A DNA stretch of 52,695 nucleotides from a virus. Shown piece by piece: positions 1 through 52,695 of this stretch. Under the pieces are notes generated by a model. That model worked only from the letters and a program-made list of their open reading frames with translations. It ran no database searches and was not told where the DNA came from. Made by a program: the position numbers and the translations under genes. The stretch lies in the IMG/VR virus record IMGVR_UViG_3300031730_000008, positions 1 through 52,695 of that record; one strand, 5' to 3'. Within the stretch, counting starts at the first letter, position 1; every line of letters begins with the position of its first letter.

Positions 1-1
1 T

Positions 2-127
2 GCCACAGTTAACGCGAACGTGGGCTCGTTCGGCTCGACAACGCAATGCGTCGCTTTTACGGTTGATGCCAAAGGGCGGCTTACGGCTGCATCGGCCGCG
101 ACATGCGCCCCTGCAATCGGTAGCGTC
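2..127. repeat. Terminal direct repeat, left copy
   Basis: Bases 2-127 are identical to 52570-52695; base 1 (t) differs from 52569 (g). The 126-bp repeat lies inside one open reading frame that stays in phase through the join. It is therefore best read as the overlap of a circular or circularly permuted assembly rather than a biological long terminal repeat. A repeat near 127 bp is also the size left by a k=127 assembler, which is inference. Confidence 0.9.
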
Positions 128-1021
128 ACGGGCTTCGGGACTGGCGTCGCAACGGCATTGACTTTGAATATCGGATCGGCTGGCGCCCCGGTTCTCTTCA
201 ACGGTGCAGGCGGCACGCCTACGTCTTTGGTGCTGACTAATGCGACGAACCTGCCAACTTCGGCGCTCACGGGACTGACGCTAGCCGCTCAGGAACCCGC
301 CCATACAGGTGACGTGACGAACACCGCCGGCAGTCTTGCTCTGAACTTGAGTGCAGCGCGTTCCACGCTGCCGACTATTCAGCAATTCACGACCGGCAGC
401 GGCACGTACACCAAGCCCGCGAATACGCTATGGATTGAAATTTTACTGCAAGGCCCCGGCGGTGGCGGTTCGGGTTCTGGCACGACCACAACAAGCGGTG
501 CCGGCGGTACAGGCACCGGAACGTGCTGGAACACCTCCGGCGCGGCCTGTACGACGCCGGTTTACTCGGCAGGGCCTGGGGTTGGGGGCGTAGGTGGAGG
601 CAGCTTGGCAGGCGGTAGTGGCGGAGGCATTACGGGTTCGGCGAGTTGTACAACGTCAGTATCAGGAGCGGCAGGCACGGCTGCCCCCGTCGCAGCCGCA
701 ACTGGCGGAGCAGGTGCGGCGGGCGCGAGTAGTCCATTGGCGGGCGGTGGCGCGGGAGGCATCCCGGGCGGCGGTGGCGGTACTGGCGCCCCTGCTAACT
801 CAGGTGCGGGCGGTGGAGGTGCGGGTGGCGTCGCAACTGTTGCATCTGGCGGCGGCGGCGGTGCAGGTGCGTATTGTTACGTCATCATTAACACGCCAGC
901 CGCTAGCTACACGTACGCGGTAGGCCCCGGAGGTAGTGCGGGTGCGGCGGGGTCTTCTGGTGCTGCGGGCGGTACCGGCGCAGCCGGTTTAATTCGCGTT
1001 ATTGAGCATTACGGATCATGA
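2..1021 (+). CDS. Glycine-rich tail adhesin, 3' part (gene wraps from 52330)
   Basis: This continues the gene that starts at 52330; joined through the terminal repeat it encodes 419 residues. The part seen here has a Thr/Ala-rich linker, then from about residue 215 (TYTKPANTLW) a beta-like entry segment. About 180 residues dominated by Gly, Ala and Ser follow (runs such as GPGGGGSGSG), ending in a short hydrophobic strand (GLIRVIEHYGS). The layout matches glycine-rich fibre-tip domains and T-even gp38-type adhesins, whose polyglycine helices present receptor-binding loops. A role in host recognition is inferred from that architecture. The stop overlaps the next start as ATGA. Its N-terminal signal peptide (see 52330) is unusual for a virion protein. 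Confidence 0.8.
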   Translation, partial: ATVNANVGSFGSTTQCVAFTVDAKGRLTAASAATCAPAIGSVTGFGTGVATALTLNIGSAGAPVLFNGAGGTPTSLVLTNATNLPTSALTGLTLAAQEPAHTGDVTNTAGSLALNLSAARSTLPTIQQFTTGSGTYTKPANTLWIEILLQGPGGGGSGSGTTTTSGAGGTGTGTCWNTSGAACTTPVYSAGPGVGGVGGGSLAGGSGGGITGSASCTTSVSGAAGTAAPVAAATGGAGAAGASSPLAGGGAGGIPGGGGGTGAPANSGAGGGGAGGVATVASGGGGGAGAYCYVIINTPAASYTYAVGPGGSAGAAGSSGAAGGTGAAGLIRVIEHYGS

Positions 1022-1632
1022 GCTACAGCCCCACTACCGACTTTCTTGCACTACTGCGGCAGACAGCCGCGGGCGTGAATTTTGAACGCATGCCGGGGCT
1101 CGACTTTGTCTTGGCTGCGCTTGCGCGTGCAGGAATGTTCAGCGTTTCGGTGGGGCAGACTGCGCCAATCGTCAACCAATCCTCCACTGCGTGGCTCCGG
1201 GCCGCGTCTCCGTCATGGACTGCGGAAGGTATCTTGTATCTGTGGAATGCCGCTACCGTACAGTACGAAGTTGCCACGCCTGCGCTCTGGACTGCATTGA
1301 TAGCGAGCGGCGGCAGCTATGCATTTCAGTTAGTTAGCGTGGCGGCTGGCGTTGTAAACAGTGGCGTATCGTTGCTTGCGGTCCAGCGTTCCGCTCCGGT
1401 CACAACTTCGTTGATGCTGCCCAATCTTGTTAGTCAGTGGAGTACTGGGCGCCGGCTTCAGGTCGTGGATTTTTCCACAGCCGTAGCCCGGCACGTCATT
1501 ACGCTCACGGTGCCGGACACTGCCACAATCATGCAACGTGCATCGTGGCAGCTCGTTTCTACTACCGATCAGCTCACTGGAGTGACGCTGCAACCCTCCC
1601 CTGAACTTAACGCTTGGATCATTGCACCATGA
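1018..1632 (+). CDS. Tail-fibre adaptor-like protein, paralogue B
   Basis: 204 residues. The first ~100 residues (MSYSPTTDFLALLRQ, RMPGLDFV, ALARAG, LYLWNA) are clearly paralogous to the proteins at 51731 and 50593. The C-terminal half is unrelated to those paralogues and looks beta-rich. No signal peptide is present. It lies between two exported-type adhesin genes and overlaps both by ATGA, so it is probably translated with them. A conserved N-terminal module with swapped C-termini suggests it docks a fibre to the tail while the C-terminus varies. That role is inferred; no named family was recognised. Confidence 0.7.
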   Translation: MSYSPTTDFLALLRQTAAGVNFERMPGLDFVLAALARAGMFSVSVGQTAPIVNQSSTAWLRAASPSWTAEGILYLWNAATVQYEVATPALWTALIASGGSYAFQLVSVAAGVVNSGVSLLAVQRSAPVTTSLMLPNLVSQWSTGRRLQVVDFSTAVARHVITLTVPDTATIMQRASWQLVSTTDQLTGVTLQPSPELNAWIIAP

Positions 1633-3236
1633 AATTCATTGCTTCCGTTATCATCGCTCTTTTGTTTTTGGTTGCGCCTGCCACCGCGCAGTGGCAGGTT
1701 CCCGCACATTCTTTGCCGGTGGGGCTGGGAGGCGGCAACACAGGCTTTAATTCAGTCGGGCCATGTGCTACCGGCGTCCCCTTTGTTGGCCAGGGGGCTA
1801 CCACAGATCCAGCATGCGCGCCTATCGATTTGAATGGTGCCGGGGTTACGGGCACGCTTCCGCCTGCGAGGCTGCAAGCAGTGCCGAACAGCGCTCTGAC
1901 GGCTATGCCTGCCAAAACATTGAAGGGCAACAACACTGCGAGCCCTCTGACACTTGATTTGACAATTGCACAGGTCAAGACTTTGTTGTCGGCGGTTCCA
2001 GCGGTTACCGATCCGCTATACGGTGCGGACCCTACAGGTATCGTTGACAGTACGACGGCATTTCAGAACATCATTAGTGCTGCATGCGGTAACGGTTTTG
2101 GACATTTCCGCGTCCCCGCTGGTCGCTATCTCGTTACTAAAATTAATCAAACCAATTGCAACAACGTAGTGATCGATGGGGACGGAGATCAGTCTACCAT
2201 CGTCATGAACGGTCAGGATTTTAACGGTAATTGGTGGGACCTGTCCGGTTCAAACAATATTTCGTTTTCGCATCTTCGATTTGTCGATGGTGGTTTTCCT
2301 GTACGTATTGGGTTTCTATGGGCATGTACTGGAACTAACTGCAACGCAAGCGGCATCGTTGCAGGGCTTTCCTTTGACCACGTTAACGTGAGCGGTAAAT
2401 TCGTCTTGGCCGGCCTGTACGGATATGGCTACGGTCCTCTGGCGTTTTCTAATGGCGGAACGTTGATGATTGCCAACGCCAACTGGCAAAATACGTATAA
2501 TGGTCCAGTTGCCGCGTCAGAACGGACACGTACTGCCGTACTGATGCTTACGGCGTACAATATAGGATCGATAGTTTCATCGTACGTAACCGTGACAGCG
2601 ACTACGGCCATCGCATCACAAACCCACCTCGTCAACGCTAATATAAACGACATGGCTACGTCGGGATCGACGCTCAGCAACAATGCGGCAATCGTAACCG
2701 ATGGCGTAAACCAGTTCACTATGGTTGGCGGGCAAGTGGCATGTCTATGCATTGCAGATTTCATTGGGTGGACGAGCGACGAAGGTGTAGTATTCATTCA
2801 AACGGCGTTTCAGGAACCACTTGGCGCCGTTGCGTGCACTACCAAGTTTTGGGCTTTGTTTGGCGGTGGTGTCAACGCAGCCATAGCTTTTCACAATGTG
2901 CTATTTTCATGTCCCGGTACTGCACCGAGCGCGATTATCGGACTTGATCAAGGCATCTCTGCAGGCGAGGGCGGGATTTGGTTTTTGACGTTCACTGGTG
3001 ACGATGTCGGATTGAATAGTTTCAATCGGCCATTTATCGGCAAGACGGCGTCGGGCTGCGGCGCCTTTGCTGCGGCAAACAATTGGATACTGCTAAGCAA
3101 TATCAATATGGTGTCCGGTGCCAACAATCTTGATTTGTGCGGAGGGATTGATAGTCGGACCATTATTCAAAACGTCGGCACTGTGACGTTAGTAGGTGGC
3201 GCTACGGACCACGGTGCAGCAAACCCATTCAGGTGA
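1629..3236 (+). CDS. Tailspike with pectate-lyase-like beta-helix and signal peptide
   Basis: 535 residues. Starts at 1629, where ATGA overlaps the preceding stop. Residues 1-23 form a textbook Sec signal peptide (charged start, hydrophobic core, ATAQ cleavage region). A Cys-containing module follows (GVPFVGQGATTDPACA) resembling the adhesin at 52330. From about residue 135 (YGADPTGIVDSTTAFQ) it has the start motif of the pectate-lyase-3/beta-helix superfamily, with VPAGRYLV and a long beta-helix carrying repeated N-rich turns. Such domains in tailspikes cut capsule or O-antigen polysaccharide. Enzymatic activity is inferred from fold resemblance. The export signal conflicts with ordinary cytoplasmic virion assembly. 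Confidence 0.75.
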   Translation: MKFIASVIIALLFLVAPATAQWQVPAHSLPVGLGGGNTGFNSVGPCATGVPFVGQGATTDPACAPIDLNGAGVTGTLPPARLQAVPNSALTAMPAKTLKGNNTASPLTLDLTIAQVKTLLSAVPAVTDPLYGADPTGIVDSTTAFQNIISAACGNGFGHFRVPAGRYLVTKINQTNCNNVVIDGDGDQSTIVMNGQDFNGNWWDLSGSNNISFSHLRFVDGGFPVRIGFLWACTGTNCNASGIVAGLSFDHVNVSGKFVLAGLYGYGYGPLAFSNGGTLMIANANWQNTYNGPVAASERTRTAVLMLTAYNIGSIVSSYVTVTATTAIASQTHLVNANINDMATSGSTLSNNAAIVTDGVNQFTMVGGQVACLCIADFIGWTSDEGVVFIQTAFQEPLGAVACTTKFWALFGGGVNAAIAFHNVLFSCPGTAPSAIIGLDQGISAGEGGIWFLTFTGDDVGLNSFNRPFIGKTASGCGAFAAANNWILLSNINMVSGANNLDLCGGIDSRTIIQNVGTVTLVGGATDHGAANPFR

Positions 3237-3240
3237 CGTC

Positions 3241-3762
3241 ATGAGCTTCTATGACGCAGTGGTTCGCACGTCGGCGGCGTTCAAGTCGGACGCCATATGC
3301 AAGGATCTCGGCTTGCTGGAGCCGGGAACGCGGGCGGCGGTGCTGGCGATCGTGGACGAGGCTAAGACCGCCGGCCACGATCTTCGCGTGCTTGAGACGT
3401 ACCGATCCCAGGTCAGGCAACACGCGTTGTTTCTCCAGCATGCGACCAAACTCAGCACGGTCGGCTGCCACGGCTATGGCGTGGCCGTCGACTTCGGGGT
3501 GTTCATCAACGGCAAGTATGCCGAAGCGAACGGCCCCTATGTCTTCCTGCGCGAGCTGGCGCGCAAGCACGGCATGATCTCCGGCCAGGATTGGGGGCAC
3601 GCCCGCGAAGGCAGCTTCGTCGATAGCGGGCACGTTCAGCGGGTTCCAGTGTGGCGGCAGAGTGCTCTATTCAGCGGAGCATGGTACCCACCGGCTGAGG
3701 GCTACGATCCGTATGTCGACAGCAAGGTGAACGGTCATTTGGATGTCGTAGCGGTCCTGTAG
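3241..3762 (+). CDS. Endolysin, peptidase M15-like (D-Ala/L-Ala-D-Glu peptidase type)
   Basis: 173 residues. Shows the metal-peptidase signature of the VanY/M15 family: LETYRSQVRQ, then the zinc motif CHGYGVAVDFGV (His...Asp) and the second His in QDWGHA. Proteins of this type cleave peptide cross-links of peptidoglycan and serve as phage endolysins. No signal peptide, so release would need a holin; a holin-like gene starts at 4087. AGGTGA lies five bases before the ATG. The 3' end overlaps the convergent small gene 3735-3965 by 28 bases. Confidence 0.85.
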   Translation: MSFYDAVVRTSAAFKSDAICKDLGLLEPGTRAAVLAIVDEAKTAGHDLRVLETYRSQVRQHALFLQHATKLSTVGCHGYGVAVDFGVFINGKYAEANGPYVFLRELARKHGMISGQDWGHAREGSFVDSGHVQRVPVWRQSALFSGAWYPPAEGYDPYVDSKVNGHLDVVAVL

Positions 3763-3965
3763 CGCTGCTCGATCGCATCTAGGTAGTCGGGTGACGGAGC
3801 CGCCAGGAACGCCGGCAACGGGCGCCTGCGCTCCCTGAGCACTTCGTACAGCGTCTCCAGCGTCTCACGCTTGACCAGCACATAGCCCTCCGGGACGGTC
3901 ACCAGGGGCGTCGCGGCGGGCTCTACGGCCTCGAAGGGGTTTGCGCGGGCGAGAACAGGGTGCAT
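3735..3965 (-). CDS. Small hypothetical protein
   Basis: 76 residues, with a central segment VPEGYVLVKRETLETLYEVL that looks like a real folded protein and resembles short phage proteins of unknown role. It is read against the direction of its neighbours and its 3' end overlaps the endolysin tail by 28 bases. A GTCATACA-type promoter at 4045-4073 points toward it. The ribosome-binding site is weak. No function assigned. Confidence 0.6.
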   Translation of the reverse strand: MHPVLARANPFEAVEPAATPLVTVPEGYVLVKRETLETLYEVLRERRRPLPAFLAAPSPDYLDAIEQRYRTATTSK

Positions 3966-4022
3966 CAGACGTCCAATGGTTGGGGGCCGGTCAGAGGGCA
4001 CTCTTCCCGGCCCCGTTGGAGG

Positions 4023-4052
4023 TTGACCACATAGCGCACATTGCTGTATGAC
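4023..4052 (+). promoter_or_regulatory. Candidate sigma-70 promoter for holin-terminase genes
   Basis: TTGACC, 18-base spacer, TATGAC; similar to the element at 5989-6017. It overlaps an opposite-strand candidate promoter (4045-4073), so the TTGAC hexamers form a GGTTGAC...GTCAACC inverted arrangement. Confidence 0.45.
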
Positions 4053-4073
4053 AGAACCCACAAATTGTGTCAA
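4045..4073 (-). promoter_or_regulatory. GTCATACA-family promoter
   Basis: On the minus strand: TTGAC, 16 bases, GTCATACA. Member of the recurrent promoter family of this genome; faces the small gene 3735-3965. Confidence 0.5.
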
Positions 4074-4086
4074 CCAAGGGGCTAAA

Positions 4087-4434
4087 ATGAACCTTACTCC
4101 GCTGCAGATTATCGGCATCATTCTCGCCGTCAATGGTGCTTTGACTGGCGCCACCGCACAGCTCACCGACCTATTCGGCGCAACCGTCGCCAAGGATATT
4201 GTTTCAATTGCCAGTCTCGGAAGCGCCATGCTTGGCGGTATTATCACGTCAATGTCCGGGCAAGCCGCGCAAATCCGCAACGTGGCCGCGATGCCCGGCG
4301 TGTCACGAGTATTGATCGACGCCAGCGCGAACCAAAATGTGGCTCAGGTCGCAGTCGATCCAACCCAGCCTAGAGTTGGCGCAACCACTCCTGATGCTCG
4401 CGTCGCTTTGCAGACCACCGCCAAAGGCGCATGA
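4087..4434 (+). CDS. Holin-like small membrane protein
   Basis: 115 residues with two hydrophobic segments (IIGIILAVNGALTGA near residues 8-25 and VSIASLGSAMLGGIITS near 40-58), followed by a polar Thr/Ala/Val-rich tail. AAGGGG precedes the ATG. Position between endolysin and terminase fits a holin or another lysis-timing membrane protein. The topology supports a membrane protein; the holin role is inferred, and another holin candidate lies at 46954. Confidence 0.6.
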   Translation: MNLTPLQIIGIILAVNGALTGATAQLTDLFGATVAKDIVSIASLGSAMLGGIITSMSGQAAQIRNVAAMPGVSRVLIDASANQNVAQVAVDPTQPRVGATTPDARVALQTTAKGA

Positions 4435-4444
4435 CACTGTGTTG

Positions 4445-5977
4445 ATGCCTTGGGAAGCTTCGCCCGTACGCAATAAAGATGATGCACGGGCGAAGCTTCG
4501 CGACTTCGATTACTACCGTGAGAAGTTCCTCTGCATTCGGCCGCGCGAGGGCGGTGAGCGCGTTCCGTTCATCCTCAACCATGCGCAGCGCGTGCTTCAT
4601 GCAAAGATCGAAGAGGAACGCAAGACCTTCGGCATGGTTCGCGCGCTCATCCCCAAAGCGCGACGGATGGGCGTCAGCACGTACGTAGGCGGTCGGTTCT
4701 TTCATCAGACGGCTACTCAGTTCGGTCGGCGTTCGCAAGTCGTCGCGCACCGCACGGACAGCGCGGCAAACCTGCATCGCGAAGTCAAGGAATTTTGTGC
4801 AGGGCTGCCGCTGCCGCTGCGTCCGTCCGTGGGCGCGACGAACGCTCGCGAGTTGATTTTTGACAAACTGAAATCGCTGTACAAAGTCGCTTCGGCGGAA
4901 GGCGGCGACATCAGCCGATCCGACGACTTCCACGCGCTGCACCTGTCCGAGGCGGCGTTCATGGACAATACGGAAGACCTGTCATCGGGTCTGATACAAA
5001 CCGTACAAGACAACCCGGGTACGGAGATTGTCGAAGAGAGTACCGGCAACGGTCAGTCCGGTATGTTCTACAATCAGTGCGAACAAGCGCATAGTGAGCA
5101 GAACAAGGGGCTCTGGCGATTGCATTTCTTAGCGTGGCCCGTCATGCCGGAGTACCGTACGGCGGTGCCATTTGCGTGGAAGGCGCCGCAAGAATTTGAG
5201 GAATACGCACGGTTTCACGGGCTGGACCGTGAGCAGCTTTATTGGTTCTGGACGAAGAATTACACACTCGCGACCATGAACGGCGGCCAGCCGGAAAAGA
5301 TCCACCGCCTTACGCGGCAGGAGTATCCGGCCATTTATAGCGAATGCTTCATGGCCGATAGCACACTGGATTTCTTCCCGGCGTCGCTGGTGACCGCAGC
5401 CATGACACGCAAGCCCAATCCTTCGGCCGGAGCATTGAAGCTGCTCTGTATCGATCCGGCCGGCGATGGCCAGGACAAGCCGTTCGTTTGCGATCGGCAG
5501 GGCTCCGCGATCGGTGCGCGCGTTTGGGGTGAGCTGACATCGCGGGACGCGAACGTGGCCTCTGACTGGTTGGTAGCCACGTTCAAGCGTTTCGACATGG
5601 ATGCTATCTTGGTCGACGGAACCGGCGGCTATGGGCGTGATCTGATTGCGGGATGCCGACTTCGCATGCGTTACCTGGGGCCGGAAAAGATTGTGGCCGT
5701 GATCTTCAGCCACGGCGCGCTAAATGAAGTTATGTACGGTAACCGTCGCGCGGAACTGCACGACAAACTGCAGCGGTGGCTGCAGGGCGACGTCTCCATG
5801 CCAAACGATAAGCTGGCGCAGGAAGAGGCATCTGCGTACAAGTGGGGGACGGGCGGCTGCCGACGCGACGAGAGGTCGCGACTGTTCATGACGAAGAAAG
5901 AAATCATAAAAGCAGAGATTGGCCGGTCACCGGATCGATGGGACGCTTGCGCTATCTCAATGGCGATCGACGGTTAA
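4445..5977 (+). CDS. terL: Terminase large subunit
   Basis: 510 residues. The ATPase-nuclease motor that packages DNA through the portal. Visible motifs: Walker-A-like PKARRMGVSTYVGG (about residue 75), Walker-B region HALHLSEAAFM (about 165), and RNase-H-like nuclease residues in CIDPAGDGQ (about 336), ILVDGTGGYG and SPDRWDACAIS near the C-terminus. The chosen start has no clear Shine-Dalgarno and begins MPWEASPV, an N-terminal motif shared with unrelated proteins of this phage. No small subunit could be identified next to it. Confidence 0.93.
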   Translation: MPWEASPVRNKDDARAKLRDFDYYREKFLCIRPREGGERVPFILNHAQRVLHAKIEEERKTFGMVRALIPKARRMGVSTYVGGRFFHQTATQFGRRSQVVAHRTDSAANLHREVKEFCAGLPLPLRPSVGATNARELIFDKLKSLYKVASAEGGDISRSDDFHALHLSEAAFMDNTEDLSSGLIQTVQDNPGTEIVEESTGNGQSGMFYNQCEQAHSEQNKGLWRLHFLAWPVMPEYRTAVPFAWKAPQEFEEYARFHGLDREQLYWFWTKNYTLATMNGGQPEKIHRLTRQEYPAIYSECFMADSTLDFFPASLVTAAMTRKPNPSAGALKLLCIDPAGDGQDKPFVCDRQGSAIGARVWGELTSRDANVASDWLVATFKRFDMDAILVDGTGGYGRDLIAGCRLRMRYLGPEKIVAVIFSHGALNEVMYGNRRAELHDKLQRWLQGDVSMPNDKLAQEEASAYKWGTGGCRRDERSRLFMTKKEIIKAEIGRSPDRWDACAISMAIDG

Positions 5978-5988
5978 ACGTACGCGTG

Positions 5989-6017
5989 TTGACATGCGCC
6001 CATGCTTACAGTATGAC
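5989..6017 (+). promoter_or_regulatory. Sigma-70-like promoter of the H1-like gene
   Basis: TTGACA, 17-base spacer, TATGAC, about 40 bases before the ATG at 6058, with GAGGAG as ribosome-binding site. Confidence 0.55.
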
Positions 6018-6057
6018 GGCCGGGATATCAACCCTGCCCGTACTGAGGAGCACAAAT

Positions 6058-6369
6058 ATGGACGACGCGACTAGCGATTTCACAGAAGCTTCCGGCTTGG
6101 TCGAAAGCTTGCAGCCCAAACCGAAACGGGTCCGCAAGCCGGCAGCCAAGAAAAAGGCTGTGAAGAAAGCGGCCAAGCCCAAAGCGAAACCGAAGGCCAA
6201 GAAAAAGGCTGTGAAGAAAGCGGCCAAAAAGACTTCCGCCGGCACGCGCTCGCAGCGCTTAGATTTCCGCTTGACGAAAGCCGAGAAGGCGAAGCTGACC
6301 GCCAAGGCCAAGGCGACGCGGCGCACGATCACCAGCGTCGTGCTGGAGCTTATCGAGAAGATGCGGTAA
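6058..6369 (+). CDS. Histone-H1-like Lys/Ala-rich protein fused to a ribbon-helix-helix-like domain
   Basis: 103 residues. Residues ~20-62 are a highly basic KKAVKKAA / PKAKPKAK repeat of the kind found in bacterial H1-like and AlgR3-like proteins, which bind DNA non-specifically. Residues ~63-103 (LDFRLTKAEKAKLTAKAK, TITSVVLELIEKM) resemble a ribbon-helix-helix DNA-binding fold. The gene has its own promoter and a terminator. Likely roles are genome condensation, packaging or transcriptional control; the exact role is unknown. A 32-bp direct repeat encodes part of the tail. Confidence 0.75.
   Translation: MDDATSDFTEASGLVESLQPKPKRVRKPAAKKKAVKKAAKPKAKPKAKKKAVKKAAKKTSAGTRSQRLDFRLTKAEKAKLTAKAKATRRTITSVVLELIEKMR
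6145..6227 (+). repeat. Direct 32-bp repeat inside the H1-like gene
   Basis: Bases 6145-6176 and 6196-6227 are identical (start GCCAAGAAAAAGGC), encoding AKKKAVKKAA twice. The identity at third positions suggests recent internal duplication. Confidence 0.85.
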
Positions 6370-6383
6370 AGCCGTCCATGAAA

Positions 6384-6411
6384 AAGGCCCCGGATTTAAA
6401 TCCGGGGCCTT
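6384..6411. terminator. Bidirectional terminator
   Basis: Perfect 28-base palindrome (AAGGCCCCGGATTT and its complement) between the convergent genes ending at 6369 and 6444. On the minus strand the stem is followed by five T residues, so it should stop the minus-strand outer-membrane gene efficiently. Confidence 0.85.
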
Positions 6412-6443
6412 CGTCGTAGCTCGCTGGATAGAGCCCTGACCTG

Positions 6444-7142
6444 TTAGTATTTGAAGCTTACACCAACCACGCCACGGTTGCCAAGTGACGCGCACGCGAC
6501 TTGACCGTTGCCGGGACAGAAAGTCTGCGATCGCGGTTCGAAGCCGGCCCAGGTGTCGACCACGACGTTATTCGATAGCCGGGTCAGCATGCCGACGCCG
6601 AAGCCCGCCGAAATCGCCCAGATATTCTTGCTGCCATTGGCTGTGAACTGCGGCGTCATGTCGTGTTCCTCCAGACCGGCCCAGAGATAGGGCGTCGCCG
6701 TGCCGTTGGCGGTCACGCCCGCCGGCAGCAATGGCAGCGAGGGGACGGCCAGGGACGTGCCGAATGGATTGAACACGCCGTTGAGCGGGGAGCCGGCACC
6801 GAAGCGCTGACGGAGCACCATAGGGCCGCTGAGTGCGATGCCGTTGGCCTGCCCATTGATGTTGTCGAAGCCAATGGAGCCCTCTGCAAACCAGAAGGCA
6901 TCCTGAGCGAACGGGCAGGTGTAGCCCACGATCGCGTCCAGCTCGCCCTGTACGATCTGCGTTCCGACCGCGGCCCCGTTGACAGCGCCCGCGCTGCCGG
7001 CGGTCCCCGCGCCGTAGTAGAAGCCGCAGCCGGTCGGGTAGCCGGCGAGCAGCGGTCGGGCTTTGGTGATGAGGTCGGCCGCGTGCGCGTGCCCGAAAAG
7101 CACGGCTGTAGCGACGGCCGCCAAGATCGACAGTTTTCGCAT
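6444..7142 (-). CDS. Exported outer-membrane beta-barrel-like protein
   Basis: 232 residues. Start at 7142 (GGAGA seven bases upstream). Residues 1-21 are a strong signal peptide ending AHA, followed by mature ADLITKARP. The body alternates polar and hydrophobic residues with aromatic girdle positions (GCGFYYGAG, WAISAGFGVGM, NNVVVDTWAGFEP). The last residue is an aromatic Tyr (VVGVSFKY), the usual C-terminal signal for BAM-dependent barrels. Resembles small Omp25/porin-like proteins of Gram-negative bacteria. In a phage it would be a moron-type gene altering the host surface, for example receptor masking; that is inferred. Confidence 0.75.
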   Translation of the reverse strand: MRKLSILAAVATAVLFGHAHAADLITKARPLLAGYPTGCGFYYGAGTAGSAGAVNGAAVGTQIVQGELDAIVGYTCPFAQDAFWFAEGSIGFDNINGQANGIALSGPMVLRQRFGAGSPLNGVFNPFGTSLAVPSLPLLPAGVTANGTATPYLWAGLEEHDMTPQFTANGSKNIWAISAGFGVGMLTRLSNNVVVDTWAGFEPRSQTFCPGNGQVACASLGNRGVVGVSFKY

Positions 7143-7217
7143 AATCAATTCTCCGTGATTGGTTGTCTGACCAGTCTAACCCGACGAGCGCCGCCAATGG
7201 TTGCGCAAAGGCAACAG

Positions 7218-7769
7218 CTACCCGCGAATTTTCCAGGCGCGGCCCTCGAACACGCCTTTCGAGGCGTCCTTCCCGGTCCTGACGTTCTCGGTGTACTTGC
7301 CCTCCAACCCGTCGACCTTGTTTGCCGGGTCCATGCCGGCGTACAGACTGCGGAGCTGTTTGCGGACTTGCGTCCGAACGTGGTCGCCGACAGCCTTCGG
7401 ACGCGCCATGAGGATCGGACGAAATGCCTTGCCTTCCTTCGTCGTACCGGCGACGAGATCGGTAAACAGGCTGGCCAGCTCTGGATCAGTGACTTCCTTG
7501 AATCCTTTGTTGTGAGCATCCGCGATCTCTTGCGGAATGCTGTTGATGATCCGAAATTCGTGATTGGGGTAGCGCTCGCGGTTCGGGATGAATAGTTTCA
7601 GCGGCCTATCAAGCATCAGGGCCGCAATGATTGCGTCAACATCCTGGGGCTCACTGAAAGGCGACAGCGCGGCCATGGCGTCGCCGGCCCCGGGCGCCGC
7701 GGGGATCTCGCCGGGCGGGTTCGGAATGAGGTTCGGGGTAAGGCCCTGAAAGGGATTGTTGACGGTCAT
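7218..7769 (-). CDS. Hypothetical protein of the portal-scaffold operon
   Basis: 183 residues; Pro-rich first ~45 residues, then a mixed helical domain (LKLFIPNRERYPNHEFRI, IPQEIADAHNKGFKEVTDPE). Last gene of the coupled operon that starts with the portal; its ATGA overlaps the scaffold-like gene. Position suggests a virion or morphogenesis protein. No family recognised. Confidence 0.75.
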   Translation of the reverse strand: MTVNNPFQGLTPNLIPNPPGEIPAAPGAGDAMAALSPFSEPQDVDAIIAALMLDRPLKLFIPNRERYPNHEFRIINSIPQEIADAHNKGFKEVTDPELASLFTDLVAGTTKEGKAFRPILMARPKAVGDHVRTQVRKQLRSLYAGMDPANKVDGLEGKYTENVRTGKDASKGVFEGRAWKIRG

Positions 7770-8422
7770 TTCTTCCCCTTAGCGCGCTGTGCTGCGTTGT
7801 AGTGGCTTTCCAGCGCCTTGACGATGAACTTCTCGCGCTGCTCTTTCGGCGCCGTGGACGAGACAAAACGATCAGCTTGCCGCCTGACTTCCTTCTGGAT
7901 GTCGGGTGGCGCATCGGTGATTTTCACCCACGGGCCGGACTTGCCCTTGGACGCGCTGCGGCCCGGTGCGTCGCCGTCGCCAGGACCGTCAGTCTTTTTC
8001 TTGGGCTTGACCTTGTCGTCATCGTCCTCGTCATCGTCCTTCGGGTCCGCAGGGTCGTCGTCATCGTCCTTCAGGTCGGCAGCGACGACCGGCGGTGCAA
8101 GTTTCTTGTCCACGGCCTTCACCAGCGCTTCGGCGAAGGCCGCTGCAGTCGCGAATTTCTTCGGGTCCATGGTTTTGCCAAGATCGACGGCCAAGGCTGA
8201 CCGCTCCGGGTCGACGCCGAACCACGCTTGCTTGTCCAGCTCCGCGGTGATCTCCGCATGTCCGAACGGCGGGGCCTTGGGCGCGGAGCTGACGGCCAGG
8301 GTAGCGATGTCGTTTGCGATCTTGGTTGCGGCTGCCGTGTCGCCGTTTGTCACGGCAGCGTCAAGCTGCGTCTGCAGGCCGGCGCGAGCTTGGTCGCGCA
8401 TCATCGTGTTGAGGTCGACCAT
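7766..8422 (-). CDS. Candidate scaffolding protein (acidic, helical)
   Basis: 218 residues. A helical N-terminal half is followed by an extremely acidic stretch (DLKDDDDDPADPKDDDED, about residues 118-138), a Lys-rich hinge and a basic helical C-terminus (AQRAKGKK). This charge layout and the position between portal and capsid genes fit phage scaffolding proteins, which assemble inside the procapsid and then leave. No sequence family could be named, so the role is inferred. TGATG overlap with the upstream gene. Confidence 0.6.
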   Translation of the reverse strand: MVDLNTMMRDQARAGLQTQLDAAVTNGDTAAATKIANDIATLAVSSAPKAPPFGHAEITAELDKQAWFGVDPERSALAVDLGKTMDPKKFATAAAFAEALVKAVDKKLAPPVVAADLKDDDDDPADPKDDDEDDDDKVKPKKKTDGPGDGDAPGRSASKGKSGPWVKITDAPPDIQKEVRRQADRFVSSTAPKEQREKFIVKALESHYNAAQRAKGKK

Positions 8423-8913
8423 CACAGCCCCTTGTAGGTAGTACGTTCGCGAATGGTCTCCGCGTACGGATCGAAAAGACCTAAACCGGCGCGTTCCGGT
8501 GGCGGTTTAGGCTCGTTTTCGTCCCAAACCAGCGTTGCCGGGTCCGGCATCCTGTCAGAGGGGATGATGCCGATCACATCTTGGAAGCTAGAGACGTAGC
8601 GCCAGCCACTTGTCACCATGATCTGACCGCCCTGCACCATGGTCCCGGCGAACGGACGGATAAGCACCCAGTCGCCGATGCCTACTTCCTGCCGGCTTAG
8701 GCCGTCGCCGTCCTTGTATTGGAATGCCAGCGGCCCCATGGCGACGATCCGACCGGCCATGACGTTGTGCGCGAGCAGATCGCGCGTCTGCTGAGGCACA
8801 ATCATGCTGCCGATTTTCTCCGGCGGGAACGGAATGCGGATGATGACCATGTCCCGCGTCGGCCGTACGAAGTCGTGCGGGATTTCGAAGCCGTAAAGAC
8901 CTACGCTGCTCAT
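8422..8913 (-). CDS. GroES-like co-chaperonin
   Basis: 163 residues. Residues ~15-105 follow the Cpn10 fold pattern: RPTRDMVIIRIPFPPE at the start, IGSMIVPQQT as the mobile-loop/beta-hairpin region, AGRIVAMGP, and VGIGDWVLIRPFAGTMV at the end, matching the GroES order 'rDrVlVk...GGIviP...GeVvAvGpG...vGDrVlf..yaGt'. The C-terminal ~55 residues are extra. Phage co-chaperonins such as T4 gp31 replace host GroES during capsid folding. Its place between portal and scaffold-like genes supports a capsid-folding role. TAATG overlap with the upstream gene. Confidence 0.75.
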   Translation of the reverse strand: MSSVGLYGFEIPHDFVRPTRDMVIIRIPFPPEKIGSMIVPQQTRDLLAHNVMAGRIVAMGPLAFQYKDGDGLSRQEVGIGDWVLIRPFAGTMVQGGQIMVTSGWRYVSSFQDVIGIIPSDRMPDPATLVWDENEPKPPPERAGLGLFDPYAETIRERTTYKGL

Positions 8914-9260
8914 TACCACGCTCCCACGATCGCCTTGAACACGTAGTCCTTGGCCTTCTGATCCGGCGGCAGGTCGTCGTACGGCACGAAACAAGGATGA
9001 GTTTTCGCGTCCGCGTCCTTCACGGGACCGTACGCCCACCCCGTTCGGCGCTTTTCCTCAAGCCAGCTATCGTGATTGGCGCTCGGCGGTGCGTCGGGGT
9101 TCTCCATACAGAACTGCACGCCTTTGATTGCGCTTTCGCGCTGCCACTCTGGCGCATCGGCCCATGCAACTTGTGAATGGTCGCCGAATGCCGTACACAA
9201 AGCGCGGTTGGCTTCGTGACAGATTTTTGCAATCGGCTCTGCGTCGTCTCGGTGTATCAT
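8913..9260 (-). CDS. RyR-domain protein
   Basis: 115 residues. The C-terminal half (HDSWLEEKRRTGWAYGPVKD ... CFVPYDDLPPDQKAKDY) is the RyR repeat named after ryanodine receptors, also found as a small stand-alone domain in phages and bacteria. An N-terminal helical stretch holds conserved-looking aromatic residues. Function in phages is not established; ligand binding has been proposed for the family. Sits inside the head-morphogenesis operon and overlaps the next gene as TAATG. Confidence 0.8.
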   Translation of the reverse strand: MIHRDDAEPIAKICHEANRALCTAFGDHSQVAWADAPEWQRESAIKGVQFCMENPDAPPSANHDSWLEEKRRTGWAYGPVKDADAKTHPCFVPYDDLPPDQKAKDYVFKAIVGAW

Positions 9261-9487
9261 CTCTGCCCCTTCAATTCCGTTTCAAAAGCGTTCCGTACCT
9301 TGTCCGCCGAAGAGGACAGCAGTACTTCGATATCATGCAAGGCCGCTGCCCGGCCCTGCGCTACCGGGTCCACTACCTGCCCCGCCAGAAAGGTCTGCAC
9401 CGTTGCCGATTTGCGGAGGCGCAGCACCGCCAGGAGGGTTTTGGTTTGTGGGCTGCTGAGCCATTCCATCAAAGCCGCTTCCTGCAT
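9257..9487 (-). CDS. Small helical protein overprinted on the portal 3' end
   Basis: 76 residues, mostly amphipathic helix (MQEAALMEWLSSPQTK, AALHDIEVLLSSSADKV). The first 155 bases overlap the end of the portal gene in another frame. The downstream end overlaps the RyR gene as ATGA, and the start is embedded where the portal reads LMQEANNAG. Believed real because of coupling and protein-like composition, but the overlap is unusually long. Confidence 0.6.
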   Translation of the reverse strand: MQEAALMEWLSSPQTKTLLAVLRLRKSATVQTFLAGQVVDPVAQGRAAALHDIEVLLSSSADKVRNAFETELKGQR

Positions 9488-11276
9488 TGTTCGCTTCCTG
9501 CATCAGGGACTGTACGGCATGTTCCAGTTGCGCCATATTCAGTAACGCAGCTTGGTTGTCAATCATGCCGCCACTGGCTTCGACCATATTTTTCTGCGCC
9601 TGCGTAAGCTTCATGGCGACATCGGCAATAGCCTTGATGTTTTCCGTTTTCTGTTTCATCAGGCCGAGCGCACCCTTCATCTTCTCATCCGGCGTAGCTT
9701 GCGGTTGTTGCGGCTGCCCGATAAGTTCCTCCGGGTTCGGAATGCGCATAATCTGGCAGAACCGTAGCGCGGCCTTGAACGGATCGAACGCGGGGTTCTC
9801 CGTCATTTGCAAGTAAACGCCACCCATCGCGCTACGATGCATTTCGGTAGCAAGCTGCGGGTCGGCGGTCACCGCAACGCCGCTGCCGTCTTTGGCCGTC
9901 AGGCCTTGGGGTAGCTCGTCGTAGGCATCCGCCATTTCCGCAAATTCGTGAAATTCTTGCGTCATGGACGCGACTGCGCGACGGTGCACGGCAGATTGAA
10001 CTTGCGTCCCCGTGTCAATGATGCCCTTGGCCATCGTCGCCGTCATGGACGCAGGCGCGTTTTCCAGCAAGTTCAGCGTACCGGCGAGACGGTCACCTAG
10101 CGTCATGACCTTTTCAAGTACTTGCACGGAACCGGGCGATACCTGTTTCGCCGGCCACGCCTGAAAACGATTGGTAAGCGGTGCGCCGTCCGTGTTGACC
10201 GTCGCCACGCGGTTGCCTTTGACTTCCACCTTGTCGGGCAGGCCGAAGCCGCCACCGGCCAGAATGCCGCCGTTCTGGCTTTCCGTCTTTGCGGTGTCCG
10301 TGATCGCGGCCAGCAGCACGTCCGCAGCCGCTTCTGTACGGCTCAACAGTTTGCCGAAGCCCATCGGGAAAAAGCCACCCTTCGGATCAGGCAGAAACAT
10401 GTACGGGTAAAATCGGCGGATCGGGTTGAAGTACAGAACTTCCTTGGTGTGAACGATTGTCTTTTTCGTCCAGCGCGGCCGTATCCGTACGATTTCCTGA
10501 AATTCATCGCGTGAGATAGTGACGGTCCACGGCTCCTCTATGCCGTCGTCGTCAAAATCAAGCCACGCGTCTACCTCGAAAAACTTTTTTGGCGCCTGCG
10601 GATCGAACTCATCGAACTGTGGCTCGTAGTCGATCCATTTTTTACGCGAGATCGAGCGCGTTATCTCGTACGGGTAGCGCTCAAATTGGTGCGTGACGCG
10701 GGGGGCGCGTTCAATCGACCGCACGTTCGCATTGATAATAACGGAGTTGCTGCCGACGCTAGGCACAAAGTGTGAATGGAATACGCGATCGCTGTCGTCA
10801 AAGTCGCGCTTGCGCCATGCCAGCCCGGTGCAGCCCATGTGCATTATTAGCGGATCAGTATCGAGCACCCAATTTCGATCGACCGTGCGGAGCTGGGTGG
10901 ACACCCACGCCGCGAGCGCTTCACCTCCGGGCTCGCTCGCCTTCGCCAGGTCCGGCTCTCCCAGCAGCGCGTCAGTTGCGCGGGCGGCGAACTGGATCAT
11001 GGCCGCCAGGGTCATTTCCGTAGCCGGTGGCGGTTCGTCTCCGGCGCCTTCCTGTTCGCGGTTTTGCGGTACCTCGTTGCCTTCGTCGCTGTCGAGTTCG
11101 TCCAGATAACCTTGGGCTTTCCCGGCCCATTCGGACATGGACGTTTCGTCGGTGTGGATCAATTCGGCAAGGTCGATCGCGATGCTGCGACGCGCGTCTT
11201 GGTCCATATCCTTCGCTAGATTGCCGAAGGTTTCCGGGTTGCTCAGGTTCAATTTGAGTTTGGGCAGGTCGCGCAT
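9333..11276 (-). CDS. Portal protein
   Basis: 647 residues, the size of podovirus portals. Contains the long alpha/beta core (VDAWLDFDDDGIEEPWTV, PIRRFYPYMFLPDPK, GFGKLLSRTEAAADVLL), helical stem (KMKGALGLMKQKTENIK) and a Gly/Pro-rich tail. Forms the dodecameric DNA-entry ring where terminase docks. First gene of a coupled minus-strand operon. A promoter at 11283-11312 would start transcription almost at the ATG. A second Met (MDQDARRS, residue 24) is an alternative start. Confidence 0.85.
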   Translation of the reverse strand: MRDLPKLKLNLSNPETFGNLAKDMDQDARRSIAIDLAELIHTDETSMSEWAGKAQGYLDELDSDEGNEVPQNREQEGAGDEPPPATEMTLAAMIQFAARATDALLGEPDLAKASEPGGEALAAWVSTQLRTVDRNWVLDTDPLIMHMGCTGLAWRKRDFDDSDRVFHSHFVPSVGSNSVIINANVRSIERAPRVTHQFERYPYEITRSISRKKWIDYEPQFDEFDPQAPKKFFEVDAWLDFDDDGIEEPWTVTISRDEFQEIVRIRPRWTKKTIVHTKEVLYFNPIRRFYPYMFLPDPKGGFFPMGFGKLLSRTEAAADVLLAAITDTAKTESQNGGILAGGGFGLPDKVEVKGNRVATVNTDGAPLTNRFQAWPAKQVSPGSVQVLEKVMTLGDRLAGTLNLLENAPASMTATMAKGIIDTGTQVQSAVHRRAVASMTQEFHEFAEMADAYDELPQGLTAKDGSGVAVTADPQLATEMHRSAMGGVYLQMTENPAFDPFKAALRFCQIMRIPNPEELIGQPQQPQATPDEKMKGALGLMKQKTENIKAIADVAMKLTQAQKNMVEASGGMIDNQAALLNMAQLEHAVQSLMQEANNAGSGFDGMAQQPTNQNPPGGAAPPQIGNGADLSGGAGSGPGSAGPGSGLA

Positions 11277-11282
11277 GTGGCC

Positions 11283-11312
11283 TCTGTATGACGTTTGTCT
11301 TACATAGTCAAG
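11283..11312 (-). promoter_or_regulatory. GTCATACA-family promoter of the portal operon
   Basis: Minus strand: TTGACT, 17-base spacer, TACAGA, with the conserved GTCATACA across the -10. The expected start of transcription falls at or within a few bases of the portal ATG (11276), implying a leaderless or nearly leaderless mRNA. Confidence 0.6.
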
Positions 11313-11410
11313 GGCTTAAGCTACCATAATTTGACGAAAACGACACATTCATGCTACTTAGTACAATATTCTCATGCCGGCCTGCAGCGCCGGGAACAGG
11401 GGTTATTCGC

Positions 11411-12343
11411 ATGCAGGTTATCGACCGCAGTCTCCAAGCTTCGCAGTATTGGCCGGGTCTGTACGCCCTCTTTGGGCTCGACTACGAGCGCCTCGCCCCG
11501 ATCTACCCCCTCTTTTACGACGCGAAGCCTTCGGAGAAAGCGTTCGAAGAGTTCATGACGGAGCGCGCCGGCTTGGGCCTCGCCGTACAGCAGCCGGAAC
11601 TGGCGCCGGTTGAGTTCGATGTTCCGAATGAAGGCTACCGTACGCAGGTCACGCATGCATCGTACGGCCTCGCTGTGGCGATCTCGCGGGAGGCCAAGGA
11701 CGACAATCTGTATGAAGACGTCGGCTCCCGCATGATGAAGGAACTTGCGTTCAGTGCCAGGCAGACTGAGGAATACATTGCTCACGCGCCGCTGCAGGTT
11801 GCCGGCGATGCCGTGAACGGCCTCCGTGCCGACAACGTGCCGCTGCTCTCCGCGAGCCACCCCACGGCCACCGGCACGCAGTCCAATCTGCTTGTTTCGG
11901 CGAACGTGTCGGAACTGGCGTTCGAGAACGCCGTCATCCAGATCTCGTACGCGCGCAATGGTCGCGGCTTCATCATCAACCTGAAGCCCAAGCGCGTCAT
12001 CCTGTCACCAGAGAGCGGCCCGGAAACCCGGCGCATCCTCGGATCGCCGTTGCAGTGGAACGCGCAGACCAACAACATCAACGTGCTGCGATCGACTGGT
12101 GCGCTGCCCGAAGTGATCGAAACGCCGTACCTGGTCGACAAGGACAACTATTTCATCCAGACGTCAGAACAGGACAAGGACAACGGCCAGGGCTTCACCT
12201 TCTGGGAACGTTCGGCGGTCGAAACCCGCGAAGACAGCAACTGGAGCAATCAGGCGTCGCTCATCGCCCTGTGGTTCCGTTGCGCAGCGTCAATTATCGA
12301 CTTCCGTACCGTCTACGGCAGCCTGGGCGCCGACGCCGTCTAG
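11411..12343 (+). CDS. Major capsid protein
   Basis: 310 residues. Matches the family of podovirus/Mu-like HK97-fold heads: start QVIDRSLQASQYWPGLYALF, central EGYRTQVTHASYGLAVAISREA, E-loop-like PLLSASHP, and C-terminal IIDFRTVYGSLGA. AGGGG lies eight bases before ATG 11411. Divergent from the portal operon across a 134-bp intergenic region; followed by a strong terminator at 12412, so it is probably transcribed as a short, abundant message. Confidence 0.85.
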   Translation: MQVIDRSLQASQYWPGLYALFGLDYERLAPIYPLFYDAKPSEKAFEEFMTERAGLGLAVQQPELAPVEFDVPNEGYRTQVTHASYGLAVAISREAKDDNLYEDVGSRMMKELAFSARQTEEYIAHAPLQVAGDAVNGLRADNVPLLSASHPTATGTQSNLLVSANVSELAFENAVIQISYARNGRGFIINLKPKRVILSPESGPETRRILGSPLQWNAQTNNINVLRSTGALPEVIETPYLVDKDNYFIQTSEQDKDNGQGFTFWERSAVETREDSNWSNQASLIALWFRCAASIIDFRTVYGSLGADAV

Positions 12344-12411
12344 ACATACGTTCGGCGGTGTGTAATACAGGGATGCCCACCTTGGGCGTTTCCTCCCTGC
12401 TACCAGACTTG

Positions 12412-12457
12412 ACGGCCCCGGCATGAAAGCTTTGAGCGAGCCGGGGCCGTTCTTTCT
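12412..12457 (+). terminator. Rho-independent terminator after the capsid gene
   Basis: Eleven-base-pair stem (ACGGCCCCGGC / GCCGGGGCCGT) with a 17-base loop, followed by TCTTTCT. Located 69 bases after the capsid stop. Confidence 0.85.
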
Positions 12458-12471
12458 GATAGGGTTCGCTC

Positions 12472-13056
12472 ATGACCTACGGCACCCACAGCCCCAAGCC
12501 GAAGTTCCGCTCTGCGGAGACGTGGGCGGCCTGCAGCCGATGCAATGCGCGGGTCCGCTATTCAAGCCTTCGGCGGGAGCGGCTGACGGGGCTTCTGGTG
12601 TGCAGCGCCACGTCAGGGCGTGCGGTACGGCCGTGCTGGGACCCTTGGCCGGCGGTCTATGACTTTCAAGCCTACCCCGACAAATCGATCGAGCCGCCTC
12701 CAGAACCGCTTCCGTTGCGCTGGAACCTTGATGACATTTGGGGCAGCGGCAACAACCCGGCGGCCGCCCCAGACGACGCTACGCGGCTGGAAAAGCTTCT
12801 GACGTCGGTCCCCTACTATGCCAGTTTAGGCAAATCCGCGGCCTTCATTGCGCCGAACGCGCCACTGAGCGCGCAGGTGTTCAACCTGACGACGATCGTT
12901 GCGGCCGACTATGATGGCACGTTCATACCGTCTGGTTCTGTACGCACCGTGACGCCGCCGGACGAGCGCACCGAATTGACGAACGTCTCCAAGACGGACG
13001 TTGACGTTCCTGATACGCTATGGTCGCCGCCGTGGGCGCAAGTGAAGGGGGTTTAG
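12472..13056 (+). CDS. Conserved zinc-finger-like connector-region protein
   Basis: 194 residues. N-terminus has CSRCNARVRYSSLRRE ... LLVCS ... RPCWDPWP, a four-cysteine arrangement known from small podovirus/siphovirus proteins that lie between capsid and tail-completion genes. The middle is Pro-rich (EPPPEPLPLRW). The C-terminal half appears beta-rich. Role unknown; a head-tail or assembly function is suggested only by position. Confidence 0.7.
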   Translation: MTYGTHSPKPKFRSAETWAACSRCNARVRYSSLRRERLTGLLVCSATSGRAVRPCWDPWPAVYDFQAYPDKSIEPPPEPLPLRWNLDDIWGSGNNPAAAPDDATRLEKLLTSVPYYASLGKSAAFIAPNAPLSAQVFNLTTIVAADYDGTFIPSGSVRTVTPPDERTELTNVSKTDVDVPDTLWSPPWAQVKGV

Positions 13057-13215
13057 GTGGCTAATCCGTCGCCGGAGGTGCGGGCGCTTCTAAAAGAATG
13101 GTGTGATATCGAACGCGCCAAGTACGGGCTTGACTGGAAAAAGATTGTTGCAAAGCAGTTGGCGGACGCGTCGGCTCCGTACATCGAAGCATTTTTGAAA
13201 GCTACCAAGAAATGA
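13057..13215 (+). CDS. Small helical protein
   Basis: 52 residues, GTG start with AGGGGG upstream. Sequence is helical and charged (EVRALLKEWCDIERAKYG, IVAKQLADASAPYIEA). It begins directly after the upstream stop and ends with ATGA overlapping the gp4-like gene, so it belongs to the connector operon. Function unknown. Confidence 0.7.
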   Translation: MANPSPEVRALLKEWCDIERAKYGLDWKKIVAKQLADASAPYIEAFLKATKK

Positions 13216-13898
13216 CCGCGACTGCCAAACAAATCATCGCGAAGGCGCTCCATCTGTTCGGCATCAACGATCAGACCGAAGACCCAACGCCTACGGATAT
13301 CGAAAACAACGTTGACGTACTCAATGATCTGTTGCGCGCGGAGAACGCGGACGGCGCATGCCAGTACCTCATCAAGCGCGCAGTCGTACAGCTTCCGGCT
13401 GGCGTCTCAGGGTCGCTCTATTCGTTCTCCATCGGTACGGGCAGCGCTGACTATCTTGTGCAGCGTGACGTGGTAGCTGTACGCGCAATCTGGATGAACG
13501 ACATTAACCTGACCGTGAACCGGGAAACGCGCATGGCGCCCAGCGCCGACGTTGTGCGCACGACTACGCCCGGCATTATCGTGAAGTGGCATCAGGAACG
13601 CCAGACAGATGGCTCCGTCCTTGTCACTGCGTGGCAGCCGCCGCGCGCCTCCGCGCAAGCGCTAATCGAGTACGGCGGGCGGTTACCGGCAATCACGGCG
13701 ATAAATGGCAGTGACATCGTTGCGCTTCCGCCGGAAGGCATTCACGACGCGGCGTTGCTCCTGGGGCGTCGCGTTTACAAATCGTATGGTCGCAGTCTGG
13801 AGCCCACTGATCCGATTTTGATGGATGCGGAGCGCGTTAACGCGCGCTGGCGTGACTGGGCGCGTGGTCAGCAATGGCTGCGAATGGTCAGGGCCTAA
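13212..13898 (+). CDS. Head-tail adaptor, P22 gp4-like
   Basis: 228 residues. Begins TATAKQIIAKALHLFGI and continues NVDVLNDLLRAENADG, the helical start typical of P22 gp4-type tail accessory factors. A beta-rich middle and a helical end with RVYKSYGRSLEP follow. These proteins bind the portal after packaging and extend it for the tail plug. Directly upstream of the gp10-like gene, as in P22-like phages. Confidence 0.8.
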   Translation: MTATAKQIIAKALHLFGINDQTEDPTPTDIENNVDVLNDLLRAENADGACQYLIKRAVVQLPAGVSGSLYSFSIGTGSADYLVQRDVVAVRAIWMNDINLTVNRETRMAPSADVVRTTTPGIIVKWHQERQTDGSVLVTAWQPPRASAQALIEYGGRLPAITAINGSDIVALPPEGIHDAALLLGRRVYKSYGRSLEPTDPILMDAERVNARWRDWARGQQWLRMVRA

Positions 13899-13899
13899 C

Positions 13900-15339
13900 G
13901 TGGGCGCAATCAACATACTCGGCTCATTCGCTGACCCGCTCAATCTTGACCAGGGCGCCGGCAAGCTCGTCAACGTGCGCGTAGTGCCGCGCGAGATGAA
14001 AGAAGGCAAGGTGGCGCAAGTCCGCTTTGTCGGCGCTCCCGGATTGACGACGATCAGCAAGCCATCGTCGGCGCCTTGCATTGTCATCGCGGCAGCGCTC
14101 GGGACGATCTGGACCGGACACGCGGACGGATCGATTTACTACAACGTGGAAACTGGGCTGCCGCTGCTGGCCGGCACCGTGGCAGTCAACCCGACGCAAC
14201 CTATTATTCGCTTCGCGGAGGACCGTACGGCACTTGCCATCGCGTCCAACGCCAACGCTCTAGGCGGGACACGCGCCGGCACCGGCTACACGGCGACGCA
14301 AGGTGCGGGCGTGGCCAATGCGGGCTTCGATGCGTCAATCAACTTCGATCCTTCCGCGGTCGCTGAACTCGACAATATGACGTTATGGTCCGGTGCGTCC
14401 AATTTCTACGCCAATCAGGACGCAAAGGTTTACCGCTCGCAACCACTGGCGCCGGGTACCGTCTTGCCGAATAGCTTCGGCACTAAAGAGGCGCGACCGG
14501 ACAAAGTCGTGGATATGGCGGTGTCCAGCCGGGTGCTGTGGCCGCTGGGCTCGCGGTCGCTAGAGCAGTGGTATAATAGCGGCGGGACTATCGACATGCC
14601 GTTTGTGCCCTTTCCTAACTCGCTTGTTTCTGTCGGCATCGCGGCGCGGCTGTCGCGCGCGGTGTTGCGCGATCGTATCGTATTCGTCGCAACCGACCGC
14701 CGCGTATGGCTGTGCGAGGGGCAGGCTGGAAAGCCGATCTCGCCGGCATGGGTCGACTTTCTGCTACAGGAGCTTACGGCTGCGCAAATCGGATTGCTCA
14801 CGGGCTACGCATATGGGCACGGCGGCAGTGACTTCTACGTGCTGACGCTGCCCGGATCGTGGTCACTAGAACTGGCATCGTCCACGGGTGTTTGGTCCTA
14901 CCGCCAGTCTCCGGGGCGCTTGGATCACGTAGGACGTTGCGCCAAGGAATACGACGGGGGCGTGACGTACGTCGGCCTCGATACCGGAGAAGTATGCACA
15001 CTGGACATCAACAGCGCCGCGGAGCCCGCCGGTACGCTGTCCCGCACGATCATAACGCCTTGGGTCGGCAGCCAGGAGACACGCCAGACATACGGAACAA
15101 TCGACATTACGTCGTCCATGGGGCCGGCGGCCGGAACCTTCCAGTTCGATTGGTCGGAAGACCGTGCGGTGACGTGGCGCGGCGTGCGTCAGGTTTCGCT
15201 GCCGTCTCCGGGGCTGCGCCGCGCGCTGGCGCAGGGCATGGGTACGGGCCGGCGTCGTCAGTTTCGCCTGCAGTACAGCGGCACGCAAGCGCCATTCACA
15301 ATCGACGAGCTGTTCGCGACGATTACGCCGGGGACTTGA
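13900..15339 (+). CDS. Packaged-DNA stabilization / tail hub protein, P22 gp10-like
   Basis: 479 residues, close to P22 gp10 (472). GTG start two bases after the previous stop, AGGG upstream. Beta-rich repeats with segments such as SSRVLWPLGSRSLEQWYNSG, FVATDRRVWLCEGQ and TGVWSYRQSPGRLDHVGRC are characteristic of the family that forms the hexameric tail hub, seals the portal and binds tailspikes. The 3' end overlaps the convergent gene 15323-15550 by 17 bases. Confidence 0.8.
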   Translation: MGAINILGSFADPLNLDQGAGKLVNVRVVPREMKEGKVAQVRFVGAPGLTTISKPSSAPCIVIAAALGTIWTGHADGSIYYNVETGLPLLAGTVAVNPTQPIIRFAEDRTALAIASNANALGGTRAGTGYTATQGAGVANAGFDASINFDPSAVAELDNMTLWSGASNFYANQDAKVYRSQPLAPGTVLPNSFGTKEARPDKVVDMAVSSRVLWPLGSRSLEQWYNSGGTIDMPFVPFPNSLVSVGIAARLSRAVLRDRIVFVATDRRVWLCEGQAGKPISPAWVDFLLQELTAAQIGLLTGYAYGHGGSDFYVLTLPGSWSLELASSTGVWSYRQSPGRLDHVGRCAKEYDGGVTYVGLDTGEVCTLDINSAAEPAGTLSRTIITPWVGSQETRQTYGTIDITSSMGPAAGTFQFDWSEDRAVTWRGVRQVSLPSPGLRRALAQGMGTGRRRQFRLQYSGTQAPFTIDELFATITPGT

Positions 15340-15550
15340 CGAAGTCGCGAGCTGCGCGCGTCATCATGTGGCGGGGTAGTTGCGTCAGATCGTTCCGTAC
15401 GGCCTTGGTAATTGGCGTGGTTTGCTCGTACACGGCGATGATAGGGCGTTCGAAATGAGACAGGTGCCTAACGAGATTGGCGCGGTTTGCACCGCCAAAG
15501 ACTTGCATTTTGTGGGTGCCGTCGACAGCTTCGTACTGAATAGTGTACAT
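15323..15550 (-). CDS. Small hypothetical protein
   Basis: 75 residues (MYTIQYEAVDGTHKMQVFGG, IIAVYEQTTPITKAV). GGAG lies eight bases upstream of ATG 15550, and TGATG overlaps the upstream gene, giving a two-gene minus operon embedded among plus-strand tail genes. Resembles a small DNA-mimic-sized or regulatory protein but no family was recognised. Confidence 0.65.
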   Translation of the reverse strand: MYTIQYEAVDGTHKMQVFGGANRANLVRHLSHFERPIIAVYEQTTPITKAVRNDLTQLPRHMMTRAARDFVKSPA

Positions 15551-15810
15551 CAAGAAACTCCATACGCAAAAGGACAGCGTGAGTTGTGAATTATCGCCGT
15601 CGCACCACATAGACAACGCACGGGTTCAATGATTTTGCCGTCATCGCCAATCTCAACCGTTTCAAAAGTACGGCCGCGAGCGCGGAGTGCCGTTTGTCGC
15701 TGTTTCTGCTGTCGGCCGCCATACATGGCGTCTTTCAGCGTGTTTTCTACGTACTCTTGGCCCTGCTCAACAAGTCCGGCTTGCCAGTCTGCGTCAGCTT
15801 CATCACCCAT
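15550..15810 (-). CDS. Small protein with cysteine motif
   Basis: 86 residues: acidic helical start (EADADWQAGLVEQGQEYVEN), basic RQQKQRQTALRARGR linker, beta segment (FETVEIGDDGKIIEPV) and RCLCGA...SRCPF cysteines that could bind a metal. AGGAGA eight bases before the start. First gene after the promoter at 15836-15864. Confidence 0.65.
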   Translation of the reverse strand: MGDEADADWQAGLVEQGQEYVENTLKDAMYGGRQQKQRQTALRARGRTFETVEIGDDGKIIEPVRCLCGATAIIHNSRCPFAYGVS

Positions 15811-15835
15811 AGCTTAAATCTCCTATCCGTGCGCA

Positions 15836-15864
15836 GCCGTACACTTAAACTTGAGGTAAGTCAA
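15836..15864 (-). promoter_or_regulatory. Candidate promoter of the small minus operon
   Basis: Minus strand: TTGACT, 17-base spacer, TACGGC. The -35 matches the phage family, the -10 is weak. It lies over the start of the plus-strand gene at 15864. Confidence 0.4.
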
Positions 15865-16226
15865 TGCCCCAAAAGATACCACCGCCCGTTGGCATAGCAA
15901 AAGACGATCCGGCGCTTAATAGATGGTTAGTCGAGCTGACATCTATCCTCAATGCGAGCGGCATCGTCAGCATAGCTAACGTGACCGGCTTGGAAGCGGC
16001 GACGCTAGAACAAGAAATCACCACGATCAACGGTGAGATTTTGACAATCAATAACAAGCAAGCCACTTTCAACACTACGCTTGCGTTCTTTTTGCTTCAG
16101 AACAAAGTTTTCAACGGTCCTCTAGCGCCGGTTACGTTGCAGAGGGACGGAGACTGGTATGCACAGACGGGTGCGGCGAAGCACATCTACGTACAGGTTG
16201 CAGGCGTGTGGACGCTGATCGTCTAA
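15864..16226 (+). CDS. Small putative virion protein with coiled coil
   Basis: 120 residues. PPPVGIAKDDPALNRWLVEL at the start, a coiled-coil-like middle (LEAATLEQEITTINGEILTI) and a beta C-terminus (GDWYAQTGAAKHIYVQVAG) ending in VWTLIV. This helix-plus-beta layout recalls short tail-fibre or needle proteins. Follows the gp10-like gene in the same direction after two minus-strand genes. Role inferred from layout only. Confidence 0.6.
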   Translation: MPQKIPPPVGIAKDDPALNRWLVELTSILNASGIVSIANVTGLEAATLEQEITTINGEILTINNKQATFNTTLAFFLLQNKVFNGPLAPVTLQRDGDWYAQTGAAKHIYVQVAGVWTLIV

Positions 16227-16239
16227 CTTTGATGTGATG

Positions 16240-16401
16240 TTAACGCAATTCCAGTGCGGCCATGCATTCATTGCAAACAAGTGAGAACGCATCACGCATT
16301 TTATGTATCTCATCGCGGCAGTCTTCCGCGACCAATCTCTCAATTTTACGGGCGCACTTTGCGCACTTGAATCGGACGAACGGCCCAGAAACCCATGCCA
16401 T
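16240..16401 (-). CDS. Small zinc-ribbon-like protein
   Basis: 53 residues with two CxxC pairs (FKCAKCAR and LVCNECM) separated by a helix, the pattern of a zinc ribbon. AGGAGA seven bases upstream of ATG 16401; TAATG overlap with the preceding gene. Function unknown. Confidence 0.65.
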   Translation of the reverse strand: MAWVSGPFVRFKCAKCARKIERLVAEDCRDEIHKMRDAFSLVCNECMAALELR

Positions 16402-16583
16402 TACTTGTTCTCCTGCTTTAACTGCTGAGTAACGACTTTGGCGATGCCCCGCATGACGTCGGCCATTTCCTTGCGGGATTGCTCTCGACCTTGCGGCGTT
16501 GGGCAGTCCTGCGGGAAGTGCTTCAACCCCGGACAGTGCTGGCACTCTGCCGGTTCGATTGGCTGATACTTGAAATTGTCCAT
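16401..16583 (-). CDS. Small cysteine-containing protein
   Basis: 60 residues. CQHCPGLKHFPQDC could bind a metal; the C-terminal half is a charged helix (KEMADVMRGIAKVVTQQLKQ). Coupled by TAATG to the zinc-ribbon gene downstream and follows the VRR-NUC gene. Function unknown. Confidence 0.6.
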   Translation of the reverse strand: MDNFKYQPIEPAECQHCPGLKHFPQDCPTPQGREQSRKEMADVMRGIAKVVTQQLKQENK

Positions 16584-16596
16584 TGTTAACTACCTA

Positions 16597-16983
16597 TTAA
16601 AACAGCGTCACGCCTCTGACCGTACCCTGAAATTCCTCCAGCGTACGGCACACAAAGTACATGCCGCCAGTTGTTTCCCAATGCTTTTGAAACTGTTCTT
16701 GATCTGCAGTCTGTTCGCCTTCGTCGTCTTTCAGCTCGATAGCGATCTTGCGACCGTTGCGCGGAAACACCAGCCAATCGGCGACGCCAGCCTTGACGCC
16801 CATGCGTTTGAAATGCATGTGGGTGCCGAAGCCGCCGCGGCGTTCGTTGGCGACGTGGAAGGCCAATAGGTTCGGCATGGCCTGCTCAAGCCATTGCGCC
16901 GTTCGCAGTTGCAGTCTCTTTTCCTGCCGCTTCCGGGCAGGCTTGCGGGCCTTCTTAGCGGGCTTTTTTCGGGATGATGCCAA
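16597..16983 (-). CDS. VRR-NUC domain endonuclease
   Basis: 128 residues. Lys/Arg-rich start (KKPAKKARKPARKRQEK), then the VRR-NUC core: GVKAGVADWLVFP (catalytic Asp), KIAIELKDDEGEQ (E-x-K), Gln helix and MYFVCRTLEEF. Stand-alone VRR-NUC proteins belong to the PD-(D/E)XK group, and several cleave branched DNA such as Holliday junctions. Here it probably serves phage replication or recombination. Overlaps the upstream RHH-like gene by 29 bases. Confidence 0.85.
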   Translation of the reverse strand: MASSRKKPAKKARKPARKRQEKRLQLRTAQWLEQAMPNLLAFHVANERRGGFGTHMHFKRMGVKAGVADWLVFPRNGRKIAIELKDDEGEQTADQEQFQKHWETTGGMYFVCRTLEEFQGTVRGVTLF

Positions 16984-17158
16984 GATCCTCCAGCCTCCGC
17001 TCTTGGACCGGCAACCATGCCTCTATGGCCGCCAGGACCGCCGTAGAGCGGTTTTTGACGGCCTCCGCGTCGGTATTGCGGGCGACGAAATCGACGCGCA
17101 CGACCAAGGCGGCCGGCAAGCGTGCGGAAATCATTAGGGTTTTGCGTTCGGTGCTCAT
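16955..17158 (-). CDS. Ribbon-helix-helix-like small protein
   Basis: 67 residues: beta strand TLMISARLPAALV, two helices (RVDFVARNTDAEAVKNRSTA, VLAAIEAWL) in CopG/Arc order. Likely DNA-binding and possibly autoregulatory, since it is the first gene after the GTCATACA element at 17179-17188. No clear Shine-Dalgarno. Assignment rests on fold pattern only. Confidence 0.6.
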   Translation of the reverse strand: MSTERKTLMISARLPAALVVRVDFVARNTDAEAVKNRSTAVLAAIEAWLPVQERRLEDLGIIPKKAR

Positions 17159-17178
17159 GAATGATAGACTTAATCGAT

Positions 17179-17188
17179 GCTGTATGAC
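17179..17188 (-). promoter_or_regulatory. GTCATACA box upstream of the RHH-like gene
   Basis: Minus-strand GTCATACAGC, 20-30 bases before ATG 17158. The usual TTGAC is not present at the expected distance, so this is a degenerate member of the promoter family. Confidence 0.4.
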
Positions 17189-17204
17189 AAATCAAGGGCC
17201 GATC

Positions 17205-17828
17205 ATGGCAAATTTTGGCGAAGGTCTGGGCCAGTTCATCGGCTCCGAAATTGGCGCGAGCGATCTATCCTCTGCGCAGGGGGACGTCAAGAACACCGCG
17301 AACGCCTTCGGCTCCAACGTAGCGCCGTACAACACCTTTGGGCAGTCGTTCCTCAACCCCGCGACTGACACGGTTGGCAAGCTCGAAACCAAAGCCGGGC
17401 AGACGCTCGGTTACGAAGACTTTATGAAGGGCTATCAGACGTCGCCGGGTGCTCAGTACCAGATGCAGATGGCCGATGAGGCGCAGAACAATAGCGCCGC
17501 AGCGAAAGGTGGGCTGCTCTCCGGTACCAACTTGCGCGAGCTTTCGAGCATCAATCAAGGCATCTCTAACACGTACGCAAATCAGGCGTATGGCAGTTAT
17601 TTGCAGGGCAACCAAACACAGTTCGGGCAGCTCAGCTCCATACTCGGTGACATGTTCAAGGGCATTGGCGTAGGCGAGACCGCGACCGGGCAGCAAGCCG
17701 GCGTGGAAAGCAGCCAGATGAGCAGCCAAGCGCAGCTCGCGCAAGCGCAGGCGAAGAACGATCAAGGCAAGGGCTCCGGCCTGGGATCGATGTTCTCGGG
17801 GCTTGGATCTATGGCGCTGGCATTCTAG
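17205..17828 (+). CDS. DNA ejection protein, P22 gp7-like
   Basis: 207 residues. Gly/Ser/Gln-rich helical protein with segments FMKGYQTSPGAQYQMQM and AAAKGGLLSGTNLRELSS that mark a common podovirus ejection-protein family (pattern 'SPGYQFQ...SAAARGGLLSG'). Such proteins are packed in the head and injected to form the conduit for DNA entry. AAGGG lies upstream of the ATG. Works with the large internal protein at 34823. Confidence 0.75.
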   Translation: MANFGEGLGQFIGSEIGASDLSSAQGDVKNTANAFGSNVAPYNTFGQSFLNPATDTVGKLETKAGQTLGYEDFMKGYQTSPGAQYQMQMADEAQNNSAAAKGGLLSGTNLRELSSINQGISNTYANQAYGSYLQGNQTQFGQLSSILGDMFKGIGVGETATGQQAGVESSQMSSQAQLAQAQAKNDQGKGSGLGSMFSGLGSMALAF

Positions 17829-17998
17829 TCTTTTAGTCTCCAGACGTCACCGTTGGAAAAATCGCACTCATACAAGGCTGGATCAGGTACCCGGTGCGTG
17901 CCGTTTTCGATTTGCTGGCGCGTTATGATACGCGGGCGATCGTCGATACGTTTGTACGGCGGGTCGTTCTTGATTGGCATTGCGTCTTTGTCGATCAT
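17825..17998 (-). CDS. Small hypothetical protein
   Basis: 57 residues (MIDKDAMPIKNDPPYKRIDD, RVPDPALYECDFSNGDVWRL). Its start overlaps the acetyltransferase stop as ATGA and its stop abuts the convergent ejection-protein gene, so it fills the gap exactly. Polar, no membrane segment. Function unknown. Confidence 0.65.
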   Translation of the reverse strand: MIDKDAMPIKNDPPYKRIDDRPRIITRQQIENGTHRVPDPALYECDFSNGDVWRLKD

Positions 17999-18516
17999 CT
18001 TGTAATCCCGTACACAAACACGTCTTGCGGCTCGTTGCTCAGGTTCGGAAAGAACGCGAACCGCCGCAGCCTGCCCTCGCGCTCCGCGCCCATGCGTGCC
18101 AGCACCTTCTGTACGGGTAAGTTGTCAACATGGCAATACGCCCAAACGCGCCAGATTTGCGGGTACGTGAAAATCCACTGCACGAACGGTACGGAGAACT
18201 CGCGACCGGCACCGCGGGCTTCGCGGCTGCGGTTGAACGCGATCGTGAGTGTCGCTTGATGTCCGCGGATTTCCAGTCCGACGATGCCAAGGAACCGGGT
18301 AGCCTGGGGTTTTGTGCCATCCAGTACAGAAAGCCAGCGACCGGGGCCAGCTTGGTACCGCGAGATCAACACGTTTGCTTCCATGACGTTGCGGAGCTGC
18401 GGCACGCCCATGTAGCGCACTGTATCGGCGTCGCCGAGCAAGGCGTACAGGTCCGGGGCGTCCCACAGGTTGACGTCCCGGATCGTAAAGCGGCCTAGTT
18501 GGGCGGTGGATTTCAT
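17995..18516 (-). CDS. GNAT-family N-acetyltransferase (RimJ/RimL-like)
   Basis: 173 residues. Start at 18516, ATGA overlapping the upstream stop. Pattern of the GNAT fold: FTIRDVNLWDAPDLYALL at the start, FLGIVGLEIRGHQATLTIAF as the central beta strands, a Gly-rich acetyl-CoA region (SREARGAGREFSVPFVQWIF) and WRVWAYCHVDNLPVQKVLAR near the end, as in RimJ/RimL. Would transfer acetyl from acetyl-CoA to an amine. In a phage the target could be a host or virion protein; unknown. Confidence 0.75.
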   Translation of the reverse strand: MKSTAQLGRFTIRDVNLWDAPDLYALLGDADTVRYMGVPQLRNVMEANVLISRYQAGPGRWLSVLDGTKPQATRFLGIVGLEIRGHQATLTIAFNRSREARGAGREFSVPFVQWIFTYPQIWRVWAYCHVDNLPVQKVLARMGAEREGRLRRFAFFPNLSNEPQDVFVYGITR

Positions 18517-18707
18517 CCGTGCTTGCTCTGCAGTTTCCAAAGATTGCGAATTGCGCCTTGTTCAGTACGGCCCCAGCCAATTGGAAAACATGCGCCGTGA
18601 AATTGAGTACGATAGACGGCAATCCATCCGCCTAACGGGTGACGGCTTGCAGTAATATGGCCCCCGCGAGGGTCGCCGTACGTGACTATCGGGCCAGCTT
18701 TTTTCAT
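18513..18707 (-). CDS. Small hypothetical protein
   Basis: 64 residues (GPIVTYGDPRGGHITASRHP, WIAVYRTQFHGACFPIGWGR). Overlaps the polymerase stop and the acetyltransferase start by ATGA at both ends, so it is translated as part of the polymerase operon. Compact beta-rich appearance; function unknown. Confidence 0.65.
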   Translation of the reverse strand: MKKAGPIVTYGDPRGGHITASRHPLGGWIAVYRTQFHGACFPIGWGRTEQGAIRNLWKLQSKHG

Positions 18708-20614
18708 TTCCTCATCCTCTCTGCCTCGTAACCTTCACAGTCCAGCGGCAGCCCCGCCGTCCACGGCCTAGGACGCCGCATGATCGCGCGCATCTGCGCC
18801 GAGCGTTCCTTTGCCACGGCAATCGGTGCAGCGGCCAGGATGCTATCGTACACGTCCAGCAGCAACACGACGTCGGGCAGCTCGCGTTCAATATCGGCCT
18901 CCGCAGCGGTCACCAGATCGCGCGTCATGCTCTGGCAGGCGATCTCCAGCAGCGAACCGCCGAAAGCTTTCTGACGCATCATGGCACCAAACTTGCCCCG
19001 GAAAAACGCCATTTCGCCCGTGTGCGTGATATGAGCGGAGTAGTGCGGCACGGGGCGGCCGGAGGGCAGAAGCATCCAAATCGTTCCGGTTGCGTCCTTC
19101 TGAAACGCGATTTTGCCGGCGGGGAAGATCCGGCCGGGTTGTTCGTAAATCGCAAATTTGAAGGCATCGCCGAGCGCGTACCAGAGATCGACAAGCAATG
19201 GATTTGCCTGTCGGTAGCCGTCGATATCCGATCGCGCTTTGATCTCGTCCATATTATTGCCGGCGCGGCGTTGGTGCGCCATGTACGTTTTCCAGCCTAG
19301 TTGGTAGTTGCCTCCGAGCGTCACTGATTTGTAGCTTTGCCGTTCCTGGGGGTGCGTTGCCTTGGTTGAACCCGGAGGGCACCGCCCCATCGCTATCGCG
19401 TTGTAGATGTACGGGTCACCGCCTGATGCCAAGAGGTTCAAACGCTCTTGGTCGCCAGCCATCCACAGCGCAATCCGGTACTCCGCTTGCGACAAATCGT
19501 CATCACAAATCATCCAGCTTTCGGGCGCGACGATGCAGCCGCGCAAGGCGTCGGTCAGTGCGATGTTGCCGTATTTGAAGCCTTGCTTTAGCCCCCAAAT
19601 GACTTGCTCAGGATCGTACTGCCCGGATGGGCGTGCGATGTTGAACATGTTCGCGCCCTCAGACGTACCGCGGCCGGAGCGGGCGCCAAAATATCGAGTA
19701 GCGTCTTTGTAGTAGCCGCCAACGTGACGGTCCAGCAGCGCTTGGGCCTTGAGCGGCGCGGAGCCGCCCTCCGCTTGCAGTAGCTCTAGGATCTCCCGTA
19801 CGTCGGGGTGCAAGTCGTCATCGGCCAACTTTTCAGCGACGACGTGTTTTTGCGTACTTTCTAGATTGGCACCCCTGGCGTTACACCACTCCATGATGCG
19901 TGAGCGCTGCGACAGTTTCGTTACTGAATTTTTCGTTACCGCCATTAATCGATGCATGCTTTCCGCTTCGATCTCTTCGCGACGGAGTGCGATAGCGGTT
20001 GCGAGCTGGATATCGATCGGAAGCCCGATTTCATTTTTGCGCCAAGTACGCTCGAAAATCAGATGTTCGTCAACCGACAGCGGCGGCAAACGCTCATCCA
20101 GATCGATCAGGCAACGGCGATCTTCCTTGGCGTAACGGACCAGCGTTTCGTATACGTCAAGCTTTTCGTTGAACGTACCGTCACGCTGCGGTGCCATCGT
20201 GGCGCGCATAGCCGCACGGCCTGCTTTGTCTTTGCCCTTGAGACCTAGCGCCATACAAACTTCGTCCAGTCCGCCGGGCAGCGCAAGCGCCTGGGCGCGG
20301 CCCATGGTGCAATCAATCTTGGATAGCGGCAGGTCAAGAAACGGATTTTGACGTAGCAAAATATTGACATCAAAATTTGCGTGATGCGCGATGAAACGCC
20401 GGCACTGCCGGATGTCGCTGTACAGATCCGCGAGCGTGTGGCTACCGAGATGTGGGTGGACCGGACACGCACATTTGTCGACGCCGCGAAAGCGCCATAC
20501 CGCAACCGTGATTTGCGTGGATGGGTCGGCGGCGTAACGACGCACGCCGGCCTTTTTCAAGTCGACGCGGCTGCGGGTCTCCAGATCGCACGGGAGGTCG
20601 TCAGGGTGCAACAT
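18704..20614 (-). CDS. DNA polymerase I (family A) with 3'-5' exonuclease
   Basis: 636 residues from 20614 (GGGA six bases upstream); a start at 20638 would add eight. Exonuclease motifs: CDLETRS, HHANFDVNILL and YAKEDRRCLIDLD. Polymerase motif A is DDDLSQAEYRIALW, motif B RQSYKSVTLGGNYQLG, and motif C reads LLLDVYDSILA where most family-A enzymes have VHDE. So the second acidic residue of motif C is replaced by Ser and the His by Tyr. The essential Asp is kept. Replicates the phage genome with the primase-helicase at 27850 and ssDNA-binding protein at 20865. Confidence 0.92.
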   Translation of the reverse strand: MLHPDDLPCDLETRSRVDLKKAGVRRYAADPSTQITVAVWRFRGVDKCACPVHPHLGSHTLADLYSDIRQCRRFIAHHANFDVNILLRQNPFLDLPLSKIDCTMGRAQALALPGGLDEVCMALGLKGKDKAGRAAMRATMAPQRDGTFNEKLDVYETLVRYAKEDRRCLIDLDERLPPLSVDEHLIFERTWRKNEIGLPIDIQLATAIALRREEIEAESMHRLMAVTKNSVTKLSQRSRIMEWCNARGANLESTQKHVVAEKLADDDLHPDVREILELLQAEGGSAPLKAQALLDRHVGGYYKDATRYFGARSGRGTSEGANMFNIARPSGQYDPEQVIWGLKQGFKYGNIALTDALRGCIVAPESWMICDDDLSQAEYRIALWMAGDQERLNLLASGGDPYIYNAIAMGRCPPGSTKATHPQERQSYKSVTLGGNYQLGWKTYMAHQRRAGNNMDEIKARSDIDGYRQANPLLVDLWYALGDAFKFAIYEQPGRIFPAGKIAFQKDATGTIWMLLPSGRPVPHYSAHITHTGEMAFFRGKFGAMMRQKAFGGSLLEIACQSMTRDLVTAAEADIERELPDVVLLLDVYDSILAAAPIAVAKERSAQMRAIMRRPRPWTAGLPLDCEGYEAERMRK

Positions 20615-20798
20615 TGGCGTCCCATGCTGCGACCACATTGCGCAAAATTCCTAATATCTCCGATGCTTCGTTAAGCCTGACGCGTGCTTTCTTTTGACCA
20701 CCACCTGACGTCATCTCTTCGCGTCGGGTGTTCAGGTTTACGCGGTCTTGCAATGCAGCAAGCATGCGGTCAGCTAACTCTCGGGTGCGCGGTGCCAT
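20601..20798 (-). CDS. Small helical protein
   Basis: 65 residues, helical and charged (TRELADRMLAALQDRVNLNT, RVRLNEASEILGILRNVVAA). Preceded by the conserved leader with GCTGGAGAGC, directly after a terminator, and overlapping the polymerase start. Possibly a replication accessory; unknown. Confidence 0.65.
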   Translation of the reverse strand: MAPRTRELADRMLAALQDRVNLNTRREEMTSGGGQKKARVRLNEASEILGILRNVVAAWDANVAP

Positions 20799-20803
20799 AG
20801 CAA

Positions 20804-20816
20804 TGCTCTCCAGCGT
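20804..20816 (-). promoter_or_regulatory. Conserved leader / Shine-Dalgarno (CGCTGGAGAGCA)
   Basis: Copy of the leader found six times in the genome; supplies GGAGAG before ATG 20798. Here it follows a hairpin and T-run immediately, without a recognisable promoter between. Confidence 0.7.
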
Positions 20817-20848
20817 GAAAAATCAGCCCGGAGCTTTGGTTCCGGGCT
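20816..20848 (-). terminator. Rho-independent terminator after the ssDNA-binding gene
   Basis: Minus strand: AGCCCGGA, loop ACCAAAGC, TCCGGGCT, then GATTTTT. Lies between the SSB-like stop (20865) and the polymerase gene set, so downstream expression needs read-through or antitermination. Confidence 0.85.
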
Positions 20849-20864
20849 AGTCTGCGTTCAGTGG

Positions 20865-21656
20865 TTAGCGCTGACCGAACGGGTTCGCAGGGTTAGAAGG
20901 GAACACAGCATTTCCACCGAAAGCCGGTCCAGTCTGGCCCGGGACCGGAGCCCCGAAGGCAGGGTTTGTCGTCATCGGGGCAAACCCTCCGGCCGGTGCC
21001 GTAAAACCCGGCGCCCCCTGTGGCGCGAAGGGCTGGCCCCCATGCTGCGGAGCCCCGCCAAAGCCCGGAGCACCTTGGAAGCCTGCAACCTGCAAGCCCT
21101 GCCGCTGAGCTTGCTGCATTAGTTCCGCACCGGACACCGAGTTGGCGAACACGATCTCCTCGCCGGGGCCGGAGAACACGACGGCATTCAGATACAGCTT
21201 GATCGCACGGTTGTTCTGTCCGCTCACCGCAGCCGTACCGCCGACCATGCAGTAGTCACCGGACTTGACGCCCACCTTGTTCGCCAGTTTCGTCAGCGCA
21301 CCGCCGGCTTGTACCAGCTCCACGTTTGGCGGATTGCTGGTGGACGCATTGAAAAGCCAGTGACCCTTGGCGAACTCGGACGACTTGCCGTCCGGGCTCG
21401 GCGTGTCGCCATCCTGAATGCGCCAGTCGATGATTTGCGGGTTGTTCTGGCTGATCTTGCCAAGCGCTTGCACCAGTCCGGCCAGCGCTGGCTCGACATG
21501 CCACTGTGCCTGCGTCTTCGGAACGATGAAGCCAGCGAAGTAGTTCGGCTTTCTCTGTTCCTGCCCCTTGTAATCGGTGCTGGGCGTCCAGAGGTGCCGC
21601 ATGTCGGCGATACGCACGTTGAACAAGGTGAATGGTTCATACTGTCTTTGTGCCAT
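20865..21656 (-). CDS. ssDNA-binding protein (DUF2815-like)
   Basis: 263 residues. Start at 21656. Residues ~5-175 (FTLFNVRIADMRHLW, NYFAGFIVPKTQAQWHVE, WLFNASTSNP, VGVKSGDYCMVGG, NRAIKLYLNAVVFSGPGEE) match the DUF2815/OB-fold ssDNA-binding family that accompanies DUF2800 nucleases and polymerase I in phages. The C-terminal ~90 residues are Gly/Pro/Phe-rich and disordered, ending NPANPFGQR, as in SSB tails. Own promoter (21694-21722) and terminator. Confidence 0.8.
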   Translation of the reverse strand: MAQRQYEPFTLFNVRIADMRHLWTPSTDYKGQEQRKPNYFAGFIVPKTQAQWHVEPALAGLVQALGKISQNNPQIIDWRIQDGDTPSPDGKSSEFAKGHWLFNASTSNPPNVELVQAGGALTKLANKVGVKSGDYCMVGGTAAVSGQNNRAIKLYLNAVVFSGPGEEIVFANSVSGAELMQQAQRQGLQVAGFQGAPGFGGAPQHGGQPFAPQGAPGFTAPAGGFAPMTTNPAFGAPVPGQTGPAFGGNAVFPSNPANPFGQR

Positions 21657-21693
21657 TTTCAATTTTCCATTTGTCAGAGGTTCAAGCGGGTGG

Positions 21694-21722
21694 AGTGTAC
21701 GGGCGGGCTAGGAGTTAGTCAA
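21694..21722 (-). promoter_or_regulatory. Promoter of the ssDNA-binding gene
   Basis: Minus strand: TTGACT, 17-base spacer, TACACT. The -35 lies in the last codons of the upstream small gene. Confidence 0.6.
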
Positions 21723-21888
21723 GCTTTTCTATGGCATCTGCGATACGACGCAGATCCGTAACAATGACACGCGCCAATGCCAAACCAGCGACGACAGCCG
21801 CGAACTCTTTCGGGTTCTTGTGGGCGTCTTTGTCATCGATCATGCCAGATAGCTTAGCGAATAGATTGTTGATGTCATCTAGCGGCAT
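21715..21888 (-). CDS. Small helical protein
   Basis: 57 residues (MPLDDINNLFAKLSGMIDDK, KEFAAVVAGLALARVIV). Begins one base after the nuclease stop and carries the -35 of the next promoter in its last codons. Predominantly helical. Function unknown. Confidence 0.65.
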   Translation of the reverse strand: MPLDDINNLFAKLSGMIDDKDAHKNPKEFAAVVAGLALARVIVTDLRRIADAIEKLD

Positions 21889-21889
21889 G

Positions 21890-22843
21890 TCAGTACACAG
21901 CCTTTAGCTGTCCCTCTGGTTTGTGCGTAGCGACGGCTACGTACTGCTTTCCTGCCGGCCCTAGTTTCTCTGCCTGGGCTGGCGAAATCGGTTTCACACC
22001 CTTTGCGCCAAATTGCTGGTGTAGAAACTCGGCGGCTTGAATTGCATCGTTGTACGCACGGAAGCTGCGCTGTGCTTTGAGCGCTGTACCTTCGGCCGTG
22101 CGTCCCAGCTTCAAATGAGCCGTCAACGCCTCTTCGTACACTTCCTTGACATCGCCAAGCGCGCGAATAAGACGCAGCAACCGCACCAGCTCTTGCGTCG
22201 TGAGATCCTCGATACGGCGTGTCATGGCGCCCATAACAAAGCCGGCGTCCGTCGACATGGCGGGGCAGACTTGGAATGCCTTGCACCAGCGGCATTGCGG
22301 CCCGGGCTTCGGCGCGCTGCGATCTGCGATCGCACGCAGTACACGCGCCTTGTGCGCCTCAATTTCAGAACGATGGTGCACCCACTGTTTCCATGGGTCG
22401 TCATCAAGGCCGTTCGGCTGGTAAATCACAAAACGGAACCACTCGGCATCGTTGTTGGCGAGCAAACAAGCGGCGTACGTCATAAGCTGCATGTTATGCT
22501 TTGCAGGCGCGTCCCACTTGCCAAATTTGCCGTCAAGGATCGTGATAACGTTCCAACCATTGCGCCAGCCATGCGAGAAAACATCAATCGTGCCGCCGCA
22601 GTTATCAGCCAGGCGTACGCGCAGTTCTCGTACCGTGGATGGCGGATTTTCAAGCTGCGCCAGGAACGCTTCCACCTCCGGGTAGCCGCCGGCCTCCATG
22701 ACGCTGTGCTTCGCCGTACCGGCGTCGGCCGCTTCAATTGTGCTCGCCTTCTTTGGCGCGTCGGGCACGGCATTGAGCGCGGACCACGAGCATTCGATCC
22801 ATGTCGCGGTGCTGGAGGCGTTGAAAACATCGTGGTCGCTCAT
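21890..22843 (-). CDS. PD-(D/E)XK exonuclease, DUF2800-like
   Basis: 317 residues. Start at 22843 (TGATG overlap, GGAG upstream). N-terminal FNASSTATWIECSWSAL with the first Cys, GTAKHSVME, catalytic GTIDVF ... VITILDGKFGKWDA (D-x-K), QLMTYAACL, then CRWCKAFQVCP giving three further Cys for an iron-sulphur cluster as in Cas4/AddB. The last ~75 residues (FGAKGVKPISPAQAEKLGP) are paralogous to the separate protein at 32533. Acts in DNA processing or recombination with the neighbouring ssDNA-binding protein. Confidence 0.8.
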   Translation of the reverse strand: MSDHDVFNASSTATWIECSWSALNAVPDAPKKASTIEAADAGTAKHSVMEAGGYPEVEAFLAQLENPPSTVRELRVRLADNCGGTIDVFSHGWRNGWNVITILDGKFGKWDAPAKHNMQLMTYAACLLANNDAEWFRFVIYQPNGLDDDPWKQWVHHRSEIEAHKARVLRAIADRSAPKPGPQCRWCKAFQVCPAMSTDAGFVMGAMTRRIEDLTTQELVRLLRLIRALGDVKEVYEEALTAHLKLGRTAEGTALKAQRSFRAYNDAIQAAEFLHQQFGAKGVKPISPAQAEKLGPAGKQYVAVATHKPEGQLKAVY

Positions 22844-22992
22844 CAATCAGGCTCCACTTCCTTCGGCAGCGCTTCGTCAAGTAGCTCGATAGCCGTGCAT
22901 AGCACACGCTTGAGCTGTTCGATCGCCTCGTAAATGTTATCGTAGTCGATCCGTGCTACGTCGTTGTATAGGTACTGCAGTTTTTGTCTCAT
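22843..22992 (-). CDS. Small helical protein
   Basis: 49 residues, acidic amphipathic helices (NIYEAIEQLKRVLCTAIELL). ATGA overlap with the upstream gene and TGATG with the nuclease, so fully coupled. Function unknown. Confidence 0.65.
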   Translation of the reverse strand: MRQKLQYLYNDVARIDYDNIYEAIEQLKRVLCTAIELLDEALPKEVEPD

Positions 22993-23192
22993 ACCCGCTC
23001 TCGCCTCTTGCCGTGCGACGTGCACAACCGCACGCCGAGCCTGCGCTGGTACAGATAAACCGTGCGGACATGCAGGCCCATCGTAATCGCCAGCAAAAAT
23101 GGATCAACCGTGGGGTTGTCGCGAATGATAGCGTCCCGCTCTGCGGTATACATTGCGGGCCTCTTGCGCGGGTAGAGCACGGTTTCATCCAT
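22989..23192 (-). CDS. Small helix-turn-helix-like protein
   Basis: 67 residues. AERDAIIRDNPTVDPFLLAI followed by TMGLHVRTVYLYQRRLG reads as a helix-turn-helix of the kind that recognises DNA. GAGG lies five bases before the ATG. May be a regulator of the nuclease operon; inferred from the fold pattern. Confidence 0.6.
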   Translation of the reverse strand: MDETVLYPRKRPAMYTAERDAIIRDNPTVDPFLLAITMGLHVRTVYLYQRRLGVRLCTSHGKRRERV

Positions 23193-23288
23193 GATCGCCT
23201 CGAAAAGTACTACCCGGAGGAAGCCCTACCACTCCCTCCGGGCCGCCAGTTTTCCGCAGGAGGCTGGTCCCGCGCTGACGTTTTCGTG

Positions 23289-23768
23289 TTACGCCAAGCC
23301 CATCAGCTTCGCGAGCTTCATCAGATTTTCGGTCGCCATGCGCGGCAGGAAGTGTTCCTGAATTTGCTGCAGGGTCGCCTGCGCAGCGTCGGGGCCGATG
23401 CTGTCACGGAAGAACTTCAGCGCGTCATTGAGGGACGCCGGATTAGCTCCGATCGATGCATTCGCCCGTTCATTGATGCTTTTGACGAGCGCCAGGACTT
23501 CGGGCGCCGGCCCGGTGGCAGCGGCTACAGGGAACACCGGCGCCGCCTGTCCTGCACCAGCCGCCTGGGGCGCAAAGGCCGTGGGGTTGAAAGCAGCCAT
23601 CGACGCTTCGGCTCTGGTAGGGATCGCCATAGGTGCTGGGGTCAGTGCAGGACCGATTGCAGGCTGCGCGGGGGCGTCGTCGACGTCCTCGCCTTTCTTG
23701 CCGCGCGTGCCCTTGAGCTGCGCATAAAATTCCTTCAGTTCCGCAATGCTGTCAAATTCGAGCTTCAT
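23289..23768 (-). CDS. Hypothetical early protein
   Basis: 159 residues: helical start (MKLEFDSIAELKEFYAQLKG), Lys/Asp stretch, long Ala/Pro-rich linker, and helical C-terminal domain (DALKFFRDSIGPDAAQATLQ). Driven by the promoter at 23796-23824 with AAGGGA upstream of the start. Two-domain layout with a flexible linker resembles replication adaptors, but no family was recognised. Confidence 0.7.
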   Translation of the reverse strand: MKLEFDSIAELKEFYAQLKGTRGKKGEDVDDAPAQPAIGPALTPAPMAIPTRAEASMAAFNPTAFAPQAAGAGQAAPVFPVAAATGPAPEVLALVKSINERANASIGANPASLNDALKFFRDSIGPDAAQATLQQIQEHFLPRMATENLMKLAKLMGLA

Positions 23769-23795
23769 GTTTGGTTCCCTTGTGAAAGACGCCTG

Positions 23796-23824
23796 TGTAT
23801 GACAAAACCCGTCGCTTGCGTCAA
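23796..23824 (-). promoter_or_regulatory. GTCATACA-family promoter
   Basis: Minus strand TTGAC, 16 bases, GTCATACA, upstream of the gene starting at 23768. Confidence 0.6.
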
Positions 23825-23842
23825 GTGCGTACGGAAAAAGAA

Positions 23843-24025
23843 TTACGGTGCCCAACCCTGAGCAACGCGGAATGCTCGCGTTTTGCATTGCTCCACTGCG
23901 TCGGCGTGGTCATTAAAGGGGCCCGCCAGTATCAGACCAAGGGCTATATCGTAGAGATGCCACGCGTCAGTAATAAACACAACGGCCACGATTTCTCTGC
24001 GTTTTAGTTTAAATTCTTCGGTCAT
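23843..24025 (-). CDS. Small hypothetical protein
   Basis: 60 residues (MTEEFKLKRREIVAVVFITD, DHADAVEQCKTRAFRVAQG). Its start context ACAGGTACGCCAGAG is nearly the same as that of the next gene upstream. Mixed alpha/beta, no membrane span certain. Function unknown. Confidence 0.65.
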   Translation of the reverse strand: MTEEFKLKRREIVAVVFITDAWHLYDIALGLILAGPFNDHADAVEQCKTRAFRVAQGWAP

Positions 24026-24056
24026 CTCTGGCGTACCTGTCTGTGCGTACGGAAAA

Positions 24057-24236
24057 TTAAACGCCTTCTTTTCTCTTGAAATCTTGACAGCGGAACCGCG
24101 CGTCTGTGACGTCCCCACTGTTGACTGGTGACTGGTTGCAACGTCCAGTCCACTCGTCAATTTTCGCCCAGCCCGTACATGTTTCGCAACAGTTCGGCGG
24201 CCATCGCAGCCACGAGGGTATGACTTTTTCAATCAT
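24057..24236 (-). CDS. Small cysteine-rich protein
   Basis: 59 residues. WPPNCCETCTGWAKIDEW, then GRCNQ and FRCQDF give five cysteines in a likely metal-binding arrangement. ATGA overlap with the DEAD helicase stop, which itself ends in zinc ribbons. Resembles the 51-residue CQCETC protein at 26921. Function unknown. Confidence 0.65.
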   Translation of the reverse strand: MIEKVIPSWLRWPPNCCETCTGWAKIDEWTGRCNQSPVNSGDVTDARFRCQDFKRKEGV

Positions 24237-25843
24237 CTCTGATGTACCTGTCCGTTGACGTCATAAATCCCGGCCGCCATGTAGCGGCCATTCTGCGCGC
24301 GCTTCAGGTAGACATGCGCGGGTTGCGGAAGGTCCTCGTACGGCCAAATAGCGGTTGTGTACGTAGTTGTCAACAACCATCCGCCACTGTCTTGCTTGAT
24401 CGGAGGTGACACGACGGGTTGCCAGGGCTGGCTTTCCAGTATCTTTTTTATGCTCACGGCCTCGTGACCGCCCCCGCGCATCTTGAGATCCTTGCCAGCC
24501 TCGATTGTGATTGTATTGTCAAATTGGCAGAACGGGCAGATCGGATGTAGGAACGAGGCATACGTTTCCTCACATGCCGCGCATTGCTTGATGTCAGCTT
24601 GCTGTCGGCCGCAATGCGGGCACCGCATGCCGTGAAAATGCGGATCGAAGCGTTCGCCGCATTCCTTGCATTTTGGCGCGCTCCGGTGGATTGTCTCGCA
24701 CTTCGGGCATGTCTTGCCGTTCTGCCACGTCTCCCATTCTTTCAAACATTCTCGTACGTCACACGTCAGCATGCGGCCGGGTGCGGCCATCACAGCGTCA
24801 AGAGCACCGTGCCGTGCAATGTTGCCGCCGAAGTCCGACACGAGGCAGTTGGCCGCGTGCGGCGTGATCCGAGCGCCGCGGCCTAGCCCTTGGGCGTAGT
24901 AGACTGCCGACTTCGTTGCGCGGCAAAAGGCCATGTAGTCGACCTCCGGCACGTCAAATCCGGTCGTGAACATGGCGCACGAAACGAGAATATCGAACGC
25001 GCCGGCCTTGAATGCCTCTACGGCCTTGTCACGCTTGCCGACGATCGACAGCGAGTGCACACCTACGGCTTTCGCGCCGAGGCGCTTGAACTCCGCTTCT
25101 AGCTTGTCGACGTGCGCGATGTTGCAACAGAACACCAGCACGCGGCGTCGATTGAACTTGCGCATGACGTCCAAAACAGTTTTGGCGTGGCTAGGTACCA
25201 GCTTGATCGCCCGCGGGGCTTGCTCCTCTAGATCGAAGTCGCCAGCTACGGTCGCAAGCCCCGCAACATCAATAGTTTCATCCTCGCCAGCGTCGACCGG
25301 AACGAGTGGCTTAACATACCCGTCGCGTAAGGCGTCCAGAAACGTATATCGATAAGCCACAGGGCCAAACGTTTTCGCAAGGTCACCCGTACCATCGGCG
25401 CGGAAGGGTGTTCCGGTGAGGCCGTGAACTTTAGCATGCGGGATCTTATCGAAAAGCCGCCGGTACTGCGACGACTTGGCCGGAGGGACCATATGAACTT
25501 CATCGACGAGAATAGCGACAACATCTCTAAAGAGGTGGACGCGATTGATGATGGTCCCAATGGTTCCGACAGTGACCCGGGCGAAGGCGTTGGTGCTAAT
25601 GGATGAGCTGCAGATACCAGGGCGACACCCAAGTCCTCTTGCGGCTTCTGCATTGTGTTTCACCAGTTCCTTGTTGTGCGCAACAATCAGTACGCGGCCG
25701 AAGTGGCTGTAGTGCAGCGCCAGCATGCCTAGCATCGCGCTTTTACCGCCGGCTACGGCCACCTCCGCGACCGAAAAGCGATCTTCGTACGCAATCAGCG
25801 CTTGTACGCCTGCGGTCTGGTGCGGTCTAGGGACGAAGGTCAT
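24233..25843 (-). CDS. DEAD/DEAH-type superfamily 2 helicase with C-terminal zinc ribbons
   Basis: 536 residues. Q/I region PRPHQTAGVQAL, Walker A AVAGGKSAML, motif Ia VAHNKELV, DEVH box (ILVDEVHMV), TGTPFRADG (motif III), VFCCNIAHVD, and motif VI AQGLGRGARITP. Residues ~375-445 have many CxxC pairs (CPKCE, CKECGE, CPHCGR, CAACEE, CPFCQ), giving tandem zinc ribbons. Similar helicases accompany polymerase I in phages and act in replication fork or transcription-linked unwinding. Coupled to the upstream small gene as ATGA. Confidence 0.88.
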   Translation of the reverse strand: MTFVPRPHQTAGVQALIAYEDRFSVAEVAVAGGKSAMLGMLALHYSHFGRVLIVAHNKELVKHNAEAARGLGCRPGICSSSISTNAFARVTVGTIGTIINRVHLFRDVVAILVDEVHMVPPAKSSQYRRLFDKIPHAKVHGLTGTPFRADGTGDLAKTFGPVAYRYTFLDALRDGYVKPLVPVDAGEDETIDVAGLATVAGDFDLEEQAPRAIKLVPSHAKTVLDVMRKFNRRRVLVFCCNIAHVDKLEAEFKRLGAKAVGVHSLSIVGKRDKAVEAFKAGAFDILVSCAMFTTGFDVPEVDYMAFCRATKSAVYYAQGLGRGARITPHAANCLVSDFGGNIARHGALDAVMAAPGRMLTCDVRECLKEWETWQNGKTCPKCETIHRSAPKCKECGERFDPHFHGMRCPHCGRQQADIKQCAACEETYASFLHPICPFCQFDNTITIEAGKDLKMRGGGHEAVSIKKILESQPWQPVVSPPIKQDSGGWLLTTTYTTAIWPYEDLPQPAHVYLKRAQNGRYMAAGIYDVNGQVHQR

Positions 25844-25983
25844 AGATCAAAAGTTCCCGGAACGAGCCATACGCATTCAGTAGGCTGCATTATAAGAGCT
25901 GTTCTCGTACGGTGCCAGCAACGGCGCCACGGTCCCGAAACGATACCGCGGCGTTCAGTGCAGATCACGTACACAATGAACAT
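25840..25983 (-). CDS. Microprotein with TECVWLVPGT tail (family member 1)
   Basis: 47 residues: MFIVYVICTERRG start, basic middle, end QPTECVWLVPGTFDL. The start (M-x-[IV]-V-Y) and the tail recur in the proteins at 26535 and 33149, defining a small family specific to this genome as far as can be seen. TGATG overlap upstream, ATGA overlap with the helicase. Function unknown. Confidence 0.65.
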   Translation of the reverse strand: MFIVYVICTERRGIVSGPWRRCWHRTRTALIMQPTECVWLVPGTFDL

Positions 25984-26171
25984 CAGCTCAACGCCCTCAT
26001 TGCTTTTACGCACGCATCCCGAAGCGTTTCGCCTTTCCATAGCATCCCGCGCAATGGCTCGCCGTCGTACGTTAGCGTCACTTCGTATCCGTCGACTACG
26101 TATAGAATTTCAACCGCGCGATGCAGCGTATGTTTTGCTTCGAGCCAGTCTAGGATTTCGGTGTCACTCAC
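25983..26171 (-). CDS. Small hypothetical protein
   Basis: 62 residues from GTG 26171 (GTGA overlap). Segments SDTEILDWLEAKHTL, VVDGYEVTLTYDGEPLRG and ETLRDACVKAMRAL suggest helix-sheet-helix. Shape resembles short phage proteins of unknown function. Coupled at both ends. Confidence 0.65.
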   Translation of the reverse strand: MSDTEILDWLEAKHTLHRAVEILYVVDGYEVTLTYDGEPLRGMLWKGETLRDACVKAMRALS

Positions 26172-26338
26172 AGCGCCCACCACGCCATAACCAAAGTCCA
26201 AAGGCCGGCAATCAGGCAGGCCGTGAAAAAGTCAGCCAAGGCGCCGTGTTCGATTTCGGCTGGCGACGGAGCTACCCGCGCTTGCAAATGCGAGGTGGCG
26301 AGGTGCGTTGCGATGACGCGGTGACGGGTGCGGGTCAT
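26168..26338 (-). CDS. Small protein with C-terminal membrane helix
   Basis: 56 residues: basic start (MTRTRHRVIATHLATSHLQA), then a single hydrophobic helix ADFFTACLIAGLWTLVMAWW at the end. Coupled by ATGA to the gene upstream. Tail-anchored topology; function unknown. Confidence 0.65.
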   Translation of the reverse strand: MTRTRHRVIATHLATSHLQARVAPSPAEIEHGALADFFTACLIAGLWTLVMAWWAL

Positions 26339-26538
26339 GTCGCTGTTCCGATCAAGGTACGTAGACGGCAATCTACGGCATAGTAGCGGCCCCACGCTGT
26401 TTTGTGTGCGATTTCCAGCCCGCGAATTTCGCGTATCTTGGCGCCTTCGATCTTGCGGGCCTCCAACATGCGGCCTACTGCGATAGCTTCGGCGCGAAGC
26501 TTGGTGCAGGCGGTCATGAGGGTTTCGACTTCGGTCAT
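26335..26538 (-). CDS. Small helical protein
   Basis: 67 residues, long charged helices (EVETLMTACTKLRAEAIAVG, GLEIAHKTAWGRYYAVD). ATGA overlap with the upstream microprotein and with the downstream membrane protein. Function unknown. Confidence 0.65.
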   Translation of the reverse strand: MTEVETLMTACTKLRAEAIAVGRMLEARKIEGAKIREIRGLEIAHKTAWGRYYAVDCRLRTLIGTAT

Positions 26539-26693
26539 GACTGCACCTCCGTTCCGGGGACAAACCAGATGCATTCTGTAAGTCTTGCTTGAAATCCGGT
26601 TATTTGTTCCTGAGAGAAGACACCGAAGTATCCACGGTAGTGGCCGCAGCACCGCGAAGAGCTTGTGTATAGTGTGCCATATATGATTGCCAC
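26535..26693 (-). CDS. Microprotein with TECIWFVPGT tail (family member 2)
   Basis: 52 residues from GTG 26693, five bases after the previous stop. Starts MAIIYGTLYTSSSRCCGHYR and ends RLTECIWFVPGTEVQS, matching the products at 25840 and 33149 at both ends. The start codon is uncertain because the GGTGAGG site is very close to it. Function unknown. Confidence 0.6.
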   Translation of the reverse strand: MAIIYGTLYTSSSRCCGHYRGYFGVFSQEQITGFQARLTECIWFVPGTEVQS

Positions 26694-26697
26694 GGCC

Positions 26698-26868
26698 TCA
26701 CCCGATCACGGCGTAAGAGTAAAGCGCGGTCACGGAGTACTGGCGAAATTCAACGCCGGAACTTTCGGTTTCAAACATGACGCGAGCGCGGGTGCCGTCA
26801 AATTCGCAGATCAGGCCGGTATCGTTGCGGCTGTTGCGGATGACTTGAAGGGGTTTGAAGTGGAACAT
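26698..26868 (-). CDS. Small early protein
   Basis: 56 residues (MFHFKPLQVIRNSRNDTG, CEFDGTRARVMFETESSG) with beta character, possibly an SH3-like barrel. Strong expression signals: promoter at 26896-26924 and the GCTGGAGAGCAAAA leader. Function unknown. Confidence 0.65.
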   Translation of the reverse strand: MFHFKPLQVIRNSRNDTGLICEFDGTRARVMFETESSGVEFRQYSVTALYSYAVIG

Positions 26869-26870
26869 TT

Positions 26871-26883
26871 TTGCTCTCCAGCG
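26871..26883 (-). promoter_or_regulatory. Conserved leader / Shine-Dalgarno
   Basis: Minus-strand CGCTGGAGAGCAA, directly before ATG 26868. Confidence 0.75.
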
Positions 26884-26895
26884 GTTGACACTGGC

Positions 26896-26924
26896 TTTGT
26901 ATGACACGTACGGAGGGAAGTCAA
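26896..26924 (-). promoter_or_regulatory. GTCATACA-family promoter
   Basis: Minus strand TTGACT, 17-base spacer, TACAAA, with GTCATACA; followed by the conserved leader. Confidence 0.75.
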
Positions 26925-27076
26925 CAGCTATTTTGAATTATTTTTCGACCGTACCAATGAGGCCAGTTTTCGCCCCTGCAATTGCCTTTCCAGGGGCACG
27001 TCTCGCACTGACAGCCTTTCCGGTACTCCCAGACATAGCCCGGCTTTTCTGGGGGCGGCTTTGATGGGTCAGTCAT
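26921..27076 (-). CDS. Small cysteine-rich protein
   Basis: 51 residues: Pro-rich start (TDPSKPPPEKPGYVWEYRK) then CQCETCPWKGNC, a compact four-cysteine metal-site candidate, and a basic end. ATGA overlap with the upstream gene. Similar Cys spacing to the product at 24057. Confidence 0.65.
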   Translation of the reverse strand: MTDPSKPPPEKPGYVWEYRKGCQCETCPWKGNCRGENWPHWYGRKIIQNSC

Positions 27077-27372
27077 ATTTCCAGCTCCAGCCCCAAGTTC
27101 CTCGCCACTTCCCAAACTCGCGCCATAACCTCCTGTACAGTCATCGTCAGTACCTTCGGCTGCGGCATGCCGATATCCTGCAGCTCGATTGTCGAGCCAT
27201 CCGTAAACCTGCACTCGCCACGCGGGATGATCTGGCCTCTGAGCGTGTTGACCAGCATGCGCAGCTCTGGCCGGTTCGAGTGCACAAGTACGGCGGTATG
27301 CGTGACCATGAACGCCATGTCCGTTTGCATGAGCGCGACCGTTTCTTGCACGGGCGCGGCCTCCCATGGCAT
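27073..27372 (-). CDS. Hypothetical protein with N-terminal MPWE motif
   Basis: 99 residues from ATG 27372 (MPWEAAPVQETVALMQTD); a GTG in frame nine codons earlier is possible. The start MPWEAAPV closely echoes the terminase start MPWEASPV. Body is mixed (VTHTAVLVHSNRPELRMLV, CRFTDGSTIELQDIGM). No clear ribosome-binding site. Function unknown. Confidence 0.6.
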   Translation of the reverse strand: MPWEAAPVQETVALMQTDMAFMVTHTAVLVHSNRPELRMLVNTLRGQIIPRGECRFTDGSTIELQDIGMPQPKVLTMTVQEVMARVWEVARNLGLELEI

Positions 27373-27391
27373 GCGGTGCGGAACAACATCG

Positions 27392-27475
27392 TTAGTCACC
27401 GAAGAACCGATCAATGAACAGATACAGGGTAACCAAAACGAGAGCAGCCCACATTCCAAGTTCCACTATTCCCAC
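27392..27475 (-). CDS. 27-residue membrane microprotein
   Basis: MGIVELGMWAALVLVTLYLF plus IDRFFGD: one complete membrane span. GTG start eight bases after a perfect AGGAGG, one of the best ribosome-binding sites here. It lies within the overlap of two other genes. Short single-span proteins of phages can regulate lysis or host enzymes; role unknown. Confidence 0.5.
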   Translation of the reverse strand: MGIVELGMWAALVLVTLYLFIDRFFGD

Positions 27476-27666
27476 GGCATCGTCCTCCTAATCATGATCG
27501 TATCCACGGGATAGACCACGGGGAAATCTTGTCCGTCCCATTTGACGAGGATGGTGTCGAATTGTCGGTCCACGGAGGCGACCACGCCGGGGAGGCCGTC
27601 CAAGGCGCCACGAACGCGGTCGCCCAAGGCATACGTCGGAGTTGGTGTGTCGCCCCCAGCTTGCAT
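27466..27666 (-). CDS. Small SH3/KOW-like protein with C-terminal MPWE
   Basis: 66 residues: YALGDRVRGALDGLPGVVAS, DTILVKWDGQDFPVVYPVD reads as a five-strand SH3/KOW barrel. Ends RRTMPWE, the MPW motif also found at other protein ends. May be the second half of a frameshifted product with 27492-27722. KOW-like proteins bind nucleic acid or polymerase; unproven here. Confidence 0.65.
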   Translation of the reverse strand: MQAGGDTPTPTYALGDRVRGALDGLPGVVASVDRQFDTILVKWDGQDFPVVYPVDTIMIRRTMPWE

Positions 27667-27722
27667 CTCAAACCATCCATCTCGGCTTTACCACAGGCGC
27701 AAACGCCGTTCCATTCAGTCAC
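27492..27722 (-). CDS. Small Cys-containing reading frame, possibly frameshifted
   Basis: 76 residues from GTG 27722 (GTGA overlap). The first ~20 residues (MTEWNGVCACGKAEMDG) look like a genuine zinc-type start. The remainder is Pro/Trp/Ser-rich and is the shadow of the KOW-like frame. A shift of -1 near 27670 would join this start to WFEMQAGG and the KOW domain. Either a short separate protein or one gene broken by an indel. Confidence 0.35.
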   Translation of the reverse strand: MTEWNGVCACGKAEMDGLRCKLGATHQLRRMPWATAFVAPWTASPAWSPPWTDNSTPSSSNGTDKISPWSIPWIRS

Positions 27723-27853
27723 GCTTCTGCCTTGTTTGATAAGTGCATACGCTCGATCTGGAGGGCAATCGTACGCAAGCGTTTCGCGGTTTCGAAGTCG
27801 CGCTGGCGCTCTGCGAGTAAAGCAGCATGTCGCAGAACTTCGCTATCGGTCAT
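27719..27853 (-). CDS. Small UVR-like helical protein
   Basis: 44 residues, one or two helices (EVLRHAALLAERQRDFETAK, RLRTIALQIERM) with the spacing of UvrB/UvrC-type UVR motifs. ATGA overlap with the primase-helicase. Function unknown. Confidence 0.65.
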   Translation of the reverse strand: MTDSEVLRHAALLAERQRDFETAKRLRTIALQIERMHLSNKAEA

Positions 27854-29904
27854 GTCTGCCACGGCATCTTCTCCTGTGCTGTGAAAACCCAAGGCATAAT
27901 CAAAACCTGGGGCGTCATGCCTACCGGCGCGAACACCGCGAGGAACGGGCATCCCGACATTGTACGGAGGTAGCCGGAATTTAGCAAGCTTTGGAAACCG
28001 TCTTTTTCAAACATTTTTTGCGCGGCTTCTCTGGTGACGACGTGGCTTGGCACTTCGCCCCGTACATGGCCGCCGAGGTCGGTCGATACGGTATCGAATT
28101 TGACGATCGAACCGCTACGCAGGGCGTCCATGCCGCTTGCGACTGCGCCGGGTAGCATCGCAGCCAGCTTCAGCACGGAACTTTGTTCGCGCTGTTCTGG
28201 CGTTTCTCTCATCTCGCGCTTGAACACGTTGACGGTCGTCGTACGACCTTTGCTGTCTTGTCCGTAGTTTTCCGACACAACGCGGCCGAAATAACTCTTG
28301 GCCTTCGGGGCGCCACGGCATTTGCCGCAGTCGAGCGAGATCTTGTCATCCTTGCCTTGGGTTACGCGGTAGACAAAGCCGGCATTGCCCGACTTGGCGC
28401 CGTTGCCCTTCTGCCATGCGTCGTCATTCCCGAGCGGTAAGTGATCCGTAACGATCTCGGCGGCGCCCGTGCGTCTCGCTATATTCTTCAGGACGAACAT
28501 GGCCTTTAGAACGCTCTCGGTATCGTTGTCGGCGAAGCACAGCCCAGAGGCGCCCCACGTGTCGACGACGATCAGATCCACGCGCTTGCCCATGGCGGCC
28601 ATGCTGCCGACTTGGGCGAGGCATTGCGCCTCGAACGCCAAAGGCTGGGGAACGCCGCGTATAAGGTGGAAACGATCAGCCAGCTCGCGGGCGTTTGGCT
28701 CTTGCCTGAGCAAATGCCTTACTCGCCGCTCCGTACCGTAGTCGTCTTCGGCAGCAACCCAGAGGACATGGCCGTCTGATCGCTCAACATCTGCATCGAG
28801 CCATGGCCGTCCAGTGAGGTAGTGAACACAAGTGTCACTGGCGACTGTAGACTTGCCGGCCCCGCTATGCCCGGTAAGGAAGTGCACTTCGCCACATAGG
28901 AAACGCTGATAGATAAGCCATGGTAGCTCATTGCCGTCGTCCTCTAAAGAGATTTCGTAACCCGTACGCTGTACCAGCACGGGCAGGTTTTGCGCGTCGT
29001 GCAGGCCATTGATGACCGTACGGCGCGACATGATCGCTTGCATGATGAGGTTGCCACGCAGGATTGGCAGCTCGTCGTGACGGTCGATTTCCTGTCCGAG
29101 GGTGCGGCCGCCGATGCCTTCGTCAAGGCTGTGGCCGGCGCCAGTGATCGCGTCCTCGATCTCTTGCCGCGTGCACATGGTGTGCAGCTCGGCAAACTTG
29201 AGCACGCCAACCAGGGCGAATATTGTCGAGCCACGTCCTTCGGTCTTGCCGGTCAGCTCTTGTTTGAGCAATCCGAGGTATCGTTGCGCGGCATCGCGGC
29301 CGGCTTGCCATTCGTCCTGCGTCTGAGGAGCTGCTTCGCGCAATTCATCAGCCGTTGCCGTTTCGTGATCGGCGCTAAATCTGAGGGAAGTACCAGCACG
29401 CGCGGGTACTTCGGCCAATACAGATTGAAGCTGTGAAACCGATAAACGGGGCCATTCTGCGTCCCAGTTTTCCCACTCATAGTTTTGTCCTGTGTCTTTG
29501 TGCGGGCCGAAGGCGACGAATTGGCCGCCCATCAATTGCAGCTTGTCGCCGTCTGGAAAGGTAAACGTGCGCCCTTGTACGGGAGCGTCTGCGAGATAGA
29601 ACGGGATTAAGAACCTAGGTCGTCGTCCAAATCGTACCGGCGTACTAGGTCCGAATATATTTCTAAACGCGGCAAGTAGCCTTTCGGCGGTGTTTGGATC
29701 AGAGACATCGCAATCAAATGCGGTAAGGCCAGCATCTCCACATCGAAGTCCGACGCTGCCGGCTCCTGGATGGGGTATGGGGGAGGTCCAAACATTCCAG
29801 CCGTCTCCTATAGGCGCCTTGGAACCCCTTGCGATTGCAAGAGGAAAGAGGCCACGTTGTACAGCTTGCGTCCAAAATTCTGATATGCTATTCGGGATGG
29901 GCAT
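27850..29904 (-). CDS. Primase-polymerase / RecA-like replicative helicase fusion
   Basis: 684 residues. Residues ~1-190: bifunctional primase-polymerase fold with catalytic AFDCDVSDP, RFGRRPRFLIPF and GGQFVAFGPHKD. Residues ~325-580: hexameric RecA/RepA-type helicase with Walker A LTGHSGAGKST, HVLWVAAEDDYG, Walker B VDLIVVDTWGASG, and EIVTDHLPLG. C-terminal ~100 residues are a separate domain ending with two MPW motifs (VLIMPWVFTA and EKMPWQT). Supplies priming and unwinding for the polymerase at 18704. ATGA overlap with the gene downstream. Confidence 0.87.
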   Translation of the reverse strand: MPIPNSISEFWTQAVQRGLFPLAIARGSKAPIGDGWNVWTSPIPHPGAGSVGLRCGDAGLTAFDCDVSDPNTAERLLAAFRNIFGPSTPVRFGRRPRFLIPFYLADAPVQGRTFTFPDGDKLQLMGGQFVAFGPHKDTGQNYEWENWDAEWPRLSVSQLQSVLAEVPARAGTSLRFSADHETATADELREAAPQTQDEWQAGRDAAQRYLGLLKQELTGKTEGRGSTIFALVGVLKFAELHTMCTRQEIEDAITGAGHSLDEGIGGRTLGQEIDRHDELPILRGNLIMQAIMSRRTVINGLHDAQNLPVLVQRTGYEISLEDDGNELPWLIYQRFLCGEVHFLTGHSGAGKSTVASDTCVHYLTGRPWLDADVERSDGHVLWVAAEDDYGTERRVRHLLRQEPNARELADRFHLIRGVPQPLAFEAQCLAQVGSMAAMGKRVDLIVVDTWGASGLCFADNDTESVLKAMFVLKNIARRTGAAEIVTDHLPLGNDDAWQKGNGAKSGNAGFVYRVTQGKDDKISLDCGKCRGAPKAKSYFGRVVSENYGQDSKGRTTTVNVFKREMRETPEQREQSSVLKLAAMLPGAVASGMDALRSGSIVKFDTVSTDLGGHVRGEVPSHVVTREAAQKMFEKDGFQSLLNSGYLRTMSGCPFLAVFAPVGMTPQVLIMPWVFTAQEKMPWQT

Positions 29905-29934
29905 TCACGTTCCAGCGGCGTGAGTGGCTTTTCA

Positions 29935-29972
29935 AACCTCCGAAGCTTCGCCGGCTTCGGGGGTTTTTCTTT
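29935..29972 (+). terminator. Strong hairpin with T-run
   Basis: AACCTCCGAAGC / GCTTCGGGGGTT (12 pairs, one G-U) then TTTCTTTT on the plus strand. It sits between two minus-strand genes, so as a classical terminator it faces antisense transcription entering from the left; minus-strand function would be weaker. Confidence 0.7.
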
Positions 29973-30010
29973 TACGTCCGCAGGGAATGATTTGGCAAGA
30001 CGCTATCCAT

Positions 30011-30033
30011 TGTGCTCTGCGGGGCAGAGCACA
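30011..30033. other. Perfect 10-bp hairpin
   Basis: TGTGCTCTGC, loop GGG, GCAGAGCACA, immediately after the stop of the gene 30034-30234. No T-run on either strand. Could be a processing site, a factor-dependent terminator or a replication element. Confidence 0.7.
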
Positions 30034-30234
30034 CTAGAGGCCAATGGCGCCCTTGATTGCGTCAACGCAGTAATCGACGGACATGGGTTGGTAAAAGCAG
30101 CGCCTGACGACTTCGCCAGCATCAATTTCGGCCGGAAGCCGGTAGAAGTCGATGCGTTCGGCGGCCAGTTTGGCGATGACTTGGCTGCGATACCGCTGCC
30201 CGCGGCTGAATACGGTCGGGTCGTAGACAGTCAT
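30034..30234 (-). CDS. Small early protein
   Basis: 66 residues (MTVYDPTVFSRGQRYRSQV, ERIDFYRLPAEIDAGEVVRR). Preceded by the promoter at 30265-30293 and the conserved GCTGGAGAGCAAG leader, and followed by two hairpins, so it forms a single-gene unit. Function unknown. Confidence 0.7.
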   Translation of the reverse strand: MTVYDPTVFSRGQRYRSQVIAKLAAERIDFYRLPAEIDAGEVVRRCFYQPMSVDYCVDAIKGAIGL

Positions 30235-30238
30235 CTCT

Positions 30239-30254
30239 TGCTCTCCAGCGTTTG
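30239..30254 (-). promoter_or_regulatory. Conserved leader / Shine-Dalgarno
   Basis: Minus-strand CAAACGCTGGAGAGCAA just before ATG 30234. Confidence 0.75.
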
Positions 30255-30264
30255 TGTGTACACC

Positions 30265-30293
30265 TTCGTACGACGGATTTCAGAGCGTGTCAA
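30265..30293 (-). promoter_or_regulatory. Promoter, GTCATACA-family variant
   Basis: Minus strand TTGACA, 17-base spacer, TACGAA; the usual GTCATACA reads GTCGTACG. Confidence 0.65.
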
Positions 30294-30835
30294 GTGACCC
30301 ACGGCATCTTTTTATCCAAATCATCCGCAAGCGCTTTGTGCGGGTCAAACCCGTTCTGCGCCGGAAGTGGCTTGAATTGCGGCGTTGTTGCGCTTTGCGT
30401 AGCCATGGCCGCCGGCAACTCGTACTTGGCTAGTTTGGCCTCTAATTCTTTTTTATAGGTGTACAGACAATTTAGTTCTTCTTTCATGGTGGCGTTCATT
30501 GTACGGAGTTTTTCCAGCTCCGTATTGCCGACGGTTACCGCGGTGACAATCGTGGGAGCCGGCCCTTCCGTGGGCCGTGATTTGCCACCGCGCGAGCCAG
30601 GGCCGCCAGCCTTGCGTGCTGCTCGACACGTCGGGCAGTTGCGCAAGAGCAGGCCGCTGTTTTTGGCAAAGCCCTGCAATGCCTTTTTGGTGACATCGAT
30701 ACTGATCTCCGCGCTGCAGGTCGCGCAAGGCCGGTACACCCGGTACAGCTTGATGTAATCGCCGTTCCAGTACTTGGTGGTCGGCAAGCCGCCTTGCCAA
30801 CCGTCAGGAAGTTCGCCTTCAAATGCGCCGTGCAT
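30290..30835 (-). CDS. Zinc-finger and coiled-coil protein with C-terminal MPWVT
   Basis: 181 residues. YRPCATCSAEIS ... RNCPTCRAARK forms a four-cysteine zinc site around residues 37-73. A basic linker is followed by a coiled coil (NTELEKLRTMNATMKEELNC, YTYKKELEAKLAKYE). The acidic tail ends DDLDKKMPWVT, carrying the MPW motif. Layout suggests a DNA-binding oligomer recruited through its tail; inferred. Confidence 0.7.
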   Translation of the reverse strand: MHGAFEGELPDGWQGGLPTTKYWNGDYIKLYRVYRPCATCSAEISIDVTKKALQGFAKNSGLLLRNCPTCRAARKAGGPGSRGGKSRPTEGPAPTIVTAVTVGNTELEKLRTMNATMKEELNCLYTYKKELEAKLAKYELPAAMATQSATTPQFKPLPAQNGFDPHKALADDLDKKMPWVT

Positions 30836-30836
30836 G

Positions 30837-31091
30837 TCAGTACCTTTTCGTGTTTTCGTTCAAGCCCCATATTTTGCAGCGCTCGGCGTCGGCCTGCAGT
30901 CCGCCGGGCTGCGATAGCGAAACGAGATTGTGCTTGTTGACGTGCCGTGGGGCCGCCTCGTCACGCCATTGAACGAGCCATAACGGATCGTCGTCTTTCG
31001 AAACGACGTGTCCGCGCAAGTCGGCTCGATTATCCGCCCATCCTAGCGAGCGAAGGAAGGTCGCCGAAAATGCGACGACCTCCCAAGGCAT
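30837..31091 (-). CDS. Small SH3-like protein with N-terminal MPWE
   Basis: 84 residues from ATG 31091, TAATG overlap. Starts MPWEVVAFSATFLRSLGW, then beta strands (ADLRGHVVSKDDDPLWLVQW, VNKHNLVSLS) like a small barrel. GGAG is only three bases from the ATG, so coupling to the upstream gene probably drives initiation. Shares its first four residues with terminase. Confidence 0.65.
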   Translation of the reverse strand: MPWEVVAFSATFLRSLGWADNRADLRGHVVSKDDDPLWLVQWRDEAAPRHVNKHNLVSLSQPGGLQADAERCKIWGLNENTKRY

Positions 31092-31459
31092 TATCTCCGG
31101 TGGCACTTGATAAGCTCCGCGATCTCTTGTGTGGCGACGGTTTCCGCGTCGGCGTCCGTCCACACGTCAACATGGCCGCCTTCGAAGCTATCCCACATCC
31201 GGCTTTCCGAGGATGGTGCAATCCGGCTGACGCGGCGCGACTTGTCGCTGATGATGAAATTAGCCATTTCCATCGCGGCGGTGCGGACTTCGCGCATGCC
31301 CTTGGCAGCGTCCCAGCCCTGCAAAGTGTTCTGGCTCGACCACGACGCGATGTTGCGGCCCTGCAGCGCAACCCACTGTGCGCGGAGCGCCGTATTGAAG
31401 CCGGTCCAGTCAAAGCCCTTGGCGGGGAGTGCGCGGATCATCTCGTAAGTGGTGGTCAT
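31091..31459 (-). CDS. Hypothetical early protein
   Basis: 122 residues, Trp-rich (GFDWTGFNTALRAQWVALQG, SWSSQNTLQGWDAAKG) with an acidic end (DVWTDADAETVATQEIAEL). First gene of the leftward early transcription unit next to the control region, with promoter 31508-31535 and the conserved leader. Such a position often holds a host-takeover protein; the role is unproven. Confidence 0.7.
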   Translation of the reverse strand: MTTTYEMIRALPAKGFDWTGFNTALRAQWVALQGRNIASWSSQNTLQGWDAAKGMREVRTAAMEMANFIISDKSRRVSRIAPSSESRMWDSFEGGHVDVWTDADAETVATQEIAELIKCHRR

Positions 31460-31462
31460 TTC

Positions 31463-31478
31463 TTGCTCTCCAGCGTTT
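31463..31478 (-). promoter_or_regulatory. Conserved leader / Shine-Dalgarno
   Basis: Minus-strand AAACGCTGGAGAGCAAG before ATG 31459. Confidence 0.75.
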
Positions 31479-31507
31479 CCGGCGACAACCGCCGTTTGTG
31501 TGCATTC

Positions 31508-31535
31508 AACATAGCATGCCGTACGCAGTCGTCAA
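31508..31535 (-). promoter_or_regulatory. Leftward early promoter
   Basis: Minus strand TTGACG, 16-base spacer, TATGTT. Lies between the repeat array and the first leftward gene. Confidence 0.65.
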
Positions 31536-31573
31536 GCATTAATATTAAAGAAGCTGTGAAAAACTTTTTCATG

Positions 31574-31650
31574 GTGAATTCACTACAGGATACCCTGTAA
31601 ATTCACAGTACGGCCTGTTGTGAATTTATGGTGAATTCTTGTGAATTTAC
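31574..31650. repeat. Array of five GTGAATTYAC repeats
   Basis: Copies at 31574-31583 (GTGAATTCAC), 31597-31606 (inverted), 31620-31629, 31631-31640 and 31641-31650. The last three are spaced 10-11 bases, one helical turn. AT-rich, between divergent gene sets. Looks like an operator or replication-initiator iteron array; which one is not decided by sequence. Confidence 0.8.
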
Positions 31651-31684
31651 AGGATGCATATTCAATCAGCCCCTTCGAAGAGGT

Positions 31685-31712
31685 GGGGTGCGAGCGTACG
31701 AGAACGCACCCC
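31685..31712. other. GC-rich hairpin in the divergent control region
   Basis: GGGGTGCG, 12-base loop containing CGTACG, CGCACCCC. Follows the repeats on the rightward side, before the gene at 31781; may act as attenuator or protein-binding site. The interval 31460-31780 contains no convincing gene. Confidence 0.65.
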
Positions 31713-31780
31713 CTAGACGAGGGGTGACCAGAGGACGTACACTGAAACAACACCCCGAACTCTACCGGACAGAGTACTCT

Positions 31781-32218
31781 ATGCTACCGATTAGACGGCT
31801 ACCCCAGCTCGCAGTAGAGACGGCTAATACGCATCTCGAGCGGATACGGCCACTCGCACGGCTAACGAGCGATGTGCTGACGACGGCATGCAGGCAGGCC
31901 GGCTTGCCGATAGAGTTGGCGGAAGTTTGCGGCGGACTGCTCGCAAGCGTGGTTGACGACTTGATTGCGGTTAGCCGGCTCGAGCGCACGGACTTCGAAC
32001 GCGCAAAGCGGCTTGAACGCGTTCTGGCGGCCACCGAGGAGCCTGCAGTTAGCGCGCTGCGATGCGCCATGGCTGCGTCGCCAATCAACGGGCGGGCTTG
32101 CGCCAGACATTGGGATACGGTCTGTCCGAAGTCCGAAATCGGCAAGCTGGCGTGGCTGCTCGGCATGGACACCGACGCGGCGTACAAATATTCGAAGAAA
32201 GTTGAAAAAAGATCGTAA
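31781..32218 (+). CDS. Putative DNA-binding early protein
   Basis: 145 residues from ATG 31781; upstream in-frame starts exist, so the start is uncertain. Helical throughout (LTSDVLTTACRQAGLPIELA, ERAKRLERVLAATEEP). The end KSEIGKLAWLLGMDTDAAY reads like a helix-turn-helix. First rightward gene beside the repeat array, suggesting a regulator or initiator acting there; inferred. Confidence 0.55.
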   Translation: MLPIRRLPQLAVETANTHLERIRPLARLTSDVLTTACRQAGLPIELAEVCGGLLASVVDDLIAVSRLERTDFERAKRLERVLAATEEPAVSALRCAMAASPINGRACARHWDTVCPKSEIGKLAWLLGMDTDAAYKYSKKVEKRS

Positions 32219-32224
32219 TAGCGC

Positions 32225-32253
32225 TTGACGTACGGGTGCGGATGTCATACAAC
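32225..32253 (+). promoter_or_regulatory. GTCATACA-family promoter
   Basis: TTGACG, 17-base spacer, TACAAC; GTCATACAA present. Followed by the conserved leader at 32264. Confidence 0.75.
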
Positions 32254-32263
32254 GTGATTACAC

Positions 32264-32279
32264 AAACGCTGGAGAGCAA
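32264..32279 (+). promoter_or_regulatory. Conserved leader / Shine-Dalgarno
   Basis: AAACGCTGGAGAGCAA before ATG 32282. Confidence 0.75.
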
Positions 32280-32281
32280 AA

Positions 32282-32470
32282 ATGACCTTCTCGCAATTCG
32301 TCGCCCACTACAACGCCAACCACGGTCAAGTACCTCACGCCGTCATGCAGCAAATTCGTCGTGACGCAGTTGCGCGCCTTAAGGAGTGTATGCAGGCAGG
32401 CCGCGCCGACTGTGCGCTGGATTTTTCCGACTTCGTTCAGCGGATTGAAAAAGCAGTCGGCGGGGCTTGA
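32282..32470 (+). CDS. Small early protein
   Basis: 62 residues (MTFSQFVAHYNANHGQVPHA, RLKECMQAGRADCALDFSDF), helical. Single-gene unit with its own promoter and leader. Function unknown. Confidence 0.65.
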   Translation: MTFSQFVAHYNANHGQVPHAVMQQIRRDAVARLKECMQAGRADCALDFSDFVQRIEKAVGGA

Positions 32471-32495
32471 CAGTTCCCTAACTCTGTCATACAAC
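32467..32495 (+). promoter_or_regulatory. GTCATACA-family promoter
   Basis: TTGACA, 17-base spacer, TACAAC with GTCATACAA; -35 overlaps the stop of the upstream gene. Best consensus copy. Confidence 0.78.
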
Positions 32496-32513
32496 CCGTA
32501 CACTGCACCCTAC

Positions 32514-32529
32514 CAAACGCTGGAGAGCA
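32514..32529 (+). promoter_or_regulatory. Conserved leader / Shine-Dalgarno
   Basis: AAACGCTGGAGAGCAC before ATG 32533. Confidence 0.75.
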
Positions 32530-32532
32530 CCT

Positions 32533-32943
32533 ATGAACACCAATATTCCTGCCCTCGCTTCCGTCTACGCCGACCTGCAGGACGTCCTGTCCAAGCTGCA
32601 GGCAATCAGCGCCGACGATATCGAAAGCGCAAACCTCGTCCCCATGGCGAAGGCCGTGCAGGCCATCGGCGCGTACACTGCAGCGATCGACGCGCAGATC
32701 CAAGCCCGTGCCATCGGCAACGGCGAGCTGATCCCGGGCGTGCTGGTCAAGGCCGCCGTCACGCATCGCAAGTGGCACGACGAAACAATCGCTGCGGAAC
32801 TGGCGCAAGAGCAGTTTGGTGACAAGGCGTTCTCGCGCAAGCTGCTGTCGCCAGCCGGCATTGAGAAGCTGGGCGCCGAAGGCAAGTCGCTCGTCGCCGT
32901 GGCGAGTTTCAAGCCCGGGGGCGGAAAGGTTGTGGTGTACTGA
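32533..32943 (+). CDS. Orphan C-terminal domain of the DUF2800-type nuclease
   Basis: 136 residues. Residues ~55-136 (GNGELIPGVLVKAAVTHRKW, FGDKAFSRKLLSPAGIEKLG, SLVAVASFKPGGGKVVVY) parallel the last ~75 residues of the nuclease at 21890 (FGAKGVKPISPAQAEKLGP, YVAVATHKPEGQLKAVY). The catalytic D-x-K core and Fe-S cysteines are absent. Strong promoter and leader suggest high early expression. Could be a decoy, partner or regulator of the nuclease. Confidence 0.75.
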   Translation: MNTNIPALASVYADLQDVLSKLQAISADDIESANLVPMAKAVQAIGAYTAAIDAQIQARAIGNGELIPGVLVKAAVTHRKWHDETIAAELAQEQFGDKAFSRKLLSPAGIEKLGAEGKSLVAVASFKPGGGKVVVY

Positions 32944-33149
32944 TGGCCTATCCTTCGCACGGAATTGGCTACTTTGGTGTTATCAAGCGCCGACTAGCGC
33001 TAGACGGGGCTGACCGCGTAACGTCGTTCAGGCTGACACAGGAAGACGCAGATCGTATTGCAGACGAGATGCAGCGAAAGCAGCCGCATGAAAGCTTTGC
33101 GGTAGTGGAGCTCGTCATCCGGCGATACGTCAAAAAGCATGTGTACTGA
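32943..33149 (+). CDS. Small ribbon-helix-helix-like protein
   Basis: 68 residues: RVTSFRLTQEDADRIADEMQ then SFAVVELVIRRYVKKHVY, the strand-helix-helix order of CopG-like proteins. TGATG overlap with the upstream gene. Likely DNA-binding. Confidence 0.6.
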   Translation: MAYPSHGIGYFGVIKRRLALDGADRVTSFRLTQEDADRIADEMQRKQPHESFAVVELVIRRYVKKHVY

Positions 33150-33292
33150 TGCACGTAGTTTATCTAGTATGCGGGAACTCCGTGCATTCCGTACATTACG
33201 CCGGTTTTATCGGTTTCAACGTTAACTGGGACCGGCCGCGCCGCGCCAGCGAGTGTTTGTGGCTAGTTCCTGGAACATGGTCGGAGGACTGA
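33149..33292 (+). CDS. Microprotein with SECLWLVPGT tail (family member 3)
   Basis: 47 residues: MHVVYLVCGNSVHSVHYAGF, end RASECLWLVPGTWSED. Same start (M-x-V-V-Y) and tail as the products at 25840 and 26535, but on the opposite strand. TGATG overlaps at both ends. Function unknown. Confidence 0.65.
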   Translation: MHVVYLVCGNSVHSVHYAGFIGFNVNWDRPRRASECLWLVPGTWSED

Positions 33293-33435
33293 TGTCTGAA
33301 AATCAAGCTGACGTAGACGTGCGTATTCGCGAGAAGATCGCGCGTCTCAGAGCGCGGCTGGCGTTGCTGGATAGCCGGCCTCCGCTAGTCAACATTATCA
33401 AGGGCATCCTTGATTTATTGGCGGACGAGCTGTGA
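33292..33435 (+). CDS. Small helical protein
   Basis: 47 residues (MSENQADVDVRIREKIARLR, PPLVNIIKGILDLLADEL), amphipathic helices. Coupled at both ends (TGATG, GTGA). Function unknown. Confidence 0.6.
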   Translation: MSENQADVDVRIREKIARLRARLALLDSRPPLVNIIKGILDLLADEL

Positions 33436-33605
33436 AAGGCTTGGGCGTGTTCATGACGCTGATAGCCGGCGCAACGGCAGCCGTGCTGCTGGTACGCATT
33501 GCGGATCAGTCGTGGACGCAGTCTCAAGCGCAGCATGCACCGCGACATGTGCGTGAGTGCGTCAAGATACTGACGGACGGAACGTGCATTGAGAGGGCGC
33601 CATGA
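33432..33605 (+). CDS. Small membrane/exported protein with two cysteines
   Basis: 57 residues, GTG start in a GTGA overlap. Hydrophobic start (MKGLGVFMTLIAGATAAVLL) as anchor or signal, then a polar tail with ECVKILTDGTC, which could form a disulphide in the periplasm. Function unknown. Confidence 0.6.
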   Translation: MKGLGVFMTLIAGATAAVLLVRIADQSWTQSQAQHAPRHVRECVKILTDGTCIERAP

Positions 33606-33691
33606 ACGATCTCGTTATCTTGGCAGTCCTGTCTATCGGGATGTTTTTCTACGGGTACTTATGCGGGCGGTCAGACGAGCGTAAAAAGTAA
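33602..33691 (+). CDS. 29-residue single-span membrane protein
   Basis: MNDLVILAVLSIGMFFYGYL plus CGRSDERKK: one membrane helix and a charged cytoplasmic end. ATGA and TAATG overlaps. Part of a run of membrane microproteins. Confidence 0.55.
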   Translation: MNDLVILAVLSIGMFFYGYLCGRSDERKK

Positions 33692-33789
33692 TGACCTGCC
33701 TCGGAGCTGATCTGATCGGTCTTGGCGTGCTGGTGCTCGCTATCGTGGCGTACATCGTTAGTTACTGCATCTCAGGAGAGCCACTATGA
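33691..33789 (+). CDS. 32-residue single-span membrane protein
   Basis: MTCLGADLIGLGVLVLAIVA then YIVSYCISGEPL. The same bases AGGAGAGCC give the ribosome-binding site for the next gene. Coupled at both ends. Confidence 0.55.
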   Translation: MTCLGADLIGLGVLVLAIVAYIVSYCISGEPL

Positions 33790-33902
33790 ACTACGCATTG
33801 TTCGTCGTCATTGGCGTGATTTCGTTTTTCGCTGGCTATGCATGGTGCTGGCTCGCGCACGCGCCGCTCGACGACGCAGGGGAGAACGAGCCATGGATCT
33901 GA
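33786..33902 (+). CDS. 38-residue single-span membrane protein
   Basis: MNYALFVVIGVISFFAGYAW followed by an acidic end (APLDDAGENEPWI). AGGAG upstream, ATGA overlap. Function unknown. Confidence 0.6.
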   Translation: MNYALFVVIGVISFFAGYAWCWLAHAPLDDAGENEPWI

Positions 33903-34090
33903 AAGAGTTCGCGGCGCTGAAGCCAGGCGACCGTATCGACAATCACATGTCCGGCGGCCACGGCCAGGTTATGGAAGCGGCCCCGCGCGGCGTTCATGTT
34001 GCATGGGGCGGCAATAACATCGTGAAGTTCTTCTACAACGTTGCGGGAACGGCATGGACGCATTGGAGCAAGGCGGAGCCCGCGGAGTGA
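33893..34090 (+). CDS. Small SH3/KOW-like protein
   Basis: 65 residues (EFAALKPGDRIDNHMSGGHG, GVHVAWGGNNIVKFFYNVAG) with the strand pattern of a small beta barrel. Begins ten bases before the previous stop. Function unknown. Confidence 0.65.
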   Translation: MDLKEFAALKPGDRIDNHMSGGHGQVMEAAPRGVHVAWGGNNIVKFFYNVAGTAWTHWSKAEPAE

Positions 34091-34299
34091 ACCTCGCTGC
34101 GCCAGAAAGCTTGACCGGCCGCGAGCGCGAGGTTCTCATGCTCATGTTTCTCGGCTGTACGGCGAAGGAAAGCGCCATTCGCATGGGCAGGATATCGCCT
34201 CGTACGGTTGACGCCTATCGCGCGGAGGTGCTACGCAAGTACGGTTTCCAGAGTACGAAGAAACTGTTGGCGTACTTCTTTGGAAAGGGCGAACAATGA
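34087..34299 (+). CDS. Stand-alone LuxR/GerE-type HTH regulator
   Basis: 70 residues, GTG start in a GTGA overlap. LTGREREVLMLMFLGCTAKE, SAIRMGRISPRTVDAYRAEV, LRKYGFQSTKKLLAYF is a complete LuxR C-terminal DNA-binding domain with no sensing domain, as in GerE-like proteins. Probably binds phage or host promoters, perhaps to switch between early and late expression or to interfere with host LuxR regulons; inferred. Confidence 0.85.
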   Translation: MNLAAPESLTGREREVLMLMFLGCTAKESAIRMGRISPRTVDAYRAEVLRKYGFQSTKKLLAYFFGKGEQ

Positions 34300-34430
34300 C
34301 CTATTTGATTTACGTACTGGCTTTCATGCAGGCGTGCACGGTGCTGCGCTGGGCGATCCCAGCTATCCGACGGCTCCCCAGCGACCTGCGCAAGACGAGA
34401 TACTTCCTTTTGCCTTGGGGGCCAGGATGA
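34296..34430 (+). CDS. 44-residue protein with N-terminal hydrophobic segment
   Basis: MTYLIYVLAFMQACTVLRWA then a basic end (IPAIRRLPSDLRKTRYFLL). ATGA overlap with the LuxR-type gene. Possible membrane microprotein. Confidence 0.55.
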   Translation: MTYLIYVLAFMQACTVLRWAIPAIRRLPSDLRKTRYFLLPWGPG

Positions 34431-34436
34431 CCGCAT

Positions 34437-34526
34437 TTGGGCTTGTGGTTTGTCGTGGCGCTGGCGTGGTTTGTCATGGTCTTTGTAGCCATCGCCGCAG
34501 TCTTGATGGCGGGCCGCGAAAGGTGA
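34437..34526 (+). CDS. 29-residue membrane protein, TTG start
   Basis: MGLWFVVALAWFVMVFVAIA plus AVLMAGRER. AGGA nine bases before a TTG. The hydrophobic frame is open exactly up to the AGGTGA that serves the next gene. Weaker case than its neighbours. Confidence 0.45.
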   Translation: MGLWFVVALAWFVMVFVAIAAVLMAGRER

Positions 34527-34531
34527 CGCAG

Positions 34532-34759
34532 ATGGACGTACGCACGCGACAGCGTCGACAGGCACACAAACAACGCAAAGCGCTCGCACGGGCGCTGCAT
34601 TACGTACGAAATCTTCGTGGCAATGTCGCTACGCGACTGAAACTGCGTCAGCGCGCGATTGCGGCGCGGGGGTTGCGCGTTCCGCGAAGCCTTCGCAAGT
34701 ACGCGCCGCTACTACGGCGGGTTTTCGCGGAACGGACTAGTTACGAGCGCGGAGGGTGA
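34532..34759 (+). CDS. Small very basic protein
   Basis: 75 residues, rich in Arg/Lys (MDVRTRQRRQAHKQRKALAR, RLKLRQRAIAARGLRVPRSL). AGGTGA six bases upstream. Could bind nucleic acid. Role unknown. Confidence 0.6.
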   Translation: MDVRTRQRRQAHKQRKALARALHYVRNLRGNVATRLKLRQRAIAARGLRVPRSLRKYAPLLRRVFAERTSYERGG

Positions 34760-34822
34760 CAGCCCGCACCCGGGCGTGCTAGGTTCCCGCCGAAGCGGAG
34801 CCGGATACCGGGGTTTATCGAC

Positions 34823-37800
34823 ATGGCCGAAGGCGACACGTTCGGAACGGGGCTAATGTTTAATACGGGCGATCCCGCAACGGGGGCCGCCTCGAACTTC
34901 GGGGACGTCGGCGCTGGCAGTGACGCCGGCCCCTCCGAAGCGCCGGCTGCTGTCACTGGCTCGGGTCCCTCAGGGAGTGCTAACCCGCCAACCGCACGGC
35001 AACCGGCGACGTCTTTCGGCTCCGGGTTGTCGCTTGGCGGGCCGCGCTATGTGCCGCCCGATCCGAAGACGAGCGAGCTTGACCAGTCGGCCGCCTTGCT
35101 GCAGCAACGCATCCAGCGCGCCGGATCGGTAGCGACAAACCCGCTCGCGCAGTTCTTCAACCCCGAAGCGGTGCAGAAGGCGCGCGACTTCGTGCCGGCG
35201 GCTACCGAGCAGCTTCGGCAAATCCAGCAACAGCGCCAACAGCAGACGGATATTCAGAAGCAAGCGCTCAATTATGGCGTGCCGAAAGAGCAAATCAGCC
35301 CGTACATGACGGGCGATACGATCGACAACTATTTGCTTGACCGTTACAAGAGCGGCGACTTCAGCGTCGCCAACGCGCTCAAGGCGCGCGGCAAAGGTGA
35401 ATGGCTGCAGGACTTCGCTGGCCAGGCATTGGACGGCGCGCAACAGCGGCTTACGAGCGCCGACACCGCGATCAACAAATTGACAGCCGCCGGCAGTAGC
35501 CAGGAGGCATACGCAGCCGCGCGACGCAGCATGACGCCGGAGGACCGGCAAGCGCTGGCTGGCATGGGGCTGCAGGACGTCCCAGAGAAGGCAAGCGACT
35601 GGCAAGGGCTGGTGCAGAAGCACGGCGCGCAGTTTGCGCAGGCCAAGCAAATGCAGATGCAGCTTCAGACCAAATTCAACAACATGACGAATTTCGATGG
35701 CGCACCGACGAAAGAAGTACAGGAAGCGTCGCAGGGTGACATGAAGCTGGGTAGCTCGAACGAAACTGCAGGCTTCCCCGTACGCACGCGCGGCATGGAC
35801 GGTCAGCTTGGGCACGTCGGTCCTTCGGGCTCCGTCAGCATGGAAAAGTACGGCATGTCGACGAAAGACGGCGGCTGGAACGCGTGGAGCAAGGAACGTC
35901 AGAAGGCATTTCAGGAACAAACGGCCGATCCGCTCGTCAAGGGCGCTGTCAATCAGTACAGCATCGCGAACAAGTTCAAGCACGAAGCGTTTGACGAGAA
36001 GAACTATACGTCATCGGCCGGGCTGGCGCTGTTGAAGGACACGCTGGGCGGTGTCGGTCGCGACGTTGCGGAGACGTCGGCGGCTGCCGGCACTGTCGGC
36101 CTTACGAAAATGATGACGCAACAGCAAGGCGGCTTCGAAGGCTGGGCGAACCGTGCACAGAACGAACTGGGCGCTATCAAGAACTGGCTGGATGGCGGCA
36201 AAAAAGGCCCGGAACCGCGCATATCGGCTGATACCAAGCGCGGTTTGCAGCTCGTCGCGGAGACGAATTACCAGTACTCGCTGGACGAGGCCAAAGGGCG
36301 CCTTGGCGGTGCGATGACGCTTGCCGGCCAAGGCGGATTGCCGCTTGACCAGATCCCGCTCGACAAGGATCTGAAAGGCGAGCTTGCCGACATGCACGAA
36401 AGCGGGCGCCGTGACGCCATCAATGGATGGATGTCGCACCCAAGCCTTACGCGCGGTGATCAGCGGGTATTCTTCACGCAGGGCGCGAACGTGCCCGGCG
36501 CGCAGCCACCACGCGCAGCCACGCAGCAAGCTCCGCCGACCTCGGCCCCCAGCCCGAGCGGAGGCACTCCGCCCGCATCTCCGAACCCAACGGCACCCTC
36601 CCCGACAGGCTCCGGTCCTGCGGGCGGTGGCACGCCGGTCATGATCGCGGGACAATCGGTTACGCCTCCGGCGCTCCCGCAAGGCGCGTCGCCGCAGTAT
36701 TTGACCAAAATGCAGCGTATCGAAAGCGGCAACGAAAAAGACCCGTGGACATCGGGCACGCCGCAGAGCAGTGCATCGGGCGCGTTCCAGTTTATCAATT
36801 CGACATGGGCTGCCGACAAGCCGCCGGGCGCCCCCGCGCGGGCAGCCGACGCTACGCCGCAACAACAGACGGAAGCCGCGGCGACGCGCGCCACGAAGAA
36901 CGCGGCTGCGTTGACGCGCGCTGGTGTCCCAGTCAATGACACCAATCTGTACATCGCTCACAACCTGGGCGAAGGCGCGGGGCCGAAGCTGCTGAACGCC
37001 GATCCGAACGCAGATGCACGCGAAATCGTCGGCGAAGCCGCGGCGCGCAATAACCCGCTGTTCTTCAGGGGCAGGCCAACGGTTGCGACGGTGCTGCAGC
37101 GCTACGATGCGGAGATGAACAAGGGCGCCGCGCCCACTTCTGCTACGACAGCCGCAGGTGCTCAGGCCGCGCCAGCAAGCACATTCGACACACGGCTGAA
37201 GCAACTCATGCCGGGATTGCGTCCCAGCCAGCCCGCGAAGGATCTCGCAACAAATGCTGTGGACTATGCGCCCGCGATCGGGTCGACAGCGGGGGCTGCG
37301 GTTGGTTCGGCTGGCGGTCCTCTGGGCACTGTCGGCGGCGGAGCGGCGGGCGCAGCGGCTGGACAGTCGTTCAAGGATTGGATGCAAGGCAGGGACCAAA
37401 ACCCGGCGGCCATTGCAAAGGAAGCCGCTTTGGGCGGCGTCTTGGGGCTCGTGCCGGCGCGACCGCTCGTCGGCGCTGCGGTGCGCGCTGTCGGCGTTGG
37501 AGGCGTGGAAGCTGGCGCGGAGGCGGCGCAGGGTGGCAGCGCGGGCGATATCATCGAAGCGGGTGCGAAGGGCGTAGGTTTCGCGCTCGGCGGCGAAGCG
37601 CTGGGCCGCTTCGTTTCGTCGGCGGGTGCCACAGCCTACAAAGCGCTGTCACGCTACACCACGACGGCGCAGGCCGAGCTGTCCGCGAGCGCCGGTAAGC
37701 TGGCCGAAGCACGCAAAACCATGGAAACCGAGCAGCCGAAGTTGCCAGGCGCGGGCGGGACGGACACCGCAAACCCGAAATACGAGGCTGCGAAGAAAGC

Positions 37801-39052
37801 GGCCGATGACGCTACCGCGGCGATCAAAGACCATGGGCAGAACCCTGACGACATGGTGCACGCCTATGAGCAGGCCAAAGCGGGCGTCTCGTCAGGCGAA
37901 GCCGCGGTAACTCGCAAAGCAGCTTCCGAAAAAGCGGACGTCAGCGCCGGCTACAACCAGTTGCGCAAGGACGTGAACGAGGCGGGCGTCGGCGCGGTGA
38001 AGGCAAATCAGCCGCTTGCGGACGGCCCGGTTTCGATGCTGCGTACGGCGCCCAAAAATCCGCTATCTGGTGATCTAAACTCACCTACTGACCTAGCTGA
38101 ACGTTTGGCGCTAATGCGTAAGAGACCGGGGGCGTACGGTTCCGAGGTGGCTGGCAACCCAACCGGCACCGTGGAGGAGAAGTTCCGCGCCGACGCGGAG
38201 CATGCGGAGATGCTCGCGACCGCGCCGGCCAAAAGTTGGGGCGATAAGTGGCAGCAATTGCAGAATGCGGGATCTGAACTGATCCAAAAGCGCATGTCGT
38301 TTCTAGCCAACAATGACAAGCCGAGCGCCGATGCGATGGATCAGCTATTTCAGGGCGTACGGAAACAGCAGGAAAAGGCTGCGGAGTACGTATTTGGCCC
38401 CGCGAAGGGCAAGCAAGTGATTGCGCAGCTCGAAAACCTTGATACGCGCTACGCGAAGGTCATGAACGCTACGCAGGGCATGAATTACGAGAAAATGCGC
38501 GGCGTACTGGCGCAGGGCAACACGCCGGCCGCGCGCGATCTGGAAAAGAACTTCCGCGAGTTTGCGAAAGACGATCCGTCAGCCATTCGCGCGTTCAATG
38601 CGATGAAAGCCGGCGCCAGGGGCGACTGGAAATCGGAAGCGGCCTTGATGGGGCCGGTCATCATGGGTGAGGTTGCGGCTAATCTGCACGGCATTCCGAC
38701 TGTGGGCGCGATCAGCGCGCTCGTCGGTGGACAACGTCTGTACAAGCTGGTACAGGGTTACATGAATGCGAAGCTCCTGGGCAAGGCTGTCATGTTCAAG
38801 GACTTCCTTGCGCAGGAAATCAAGGCCCCAACCGCAGTGAATGCGGCGCAGCGGGCGGTCGTACATGGCGAAATCTCGCTTAATCCGATCGGTAGCGCGA
38901 ATGCATCCAGCATTCAAATGCGCCCGATTGGGAACGGACAGGTACAAGTTATCAACATTCGAACGGGGCAAGTTATTTATACAGGATCAGCAGCGGGGGC
39001 GGCCAATGCGCAAGCAAGCGGGGCCGCTCAACAGAGGCGCATACTAGATTGA
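34823..39052 (+). CDS. Large internal virion / DNA-ejection protein with lytic transglycosylase domain
   Basis: 1,409 residues. N-terminal ~100 residues disordered, then long helical regions (QTDIQKQALNYGVPKEQISP). Residues ~625-770 form a lysozyme-like transglycosylase: LTKMQRIESGNEKDPW with the likely catalytic Glu634, SSASGAFQFINSTW, NLYIAHNLGEGAG and ATVLQRYDAEM. Next comes a Gly/Ala-rich amphipathic stretch (about 810-930) that could insert in membrane, then coiled-coil and helical parts to the C-terminus. Equivalent to T7 gp16 or P22 gp16-type proteins: packed in the head, injected, opens peptidoglycan for the genome. GGGG lies before the ATG. Confidence 0.83.
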   Translation: MAEGDTFGTGLMFNTGDPATGAASNFGDVGAGSDAGPSEAPAAVTGSGPSGSANPPTARQPATSFGSGLSLGGPRYVPPDPKTSELDQSAALLQQRIQRAGSVATNPLAQFFNPEAVQKARDFVPAATEQLRQIQQQRQQQTDIQKQALNYGVPKEQISPYMTGDTIDNYLLDRYKSGDFSVANALKARGKGEWLQDFAGQALDGAQQRLTSADTAINKLTAAGSSQEAYAAARRSMTPEDRQALAGMGLQDVPEKASDWQGLVQKHGAQFAQAKQMQMQLQTKFNNMTNFDGAPTKEVQEASQGDMKLGSSNETAGFPVRTRGMDGQLGHVGPSGSVSMEKYGMSTKDGGWNAWSKERQKAFQEQTADPLVKGAVNQYSIANKFKHEAFDEKNYTSSAGLALLKDTLGGVGRDVAETSAAAGTVGLTKMMTQQQGGFEGWANRAQNELGAIKNWLDGGKKGPEPRISADTKRGLQLVAETNYQYSLDEAKGRLGGAMTLAGQGGLPLDQIPLDKDLKGELADMHESGRRDAINGWMSHPSLTRGDQRVFFTQGANVPGAQPPRAATQQAPPTSAPSPSGGTPPASPNPTAPSPTGSGPAGGGTPVMIAGQSVTPPALPQGASPQYLTKMQRIESGNEKDPWTSGTPQSSASGAFQFINSTWAADKPPGAPARAADATPQQQTEAAATRATKNAAALTRAGVPVNDTNLYIAHNLGEGAGPKLLNADPNADAREIVGEAAARNNPLFFRGRPTVATVLQRYDAEMNKGAAPTSATTAAGAQAAPASTFDTRLKQLMPGLRPSQPAKDLATNAVDYAPAIGSTAGAAVGSAGGPLGTVGGGAAGAAAGQSFKDWMQGRDQNPAAIAKEAALGGVLGLVPARPLVGAAVRAVGVGGVEAGAEAAQGGSAGDIIEAGAKGVGFALGGEALGRFVSSAGATAYKALSRYTTTAQAELSASAGKLAEARKTMETEQPKLPGAGGTDTANPKYEAAKKAADDATAAIKDHGQNPDDMVHAYEQAKAGVSSGEAAVTRKAASEKADVSAGYNQLRKDVNEAGVGAVKANQPLADGPVSMLRTAPKNPLSGDLNSPTDLAERLALMRKRPGAYGSEVAGNPTGTVEEKFRADAEHAEMLATAPAKSWGDKWQQLQNAGSELIQKRMSFLANNDKPSADAMDQLFQGVRKQQEKAAEYVFGPAKGKQVIAQLENLDTRYAKVMNATQGMNYEKMRGVLAQGNTPAARDLEKNFREFAKDDPSAIRAFNAMKAGARGDWKSEAALMGPVIMGEVAANLHGIPTVGAISALVGGQRLYKLVQGYMNAKLLGKAVMFKDFLAQEIKAPTAVNAAQRAVVHGEISLNPIGSANASSIQMRPIGNGQVQVINIRTGQVIYTGSAAGAANAQASGAAQQRRILD

Positions 39053-39306
39053 CATATCAGGGCCTTATTGATCGATTGACGGAGCAAGTCGGCGGCAACC
39101 GTGAAATGGCGCTTTCGATCCTGCGCGACCGCGGGCATGTCGAGCAGGGTTCCGAAAAGCTGACGGCGGAAGGTTTGCATCGCGAAATGCTAGGGCCGGC
39201 AGGACGCGCGATTGACCGCGCAACGAAGACGAGCGGACGTCTTGCGCGCGATTACAAATATGATCCGCGTACGAACCGAGCAACTTTGAAGGACAAAGCA
39301 AAATGA
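39049..39306 (+). CDS. Small basic protein following the internal virion protein
   Basis: 85 residues from TTG 39049 (TTGA overlap with the preceding stop). MTYQGLIDRLTEQVGGNREM, LSILRDRGHVEQGSEKLTAE, basic end (KYDPRTNRATLKDKAK). Probably a virion-associated or chaperone-like partner of the ejection protein; unproven. Confidence 0.65.
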   Translation: MTYQGLIDRLTEQVGGNREMALSILRDRGHVEQGSEKLTAEGLHREMLGPAGRAIDRATKTSGRLARDYKYDPRTNRATLKDKAK

Positions 39307-39560
39307 TTACACCAACACCGGGCCGGATCATGTGGTACTGGCCAGTTAAAGACCAGCGTAGCGATCAACCGTGGGCCGCTATCGTAACCACCGTGTGGGA
39401 CGATAACATGGTCAATCTCTGCGCATTTACTCCTAACGGGGTGCCCACGGCAACAATGTCAGTTCCCATTGTTCAGGACGGTTCGCCGTACAGCATTGGC
39501 GACAGCCCGTACTGCGAATGGATGCCCTACCAGATCGGGCAGGCGAAGAAAAACGCGTAG
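39303..39560 (+). CDS. Conserved small phage protein
   Basis: 85 residues: TPGRIMWYWPVKDQRSDQPW, IVTTVWDDNMVNLCAFTPNG, YCEWMPYQIGQAKK. This pattern recurs in small proteins of many tailed phages; function is not established. ATGA overlap with the upstream gene. Confidence 0.75.
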   Translation: MITPTPGRIMWYWPVKDQRSDQPWAAIVTTVWDDNMVNLCAFTPNGVPTATMSVPIVQDGSPYSIGDSPYCEWMPYQIGQAKKNA

Positions 39561-39566
39561 GACCAA

Positions 39567-39869
39567 TTGCTTTCATGGCTCCAACCAAAGCAGCCTCAGA
39601 CGCCACGGGAACAGTTGCTTGCGTGGCTGGCCGAAGGCGTGCCGCCGGAGGATGCCTGCGAAGCGCTCGCGCTGATCTGGGATGTCGAGCGGCACCAGCC
39701 CGACGTCGTTCAGGCTGCGGCGCGCGGGCGCGTGGAGCTGTTCATCCGCGCCAAAGACAGCGGCGTGACTGGCGTTATTCGCGCGGCGATGCGGGTGGAG
39801 AGCAAGAGCTGGCAGCCCAAGGCGGAACCCATGCAGGGACTGTCGCTGGAGGATCTGTTGCGGGATTAG
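39567..39869 (+). CDS. Small helical protein
   Basis: 100 residues from TTG 39567 (AGGA five bases upstream). EQLLAWLAEGVPPEDACEAL, FIRAKDSGVTGVIRAAMRVE, end GLSLEDLLRD. The helical start followed by an acidic end is the size of a small terminase subunit, but no motif proves it. The 3' 95 bases are overlapped by a gene on the other strand. Confidence 0.55.
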   Translation: MLSWLQPKQPQTPREQLLAWLAEGVPPEDACEALALIWDVERHQPDVVQAAARGRVELFIRAKDSGVTGVIRAAMRVESKSWQPKAEPMQGLSLEDLLRD

Positions 39870-40005
39870 GCTCCGGGCACAGGCAAGAACCGTCGCAGTC
39901 CCCTCCCAGTGAGCCGGGGTACCGACACGTTTTACAATCCATCCACGGCGCGCGGTTATTCGCGTCGCGGCGCAGCCAGTCCGGCAAGTCAAGTGGGTGG
40001 GTCAT
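39775..40005 (-). CDS. Cysteine-containing small protein, antisense-overlapping
   Basis: 76 residues: PLDLPDWLRRDANNRAPW, DCKTCRYPGSLGGDCDGSC with CLC, then a Pro/Ala-rich end that overlaps the 3' end of 39567-39869 on the opposite strand. ATGA overlap with its upstream gene supports the start. The C-terminal part may be spurious. Confidence 0.5.
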   Translation of the reverse strand: MTHPLDLPDWLRRDANNRAPWMDCKTCRYPGSLGGDCDGSCLCPEPNPATDPPATVPAWVPPWAASSCSPPASPRE

Positions 40006-40241
40006 TCCGGCACCTCTTTTTTCAGCCACGCATCTAGCGACGACGACAGCGTTACTCTAGACTTGGCGTTGCGTTCCTGCTGTTCGCGATCTTCGCGTTG
40101 CTTTCGCAACCTGATTTTCTTGTCGGCGAATACAGCCTCTTCAAGCGACGTCGCGTCCTTGAAGTGCGCGGAACAGCCCGGTCCCGCGTGTGCTGGCCGT
40201 ACGGTACCCTTGCTGTAGTGGAAGCTCCCGCGCCGGCTCAT
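40002..40241 (-). CDS. Small basic helical protein
   Basis: 79 residues from 40241 (ATGA overlap). Long charged helix (DKKIRLRKQREDREQQERNA). Could be a coiled-coil partner of the adjacent membrane proteins, in the manner of spanins, but it has no anchor itself. Confidence 0.55.
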   Translation of the reverse strand: MSRRGSFHYSKGTVRPAHAGPGCSAHFKDATSLEEAVFADKKIRLRKQREDREQQERNAKSRVTLSSSLDAWLKKEVPE

Positions 40242-40429
40242 GCTGGTGGTGCTCCGCTCCCGAACACCCACCACCAAATCCCAAGCACCATGGAGCCGAG
40301 TTGTTCCACCCACCACCAGATCCCAAGTGCAAAGGAACCGAGTTGTTCCTCGTACGTGATGACCAGCGCCATGATGACGGCGGCCGCAGTGATGAGTGCG
40401 AGGTGTGTTTTCACCGCAATTTTCTCCAT
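40238..40429 (-). CDS. Small membrane protein with tandem-duplicated segment
   Basis: 63 residues. N-terminal membrane helix (KTHLALITAAAVIMALVITY), then two 14-residue repeats: EQLGSFALGIWWWV and EQLGSMVLGIWWWV, ending FGSGAPPA. The duplicated hydrophobic units come from a 42-bp tandem repeat. Candidate holin or membrane modulator. Confidence 0.6.
   Translation of the reverse strand: MEKIAVKTHLALITAAAVIMALVITYEEQLGSFALGIWWWVEQLGSMVLGIWWWVFGSGAPPA
40266..40349 (-). repeat. 42-bp tandem repeat, two copies
   Basis: 40266-40307 and 40308-40349, 36 of 42 positions identical, in frame, duplicating a 14-residue WWW-containing segment. Confidence 0.85.
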
Positions 40430-40554
40430 GCATTCCAGAGTGTCTTGGCGACTGGCGAAGCTGCCAGCAAGTACGGCTTGCCGCATGTCCACGCGATGCG
40501 CGGCGATCCGGTGATGAGGAGAGCGCGGAAGTATTTGTGCAACCATTCGATCAT
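40411..40554 (-). CDS. Small hypothetical protein
   Basis: 47 residues (MIEWLHKYFRALLITGSPRI, PVAKTLWNAWRKLR), Trp/Arg-rich. GGAGG ten bases upstream; overlaps the next gene by 19 bases and the previous as ATGA. Function unknown. Confidence 0.5.
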   Translation of the reverse strand: MIEWLHKYFRALLITGSPRIAWTCGKPYLLAASPVAKTLWNAWRKLR

Positions 40555-40685
40555 TTACGTAAGTCCTCCGTAATTCTTTTGTACGCTGCGGCACCGCCAT
40601 CGTACCAGCCTATGGAGTAGGCGAACCAACACGATCCACTCCACACGGCGACAGTGAAAGCGAGCCAGATGATAGTTTTGGTCAT
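40551..40685 (-). CDS. Small single-span membrane protein
   Basis: 44 residues: MTKTIIWLAFTVAVWSGSCW, FAYSIGWYDGG, charged end. ATGA overlaps at both ends. Part of a cluster of membrane proteins. Confidence 0.6.
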   Translation of the reverse strand: MTKTIIWLAFTVAVWSGSCWFAYSIGWYDGGAAAYKRITEDLRK

Positions 40686-40837
40686 CGGCTCAAGCCAATT
40701 ATTCCGAGGGAGATCACGCCCAAGATAGCGAGGGCGCCTACGCCGAGCAAGACGCCAACGAACGCGCGTGCGGCATTTTCGCCAAATGCGAAACCGATGA
40801 GCGCGGCGATGATGCCTATGGCAATCAGGAAGTGCAC
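40682..40837 (-). CDS. Two-span membrane protein, holin-like
   Basis: 51 residues from GTG 40837 with AAGGAAAA upstream. Two hydrophobic helices (FLIAIGIIAALIGFAFG and FVGVLLGVGALAILGV) separated by a short loop. Size and hairpin topology fit a class II holin-like or pinholin-like protein; inferred. Confidence 0.6.
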   Translation of the reverse strand: MHFLIAIGIIAALIGFAFGENAARAFVGVLLGVGALAILGVISLGIIGLSR

Positions 40838-40861
40838 GATAGATTTTCCTTTTTCAACTCG

Positions 40862-41092
40862 TTAATGAAACGGCCAAAAGCCGGTATCTACGTGCGTGCG
40901 GGTCACGCGCGCGGATCGATACACGCGACGAAGCTTTACCATCCCCCGCTTGATCGCATAGCGCAGGTCCGGTCCCGGTCGTCGGCTTATGGTCGGTGGG
41001 CGCAGACCGATGTAGGGGTGGAACGACCTCGCGTTCATCTCGCGAATCATGGCGTACGCGCGGGCCTTCCGCTTCAGTTTGTCCTTGCTCAT
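40862..41092 (-). CDS. Small basic protein
   Basis: 76 residues, Arg/Lys-rich (SKDKLKRKARAYAMIREMNA, RRPGPDLRYAIKRGMVKLRR). AAGG ten bases upstream. May bind nucleic acid. Function unknown. Confidence 0.6.
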   Translation of the reverse strand: MSKDKLKRKARAYAMIREMNARSFHPYIGLRPPTISRRPGPDLRYAIKRGMVKLRRVYRSARVTRTHVDTGFWPFH

Positions 41093-41114
41093 GACGATAT
41101 GCCTTAAGTGGTGT

Positions 41115-41303
41115 CTAATGCAGTTTGAACTCGCCGCACGCGAACTCATGCGCAGCCACTTGTGGCCGTTGAGGCGCTGGAAAATACATGACGGGATGCT
41201 GGTTATCAGTTGGATATGCCACCATCTGCGGAGGGAACCGGAAACATTCACCCGCTGACCAGTGACGGCAATTGCCGCACGTCTGCCTCGTTTTCTCGCT
41301 CAT
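41115..41303 (-). CDS. Small zinc-binding-type protein
   Basis: 62 residues. TCGNCRHWSAGECFRFPP ... FACGEFKLH is a four-cysteine pattern common in short phage proteins of unknown role. Start at 41303. Two tandem GTCATACA promoters lie upstream. Confidence 0.7.
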   Translation of the reverse strand: MSEKTRQTCGNCRHWSAGECFRFPPQMVAYPTDNQHPVMYFPAPQRPQVAAHEFACGEFKLH

Positions 41304-41343
41304 TCCTGTTTCCCCTGTGCGGTCTTTAACGTCGTTTGTACGG

Positions 41344-41374
41344 ATTGTATGACATCGCCTTGCGTAACAGTCAA
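41344..41374 (-). promoter_or_regulatory. GTCATACA-family promoter, proximal of tandem pair
   Basis: Minus strand TTGAC, 16 bases, GTCATACAAT; the TACAAT hexamer is the best -10 match in the family, although the spacing is longer than ideal. Confidence 0.6.
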
Positions 41375-41381
41375 CCCTCTT

Positions 41382-41413
41382 GATGTATGACATTTCGTCA
41401 TGTAGCGTGTCAA
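41382..41413 (-). promoter_or_regulatory. GTCATACA-family promoter, distal of tandem pair
   Basis: Minus strand TTGAC, 17 bases, GTCATACATC. Head-to-tail with the proximal copy. Confidence 0.5.
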
Positions 41414-41444
41414 TATCGGTCCACGCCCTTTAGGAGGCTTCTCA

Positions 41445-42236
41445 GTGGCAAATTTCCTCAATCAGAGCGCCACCGGCATTGGCGGTTTTCGGCACTATTC
41501 GGGCTTGCTGCCCGCAACCTACATGTCCGGCGATCCGTTCCGCGCGTCTGTCCGCCCCTTCCACGTCCCCGCAGCCAACGCGTCCGCGATCTTCCGCGGT
41601 GACATTCTCGTATTTGCCGATGCGACCAACAACGCCGCGAACGTCGGCGGTGGCGATCTTCCGGCCAACATTTCAGCGCCTTCTACGTCGGTCGTGATCG
41701 GCAACGGTGGCGGTTCTGGTTTGGGTAACGCTTCCATGGCGCCAAACGCCGCGCGGTGGGCTCCAGGCAACGGCGCTGCGGCGGTTGGTGCTGTCATTGC
41801 TGGTGTGTGCGTCGGTTTTGGTCCGCTTACGCTGTACATGGCCAAGAACGGCTTTCAGTACATTCCGGCGAGCACCGAGGCGTGGGTTTGGGTCGAAACC
41901 GACCCGGAAGTCGAGATGTACGCGACCGTCCCAACCGTCCCCGGTACGGCGTTCAACCTCAACCTCAATATGGGTGCCGACGTCAAAGCGAACGCCGGCT
42001 TCCAATCAACGCGATTTGGCGTTTCCGGCCTATCGCTTGACGCGGCTACTTTTGCGGCGGGCACTACCGCTGCGATATCTGCGCTGCCCTTGCGCATCCT
42101 CAGTTCTGGCAATCAGATCGGCAACGATCCGACCGCGGTTGGCTTCGTTGCCAAAGTCATGTTCAACAAGCTGCGCCACTTCCGCGGCAGCCCGGGCATC
42201 GCGACTGCGAACAACCCGTTCCCGTTTGGTGATTAA
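41445..42236 (+). CDS. Abundant virion protein candidate
   Basis: 263 residues, GTG start with a perfect AGGAGG seven bases upstream. Beta-rich, Gly/Ala/Asn-rich: MANFLNQSATGIGGFRHYSG, AIFRGDILVFADATNN, EAWVWVETDPEVEMYATVPT, PLRILSSGNQIGNDPTAVGF, AKVMFNKLRHF. Resembles a head-decoration or other structural protein; the strong ribosome-binding site suggests high expression. Not a recognisable HK97 capsid (that is at 11411). Confidence 0.65.
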   Translation: MANFLNQSATGIGGFRHYSGLLPATYMSGDPFRASVRPFHVPAANASAIFRGDILVFADATNNAANVGGGDLPANISAPSTSVVIGNGGGSGLGNASMAPNAARWAPGNGAAAVGAVIAGVCVGFGPLTLYMAKNGFQYIPASTEAWVWVETDPEVEMYATVPTVPGTAFNLNLNMGADVKANAGFQSTRFGVSGLSLDAATFAAGTTAAISALPLRILSSGNQIGNDPTAVGFVAKVMFNKLRHFRGSPGIATANNPFPFGD

Positions 42237-42250
42237 CAGGAGCGTAGCGA

Positions 42251-42355
42251 ATGACGACTATCAACGTTCCTGGGAAAATCACCGCTATCGAAGTCGACGA
42301 AGCGCCTGACGTCGACTTTGCAATCATTTCGCTAACCGGCGTTTCACAACCTTGA
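42251..42355 (+). CDS. Small acidic protein
   Basis: 34 residues (MTTINVPGKITAIEVDEAPD). AGGAG eight bases before the ATG. Sits between two structural genes. Function unknown. Confidence 0.55.
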   Translation: MTTINVPGKITAIEVDEAPDVDFAIISLTGVSQP

Positions 42356-42372
42356 TCGAAGGACACAGGATC

Positions 42373-42903
42373 ATGAAGAAAATCCTACTCGGCATCGCGC
42401 TCGCGTTGTTCGCCATGCTGCCCGACGCCGTACGCGCGCAAGTCGTCGTGCAGGTGCCTTCGTTCGTGGCGCCCAGTACGCTGTTCGATTTCGGCAACGG
42501 GCCGCTCGAAATGCGCGTTGTGCAAGGCAACGCGTTATTCGCCACGGCGTCCAGCACGGGCGTCGGCAGCACGTCCGGCTCCGCTACGCTTTTGACGCTG
42601 ACGGCTATTCCGGCTACCCCTCCGTGCAATGGTTGTATCATCTCCGGGACGGGCATCACGTCAGGCACAACCGTATCGTCTTCAAACGGCAGTCTGCTCA
42701 CGCTGTCGGCGCTCATGACGGTTTCAGCTTCCACGGCGGTTGCATGGGGCGCTGCGTGTCCGACCACGCCCACCGGCCCGCAAACGCCTTTCCAGGCGGG
42801 TGTCAGCGGTGACACTCCGTTCTATACGCAAGCTCGTATCTGCGGCTACGGTGCAGCGGGTCCGGGCGCCTCAGTCGTGGCCTTCCCGATCGGAGCACAC
42901 TGA
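42373..42903 (+). CDS. Exported protein with signal peptide
   Basis: 176 residues. Sec signal peptide MKKILLGIALALFAMLPDAV with RAQ cleavage region, then a beta-rich Thr/Ser/Gly body. Four or more cysteines (PPCNGCIISG, AACPTT, RICGYG) could form disulphides in the periplasm. Ends FPIGAH. Followed directly by a second exported protein. Role unknown. Confidence 0.7.
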   Translation: MKKILLGIALALFAMLPDAVRAQVVVQVPSFVAPSTLFDFGNGPLEMRVVQGNALFATASSTGVGSTSGSATLLTLTAIPATPPCNGCIISGTGITSGTTVSSSNGSLLTLSALMTVSASTAVAWGAACPTTPTGPQTPFQAGVSGDTPFYTQARICGYGAAGPGASVVAFPIGAH

Positions 42904-42904
42904 T

Positions 42905-43186
42905 ATGCGGTATCTCATCGCGATAGTGCTGTTGTTCTTCGCGGTAGAAGCCACAGCAGCGGCCCAGACATCCAAATTCGGCATATCTTCGACGAGTGGC
43001 GCGGGAGGTGTGCAAATCCTGATGTCCACGGTGGCGCAGTTGCCGAATTGTGACGTCTCGCACATTGGCATACTTCGCGTTGTGAACGACGCTGCTACGC
43101 CTCTTGTTCTCGGACAGGCACTTATCGGCGGTTTTTCGACGACGCACCTCGCGCTTTGCAATGGTACGAGCTGGACCGTACGGTAA
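42905..43186 (+). CDS. Small exported protein with signal peptide
   Basis: 93 residues. Signal peptide MRYLIAIVLLFFAVEATAAA, then a compact beta domain (VQILMSTVAQLPNCDVSHIG, FSTTHLALCNGTSWTVR) with two cysteines. Starts two bases after the preceding stop. Immediately upstream of the O-antigen-ligase-like gene. Role unknown. Confidence 0.7.
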   Translation: MRYLIAIVLLFFAVEATAAAQTSKFGISSTSGAGGVQILMSTVAQLPNCDVSHIGILRVVNDAATPLVLGQALIGGFSTTHLALCNGTSWTVR

Positions 43187-43210
43187 GACCGGCGGGCTTT
43201 AGGAGCGCTG

Positions 43211-44299
43211 ATGTTCTGGCTCGGTGCCATCGTGTCGCTTTGCTACGTGCCCGGGGTGACCGGGGCATTCATTGCGACGCAATGGCCTGTGCTGGCCGTC
43301 GCGATGTCGGCCGCGCTGCTGTGGCGCCGCGGCCCGTTCACCCTCTACCACGGTCTGGGGCTGCTGTTCCTCGCCTACGCGACCGCGCATCTCTTGTTTA
43401 CGCCGGTGCCGTATGCGAGCGTGTTCGGTTGGTGGCTGATCGTCATCATGGGCATGTGCGTGTGGTTTGGCACGACCATGGAGACCGGCGGAACGGAACT
43501 GCGCGACCTCTACCGCGGGCTCGCGCTCGGCGGGGCCATATCGTCGGTCGTCGCCATGTTCCAGTGGTTGGGCTACGACCGCGTTCCGGTAGTGTCGGGG
43601 TTGCCGGCGGGGATCTACACCAACAGCATCCAGCAGGGCACGGTGCTGGCGCTGCTCGTCGTGGCGCTGATTTCGGAGCGTCTATGGCTTTGGGTTCCGT
43701 TCATGCTGCCGGGCATCATCCTATCGGGTTCGCGCGGTGCGTGGATTGCACTGGCGGTCGGGCTTTTGGCTTTCGGCGTCCGTCGGGCGTGGCTCCTGGG
43801 CGCCGTGGGCGTCGCCGGGGCGTTCTACCTCCTGGGACCGCTGTCGCCGTCCGATGTGCAGCGTATGGTCATCTGGGACGCGGCGTGGCATAACCTGACG
43901 TGGCTTGGCTGGGGACCGGGGATCTTCTACACCGTTCTCCTCCCGCAAGGCAGTCAAATGTTCTACCCGGAGCACGCGCACAATGATGCACTTCAGCTCG
44001 CATTTGAGTACGGCATCGGTGCGGTACCCGCATATGCGATCTTCGCTTTCGCGCTTTCCCGCACACGCACTCGAGAGTGGCCCCTCGTCGTCGCTTTCGT
44101 CGCAGCTGGTTGCTACTCTATGCCGCTTTGGATGCCGATTGCCTCGTTCCTTGCTCTTGTCGCTGTGGGCCGCATTCTTCGTACTTCAGTTGACGTTAGC
44201 GACGACAGCGATAATCGCGGACGCCAGGTCGTACCGTGGCGACGTACAGCGGGCAGCCAATCTGTTCCCTTGGCATCGTACCATACAGCAGAGGGCTGA
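43211..44299 (+). CDS. O-antigen ligase / polymerase-like membrane protein (Wzy_C type)
   Basis: 362 residues, about nine to ten membrane helices. A large loop near residues 200-270 contains the family signature EHAHNDALQLAFEYG (E254, H255, H257, N258) as in WaaL/Wzy proteins, and GSRGAWIAL earlier matches the conserved Arg-containing loop. Such enzymes join O-antigen chains to lipid A-core or polymerise repeat units at the periplasmic face. AGGAG six bases before the ATG. In a phage it would change the host's surface polysaccharide and so receptor availability. Confidence 0.8.
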   Translation: MFWLGAIVSLCYVPGVTGAFIATQWPVLAVAMSAALLWRRGPFTLYHGLGLLFLAYATAHLLFTPVPYASVFGWWLIVIMGMCVWFGTTMETGGTELRDLYRGLALGGAISSVVAMFQWLGYDRVPVVSGLPAGIYTNSIQQGTVLALLVVALISERLWLWVPFMLPGIILSGSRGAWIALAVGLLAFGVRRAWLLGAVGVAGAFYLLGPLSPSDVQRMVIWDAAWHNLTWLGWGPGIFYTVLLPQGSQMFYPEHAHNDALQLAFEYGIGAVPAYAIFAFALSRTRTREWPLVVAFVAAGCYSMPLWMPIASFLALVAVGRILRTSVDVSDDSDNRGRQVVPWRRTAGSQSVPLASYHTAEG

Positions 44300-44301
44300 G
44301 A

Positions 44302-44682
44302 ATGGCCGGCATTGATATTGAAAACAAATTCCCGAACAGCTACATGGCTCGCGCCGCGAAGATGGGCGAGAGCCGGTTCGTTTCGGATGACACACCTTCG
44401 CGCATTCTGGCTGGCGAACAGAACAACGTGTCAATCGCGGCCGCGGTTGGCCTAACCGTCCCAGTGAACACGGCGGCCGGCGCGCTGTCTTTCCCCGCGA
44501 CGTACGCCATCGTCACCGCGGTGGGTGGCACCATGTTCGTCACGTACGACGGGACCACGCCGTCCAACGTGAATTTCGGGATCTCGGTAGCCGCCGGGAC
44601 TTCGCTGCCCGTGCAGGGCGCGCAGGCGCTTGCGGCGATCAAGATGCAAGGCACTACGATGAGCGTAACCTACTGGAGCTGA
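44302..44682 (+). CDS. Small beta-rich protein sharing a module with 49246
   Basis: 126 residues. After an N-terminal ~40 residues, EQNNVSIAAAVGLTVP ... TYAIVTAVGGTMFVTYDG ... AAIKMQGTTMSVTYWS is nearly the same as the last ~85 residues of the tail protein at 49246. No signal peptide. Module sharing suggests a trimeric beta domain used in virion appendages. Confidence 0.7.
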   Translation: MAGIDIENKFPNSYMARAAKMGESRFVSDDTPSRILAGEQNNVSIAAAVGLTVPVNTAAGALSFPATYAIVTAVGGTMFVTYDGTTPSNVNFGISVAAGTSLPVQGAQALAAIKMQGTTMSVTYWS

Positions 44683-44686
44683 AACC

Positions 44687-45835
44687 ATGCGAAAGTATCT
44701 CGTAGCGCTCGCGCTTCTGGCCACGGTCTCAATGGCGTCGCTGTTGTGGCTGCCGCGCGCAATCACGCAGCAAGGCGGACAACTCCCGAACGGCGGTGGC
44801 GGCACCATCCAGGGGCCGAACGGCAACCCTGCGACCGTCAACGGCAACAACGAGATGCGGGTTAATATCGAGGGCCAGCAGCTCTTTGGCGATACCTTCG
44901 ATCAGCCTACGGCCGCGCCGGTTCTTAACACTACTCAGAATTGGACCGTTACGGCAGGTAACGGCGGCACTGCCGCTGCGCTGAACGGTACGGGCACCAA
45001 CAACGCCGGCTCCATCGGGATCAGCTCCGGCACGACCGCGGGCGGTTTCTCATGCGTCACCGGCAAGGTTGCCTATGCGCCCGTCCCTCCGGGTTTCCTT
45101 GTCTATGGGTTCCGTATTCAGCTTCCTGCGGCTCTCCCGGTCAACACGTACGCATTCTGGGGTGCGTCGGCTTCGCAGCTTGCTTCGCCCACGGTCGCGT
45201 CGCCGTTGACTGAGGGTCTTGGCACGGAAATCACGGCTACCGGAAAAATGCAAACGGTGTCCTATGCCGCTGGCGGGGGCGTTGGCGGCCGTACGCTGAT
45301 TACTGATCTTTCGGCAACTGGCACCAACAAGCAACCTTTAGACGGTGCGACGTACACGCACTATGAGTATTTCCGAGGTGACAAGTTCTACTTTGCGCTC
45401 ACGGATCAGGACAACATCACGTCGACAGGAACCGGCGCGCAGGGACCGAATATCAATTCAATGAAACCGACGATCTGCGTTATGGCGCAGGCCGGCGCGG
45501 TGTCCAGTTTGACGCTGACGGTGTCCTCGGTGTTCGTCGGCGACAACGGTCACAACACTATGGGGCTCACGCCGTACAGCTATTTTAACATGACGACGGG
45601 CACCACTTCCCTAGTGAAATCCGGTTCCGGTTTCCTTCACAATGTGTGCATCAACACACCGGCCGCCGGCACGCTGTTGGTGCTTGACAGCTTGACGGGC
45701 GCCGGCGTGCACATCGGCCAGTTGACGGAAGTGGCTGCGCAGATACCGGCATGCAGCATTTTTGACGTTCAGTTTCTCACCGGCTTGACGCTGAGCACCA
45801 CGGTAGCCGGCGACATCACGGCAAGCTACAGGTAG
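44687..45835 (+). CDS. Beta-rich putative virion protein with signal/anchor sequence
   Basis: 382 residues. N-terminal MRKYLVALALLATVSMASLL is a signal peptide or anchor. The rest is Gly/Thr/Asn-rich beta structure (GNNEMRVNIEGQQLFGDTFD, TYTHYEYFRGDKFYFALTDQ, TTSLVKSGSGFLHNVCINTP, LTLSTTVAGDITASYR), as in phage receptor-binding or base proteins. Function unproven; one of several exported-type structural-like proteins here. Confidence 0.65.
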   Translation: MRKYLVALALLATVSMASLLWLPRAITQQGGQLPNGGGGTIQGPNGNPATVNGNNEMRVNIEGQQLFGDTFDQPTAAPVLNTTQNWTVTAGNGGTAAALNGTGTNNAGSIGISSGTTAGGFSCVTGKVAYAPVPPGFLVYGFRIQLPAALPVNTYAFWGASASQLASPTVASPLTEGLGTEITATGKMQTVSYAAGGGVGGRTLITDLSATGTNKQPLDGATYTHYEYFRGDKFYFALTDQDNITSTGTGAQGPNINSMKPTICVMAQAGAVSSLTLTVSSVFVGDNGHNTMGLTPYSYFNMTTGTTSLVKSGSGFLHNVCINTPAAGTLLVLDSLTGAGVHIGQLTEVAAQIPACSIFDVQFLTGLTLSTTVAGDITASYR

Positions 45836-45841
45836 GACCAC

Positions 45842-46150
45842 ATGCGCGTTACGATCGTTAAGGACGACAAGCTGGTCATGGTGAACGGCGAGCTTCACCA
45901 CGTCGACACCGCCGCGCTGCCGGATGATTTCCACGCGCTGCAGTGGGATGGTACCCATGGCGAAGTTGAGTATCGCGCCACTCGCTGCGCGCACTGCGGC
46001 GTACTGTCAAAGAAGCCGAACGAGATCGTCACCAACATCACGCCATACCAGCCACACTTGGACGCGTGGGCCGCCGCGAAGATCGTTTCGGATACCGAGA
46101 AAGCCAAGGCTGAACAAGAGGTCTTGAATGTTGCCGGACCCAAAGGTTAA
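45842..46150 (+). CDS. Small tail-region protein
   Basis: 102 residues: VNGELHHVDTAALPDDFHAL, QWDGTHGEVEYRA, ITPYQPHLDAWAAAK. The phrase 'aLP..fHALQWdG..GEvEy' marks a short protein common next to phage tail-fibre genes; role uncertain. AGGA before the ATG. Confidence 0.7.
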   Translation: MRVTIVKDDKLVMVNGELHHVDTAALPDDFHALQWDGTHGEVEYRATRCAHCGVLSKKPNEIVTNITPYQPHLDAWAAAKIVSDTEKAKAEQEVLNVAGPKG

Positions 46151-46433
46151 GTGCCCGGCGACGGCCTTCGCCAAAACGTGCCACAGCGTCGTTACGAAAT
46201 GCGTCTGCCCGAAATTCGTGAATGTTCGAGGCCGCGACCCGCAGACGGGTGTTGAGGTCGATCGCTGGGGCTGCGTCGACAGCTTTCTGCCGCTGCTACT
46301 GATTGAAAATGCGCAGATGTCGCGACAGACCGGGGCGGCTGTCGAGAGCTTCCGCAATGAGGTTGTGAAGGAACGTGAAGAGGCCGTACGCACGTTTTCG
46401 GAATTGCTCGGGAGCCGCAAGCTACTGAGCTAG
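46128..46433 (+). CDS. Small cysteine-rich tail-region protein
   Basis: 101 residues. KCPATAFAKTCHSVVTKCVC and VDRWGCVDSFLPLLLIENAQ give five cysteines, then a helical tail (SFRNEVVKEREEAVRTFSEL). Start overlaps the previous gene by 23 bases, with AGAGG six bases upstream. Function unknown. Confidence 0.7.
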   Translation: MLPDPKVKCPATAFAKTCHSVVTKCVCPKFVNVRGRDPQTGVEVDRWGCVDSFLPLLLIENAQMSRQTGAAVESFRNEVVKEREEAVRTFSELLGSRKLLS

Positions 46434-46448
46434 GAATGGGGGCTGGAA

Positions 46449-46961
46449 ATGATCCTTCGCGGAGTGCGGCATAAAGACAAGCTTTCTGACTTGATTATCA
46501 TGAACACCGGAGGCGTGCTTGCGCACTTTGAAGGCGTGATGCAGGGCGGGACGGTAATCGGGGCGTTCGCCGAAGGCGGCGTACAGGAACGTCCGCTCGA
46601 CTACGACGGTGGCAATTTCGCGGCGGAGGTCCTGTTTGATCTGCCTGCCAGCGACGAGATGAACGCGAAGTTTGAACACTATCTGCGTTCGCCGGAAGTC
46701 ATGGGTGAAGCCTATGACTATACGGGTATCGCCAATTTCATCCATCCCGGCGCGGATCTCCACTCTAAGCACCATGTTTTTTGCTCCGCGTTGATCCACG
46801 ACGATTTACGGTGGATTAAGTGGTGGCCCCGCGAACTGCCGATTGACGGTCATTACGTGACACCGCTGATCCTGCACCAAGAATTGCTGGTGGATCAGCG
46901 CACTCGCATCATTACAAGAGACGATCCCGTTTTCCTCGCGCACATTGCAAAAAATGTTTGA
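46449..46961 (+). CDS. NlpC/P60- or YiiX-like cysteine hydrolase candidate
   Basis: 170 residues. LAHFEGVMQGGTVIGAF and KHHVFCSALIHDDLRW place a His and a Cys as in permuted papain-like (YiiX/NlpC) folds, with GEAYDYTGIANFIHPG between. Such proteins cut peptidoglycan peptides or lipid amides. Position before holin-like genes suggests a role in lysis or wall passage. Assignment by pattern only. Confidence 0.55.
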   Translation: MILRGVRHKDKLSDLIIMNTGGVLAHFEGVMQGGTVIGAFAEGGVQERPLDYDGGNFAAEVLFDLPASDEMNAKFEHYLRSPEVMGEAYDYTGIANFIHPGADLHSKHHVFCSALIHDDLRWIKWWPRELPIDGHYVTPLILHQELLVDQRTRIITRDDPVFLAHIAKNV

Positions 46962-47250
46962 TGCCGTACTTTTTGATTTTATTGACGTACAGTGCATTGC
47001 AGCCGGGGGTCTCGGCGGCCTCATACACGCTTGGCGGATTGAAAACGCGAGTGCGTGGGAAGTCGTGAAATACATCGTGACAGGCGCGGTCACTGCGAAC
47101 TTTATCGCGCCTCAATTGTTAAAGATGCTGGCGGTGTTTCCGATAGGCTTCATTGCCTTTGGCGTTGGATACACCGGAAAGCATTGGTGTCTGGCTATCG
47201 AGATGGCTTTCACGAAGCTGGACCTACTCGGGAAAACTAAAAATGAATGA
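46954..47250 (+). CDS. Holin-like membrane protein
   Basis: 98 residues from ATG 46954 (a TTG three codons earlier is possible). CIAAGGLGGLIHAWRIENAS then hydrophobic helices (IVTGAVTANFIAPQLLKML, FPIGFIAFGVGYTGKHW) resemble phage holins with GG-containing start. Overlaps the hydrolase stop by eight bases, giving a lysis-like pair. Confidence 0.65.
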   Translation: MFDAVLFDFIDVQCIAAGGLGGLIHAWRIENASAWEVVKYIVTGAVTANFIAPQLLKMLAVFPIGFIAFGVGYTGKHWCLAIEMAFTKLDLLGKTKNE

Positions 47251-47641
47251 ACTAGTCATTGCGTTATTTGACGTCGTAGCTTTCGGAGGCGTACTTATGT
47301 TGATGTACGTTATCCGGCAAGCGCAAAACGATTTGCACCTCAAGAGGACGGATCGTTCACGGGTGGTGCAATGGCGCAAAATCACGTTCTTCGCTGACGC
47401 TGCGTACGTCTTGCTCAGTGTGTTTTTTCAGGACTACTGGCTTCGTCATCCTTCGGTGGTCGTAACTGGGTTAGTGGTAACGGGTCACCTATTGGGTGGG
47501 ATGTCGCTTTTGGCGGTCAGCATGGTCTCTATGACGGAGCGCGCACCGCCAGGCGGCCACTCCGAACGGATGACGGGGGCGTGGCCGGCAGCTTATTTCG
47601 CGCGGTTCTACCAGTGGCCGCGCAGGAGGGGTGACGGGTAA
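47243..47641 (+). CDS. Three-span membrane protein
   Basis: 132 residues with hydrophobic helices near 4-24, 50-66 and 72-95 (VVAFGGVLMLMYVIRQA, FFADAAYVLLSVFFQDYW, VVVTGLVVTGHLLGGMSLL) and a polar basic end. Overlaps the holin-like stop by eight bases. Possibly a holin partner or antiholin; inferred. Confidence 0.65.
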   Translation: MNELVIALFDVVAFGGVLMLMYVIRQAQNDLHLKRTDRSRVVQWRKITFFADAAYVLLSVFFQDYWLRHPSVVVTGLVVTGHLLGGMSLLAVSMVSMTERAPPGGHSERMTGAWPAAYFARFYQWPRRRGDG

Positions 47642-47667
47642 GACGGAACCTGCTACGCTGCGGTGAA

Positions 47668-47868
47668 ATGGAGTGGGTCGAGCACTACGCCAAAGCCTTA
47701 ACCGCTCTCAGTAGCGTAGTGGCCGCCATATGTTCGCTCGGAGCGTGGGCGTGCACTGTCTGGAGCGATCGACGTACGCAGAAAGGTCTGGCCGATGCCA
47801 AAGAAATACGAGGCAATGCGCGACAAGTTCGAACGCGAGGGCATGAAGGCCAAAGCGGCAAAGGGTAA
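47668..47868 (+). CDS. Small membrane protein
   Basis: 66 residues; one membrane helix (ALTALSSVVAAICSLGAWAC) and a polar end that is overlapped for 74 bases by the next gene. No clear ribosome-binding site. i-spanin-like topology is possible but the tail is not coiled-coil. Confidence 0.5.
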   Translation: MEWVEHYAKALTALSSVVAAICSLGAWACTVWSDRRTQKGLADAKEIRGNARQVRTRGHEGQSGKG

Positions 47869-47932
47869 AGCCGCGCGTATTTACAACGGGACGCGAAAGA
47901 AGGGCCAGAAGCCGGTCACGCGAAAAGGTTGA
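47795..47932 (+). CDS. Conserved small basic phage protein
   Basis: 45 residues (MPKKYEAMRDKFEREGMKAK, AAKGKAARIYNGTRKKGQKP). This Lys-rich short protein, with the 'AKtkAArIYNgtrKkGqkPV' pattern, is frequent in tailed phages near structural genes. AAGG eight bases before the ATG. Confidence 0.75.
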   Translation: MPKKYEAMRDKFEREGMKAKAAKGKAARIYNGTRKKGQKPVTRKG

Positions 47933-47933
47933 C

Positions 47934-48125
47934 ATGAGCAACGGCCTGCCCACCAAAGCGAAAGTCGGCATCCCGGGCAAGTACGTGGATATCAGCCCCG
48001 CCACGTACTTCGTCGCGAAGCGGATGGAGGATGCCGGCAGGCTTCGACCGGGAACGGCGCTCATGCTGGCCGCTACGCTTCCGAACAAGGTCAAGACACC
48101 AAAACGAGGTAAGAAACATGGCTAG
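47934..48125 (+). CDS. Small basic protein
   Basis: 63 residues (MSNGLPTKAKVGIPGKYVDI, MLAATLPNKVKTPKRGKKH). Starts two bases after the preceding stop. Function unknown. Confidence 0.6.
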   Translation: MSNGLPTKAKVGIPGKYVDISPATYFVAKRMEDAGRLRPGTALMLAATLPNKVKTPKRGKKHG

Positions 48126-48375
48126 GTTTAAGGGTCGCATCACAGGCTTCAACCCCACCGGCAGTAACGATTGCGTTCCGAACCCGCTCGGGCCGCCGGC
48201 TACGACGTTCAAGGGTCGCGGTGCGCTGCCCGCCGGAGGGTTCGAGCGCTACCCGGGCGCTGCGGCCGATATCGACGACGGCAACCGCCGGCTGGCCAAG
48301 GCGAAGCACGGCGACGGCAGCGGCGACGGCGTGAGCTACGGCGGTCGCGGAGCGTTTAGCAAAGGCAAGCGCTAG
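48118..48375 (+). CDS. Small Gly-rich basic protein
   Basis: 85 residues (ARFKGRITGFNPTGSNDCVP, GGFERYPGAAADIDDGNRRL), ends with a Gly/Ser/Lys-rich tail. Overlaps previous gene by eight bases and the next as TAGTG. Function unknown. Confidence 0.65.
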   Translation: MARFKGRITGFNPTGSNDCVPNPLGPPATTFKGRGALPAGGFERYPGAAADIDDGNRRLAKAKHGDGSGDGVSYGGRGAFSKGKR

Positions 48376-48839
48376 TGGAAAGTAAGGCGCGATTGACGGT
48401 AGTAGCGCGGGGGCCGACAGGCCCAAAGCGCCGTGTTAAGTGCAAGCGGGGGCATGATCTCGCGGAGCACCGTCGTGAACGCATCAACGGCAGTACGTTT
48501 TGTCAAGCTTGCCTTATCGAAAAAGCCAAAGAGCGCTATCAACGAGACGAAGAGTTTCGTAAGCAAAACAGTACCTATCGCAAAGAACAGTCCCGAAAAG
48601 CGAAGTACGGAATAACTGGTGAGCAATTCCAAGATATGCTTGCTTCGCAAGAATTCGGCTGCGCAGTCTGCATGTCTTCGCTCATCGGCGTTAAGGTGTG
48701 CATTGACCACGATCACAACACGGGTGCCGTACGCGGGCTTTTGTGCCATCACTGTAATGTAGCGCTAGGTCTCTTCAAAGACCGTACAGATCTGTTACAG
48801 AGTGCCGTTCGTTATCTGGAGGCTTCACGTGTTCTATAG
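48375..48839 (+). CDS. Recombination endonuclease VII-like HNH nuclease
   Basis: 154 residues, GTG start in a TAGTG overlap. Zinc pairs CKRGHDLAEHRR/CQACL and CAVCM/CHHCN flank the catalytic motif CIDHDHNTGAVRGLLC, diagnostic of the endonuclease VII (HNH) family, which resolves branched DNA and trims concatemers before packaging. Could alternatively be a homing HNH enzyme, but it lies in a coupled gene string without an intron. Confidence 0.85.
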   Translation: MESKARLTVVARGPTGPKRRVKCKRGHDLAEHRRERINGSTFCQACLIEKAKERYQRDEEFRKQNSTYRKEQSRKAKYGITGEQFQDMLASQEFGCAVCMSSLIGVKVCIDHDHNTGAVRGLLCHHCNVALGLFKDRTDLLQSAVRYLEASRVL

Positions 48840-49245
48840 ACCAGGGGGCGGCAGCAAAGCCATAAACAGGCAATATGATTTTTGCTACGTCGATTTCATC
48901 GGCGGGGCTACCGGCTGGTTGCCCATCGCGAGCGGCAACCAGATCTCGCTGAATATCTGCCGCGCTTCAATCGTCTTCGGCACCACTGCGCAAAGCTCGG
49001 TTACGAAGTCGGCCGTGTCTCCCGAAGCGCAAGTGCTGCTCGAATTGAAGATGTTCGGCGGCGACACGGATAGCAATGCGTGGCCCATCGATCAATGGCA
49101 GAACTTGGTCGTCGCTACCGACCGCCGCGCGCATCGGGACGGTTGGGTGCGCCTTCGTGTCGTCAACATCAACAACAGCGACGGAACCGGCGTTGCCTTG
49201 GCGTTACAGATCAATCGAAAGGGCGACGTGGGAGCGGTAACGTAA
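48829..49245 (+). CDS. Small tail-region protein
   Basis: 138 residues from GTG 48829 (GGAGG six bases upstream). Beta-rich: YDFCYVDFIGGATGWLPIAS, EAQVLLELKMFGGDTDSNAW, GWVRLRVVNINNSDGTG. Precedes the modular fibre genes and is likely virion-associated. No family recognised. Confidence 0.65.
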   Translation: MFYRPGGGSKAINRQYDFCYVDFIGGATGWLPIASGNQISLNICRASIVFGTTAQSSVTKSAVSPEAQVLLELKMFGGDTDSNAWPIDQWQNLVVATDRRAHRDGWVRLRVVNINNSDGTGVALALQINRKGDVGAVT

Positions 49246-50148
49246 ATGTCCGGCTTCGACAACGGCACGACGCAGAGCGGGGTATTTTTTCAGACCAAGC
49301 AATTCGGCGCGATCATGCGCGGCTTTGGTCCTCCCGTTCCGCAATCCGGCGTTGTCGGCGACGTTTACATTGACGTACAGACGTGGTTTCTCTATTCGAA
49401 ACGGTCCCCGGATGCAGGCGGCGACGTCGATCCCTGGGGGCACTACCTGTTTCAAGTTCCTGTCACGTACCGTACAGCGTTAAAATGGTTCAGCGCGTAC
49501 GCTCCGACCGATGATGTCGGCATCGCAAACGACTATTGCCTGCTTTGGGGTGGCTGGACGAACTACGGTTTGCAGCCTTCGATTTTCGGACCGAAGCAAG
49601 CGACGAGCTGGCCAGAGAATGGCAACGGCCCCGATACGACGATCGCAGCGGCGGGAGCCGGGACGACGCTGCAAGTTGGCTTGGTCGACGAGGGGCTCGC
49701 GCTCGCGGAGAGCAATTCGACACAGCTTATCGTCGTCGGCTTGGTCGACGAGTACATTCTTGGCATCCCGGTCACCGCGGGTGCGGGTTCGATCGTATCG
49801 CAGCTCGGTTTGCAATCCGGCCCTGCGAACATCGCTGTCAGTCTCAACCCGCAGTATGCGGCAGAGGATACAAACATCGTGCCCAACTTCACAAACATAG
49901 TTCCGGGCGAGCAGAACAATGTTTCAATCGCAGTGGCCTCCCATCTTACGGTACCCGCAACCGCAACGTACGCAATAGTCACGGCGGTGGGCGGAACTAT
50001 GTACGCAACGTACGACAACTCCGTACCGAGTAATGTCAATTATGCTATTGCGATCGCTGCAGGTACGTCGCTGCCCGTAACTGGAACGGCCGCACTCGCC
50101 GCAATCAGAGTGCAGGGATCTTCCATGAGTGTGAGCTACTGGAATTAG
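49246..50148 (+). CDS. Modular tail-fibre protein
   Basis: 300 residues in three parts: residues ~1-120 (SGFDNGTTQSGVFFQTKQFG, GPPVPQSGVVGDVYID, WGHYLFQVPVTY, NYGLQPSIFGPK) paralogous to 50150. The middle ~120-215 is a repeat-like GLVDE region with a 15-bp repeat. The C-terminal ~85 residues (EQNNVSIAVASHLTVP ... MSVSYWN) are shared with 44302. A composite appendage protein built by module exchange. Confidence 0.72.
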   Translation: MSGFDNGTTQSGVFFQTKQFGAIMRGFGPPVPQSGVVGDVYIDVQTWFLYSKRSPDAGGDVDPWGHYLFQVPVTYRTALKWFSAYAPTDDVGIANDYCLLWGGWTNYGLQPSIFGPKQATSWPENGNGPDTTIAAAGAGTTLQVGLVDEGLALAESNSTQLIVVGLVDEYILGIPVTAGAGSIVSQLGLQSGPANIAVSLNPQYAAEDTNIVPNFTNIVPGEQNNVSIAVASHLTVPATATYAIVTAVGGTMYATYDNSVPSNVNYAIAIAAGTSLPVTGTAALAAIRVQGSSMSVSYWN

Positions 50149-50149
50149 C

Positions 50150-50587
50150 ATGTCAGGTTTTGACAACGGCACTCTGCAAGGTGGGATTTTCTCGCAGTCG
50201 AAGCAATTCGGCGCGATCCTGCGTGGGCTGGGGCCGCCCGTTCCACAAGCCGGCGTTGTTGGTGATCTGTATGTCGACGGACAGACGTTCTTTCTGTACA
50301 GCAAGCGATCACCCGACAGTGGCGGGGACGTCGACCCGTGGGGCCACTACCTGTTCTTGGTGCCTGTGACCTACCAAACGCGGCTGAAGTGGTTCTGTGC
50401 TTTCGCGCCGACCAACGATATCGGCATCGATGGCGACTATGCGTTGCTCTGGGGCGGGTACCCGAACTACGGCTTGCAGCCTTCAATCTTCGGTCCCAAG
50501 ACCGCCGGAGCATGGCCAGGGAGCCCGGTTGCGGTACCCGTGAACATTAATCTTCTGTACACTGCAGAGGATAGCCACGATGTCTGA
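50150..50587 (+). CDS. Short paralogue of the modular tail-fibre protein
   Basis: 145 residues. N-terminal ~120 residues align throughout with 49246 (SGFDNGTLQGGIFSQSKQFG, SKRSPDSGGDVDPWGHYLF). It then ends with a short unique tail. PKTAGAWPGSP also resembles PKALGAWPATP inside 50593. Likely a shorter fibre subunit or a truncated copy. Confidence 0.72.
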   Translation: MSGFDNGTLQGGIFSQSKQFGAILRGLGPPVPQAGVVGDLYVDGQTFFLYSKRSPDSGGDVDPWGHYLFLVPVTYQTRLKWFCAFAPTNDIGIDGDYALLWGGYPNYGLQPSIFGPKTAGAWPGSPVAVPVNINLLYTAEDSHDV

Positions 50588-50592
50588 GGCAC

Positions 50593-51729
50593 ATGGTTTA
50601 TAACCCCGCAACAGATTTCTTCTCGCTCTGGCGCAACAATGCCGGGCAGGTCTCCAAATTGGAGGTGCCGGGGCTTGACGTCGTGATCGCTGCGCTGGCG
50701 CGTGCGGGCCTCTTCACGCTTTCGGTGTCCGCCACTGCCCCCGTCGCCAACCAGTCAACCACGGCTTGGCTCAAGGCCGCCGTGCCTAGCTACTCAGCCG
50801 AAGGTGCCTTGAACCTCTGGGACAAGGTGACGACCACGTACCTACCGGCCACGGCTGCGCTATTCCTGCAGCTTTTGGAGGCGACGGCGGGGCAGAACGG
50901 CGTTTCATGGTGGACGGCAGCCGGCGGCCCGCCGCTGAACACTGTCGGTAACAATGGCGATTTCGCCGTGCGCACAGATGCGCCGAACGGGATCTACGGG
51001 CCGAAGGCACTCGGGGCATGGCCTGCTACGCCGATACCGGGTACCGCTGACGTTCTTACCAGTCTTTCGCTTGACAACACGTTTGGGTCTGCGCAGGGAG
51101 ACTTGATCTACCGGGATACAGCACTATGGAAGGCGCTACCACTTGGCGCAGGCGGTTCCGTACTTGCATCTTGGTTTGGTCTTCCAGCATGGCAAACGTT
51201 TTCTACGCTGTTTGACGCAGTCTTTGGGGCCGTACAAGGTTCGATTTTGTATCGCAGTGGCGCTAGCTGGAACGCGCTCGGGCCAGGTATCGCGGCTCAG
51301 ATTTTATCAACGAACGGACCCGGCGCCAATCCGGCGTGGGTGCCGCGCACGGCTGAGTTTCCATCTGGCACTGTCATGCTGTTTCAGCAGTCTGCGGCGC
51401 CGACAGGCTGGACGAAGCAAACGGTGCTCAATGACTGCGGCCTGCGCGTGACTTCTGGTGCTGTCAGTACGGTAGCAGGAACGGCGTTCAGCACTGTATT
51501 TGCGCAAACTGCTGTCGGCAGCACAACATTACAGACTACGCAGCTTCCTTCGCACACGCATGGCGTTCCCCTTAACAGCGGGGGAGGGGTCGGGCTCGTC
51601 GGTACTTCTGGAACGGGAAGCATAGGCAGCACGCCAACCGATGGCGGCACGGGCGGTCAATTGTCGCACACCCATTCGATACAGTTGGCATTGTCGTACA
51701 CAGACGTCATCATAGCAGCAAAGAATTGA
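50593..51729 (+). CDS. Tail-collar-domain fibre protein
   Basis: 378 residues. Residues ~1-100 are the adaptor module shared with 51731 and 1018 (YNPATDFFSLWRNN, GLDVVIAALARAGLF). The middle contains QGDLIYRDTALWKALP / QGSILYRSGASWNALG repeats. The end is a phage tail-collar domain (FPSGTVMLFQQSAAPTGWTK, TQLPSHTHG, SHTHSIQL, YTDVIIAAKN). Collar domains cap fibres and bind surfaces. Confidence 0.82.
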   Translation: MVYNPATDFFSLWRNNAGQVSKLEVPGLDVVIAALARAGLFTLSVSATAPVANQSTTAWLKAAVPSYSAEGALNLWDKVTTTYLPATAALFLQLLEATAGQNGVSWWTAAGGPPLNTVGNNGDFAVRTDAPNGIYGPKALGAWPATPIPGTADVLTSLSLDNTFGSAQGDLIYRDTALWKALPLGAGGSVLASWFGLPAWQTFSTLFDAVFGAVQGSILYRSGASWNALGPGIAAQILSTNGPGANPAWVPRTAEFPSGTVMLFQQSAAPTGWTKQTVLNDCGLRVTSGAVSTVAGTAFSTVFAQTAVGSTTLQTTQLPSHTHGVPLNSGGGVGLVGTSGTGSIGSTPTDGGTGGQLSHTHSIQLALSYTDVIIAAKN

Positions 51730-51730
51730 T

Positions 51731-52333
51731 ATGAGCTACGCGCCTACAACAGACTTTGTTTCTCTGCTACGGCTGGTGTCCTCCGGCGGCGTGCGCGTGG
51801 AACGCATGCCGGGGCTTGATTTTGTTGTCATAGCGTTGGCGCGAGCGGGGTTTTTTGATCTCTCGGTATCCGACACCGCGCCCACTACCAGTCAAACAAC
51901 TACGGCGTGGTTCAGGCCGGCCAAGCCTTCGTGGGCTGCTGAAGGCGTCCTGTATCTATGGGACGCAGACAGCTTGTCATACCAGCCTGCGACGACTATG
52001 CTATGGTCTGAACTGCTGATTACATCTAAAGCTACTACAAACACGCAAATGATTAAGACACCAGGGCCGGTGACCATAGGTGCGACTATCGATCATGTCT
52101 TGGTTAACCAGACAGTGAGCGCACCAATCACTTTAATTTTGCCGCTGGCTTCGACCAAGCCAAATGAGGTTTTAGTGTGCGATTGGAAAGGCGACGCAGG
52201 ACTTGGTAACACTATTTCAATTCAAACTACTGGAACCGACATATTTCCGGGCGCCATCACAACTTGGCAGATAGCGGCCAACACAGGCAGCGTGCTGTTT
52301 CATCCGATTACGGGGCTGGGATACGCGATATGA
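51731..52333 (+). CDS. Tail-fibre adaptor-like protein, paralogue A
   Basis: 200 residues: MSYAPTTDFVSLLRLV, RMPGLDFVVIALARAGF, EGVLYLWDADSLSY, then a different beta-rich C-terminus. Paralogous to 1018 and to the start of 50593. ATGA overlap with the exported adhesin at 52330 repeats the arrangement of 1018/1629. Confidence 0.7.
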   Translation: MSYAPTTDFVSLLRLVSSGGVRVERMPGLDFVVIALARAGFFDLSVSDTAPTTSQTTTAWFRPAKPSWAAEGVLYLWDADSLSYQPATTMLWSELLITSKATTNTQMIKTPGPVTIGATIDHVLVNQTVSAPITLILPLASTKPNEVLVCDWKGDAGLGNTISIQTTGTDIFPGAITTWQIAANTGSVLFHPITGLGYAI

Positions 52334-52695
52334 AACATCTGTTAAAATTTCTGGTTTTGGCTTTAGTTGCCTTTGATACGGCTGCGTACGCCGCAAGCGG
52401 TACACTGAATAATCATGCTTTCGCGATCGGTAAAGGTGCAGGCGTAACTGGTTATACGTCGCTGCTCTGCCCATCCGGGCAGTTCCCAATGGGGCAGACT
52501 GCGGCCGATCCTCTGTGCGTTGCTGCATCCGGCGACGCAACCATGACGGCTGCCGCTGTACTGACGTTGGCCACAGTTAACGCGAACGTGGGCTCGTTCG
52601 GCTCGACAACGCAATGCGTCGCTTTTACGGTTGATGCCAAAGGGCGGCTTACGGCTGCATCGGCCGCGACATGCGCCCCTGCAATCGGTAGCGTC
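52330..52695 (+). CDS. Glycine-rich tail adhesin, 5' part (continues at 128)
   Basis: First 122 of 419 residues. A clear Sec signal peptide (MKHLLKFLVLALVAFDTAAY, then AAS) is followed by a Cys-containing module (SLLCPSGQFPMGQTAADPLC) resembling GVPFVGQGATTDPAC in the tailspike at 1629. The remainder, including the polyglycine domain, is at 128-1021. ATGA overlap with 51731. Confidence 0.8.
   Translation, partial: MKHLLKFLVLALVAFDTAAYAASGTLNNHAFAIGKGAGVTGYTSLLCPSGQFPMGQTAADPLCVAASGDATMTAAAVLTLATVNANVGSFGSTTQCVAFTVDAKGRLTAASAATCAPAIGSV
52570..52695. repeat. Terminal direct repeat, right copy
   Basis: Identical to 2-127; see left copy. Confidence 0.9.

Follow-up and report, generated by a model that had tools for sequence, protein, structure and literature searches.

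A Wzy_C-family gene with a selected second reading frame among the virion genes of an uncultivated phage

Introduction

Temperate phages are known to convert the host surface with polymerases of their own, to the benefit of the lysogen. An enzyme of this kind that is under selection and encoded among virion genes, in phages where no integrase was found, raises the question of its advantage to a lytic phage. Such a locus is found in IMG/VR record IMGVR_UViG_3300031730_000008, an uncultivated soil-type phage of ~52.7 kb. The window analysed here is the whole virus record of 52,695 bases. Phage Wzy_C enzymes are already known; the present one is divergent and its setting unusual. The part a specialist would not expect is a second gene, itself under selection, embedded in the first.

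Results and discussion

The window has family matches for terminase, a Mu gpT-like capsid protein, head closure, DNA polymerase, helicase and primase, as well as for a transglycosylase virion protein, a DNA-ejection protein, holin and endolysin. The gene at 43211–44299 sits in a co-directional run of virion and lysis genes, confirming its earlier placement within a structural region. Related genome records (27) were compared; end repeats in most of them suggest circularity, and G016 contains the same region as G015. The gene, here called wzy, is present in 13 of the 27 (G000–G009, G014, G021 and G023). The gene and its surroundings are as follows.

43211..44299, + strand: wzy_C / waaL-like gene (wzy); frame 0, ATG start, 362 aa, polytopic membrane protein
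43201..43205, + strand: AGGAG ribosome-binding site of wzy, a sequence feature just 5′ of the ATG
42373..42903, + strand: g70, upstream neighbour, a signal-peptide-bearing protein conserved across most of the lineage's genomes; forms the left border of an accessory site
44302..44682, + strand: g73, downstream neighbour; in some relatives its start codon shares bases with the embedded stop (ATGA)

The region 43211–44299 is a true gene and its product belongs to the Wzy_C family. A match to the Wzy_C model (PF04932) had been predicted; once run, the genome search gave 33.7 bits (E 1.2e-9), above the curated gathering cut-off of 31.7 bits, and hmmscan gave 29.4 bits (E 8.3e-7) over residues 164–269, slightly below it. 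Relatives of the protein score 40 and 53 bits against the same model, and other carrier records exceed the cut-off in one of two and five of seven cases in separate searches. The homologs share 45–64% identity with a dN/dS of ~0.3, indicating purifying selection. Conservation extends to about residue 324; the last ~38 residues are unconserved. Nothing significant was found for the protein in PHROGs, NCBIfam or, by sequence, the PDB, and the GenBank phages and plasmids searched contained no match. Genome-contig scans with the Wzy alignment revealed no bacterial homologs, as was likewise the case for scans with the capsid protein.

Three sites in the protein are candidates for a catalytic role.

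43979..44014, + strand: HX10G motif, His257 to Gly268; invariant in two homolog alignments (A4, A6)
43733..43735, + strand: Arg175 (SRG motif), putative counterpart of R215 in E. coli WaaL; invariant in 14 homologs
43862..43864, + strand: Arg218 (R..IW motif), putative counterpart of R288 in E. coli WaaL; invariant in homologs

Within the EHAHNDALQLAFEYG motif, H257, N258, D259, L261, Q262, E266 and G268 are invariant across 14 homologs. H257-X10-G268 thus has the form characteristic of Wzy_C proteins, an essential His in an HX(9-10)G motif of the last large periplasmic loop. The His of HX10G is essential in both WaaL and phage D3 Wzy-beta (PMC4815439), and R215, R288 and H338 matter for the function of E. 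coli WaaL (PMC3643930). A profile comparison of our protein with E. coli WaaL gave no match, and the putative equivalences (Arg175 to R215, Arg218 to R288) therefore rest on motif order. Hydropathy and the ~11–12 helices of the model place the number of membrane spans within the 10–14 expected for the Wzy_C superfamily. The loop and multi-span topology that the original prediction took as hallmarks are borne out by the invariant motif and these helices.

An AlphaFold model was built from a 14-sequence input (pLDDT 70, pTM 0.74); it places three helices C-terminal of the His motif. A fold search of the PDB matched the model to WaaL (7tpg) with a probability of 1.00 and a TM of 0.50, the E value being only 0.012 and the rmsd 8.4; every other PDB match has a probability of 0.07 or lower. 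The same search against a viral structure library returned nothing. As modelled, the wzy product has a WaaL fold. The likeness to WaaL (7tpg; E. coli WaaL) comprises this fold match and the Arg/Arg/His pattern, whereas the present protein is phage-borne and matches neither a PDB sequence nor the E. coli WaaL profile. An O-antigen ligase/polymerase-like enzyme, as first proposed, is supported by the Wzy_C match and independently by the fold match. A WaaL/Wzy-type enzyme is the best reading of the product, with ligase, polymerase and protein O-oligosaccharyltransferase being inseparable by sequence.

The original prediction was right as to enzyme family but incomplete, in that the overlapping frame had gone unnoticed. 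Our computational tests show that the 3′ third of wzy is double-coding and that its second frame is under selection.

43983..44315, + strand: embedded +1-frame gene, 110 aa; starts within the catalytic His-Asn-Asp motif and overruns the end of wzy
43969..43972, + strand: GGAG, 10 nt 5′ of the embedded ATG and possibly its Shine-Dalgarno; scored in 9 of the 13 carriers
44184..44312, + strand: stretch of the embedded gene where dN/dS indicates purifying selection, in the +1 frame only

Beyond residue ~324 conservation is lost in the wzy frame, and it is the +1 frame that encodes a conserved membrane span with its tail. Close to this residue, variability moves from the third to the first codon position of frame 0. 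In the final ~40 codons the +1 frame has a dN/dS of 0.38 for close pairs and 0.27 for all pairs, compared to 1.26 and 1.40 respectively in the wzy frame. The idea that the frame-0 tail is itself kept open by selection was rejected, its openness not being above chance. A sequencing or assembly frameshift is ruled out by the presence of the +1 tail in 13 genomes and in distant phages.

From the internal ATG onward, the +1 frame of the 13 carriers contains 0 stops against 27.6 expected. The expectation derives from synonymous shuffling of wzy (2000 draws, counted to 16 codons past the SMPL motif, which itself lies 45 codons after the internal ATG). No draw gave fewer than 17 stops, and the product of the chances for seven deep representatives is 3e-10. 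Upstream of the ATG, as a control, observed (126) and expected (~120) stops are roughly equal. The internal ATG is built from the AAT GAY of the His-Asn-Asp motif and is present in all 13 carriers. Asn is usually AAC in the core genes, where AAT usage is 0.22–0.53, yet the motif Asn is AAT in 13 of 13 (product 8e-7 if independent). We infer that a separate small protein is translated from this ATG. The internal ribosome site is weak, the GGAG lying 10 nt away and being absent from some carriers; in G005, G006 and G008 the embedded stop overlaps the ATG of the next gene.

The embedded product is 106–118 aa long across the 13 carriers, with one predicted span in all of them. It consists of a basic, unconserved N-terminal part of ~55 aa, the membrane span and a conserved tail (ADxxSYRG...A.LFPWHRxIQQRA). 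In 12 of the 13 products the tail is less basic than the N-terminal part, and in one the two are equal; the predicted topology is N-in, C-out. The first ~45 residues vary freely (four-fold site variation of 0.67, the same as elsewhere), as if they were needed only to reach the conserved part. No convincing match to the tail was found in relatives lacking wzy, and the two genes are gained and lost together. Clean double coding across a catalytic motif is easily missed by ordinary gene callers. The embedded gene can be silenced without altering the enzyme, and its role is thus directly testable.

Lambda Rz/Rz1 is the classic phage example of a membrane-protein gene that holds a small gene in its +1 frame; those proteins and their function are unrelated, and here the small gene extends past the end of the large one. 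We found no description of a gene embedded in a phage wzy or waaL in the open literature, a search with most subscription journals outside its scope. Two small proteins, YibX and YibY, are annotated antisense to E. coli K-12 waaL and overlap it (L226:1773-2150); overlapping small genes may recur in the waaL family.

Phage contigs L203, L204, L205 and L206/207 encode Wzy_C proteins 28–35% identical to ours. These contigs also have a +1-frame membrane span, followed by an (I/L)FP tail where the contig extends far enough; L208 lacks this arrangement. The Asn codon is AAC in L203–L207, therefore the same internal ATG is missing and a different start would be needed. No clear ribosome site for the +1 frame was found in these contigs, and the longer +1 products of L204/L205 gave no Pfam match to a TPR domain. 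By our own reading of the sequences, capsid-, portal- or terminase-like genes adjoin wzy in several distant contigs. At the start of L202/L220 is a wzy homolog (41% identity) broken by an in-frame stop.

In all 13 carriers wzy occupies one accessory site, downstream of g69/g70. No other Wzy_C protein was found in those records without wzy that were searched. It takes 7 changes to explain the presence and absence of wzy on a core-gene tree of 26 genomes, and the sister pairs G008/G017 and G003/G020 differ in this respect. G017 cleanly lacks both wzy and the embedded gene: it has ~44 bases between g70 and g73, the spot occupied by the wzy unit in G008. In the wzy-less genomes the site carries large genes, many with signal peptides. 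Matches at the site in relatives are to GDSL, GH26, BNR and pectate-lyase-like families, a glycan-active context.

We also observed that GDSL hydrolase, GH26, BNR/sortilin-like and pectate-lyase-like genes are swapped at this site (L136:12950-15627, L022:9531-12974, L156:2369-4810, L164:9142-10215). G018 (L156) has a tandem duplication of several kb there, and the site of G016 (98 kb, L183–L187), possibly a near-double assembly, is identical to that of G015.

The phage is probably, although not certainly, virulent, since no tyrosine integrase (PF00589) was found in 10 carrier genomes and a resolvase (PF00239) was absent from 11 of 12 carriers, G009 being the sole exception. The remark that no integrase is visible thus holds beyond the window, and the integrase expected of a temperate seroconversion module was not found in the carriers searched. 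The G009 exception is an open frame of 216 aa that matches serine resolvase (39458-39862 of the contig), seen in this one carrier only. A search with the capsid protein located relatives in 112 viral contig stretches, with identities of 85–94% among the 80 matches listed, and none in a genome collection of 84,980 species. Cultured relatives judged by the capsid protein (Alcaligenes, Roseobacter, Pelagibacter and Caulobacter phages) are at ~33% identity or less; eight GenBank phage records were checked and all lack Wzy_C. Two window genes on the − strand, one with a weak GroES-like match (8422-8913) and one acetyltransferase-like by eye (17995-18516), are of kinds that are also annotated in the Alcaligenes phage relative.

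A wzy-type enzyme and a conserved embedded membrane protein are found together, therefore such phages may remodel the host surface by a two-protein unit. The reading we favour, and consider reasonably probable, is that a phage WaaL/Wzy-type enzyme and its embedded small membrane partner alter the host surface glycan late in infection. The family and fold, the invariant motif residues, the second frame and the co-inheritance are established computationally; the substrate, the membrane topology, the role of the partner and the benefit are inferred. The enzyme would reside in the host inner membrane, where it would use His257, with Arg175 and Arg218, to transfer sugar chains from host undecaprenyl pyrophosphate to an acceptor. 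The host surface glycan would thereby be changed late in infection, and a possible benefit is that progeny and competing phages stop adsorbing to the dying cell or its debris. The embedded single-span protein, inherited with the enzyme, probably acts on the enzyme or on the host's own polymerase. A more specific proposal, put forward tentatively, is that the pair may be a compact surface-conversion unit of apparently virulent phages, in which a one-span regulator or inhibitor is embedded from the catalytic-motif codons on, conserved across divergent groups and exchanged as a block with the enzyme at a glycan-active site.

A programmed ribosomal frameshift (+1 or −2) near residues 317–324 could instead give access to the +1 frame, which would fuse the +1 span and tail to the Wzy_C protein and leave no separate small protein. 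The switch in codon position coincides with the end of the conserved wzy frame, the bases around it show conservation (GTG GGN CGY RTT CTT CGY in the majority), and CTT with a C after it is reminiscent of +1 slip sites. Such a mechanism has no need of a +1 frame free of stops for ~60 codons upstream of the switch, however, and 0 against 27.6 expected were counted from the internal ATG; it also leaves the AAT in 13 of 13 unexplained. No slippery site is common to all (L016 has CTG C, L021 ATT T), and the model already has its three helices past the His motif. A frameshift at residue ~320 was initially favoured and was demoted because of the stop-codon and AAT tests. We now regard it as unlikely, and it is kept alive mainly because L203–L207 retain the +1 tail without the same internal ATG.

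As to the enzyme, PglL has the Wzy_C domain in common with WaaL and Wzy, and pglL is in many cases adjacent to its target (PMC3643930). A PglL/PilO-like protein O-oligosaccharyltransferase would glycosylate the phage's own secreted, Ser/Thr-rich virion-region proteins, and possible targets do adjoin the gene: g70, g71, g74 and many accessory-site genes start with signal peptides, and the distant carriers adjoin signal-peptide proteins too. Such proteins nevertheless seem equally common in genomes without wzy, and this linkage was therefore set aside as unspecific. The phage protein, unlike PglL/PilO, matches no NCBIfam model, and we think this activity quite improbable. It is very unlikely that wzy is conserved cargo with no surface role, a host-derived wzy/waaL copy kept for some other reason with the overlapping frame as a by-product. 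The patchy distribution, with its seven changes on the tree, would fit cargo, but both frames are under purifying selection, the position is fixed, the motif residues are intact and distant phages have the same arrangement.

For the favoured pairing of enzyme and small partner, the closest precedent, by analogy, is Pseudomonas phage D3, in which Wzy-beta is paired with Iap, a 31-residue peptide that inhibits the host polymerase by mimicking a Wzz span (PMC12004945, PMC4815439). Both are phage-encoded polytopic Wzy_C proteins with an essential (here, invariant) His in HX10G and a small partner acting, or here predicted to act, at the membrane (PMC4815439, PMC12004945), and the likeness is functionally reminiscent. 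Like Iap, the embedded product is a small one-span membrane protein encoded with a phage polymerase-type enzyme, although of 106–118 aa rather than 31 aa. In D3, a temperate phage, the unit acts to convert the lysogen; the present gene is instead placed among the virion genes of phages in which no integrase was detected, and the small protein is encoded within the gene for the enzyme. Variovorax phage VarioGold also encodes a Wzy_C protein, VG_p25, with ~10 spans and adjoining small membrane or signal-peptide proteins (PMC9658991); that phage differs in being temperate with an integrase, and VG_p25 is oriented against the late genes. A tblastn search of phage records with our protein matched neither D3 nor VarioGold.

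Signal peptides, identified by eye, start many virion-region genes of the window, a tail-spike-like one included (1629-3236, 42373-42903, 42905-43186, 44687-45835), and the same pattern is seen across the corresponding region of most relatives. Two genes in G010 and G011 start with twin-arginine-like signals (SRRALIGG, KRRDFLTG).

Follow-up and report, generated by a model that had tools for sequence, protein, structure and literature searches.

The tip half of a host-recognition spike that is split between two proteins in soil phages carries a convincing Sec export signal and paired cysteines, and thus part of the tail is probably made outside the cytoplasm, where phage tails are not supposed to be built. 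The window (the whole 52,695-nucleotide stretch analyzed, IMG/VR virus record IMGVR_UViG_3300031730_000008) contains two tandem units, each consisting of an adaptor gene lacking a signal peptide (SP) followed by an adhesin gene having one. The same two-gene unit was found in 56 non-redundant loci from IMG/VR viruses and from Rhodopseudomonas and related genomes. The features predicted from sequence suggest that export followed by disulfide formation is likely, although actual export and cleavage are inferred from sequence alone.

Two adaptor-adhesin cassettes in a circular phage genome

The original prediction was that two units, 51731 with 52330 and 1018 with 1629, share a plan in which the genes overlap by ATGA, the first protein lacks and the second has a Sec signal peptide and the second has a post-signal Cys module. 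That observation was confirmed, and both the coordinates and the plan are correct. The two contig ends repeat 126 bp (2-127 is identical to 52570-52695; base 1 differs) and hence the genome closes on itself and ORF 52330 continues at 128 and stops at 1021 to give a protein of 419 aa. Note that the register of 127 equals a common assembler k-mer and thus the repeat is probably a circular-contig overlap rather than a true terminal repeat. The gene content (terminase, head-closure protein, DNA-ejection-type protein, a 1409-aa transglycosylase protein and T7-like replication genes) fits a short-tailed, podophage-like virus. The genes at the end of the late region are as follows.

50593..51729 (+), collar-type tail fibre of 378 aa, no SP, 1 Cys; residues 1-100 are the same adaptor (A1) domain as in the two adaptors
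51731..52333 (+), adaptor 1, 200 aa: A1 docking domain (docking inferred; 51731-52036) plus C-terminal ct domain type I (52037-52330); no SP, 1 Cys
52330..52392 (+), predicted Sec signal peptide of adhesin 1 (MKHLLKFLVLALVAFDTAAYA, followed by A); the ATG lies inside the ATGA overlap
52393..52695 (+), mature adhesin 1 (predicted), first part, with type I module HAFAIGKGxGVTG...C47...DPLC63; continues across the contig ends at 128
128..1021 (+), mature adhesin 1, remainder: Gly-rich tail-fibre-like C-terminus (Pfam Gly_rich_2, weak); the whole mature protein has 8 Cys
1018..1632 (+), adaptor 2, 204 aa: A1 domain (1018-1320) plus ct domain type II (1321-1629); no SP, 0 Cys; AlphaFold pLDDT 82, ct part predicted to be a tail-fibre-type beta domain
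1629..1688 (+), predicted Sec signal peptide of adhesin 2 (MKFIASVIIALLFLVAPATA, followed by Q); ATGA overlap
1689..3236 (+), mature adhesin 2 (predicted; the whole protein is 535 aa): type II module QWQVPAHSLPVGLG...C46...DPAC63, then a pectate-lyase-like/tailspike-like region; 12 Cys
3241..3762 (+), M15-type endolysin directly downstream, no SP, which marks the end of the tail/lysis part of the late operon

Four points of the original prediction required correction. First, the shared motif had been given as GxPxxGQxAxxDPxC, which adhesin 1 does not match exactly, and is better written as two cysteines 16-17 residues apart, the second in DPxC (C47/C63 in adhesin 1 and C46/C63 in adhesin 2). 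Second, there are three copies of the adaptor domain rather than two, because the A1 domain also begins the collar-type fibre (52% identity to adaptor 1). Third, the units had been called a duplicated cassette, but they are not a recent duplicate. Type I cassettes (mature start QNxGTVTNHAFAIGKG) and type II cassettes (QWQTPNHSVPIGRG) each form cross-genome families, and five other contigs carry both, four in the order seen in the window and one reversed, indicating two old paralogous cassettes. Fourth, the beta-helix attributed to 1629 rests on weak matches only (Pfam PF12708 below cut-off; PHROG tail spike, E=3e-7) and the AlphaFold model of the protein had a pLDDT of only 47.

Scans with the adaptor domain and with the post-signal modules brought in IMG/VR contigs and a contig of Rhodopseudomonas sp. 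B29. In whole genomes the type I module was found in 8 of 399 sampled genomes of the GTDB family of that strain (one of them B29 itself) but in no other of 384 sampled genomes of its class, whereas the type II module was found in 5 of 399 genomes of the family. The hosts are therefore most likely relatives of Rhodopseudomonas. In contrast, tblastn searches of INPHARED with adaptor 1, the adhesin 1 N-terminus and the N-terminus of an SP-bearing collar fibre gave no match, and adhesin 2 gave only weak lyase hits.

Just upstream of the fibre gene of the window lie two tandem paralogues (49246-50148 and 50150-50587; 77% identity over 123 aa) that start MSGFDNGTxQ, the second of which shares a short stretch with the fibre. 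A third late-region protein of the window (44687-45835, 382 aa, 4 Cys) begins with an SP-like or anchor-like segment (MRKYLVALALLATVSMASLLW...), but had no family match and no relative among the fetched loci.

Signal peptide features and cysteine pairing of the adhesins

To determine whether the N-termini of the adhesins behave as signal peptides, we applied a rule (home-made, rather than SignalP) requiring a net positive n-region, an uncharged hydrophobic core and small residues at -3/-1. The rule was satisfied by 54 of the 56 non-redundant adhesins, by 77 of 676 control genes of the same loci (11%) and by 0 of 37 upstream adaptors (Fisher p=1e-42). The two failures are one mis-set start and one near miss. 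The commonest predicted site is AxA↓Q (35 of 54), and in the 54 rule-positive proteins the +1 residue is mostly Gln and never Cys. Hence there is no lipobox such as that of the exported superinfection lipoproteins (Llp, Cor), and a lipoprotein reading was rejected. An autotransporter reading was also rejected because no C-terminal translocator barrel domain was found by Pfam in 50 members.

The original prediction held that receptor-binding proteins that assemble on tails in the cytoplasm should not be exported, and offered either a retained docking helix or display or secretion by the infected cell. In the hydrophobic core, identity between family members is much nearer to what composition alone gives (type II, 0.225 versus 0.150 shuffled; type I, 0.32 versus 0.19) than it is in the module, whereas A at -1 and Q at +1 are near-invariant and conservation climbs sharply from +1. 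That is what a cleaved signal peptide looks like and not what a docking helix looks like. An uncleaved, unexported docking or trimerisation helix that anchors the adhesin to the adaptor would keep all tail assembly in the cytoplasm and would fit the one-to-one coupling with the adaptor, but such a helix should conserve side chains, and here the core tolerates most hydrophobic residues. Nor does it explain the cysteine data given below, and we consider this reading unlikely. Moreover, the same kind of SP precedes an unrelated collar-type tail fibre located upstream of the adhesin in the Rhodopseudomonas-type phages (fetched loci, numbered with the prefix L: L004, L006, L009, L012, L014, L015, L017, L018, L020, L053, L087, L089, L092, L106 and L107), whereas the cyanophage Pam5 homologue of that fibre, Pam5_16, lacks it. 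In some of these fibres one Cys pair is replaced by another (L012, L014) or lost (L020, L107).

Could the SP-like stretch be a chance hydrophobic sequence upstream of the real start? Although Shine-Dalgarno sequences are weak at many of the junctions, 54 of 56 loci keep an SP, the ATG sits at the adaptor stop in most, and no conserved alternative start lies between SP and module. An annotation artefact is thus contradicted by the comparative data and is very unlikely. Frameshift fusion of adaptor and adhesin was also rejected, because the gaps between the genes vary (-4, -1, +2, +16, +33).

Cysteines were counted from the module onward so that signal-peptide cysteines were left out. Of the 49 complete adhesins with any cysteine, 44 have an even number (binomial p=8e-9), and with one protein per 50%-identity cluster the value is 27 of 29 (p=8e-7), whereas in other genes without SP 102 of 218 (47%) were even. 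The two module cysteines are present together or absent together in every adhesin listed, through several separate changes. Reading the list by eye gave 25 with both, 31 with neither and 0 with one, whereas a crude automated pattern count gave 22, 33 and 0, probably because it missed or mis-framed some segments; both give zero singles. SP-less proteins with the same adaptor domain are nearly Cys-free. The adaptors have 2 cysteines in 32 proteins of about 203 aa (0.03%) and the other A1 proteins 0.25% Cys, as compared with 1.75% in the adhesins. The simplest cause is disulfide formation, which normally requires an exported, oxidising compartment. However, there is one clear exception. In locus L044 (5998-7980 and 7981-9195) the A1 domain is fused directly to a beta-helix-like tip that lacks an SP but has 16 Cys (protein L044.14), and thus Cys-rich tips can exist without export. 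Further large SP-bearing proteins (533-656 aa) with even Cys counts are found in the same late regions (L024 1172, L028 1212 and L039 367), but these are unrelated at the N-terminus to the module proteins.

Relationship of adaptor and adhesin to fused tailspikes

A ct-domain gene was found immediately upstream in 54 of the 56 cassettes. Of the other two, L007 has a mis-set start and L036.13 is a second adhesin in tandem (in L036, 1650-2528 and 2525-3922 are two SP-adhesins behind one adaptor). The N-terminal half of the upstream gene is A1 in the group of the window and a different domain in the Rhodopseudomonas-type phages, yet type I tips go with type I ct domains and type II with type II without exception. 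That A1 docks on the virion is inferred from its place at the start of a collar fibre.

Three fused relatives were found in which adaptor and tip are one SP-less polypeptide. The annotated tail spike of cyanophage Pam5 (Pam5_18, ON014757.1) matches a non-A1 adaptor over residues 1-164 and the SP-adhesin of the very same locus (L017) over residues 239-531 (5e-12 and 2e-42). It has the same neighbouring genes (collar fibre and a 112-aa protein), but has no SP, no Cys and no Cys module. In L042.16/L035.14, A1 is joined to the collar-type tip of SP-adhesin L036.23 (2e-18). Finally L121, a provirus-like locus in a genome of the same host family, fuses another adaptor N-domain to the tip of L087.47 (60% identity). 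In the fusions found, the SP is missing whenever the tip is joined to its adaptor. Fusion in relatives is a classic sign that two separate proteins work together, and these data indicate that adaptor and adhesin are halves of one tailspike.

The ct domain is predicted with good confidence (pLDDT above 90 over most of it) and matches domains of tail fibres in the viral fold library, but a PDB fold search of the adaptor gave only weak hits (the best phage hits, KP1 baseplate and Pa223 capsid spike, had E values of about 0.01-0.04). Adhesin C-termini are diverse, as expected of receptor-binding tips; among 50 adhesins, PHROG and Pfam matches were to Gly-rich, collar, F5/8C, CBM, pectate-lyase-like and several tail-fibre families. 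Within a type, ct and module distances correlate only slightly better than do those of A1 and module (0.47 versus 0.37). This mirror-tree comparison is not decisive, and physical contact is not demonstrated.

A model for assembly and its alternatives

The interpretation given in the original prediction was partly supported. The data favor export with cleavage over a retained helix, but it does not follow that exported proteins are displayed or secreted rather than being virion parts, and "exported" and "tail component" are probably both true, which is the real puzzle. In the model we favor, though we hold it only about as likely as not, the adaptor is made in the cytoplasm and attached to the tail through A1, and its ct domain offers a socket. 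The adhesin, translated by coupled re-initiation at ATGA, would be the receptor-binding tip, sent through Sec, cut after AxA so that the mature protein usually begins with Gln, and folded in the periplasm with its cysteines paired. When the cell lyses, the mature tip would meet the virion and its conserved N-terminal module would dock on the ct domain. The sequences themselves show the split architecture, the SP features, the step in conservation at the cut site, the even cysteine counts and the fused SP-less relatives. In contrast, export and cleavage in cells, presence of the adhesin in virions, the identity of the docking partner and docking at or after lysis are inferences, the last because export plus virion membership implies that tip and adaptor meet only when the compartments mix. 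Export and disulfide formation are strongly indicated by sequence but not demonstrated, and virion membership is indicated by the fusions, the one-to-one coupling and the tail-fibre nature of the tips. Note that post-lysis docking must work despite dilution, and that no virion proteomics or export assay was found for these phages.

The main rival keeps export, but has the adhesin act on the infected cell or its debris as a soluble tip, masking or cutting receptors so that progeny are not trapped or superinfection is blocked, functionally like T5 Llp or lambdoid Cor/Lom but built from a spike tip. The export and disulfide evidence fits this reading equally, and adhesin C-termini include carbohydrate-binding and lyase-like domains. 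Exported proteins encoded beside receptor-binding genes exist, as in T5, where llp lies next to oad. Lom lies between the tail spike and tail fibre genes and has a signal peptide (PMC12309495), but is not a tail part; this was the nearest published fact found on signal peptides among tail genes. Llp, Lom and Cor are small lipoproteins or a beta-barrel, not spike tips. Against this reading are the strict one-to-one coupling with a ct adaptor that would otherwise be a tip-less spike, the three fused relatives in which the same tip is part of the spike, the lack of a lipobox Cys at +1, and the finding by Pfam of no autotransporter or other translocator domain to reach the outside. It seems possible but is less likely than the split spike.

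Modular spikes in which a virion-docking protein carries a separately encoded swappable tip have precedent in the two-protein lateral fibres LtfA/LtfB of DT57C (PMC4728585), but those tips are not known to carry a Sec signal peptide. Literature searches for Sec-exported tail fibres in tailed phages, limited to open-access papers, found no report, and one lead, Circe gp063, led nowhere. The filamentous phage adsorption protein pIII is a receptor-binding virion protein with a cleaved Sec signal peptide and disulfides, but it is membrane-anchored, is assembled at the inner membrane and is unrelated in sequence and virus type.

Tailed-phage virions are taken to be assembled in the cytoplasm. The evidence does not exclude that some tailed phages finish their receptor-binding spikes elsewhere, with tips Sec-exported, oxidised in the periplasm and mounted on virions only at or after lysis, such that tail assembly spans two compartments, although we hold this only tentatively, as somewhat less likely than not. 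A conserved family of spike tips with export signals and paired cysteines would mean that part of the host-recognition machinery matures in the periplasm, would make phage infectivity depend on the host Sec and Dsb systems, and would allow tips to be exchanged between virions at lysis. A cultivated relative from non-pathogenic Bradyrhizobium makes the proposal testable. The tail fiber of Bradyrhizobium phage ppBdUSDA122-1 (WAX24263.1), the host of which is a relative of the hosts found here, has a signal peptide (MKLQRLLGAIGAVVMSVSTALA, followed by A), a matching Cys module and 18 Cys, although the phage has a different tail type and no A1 or ct adaptor was recognised next to the fiber gene.
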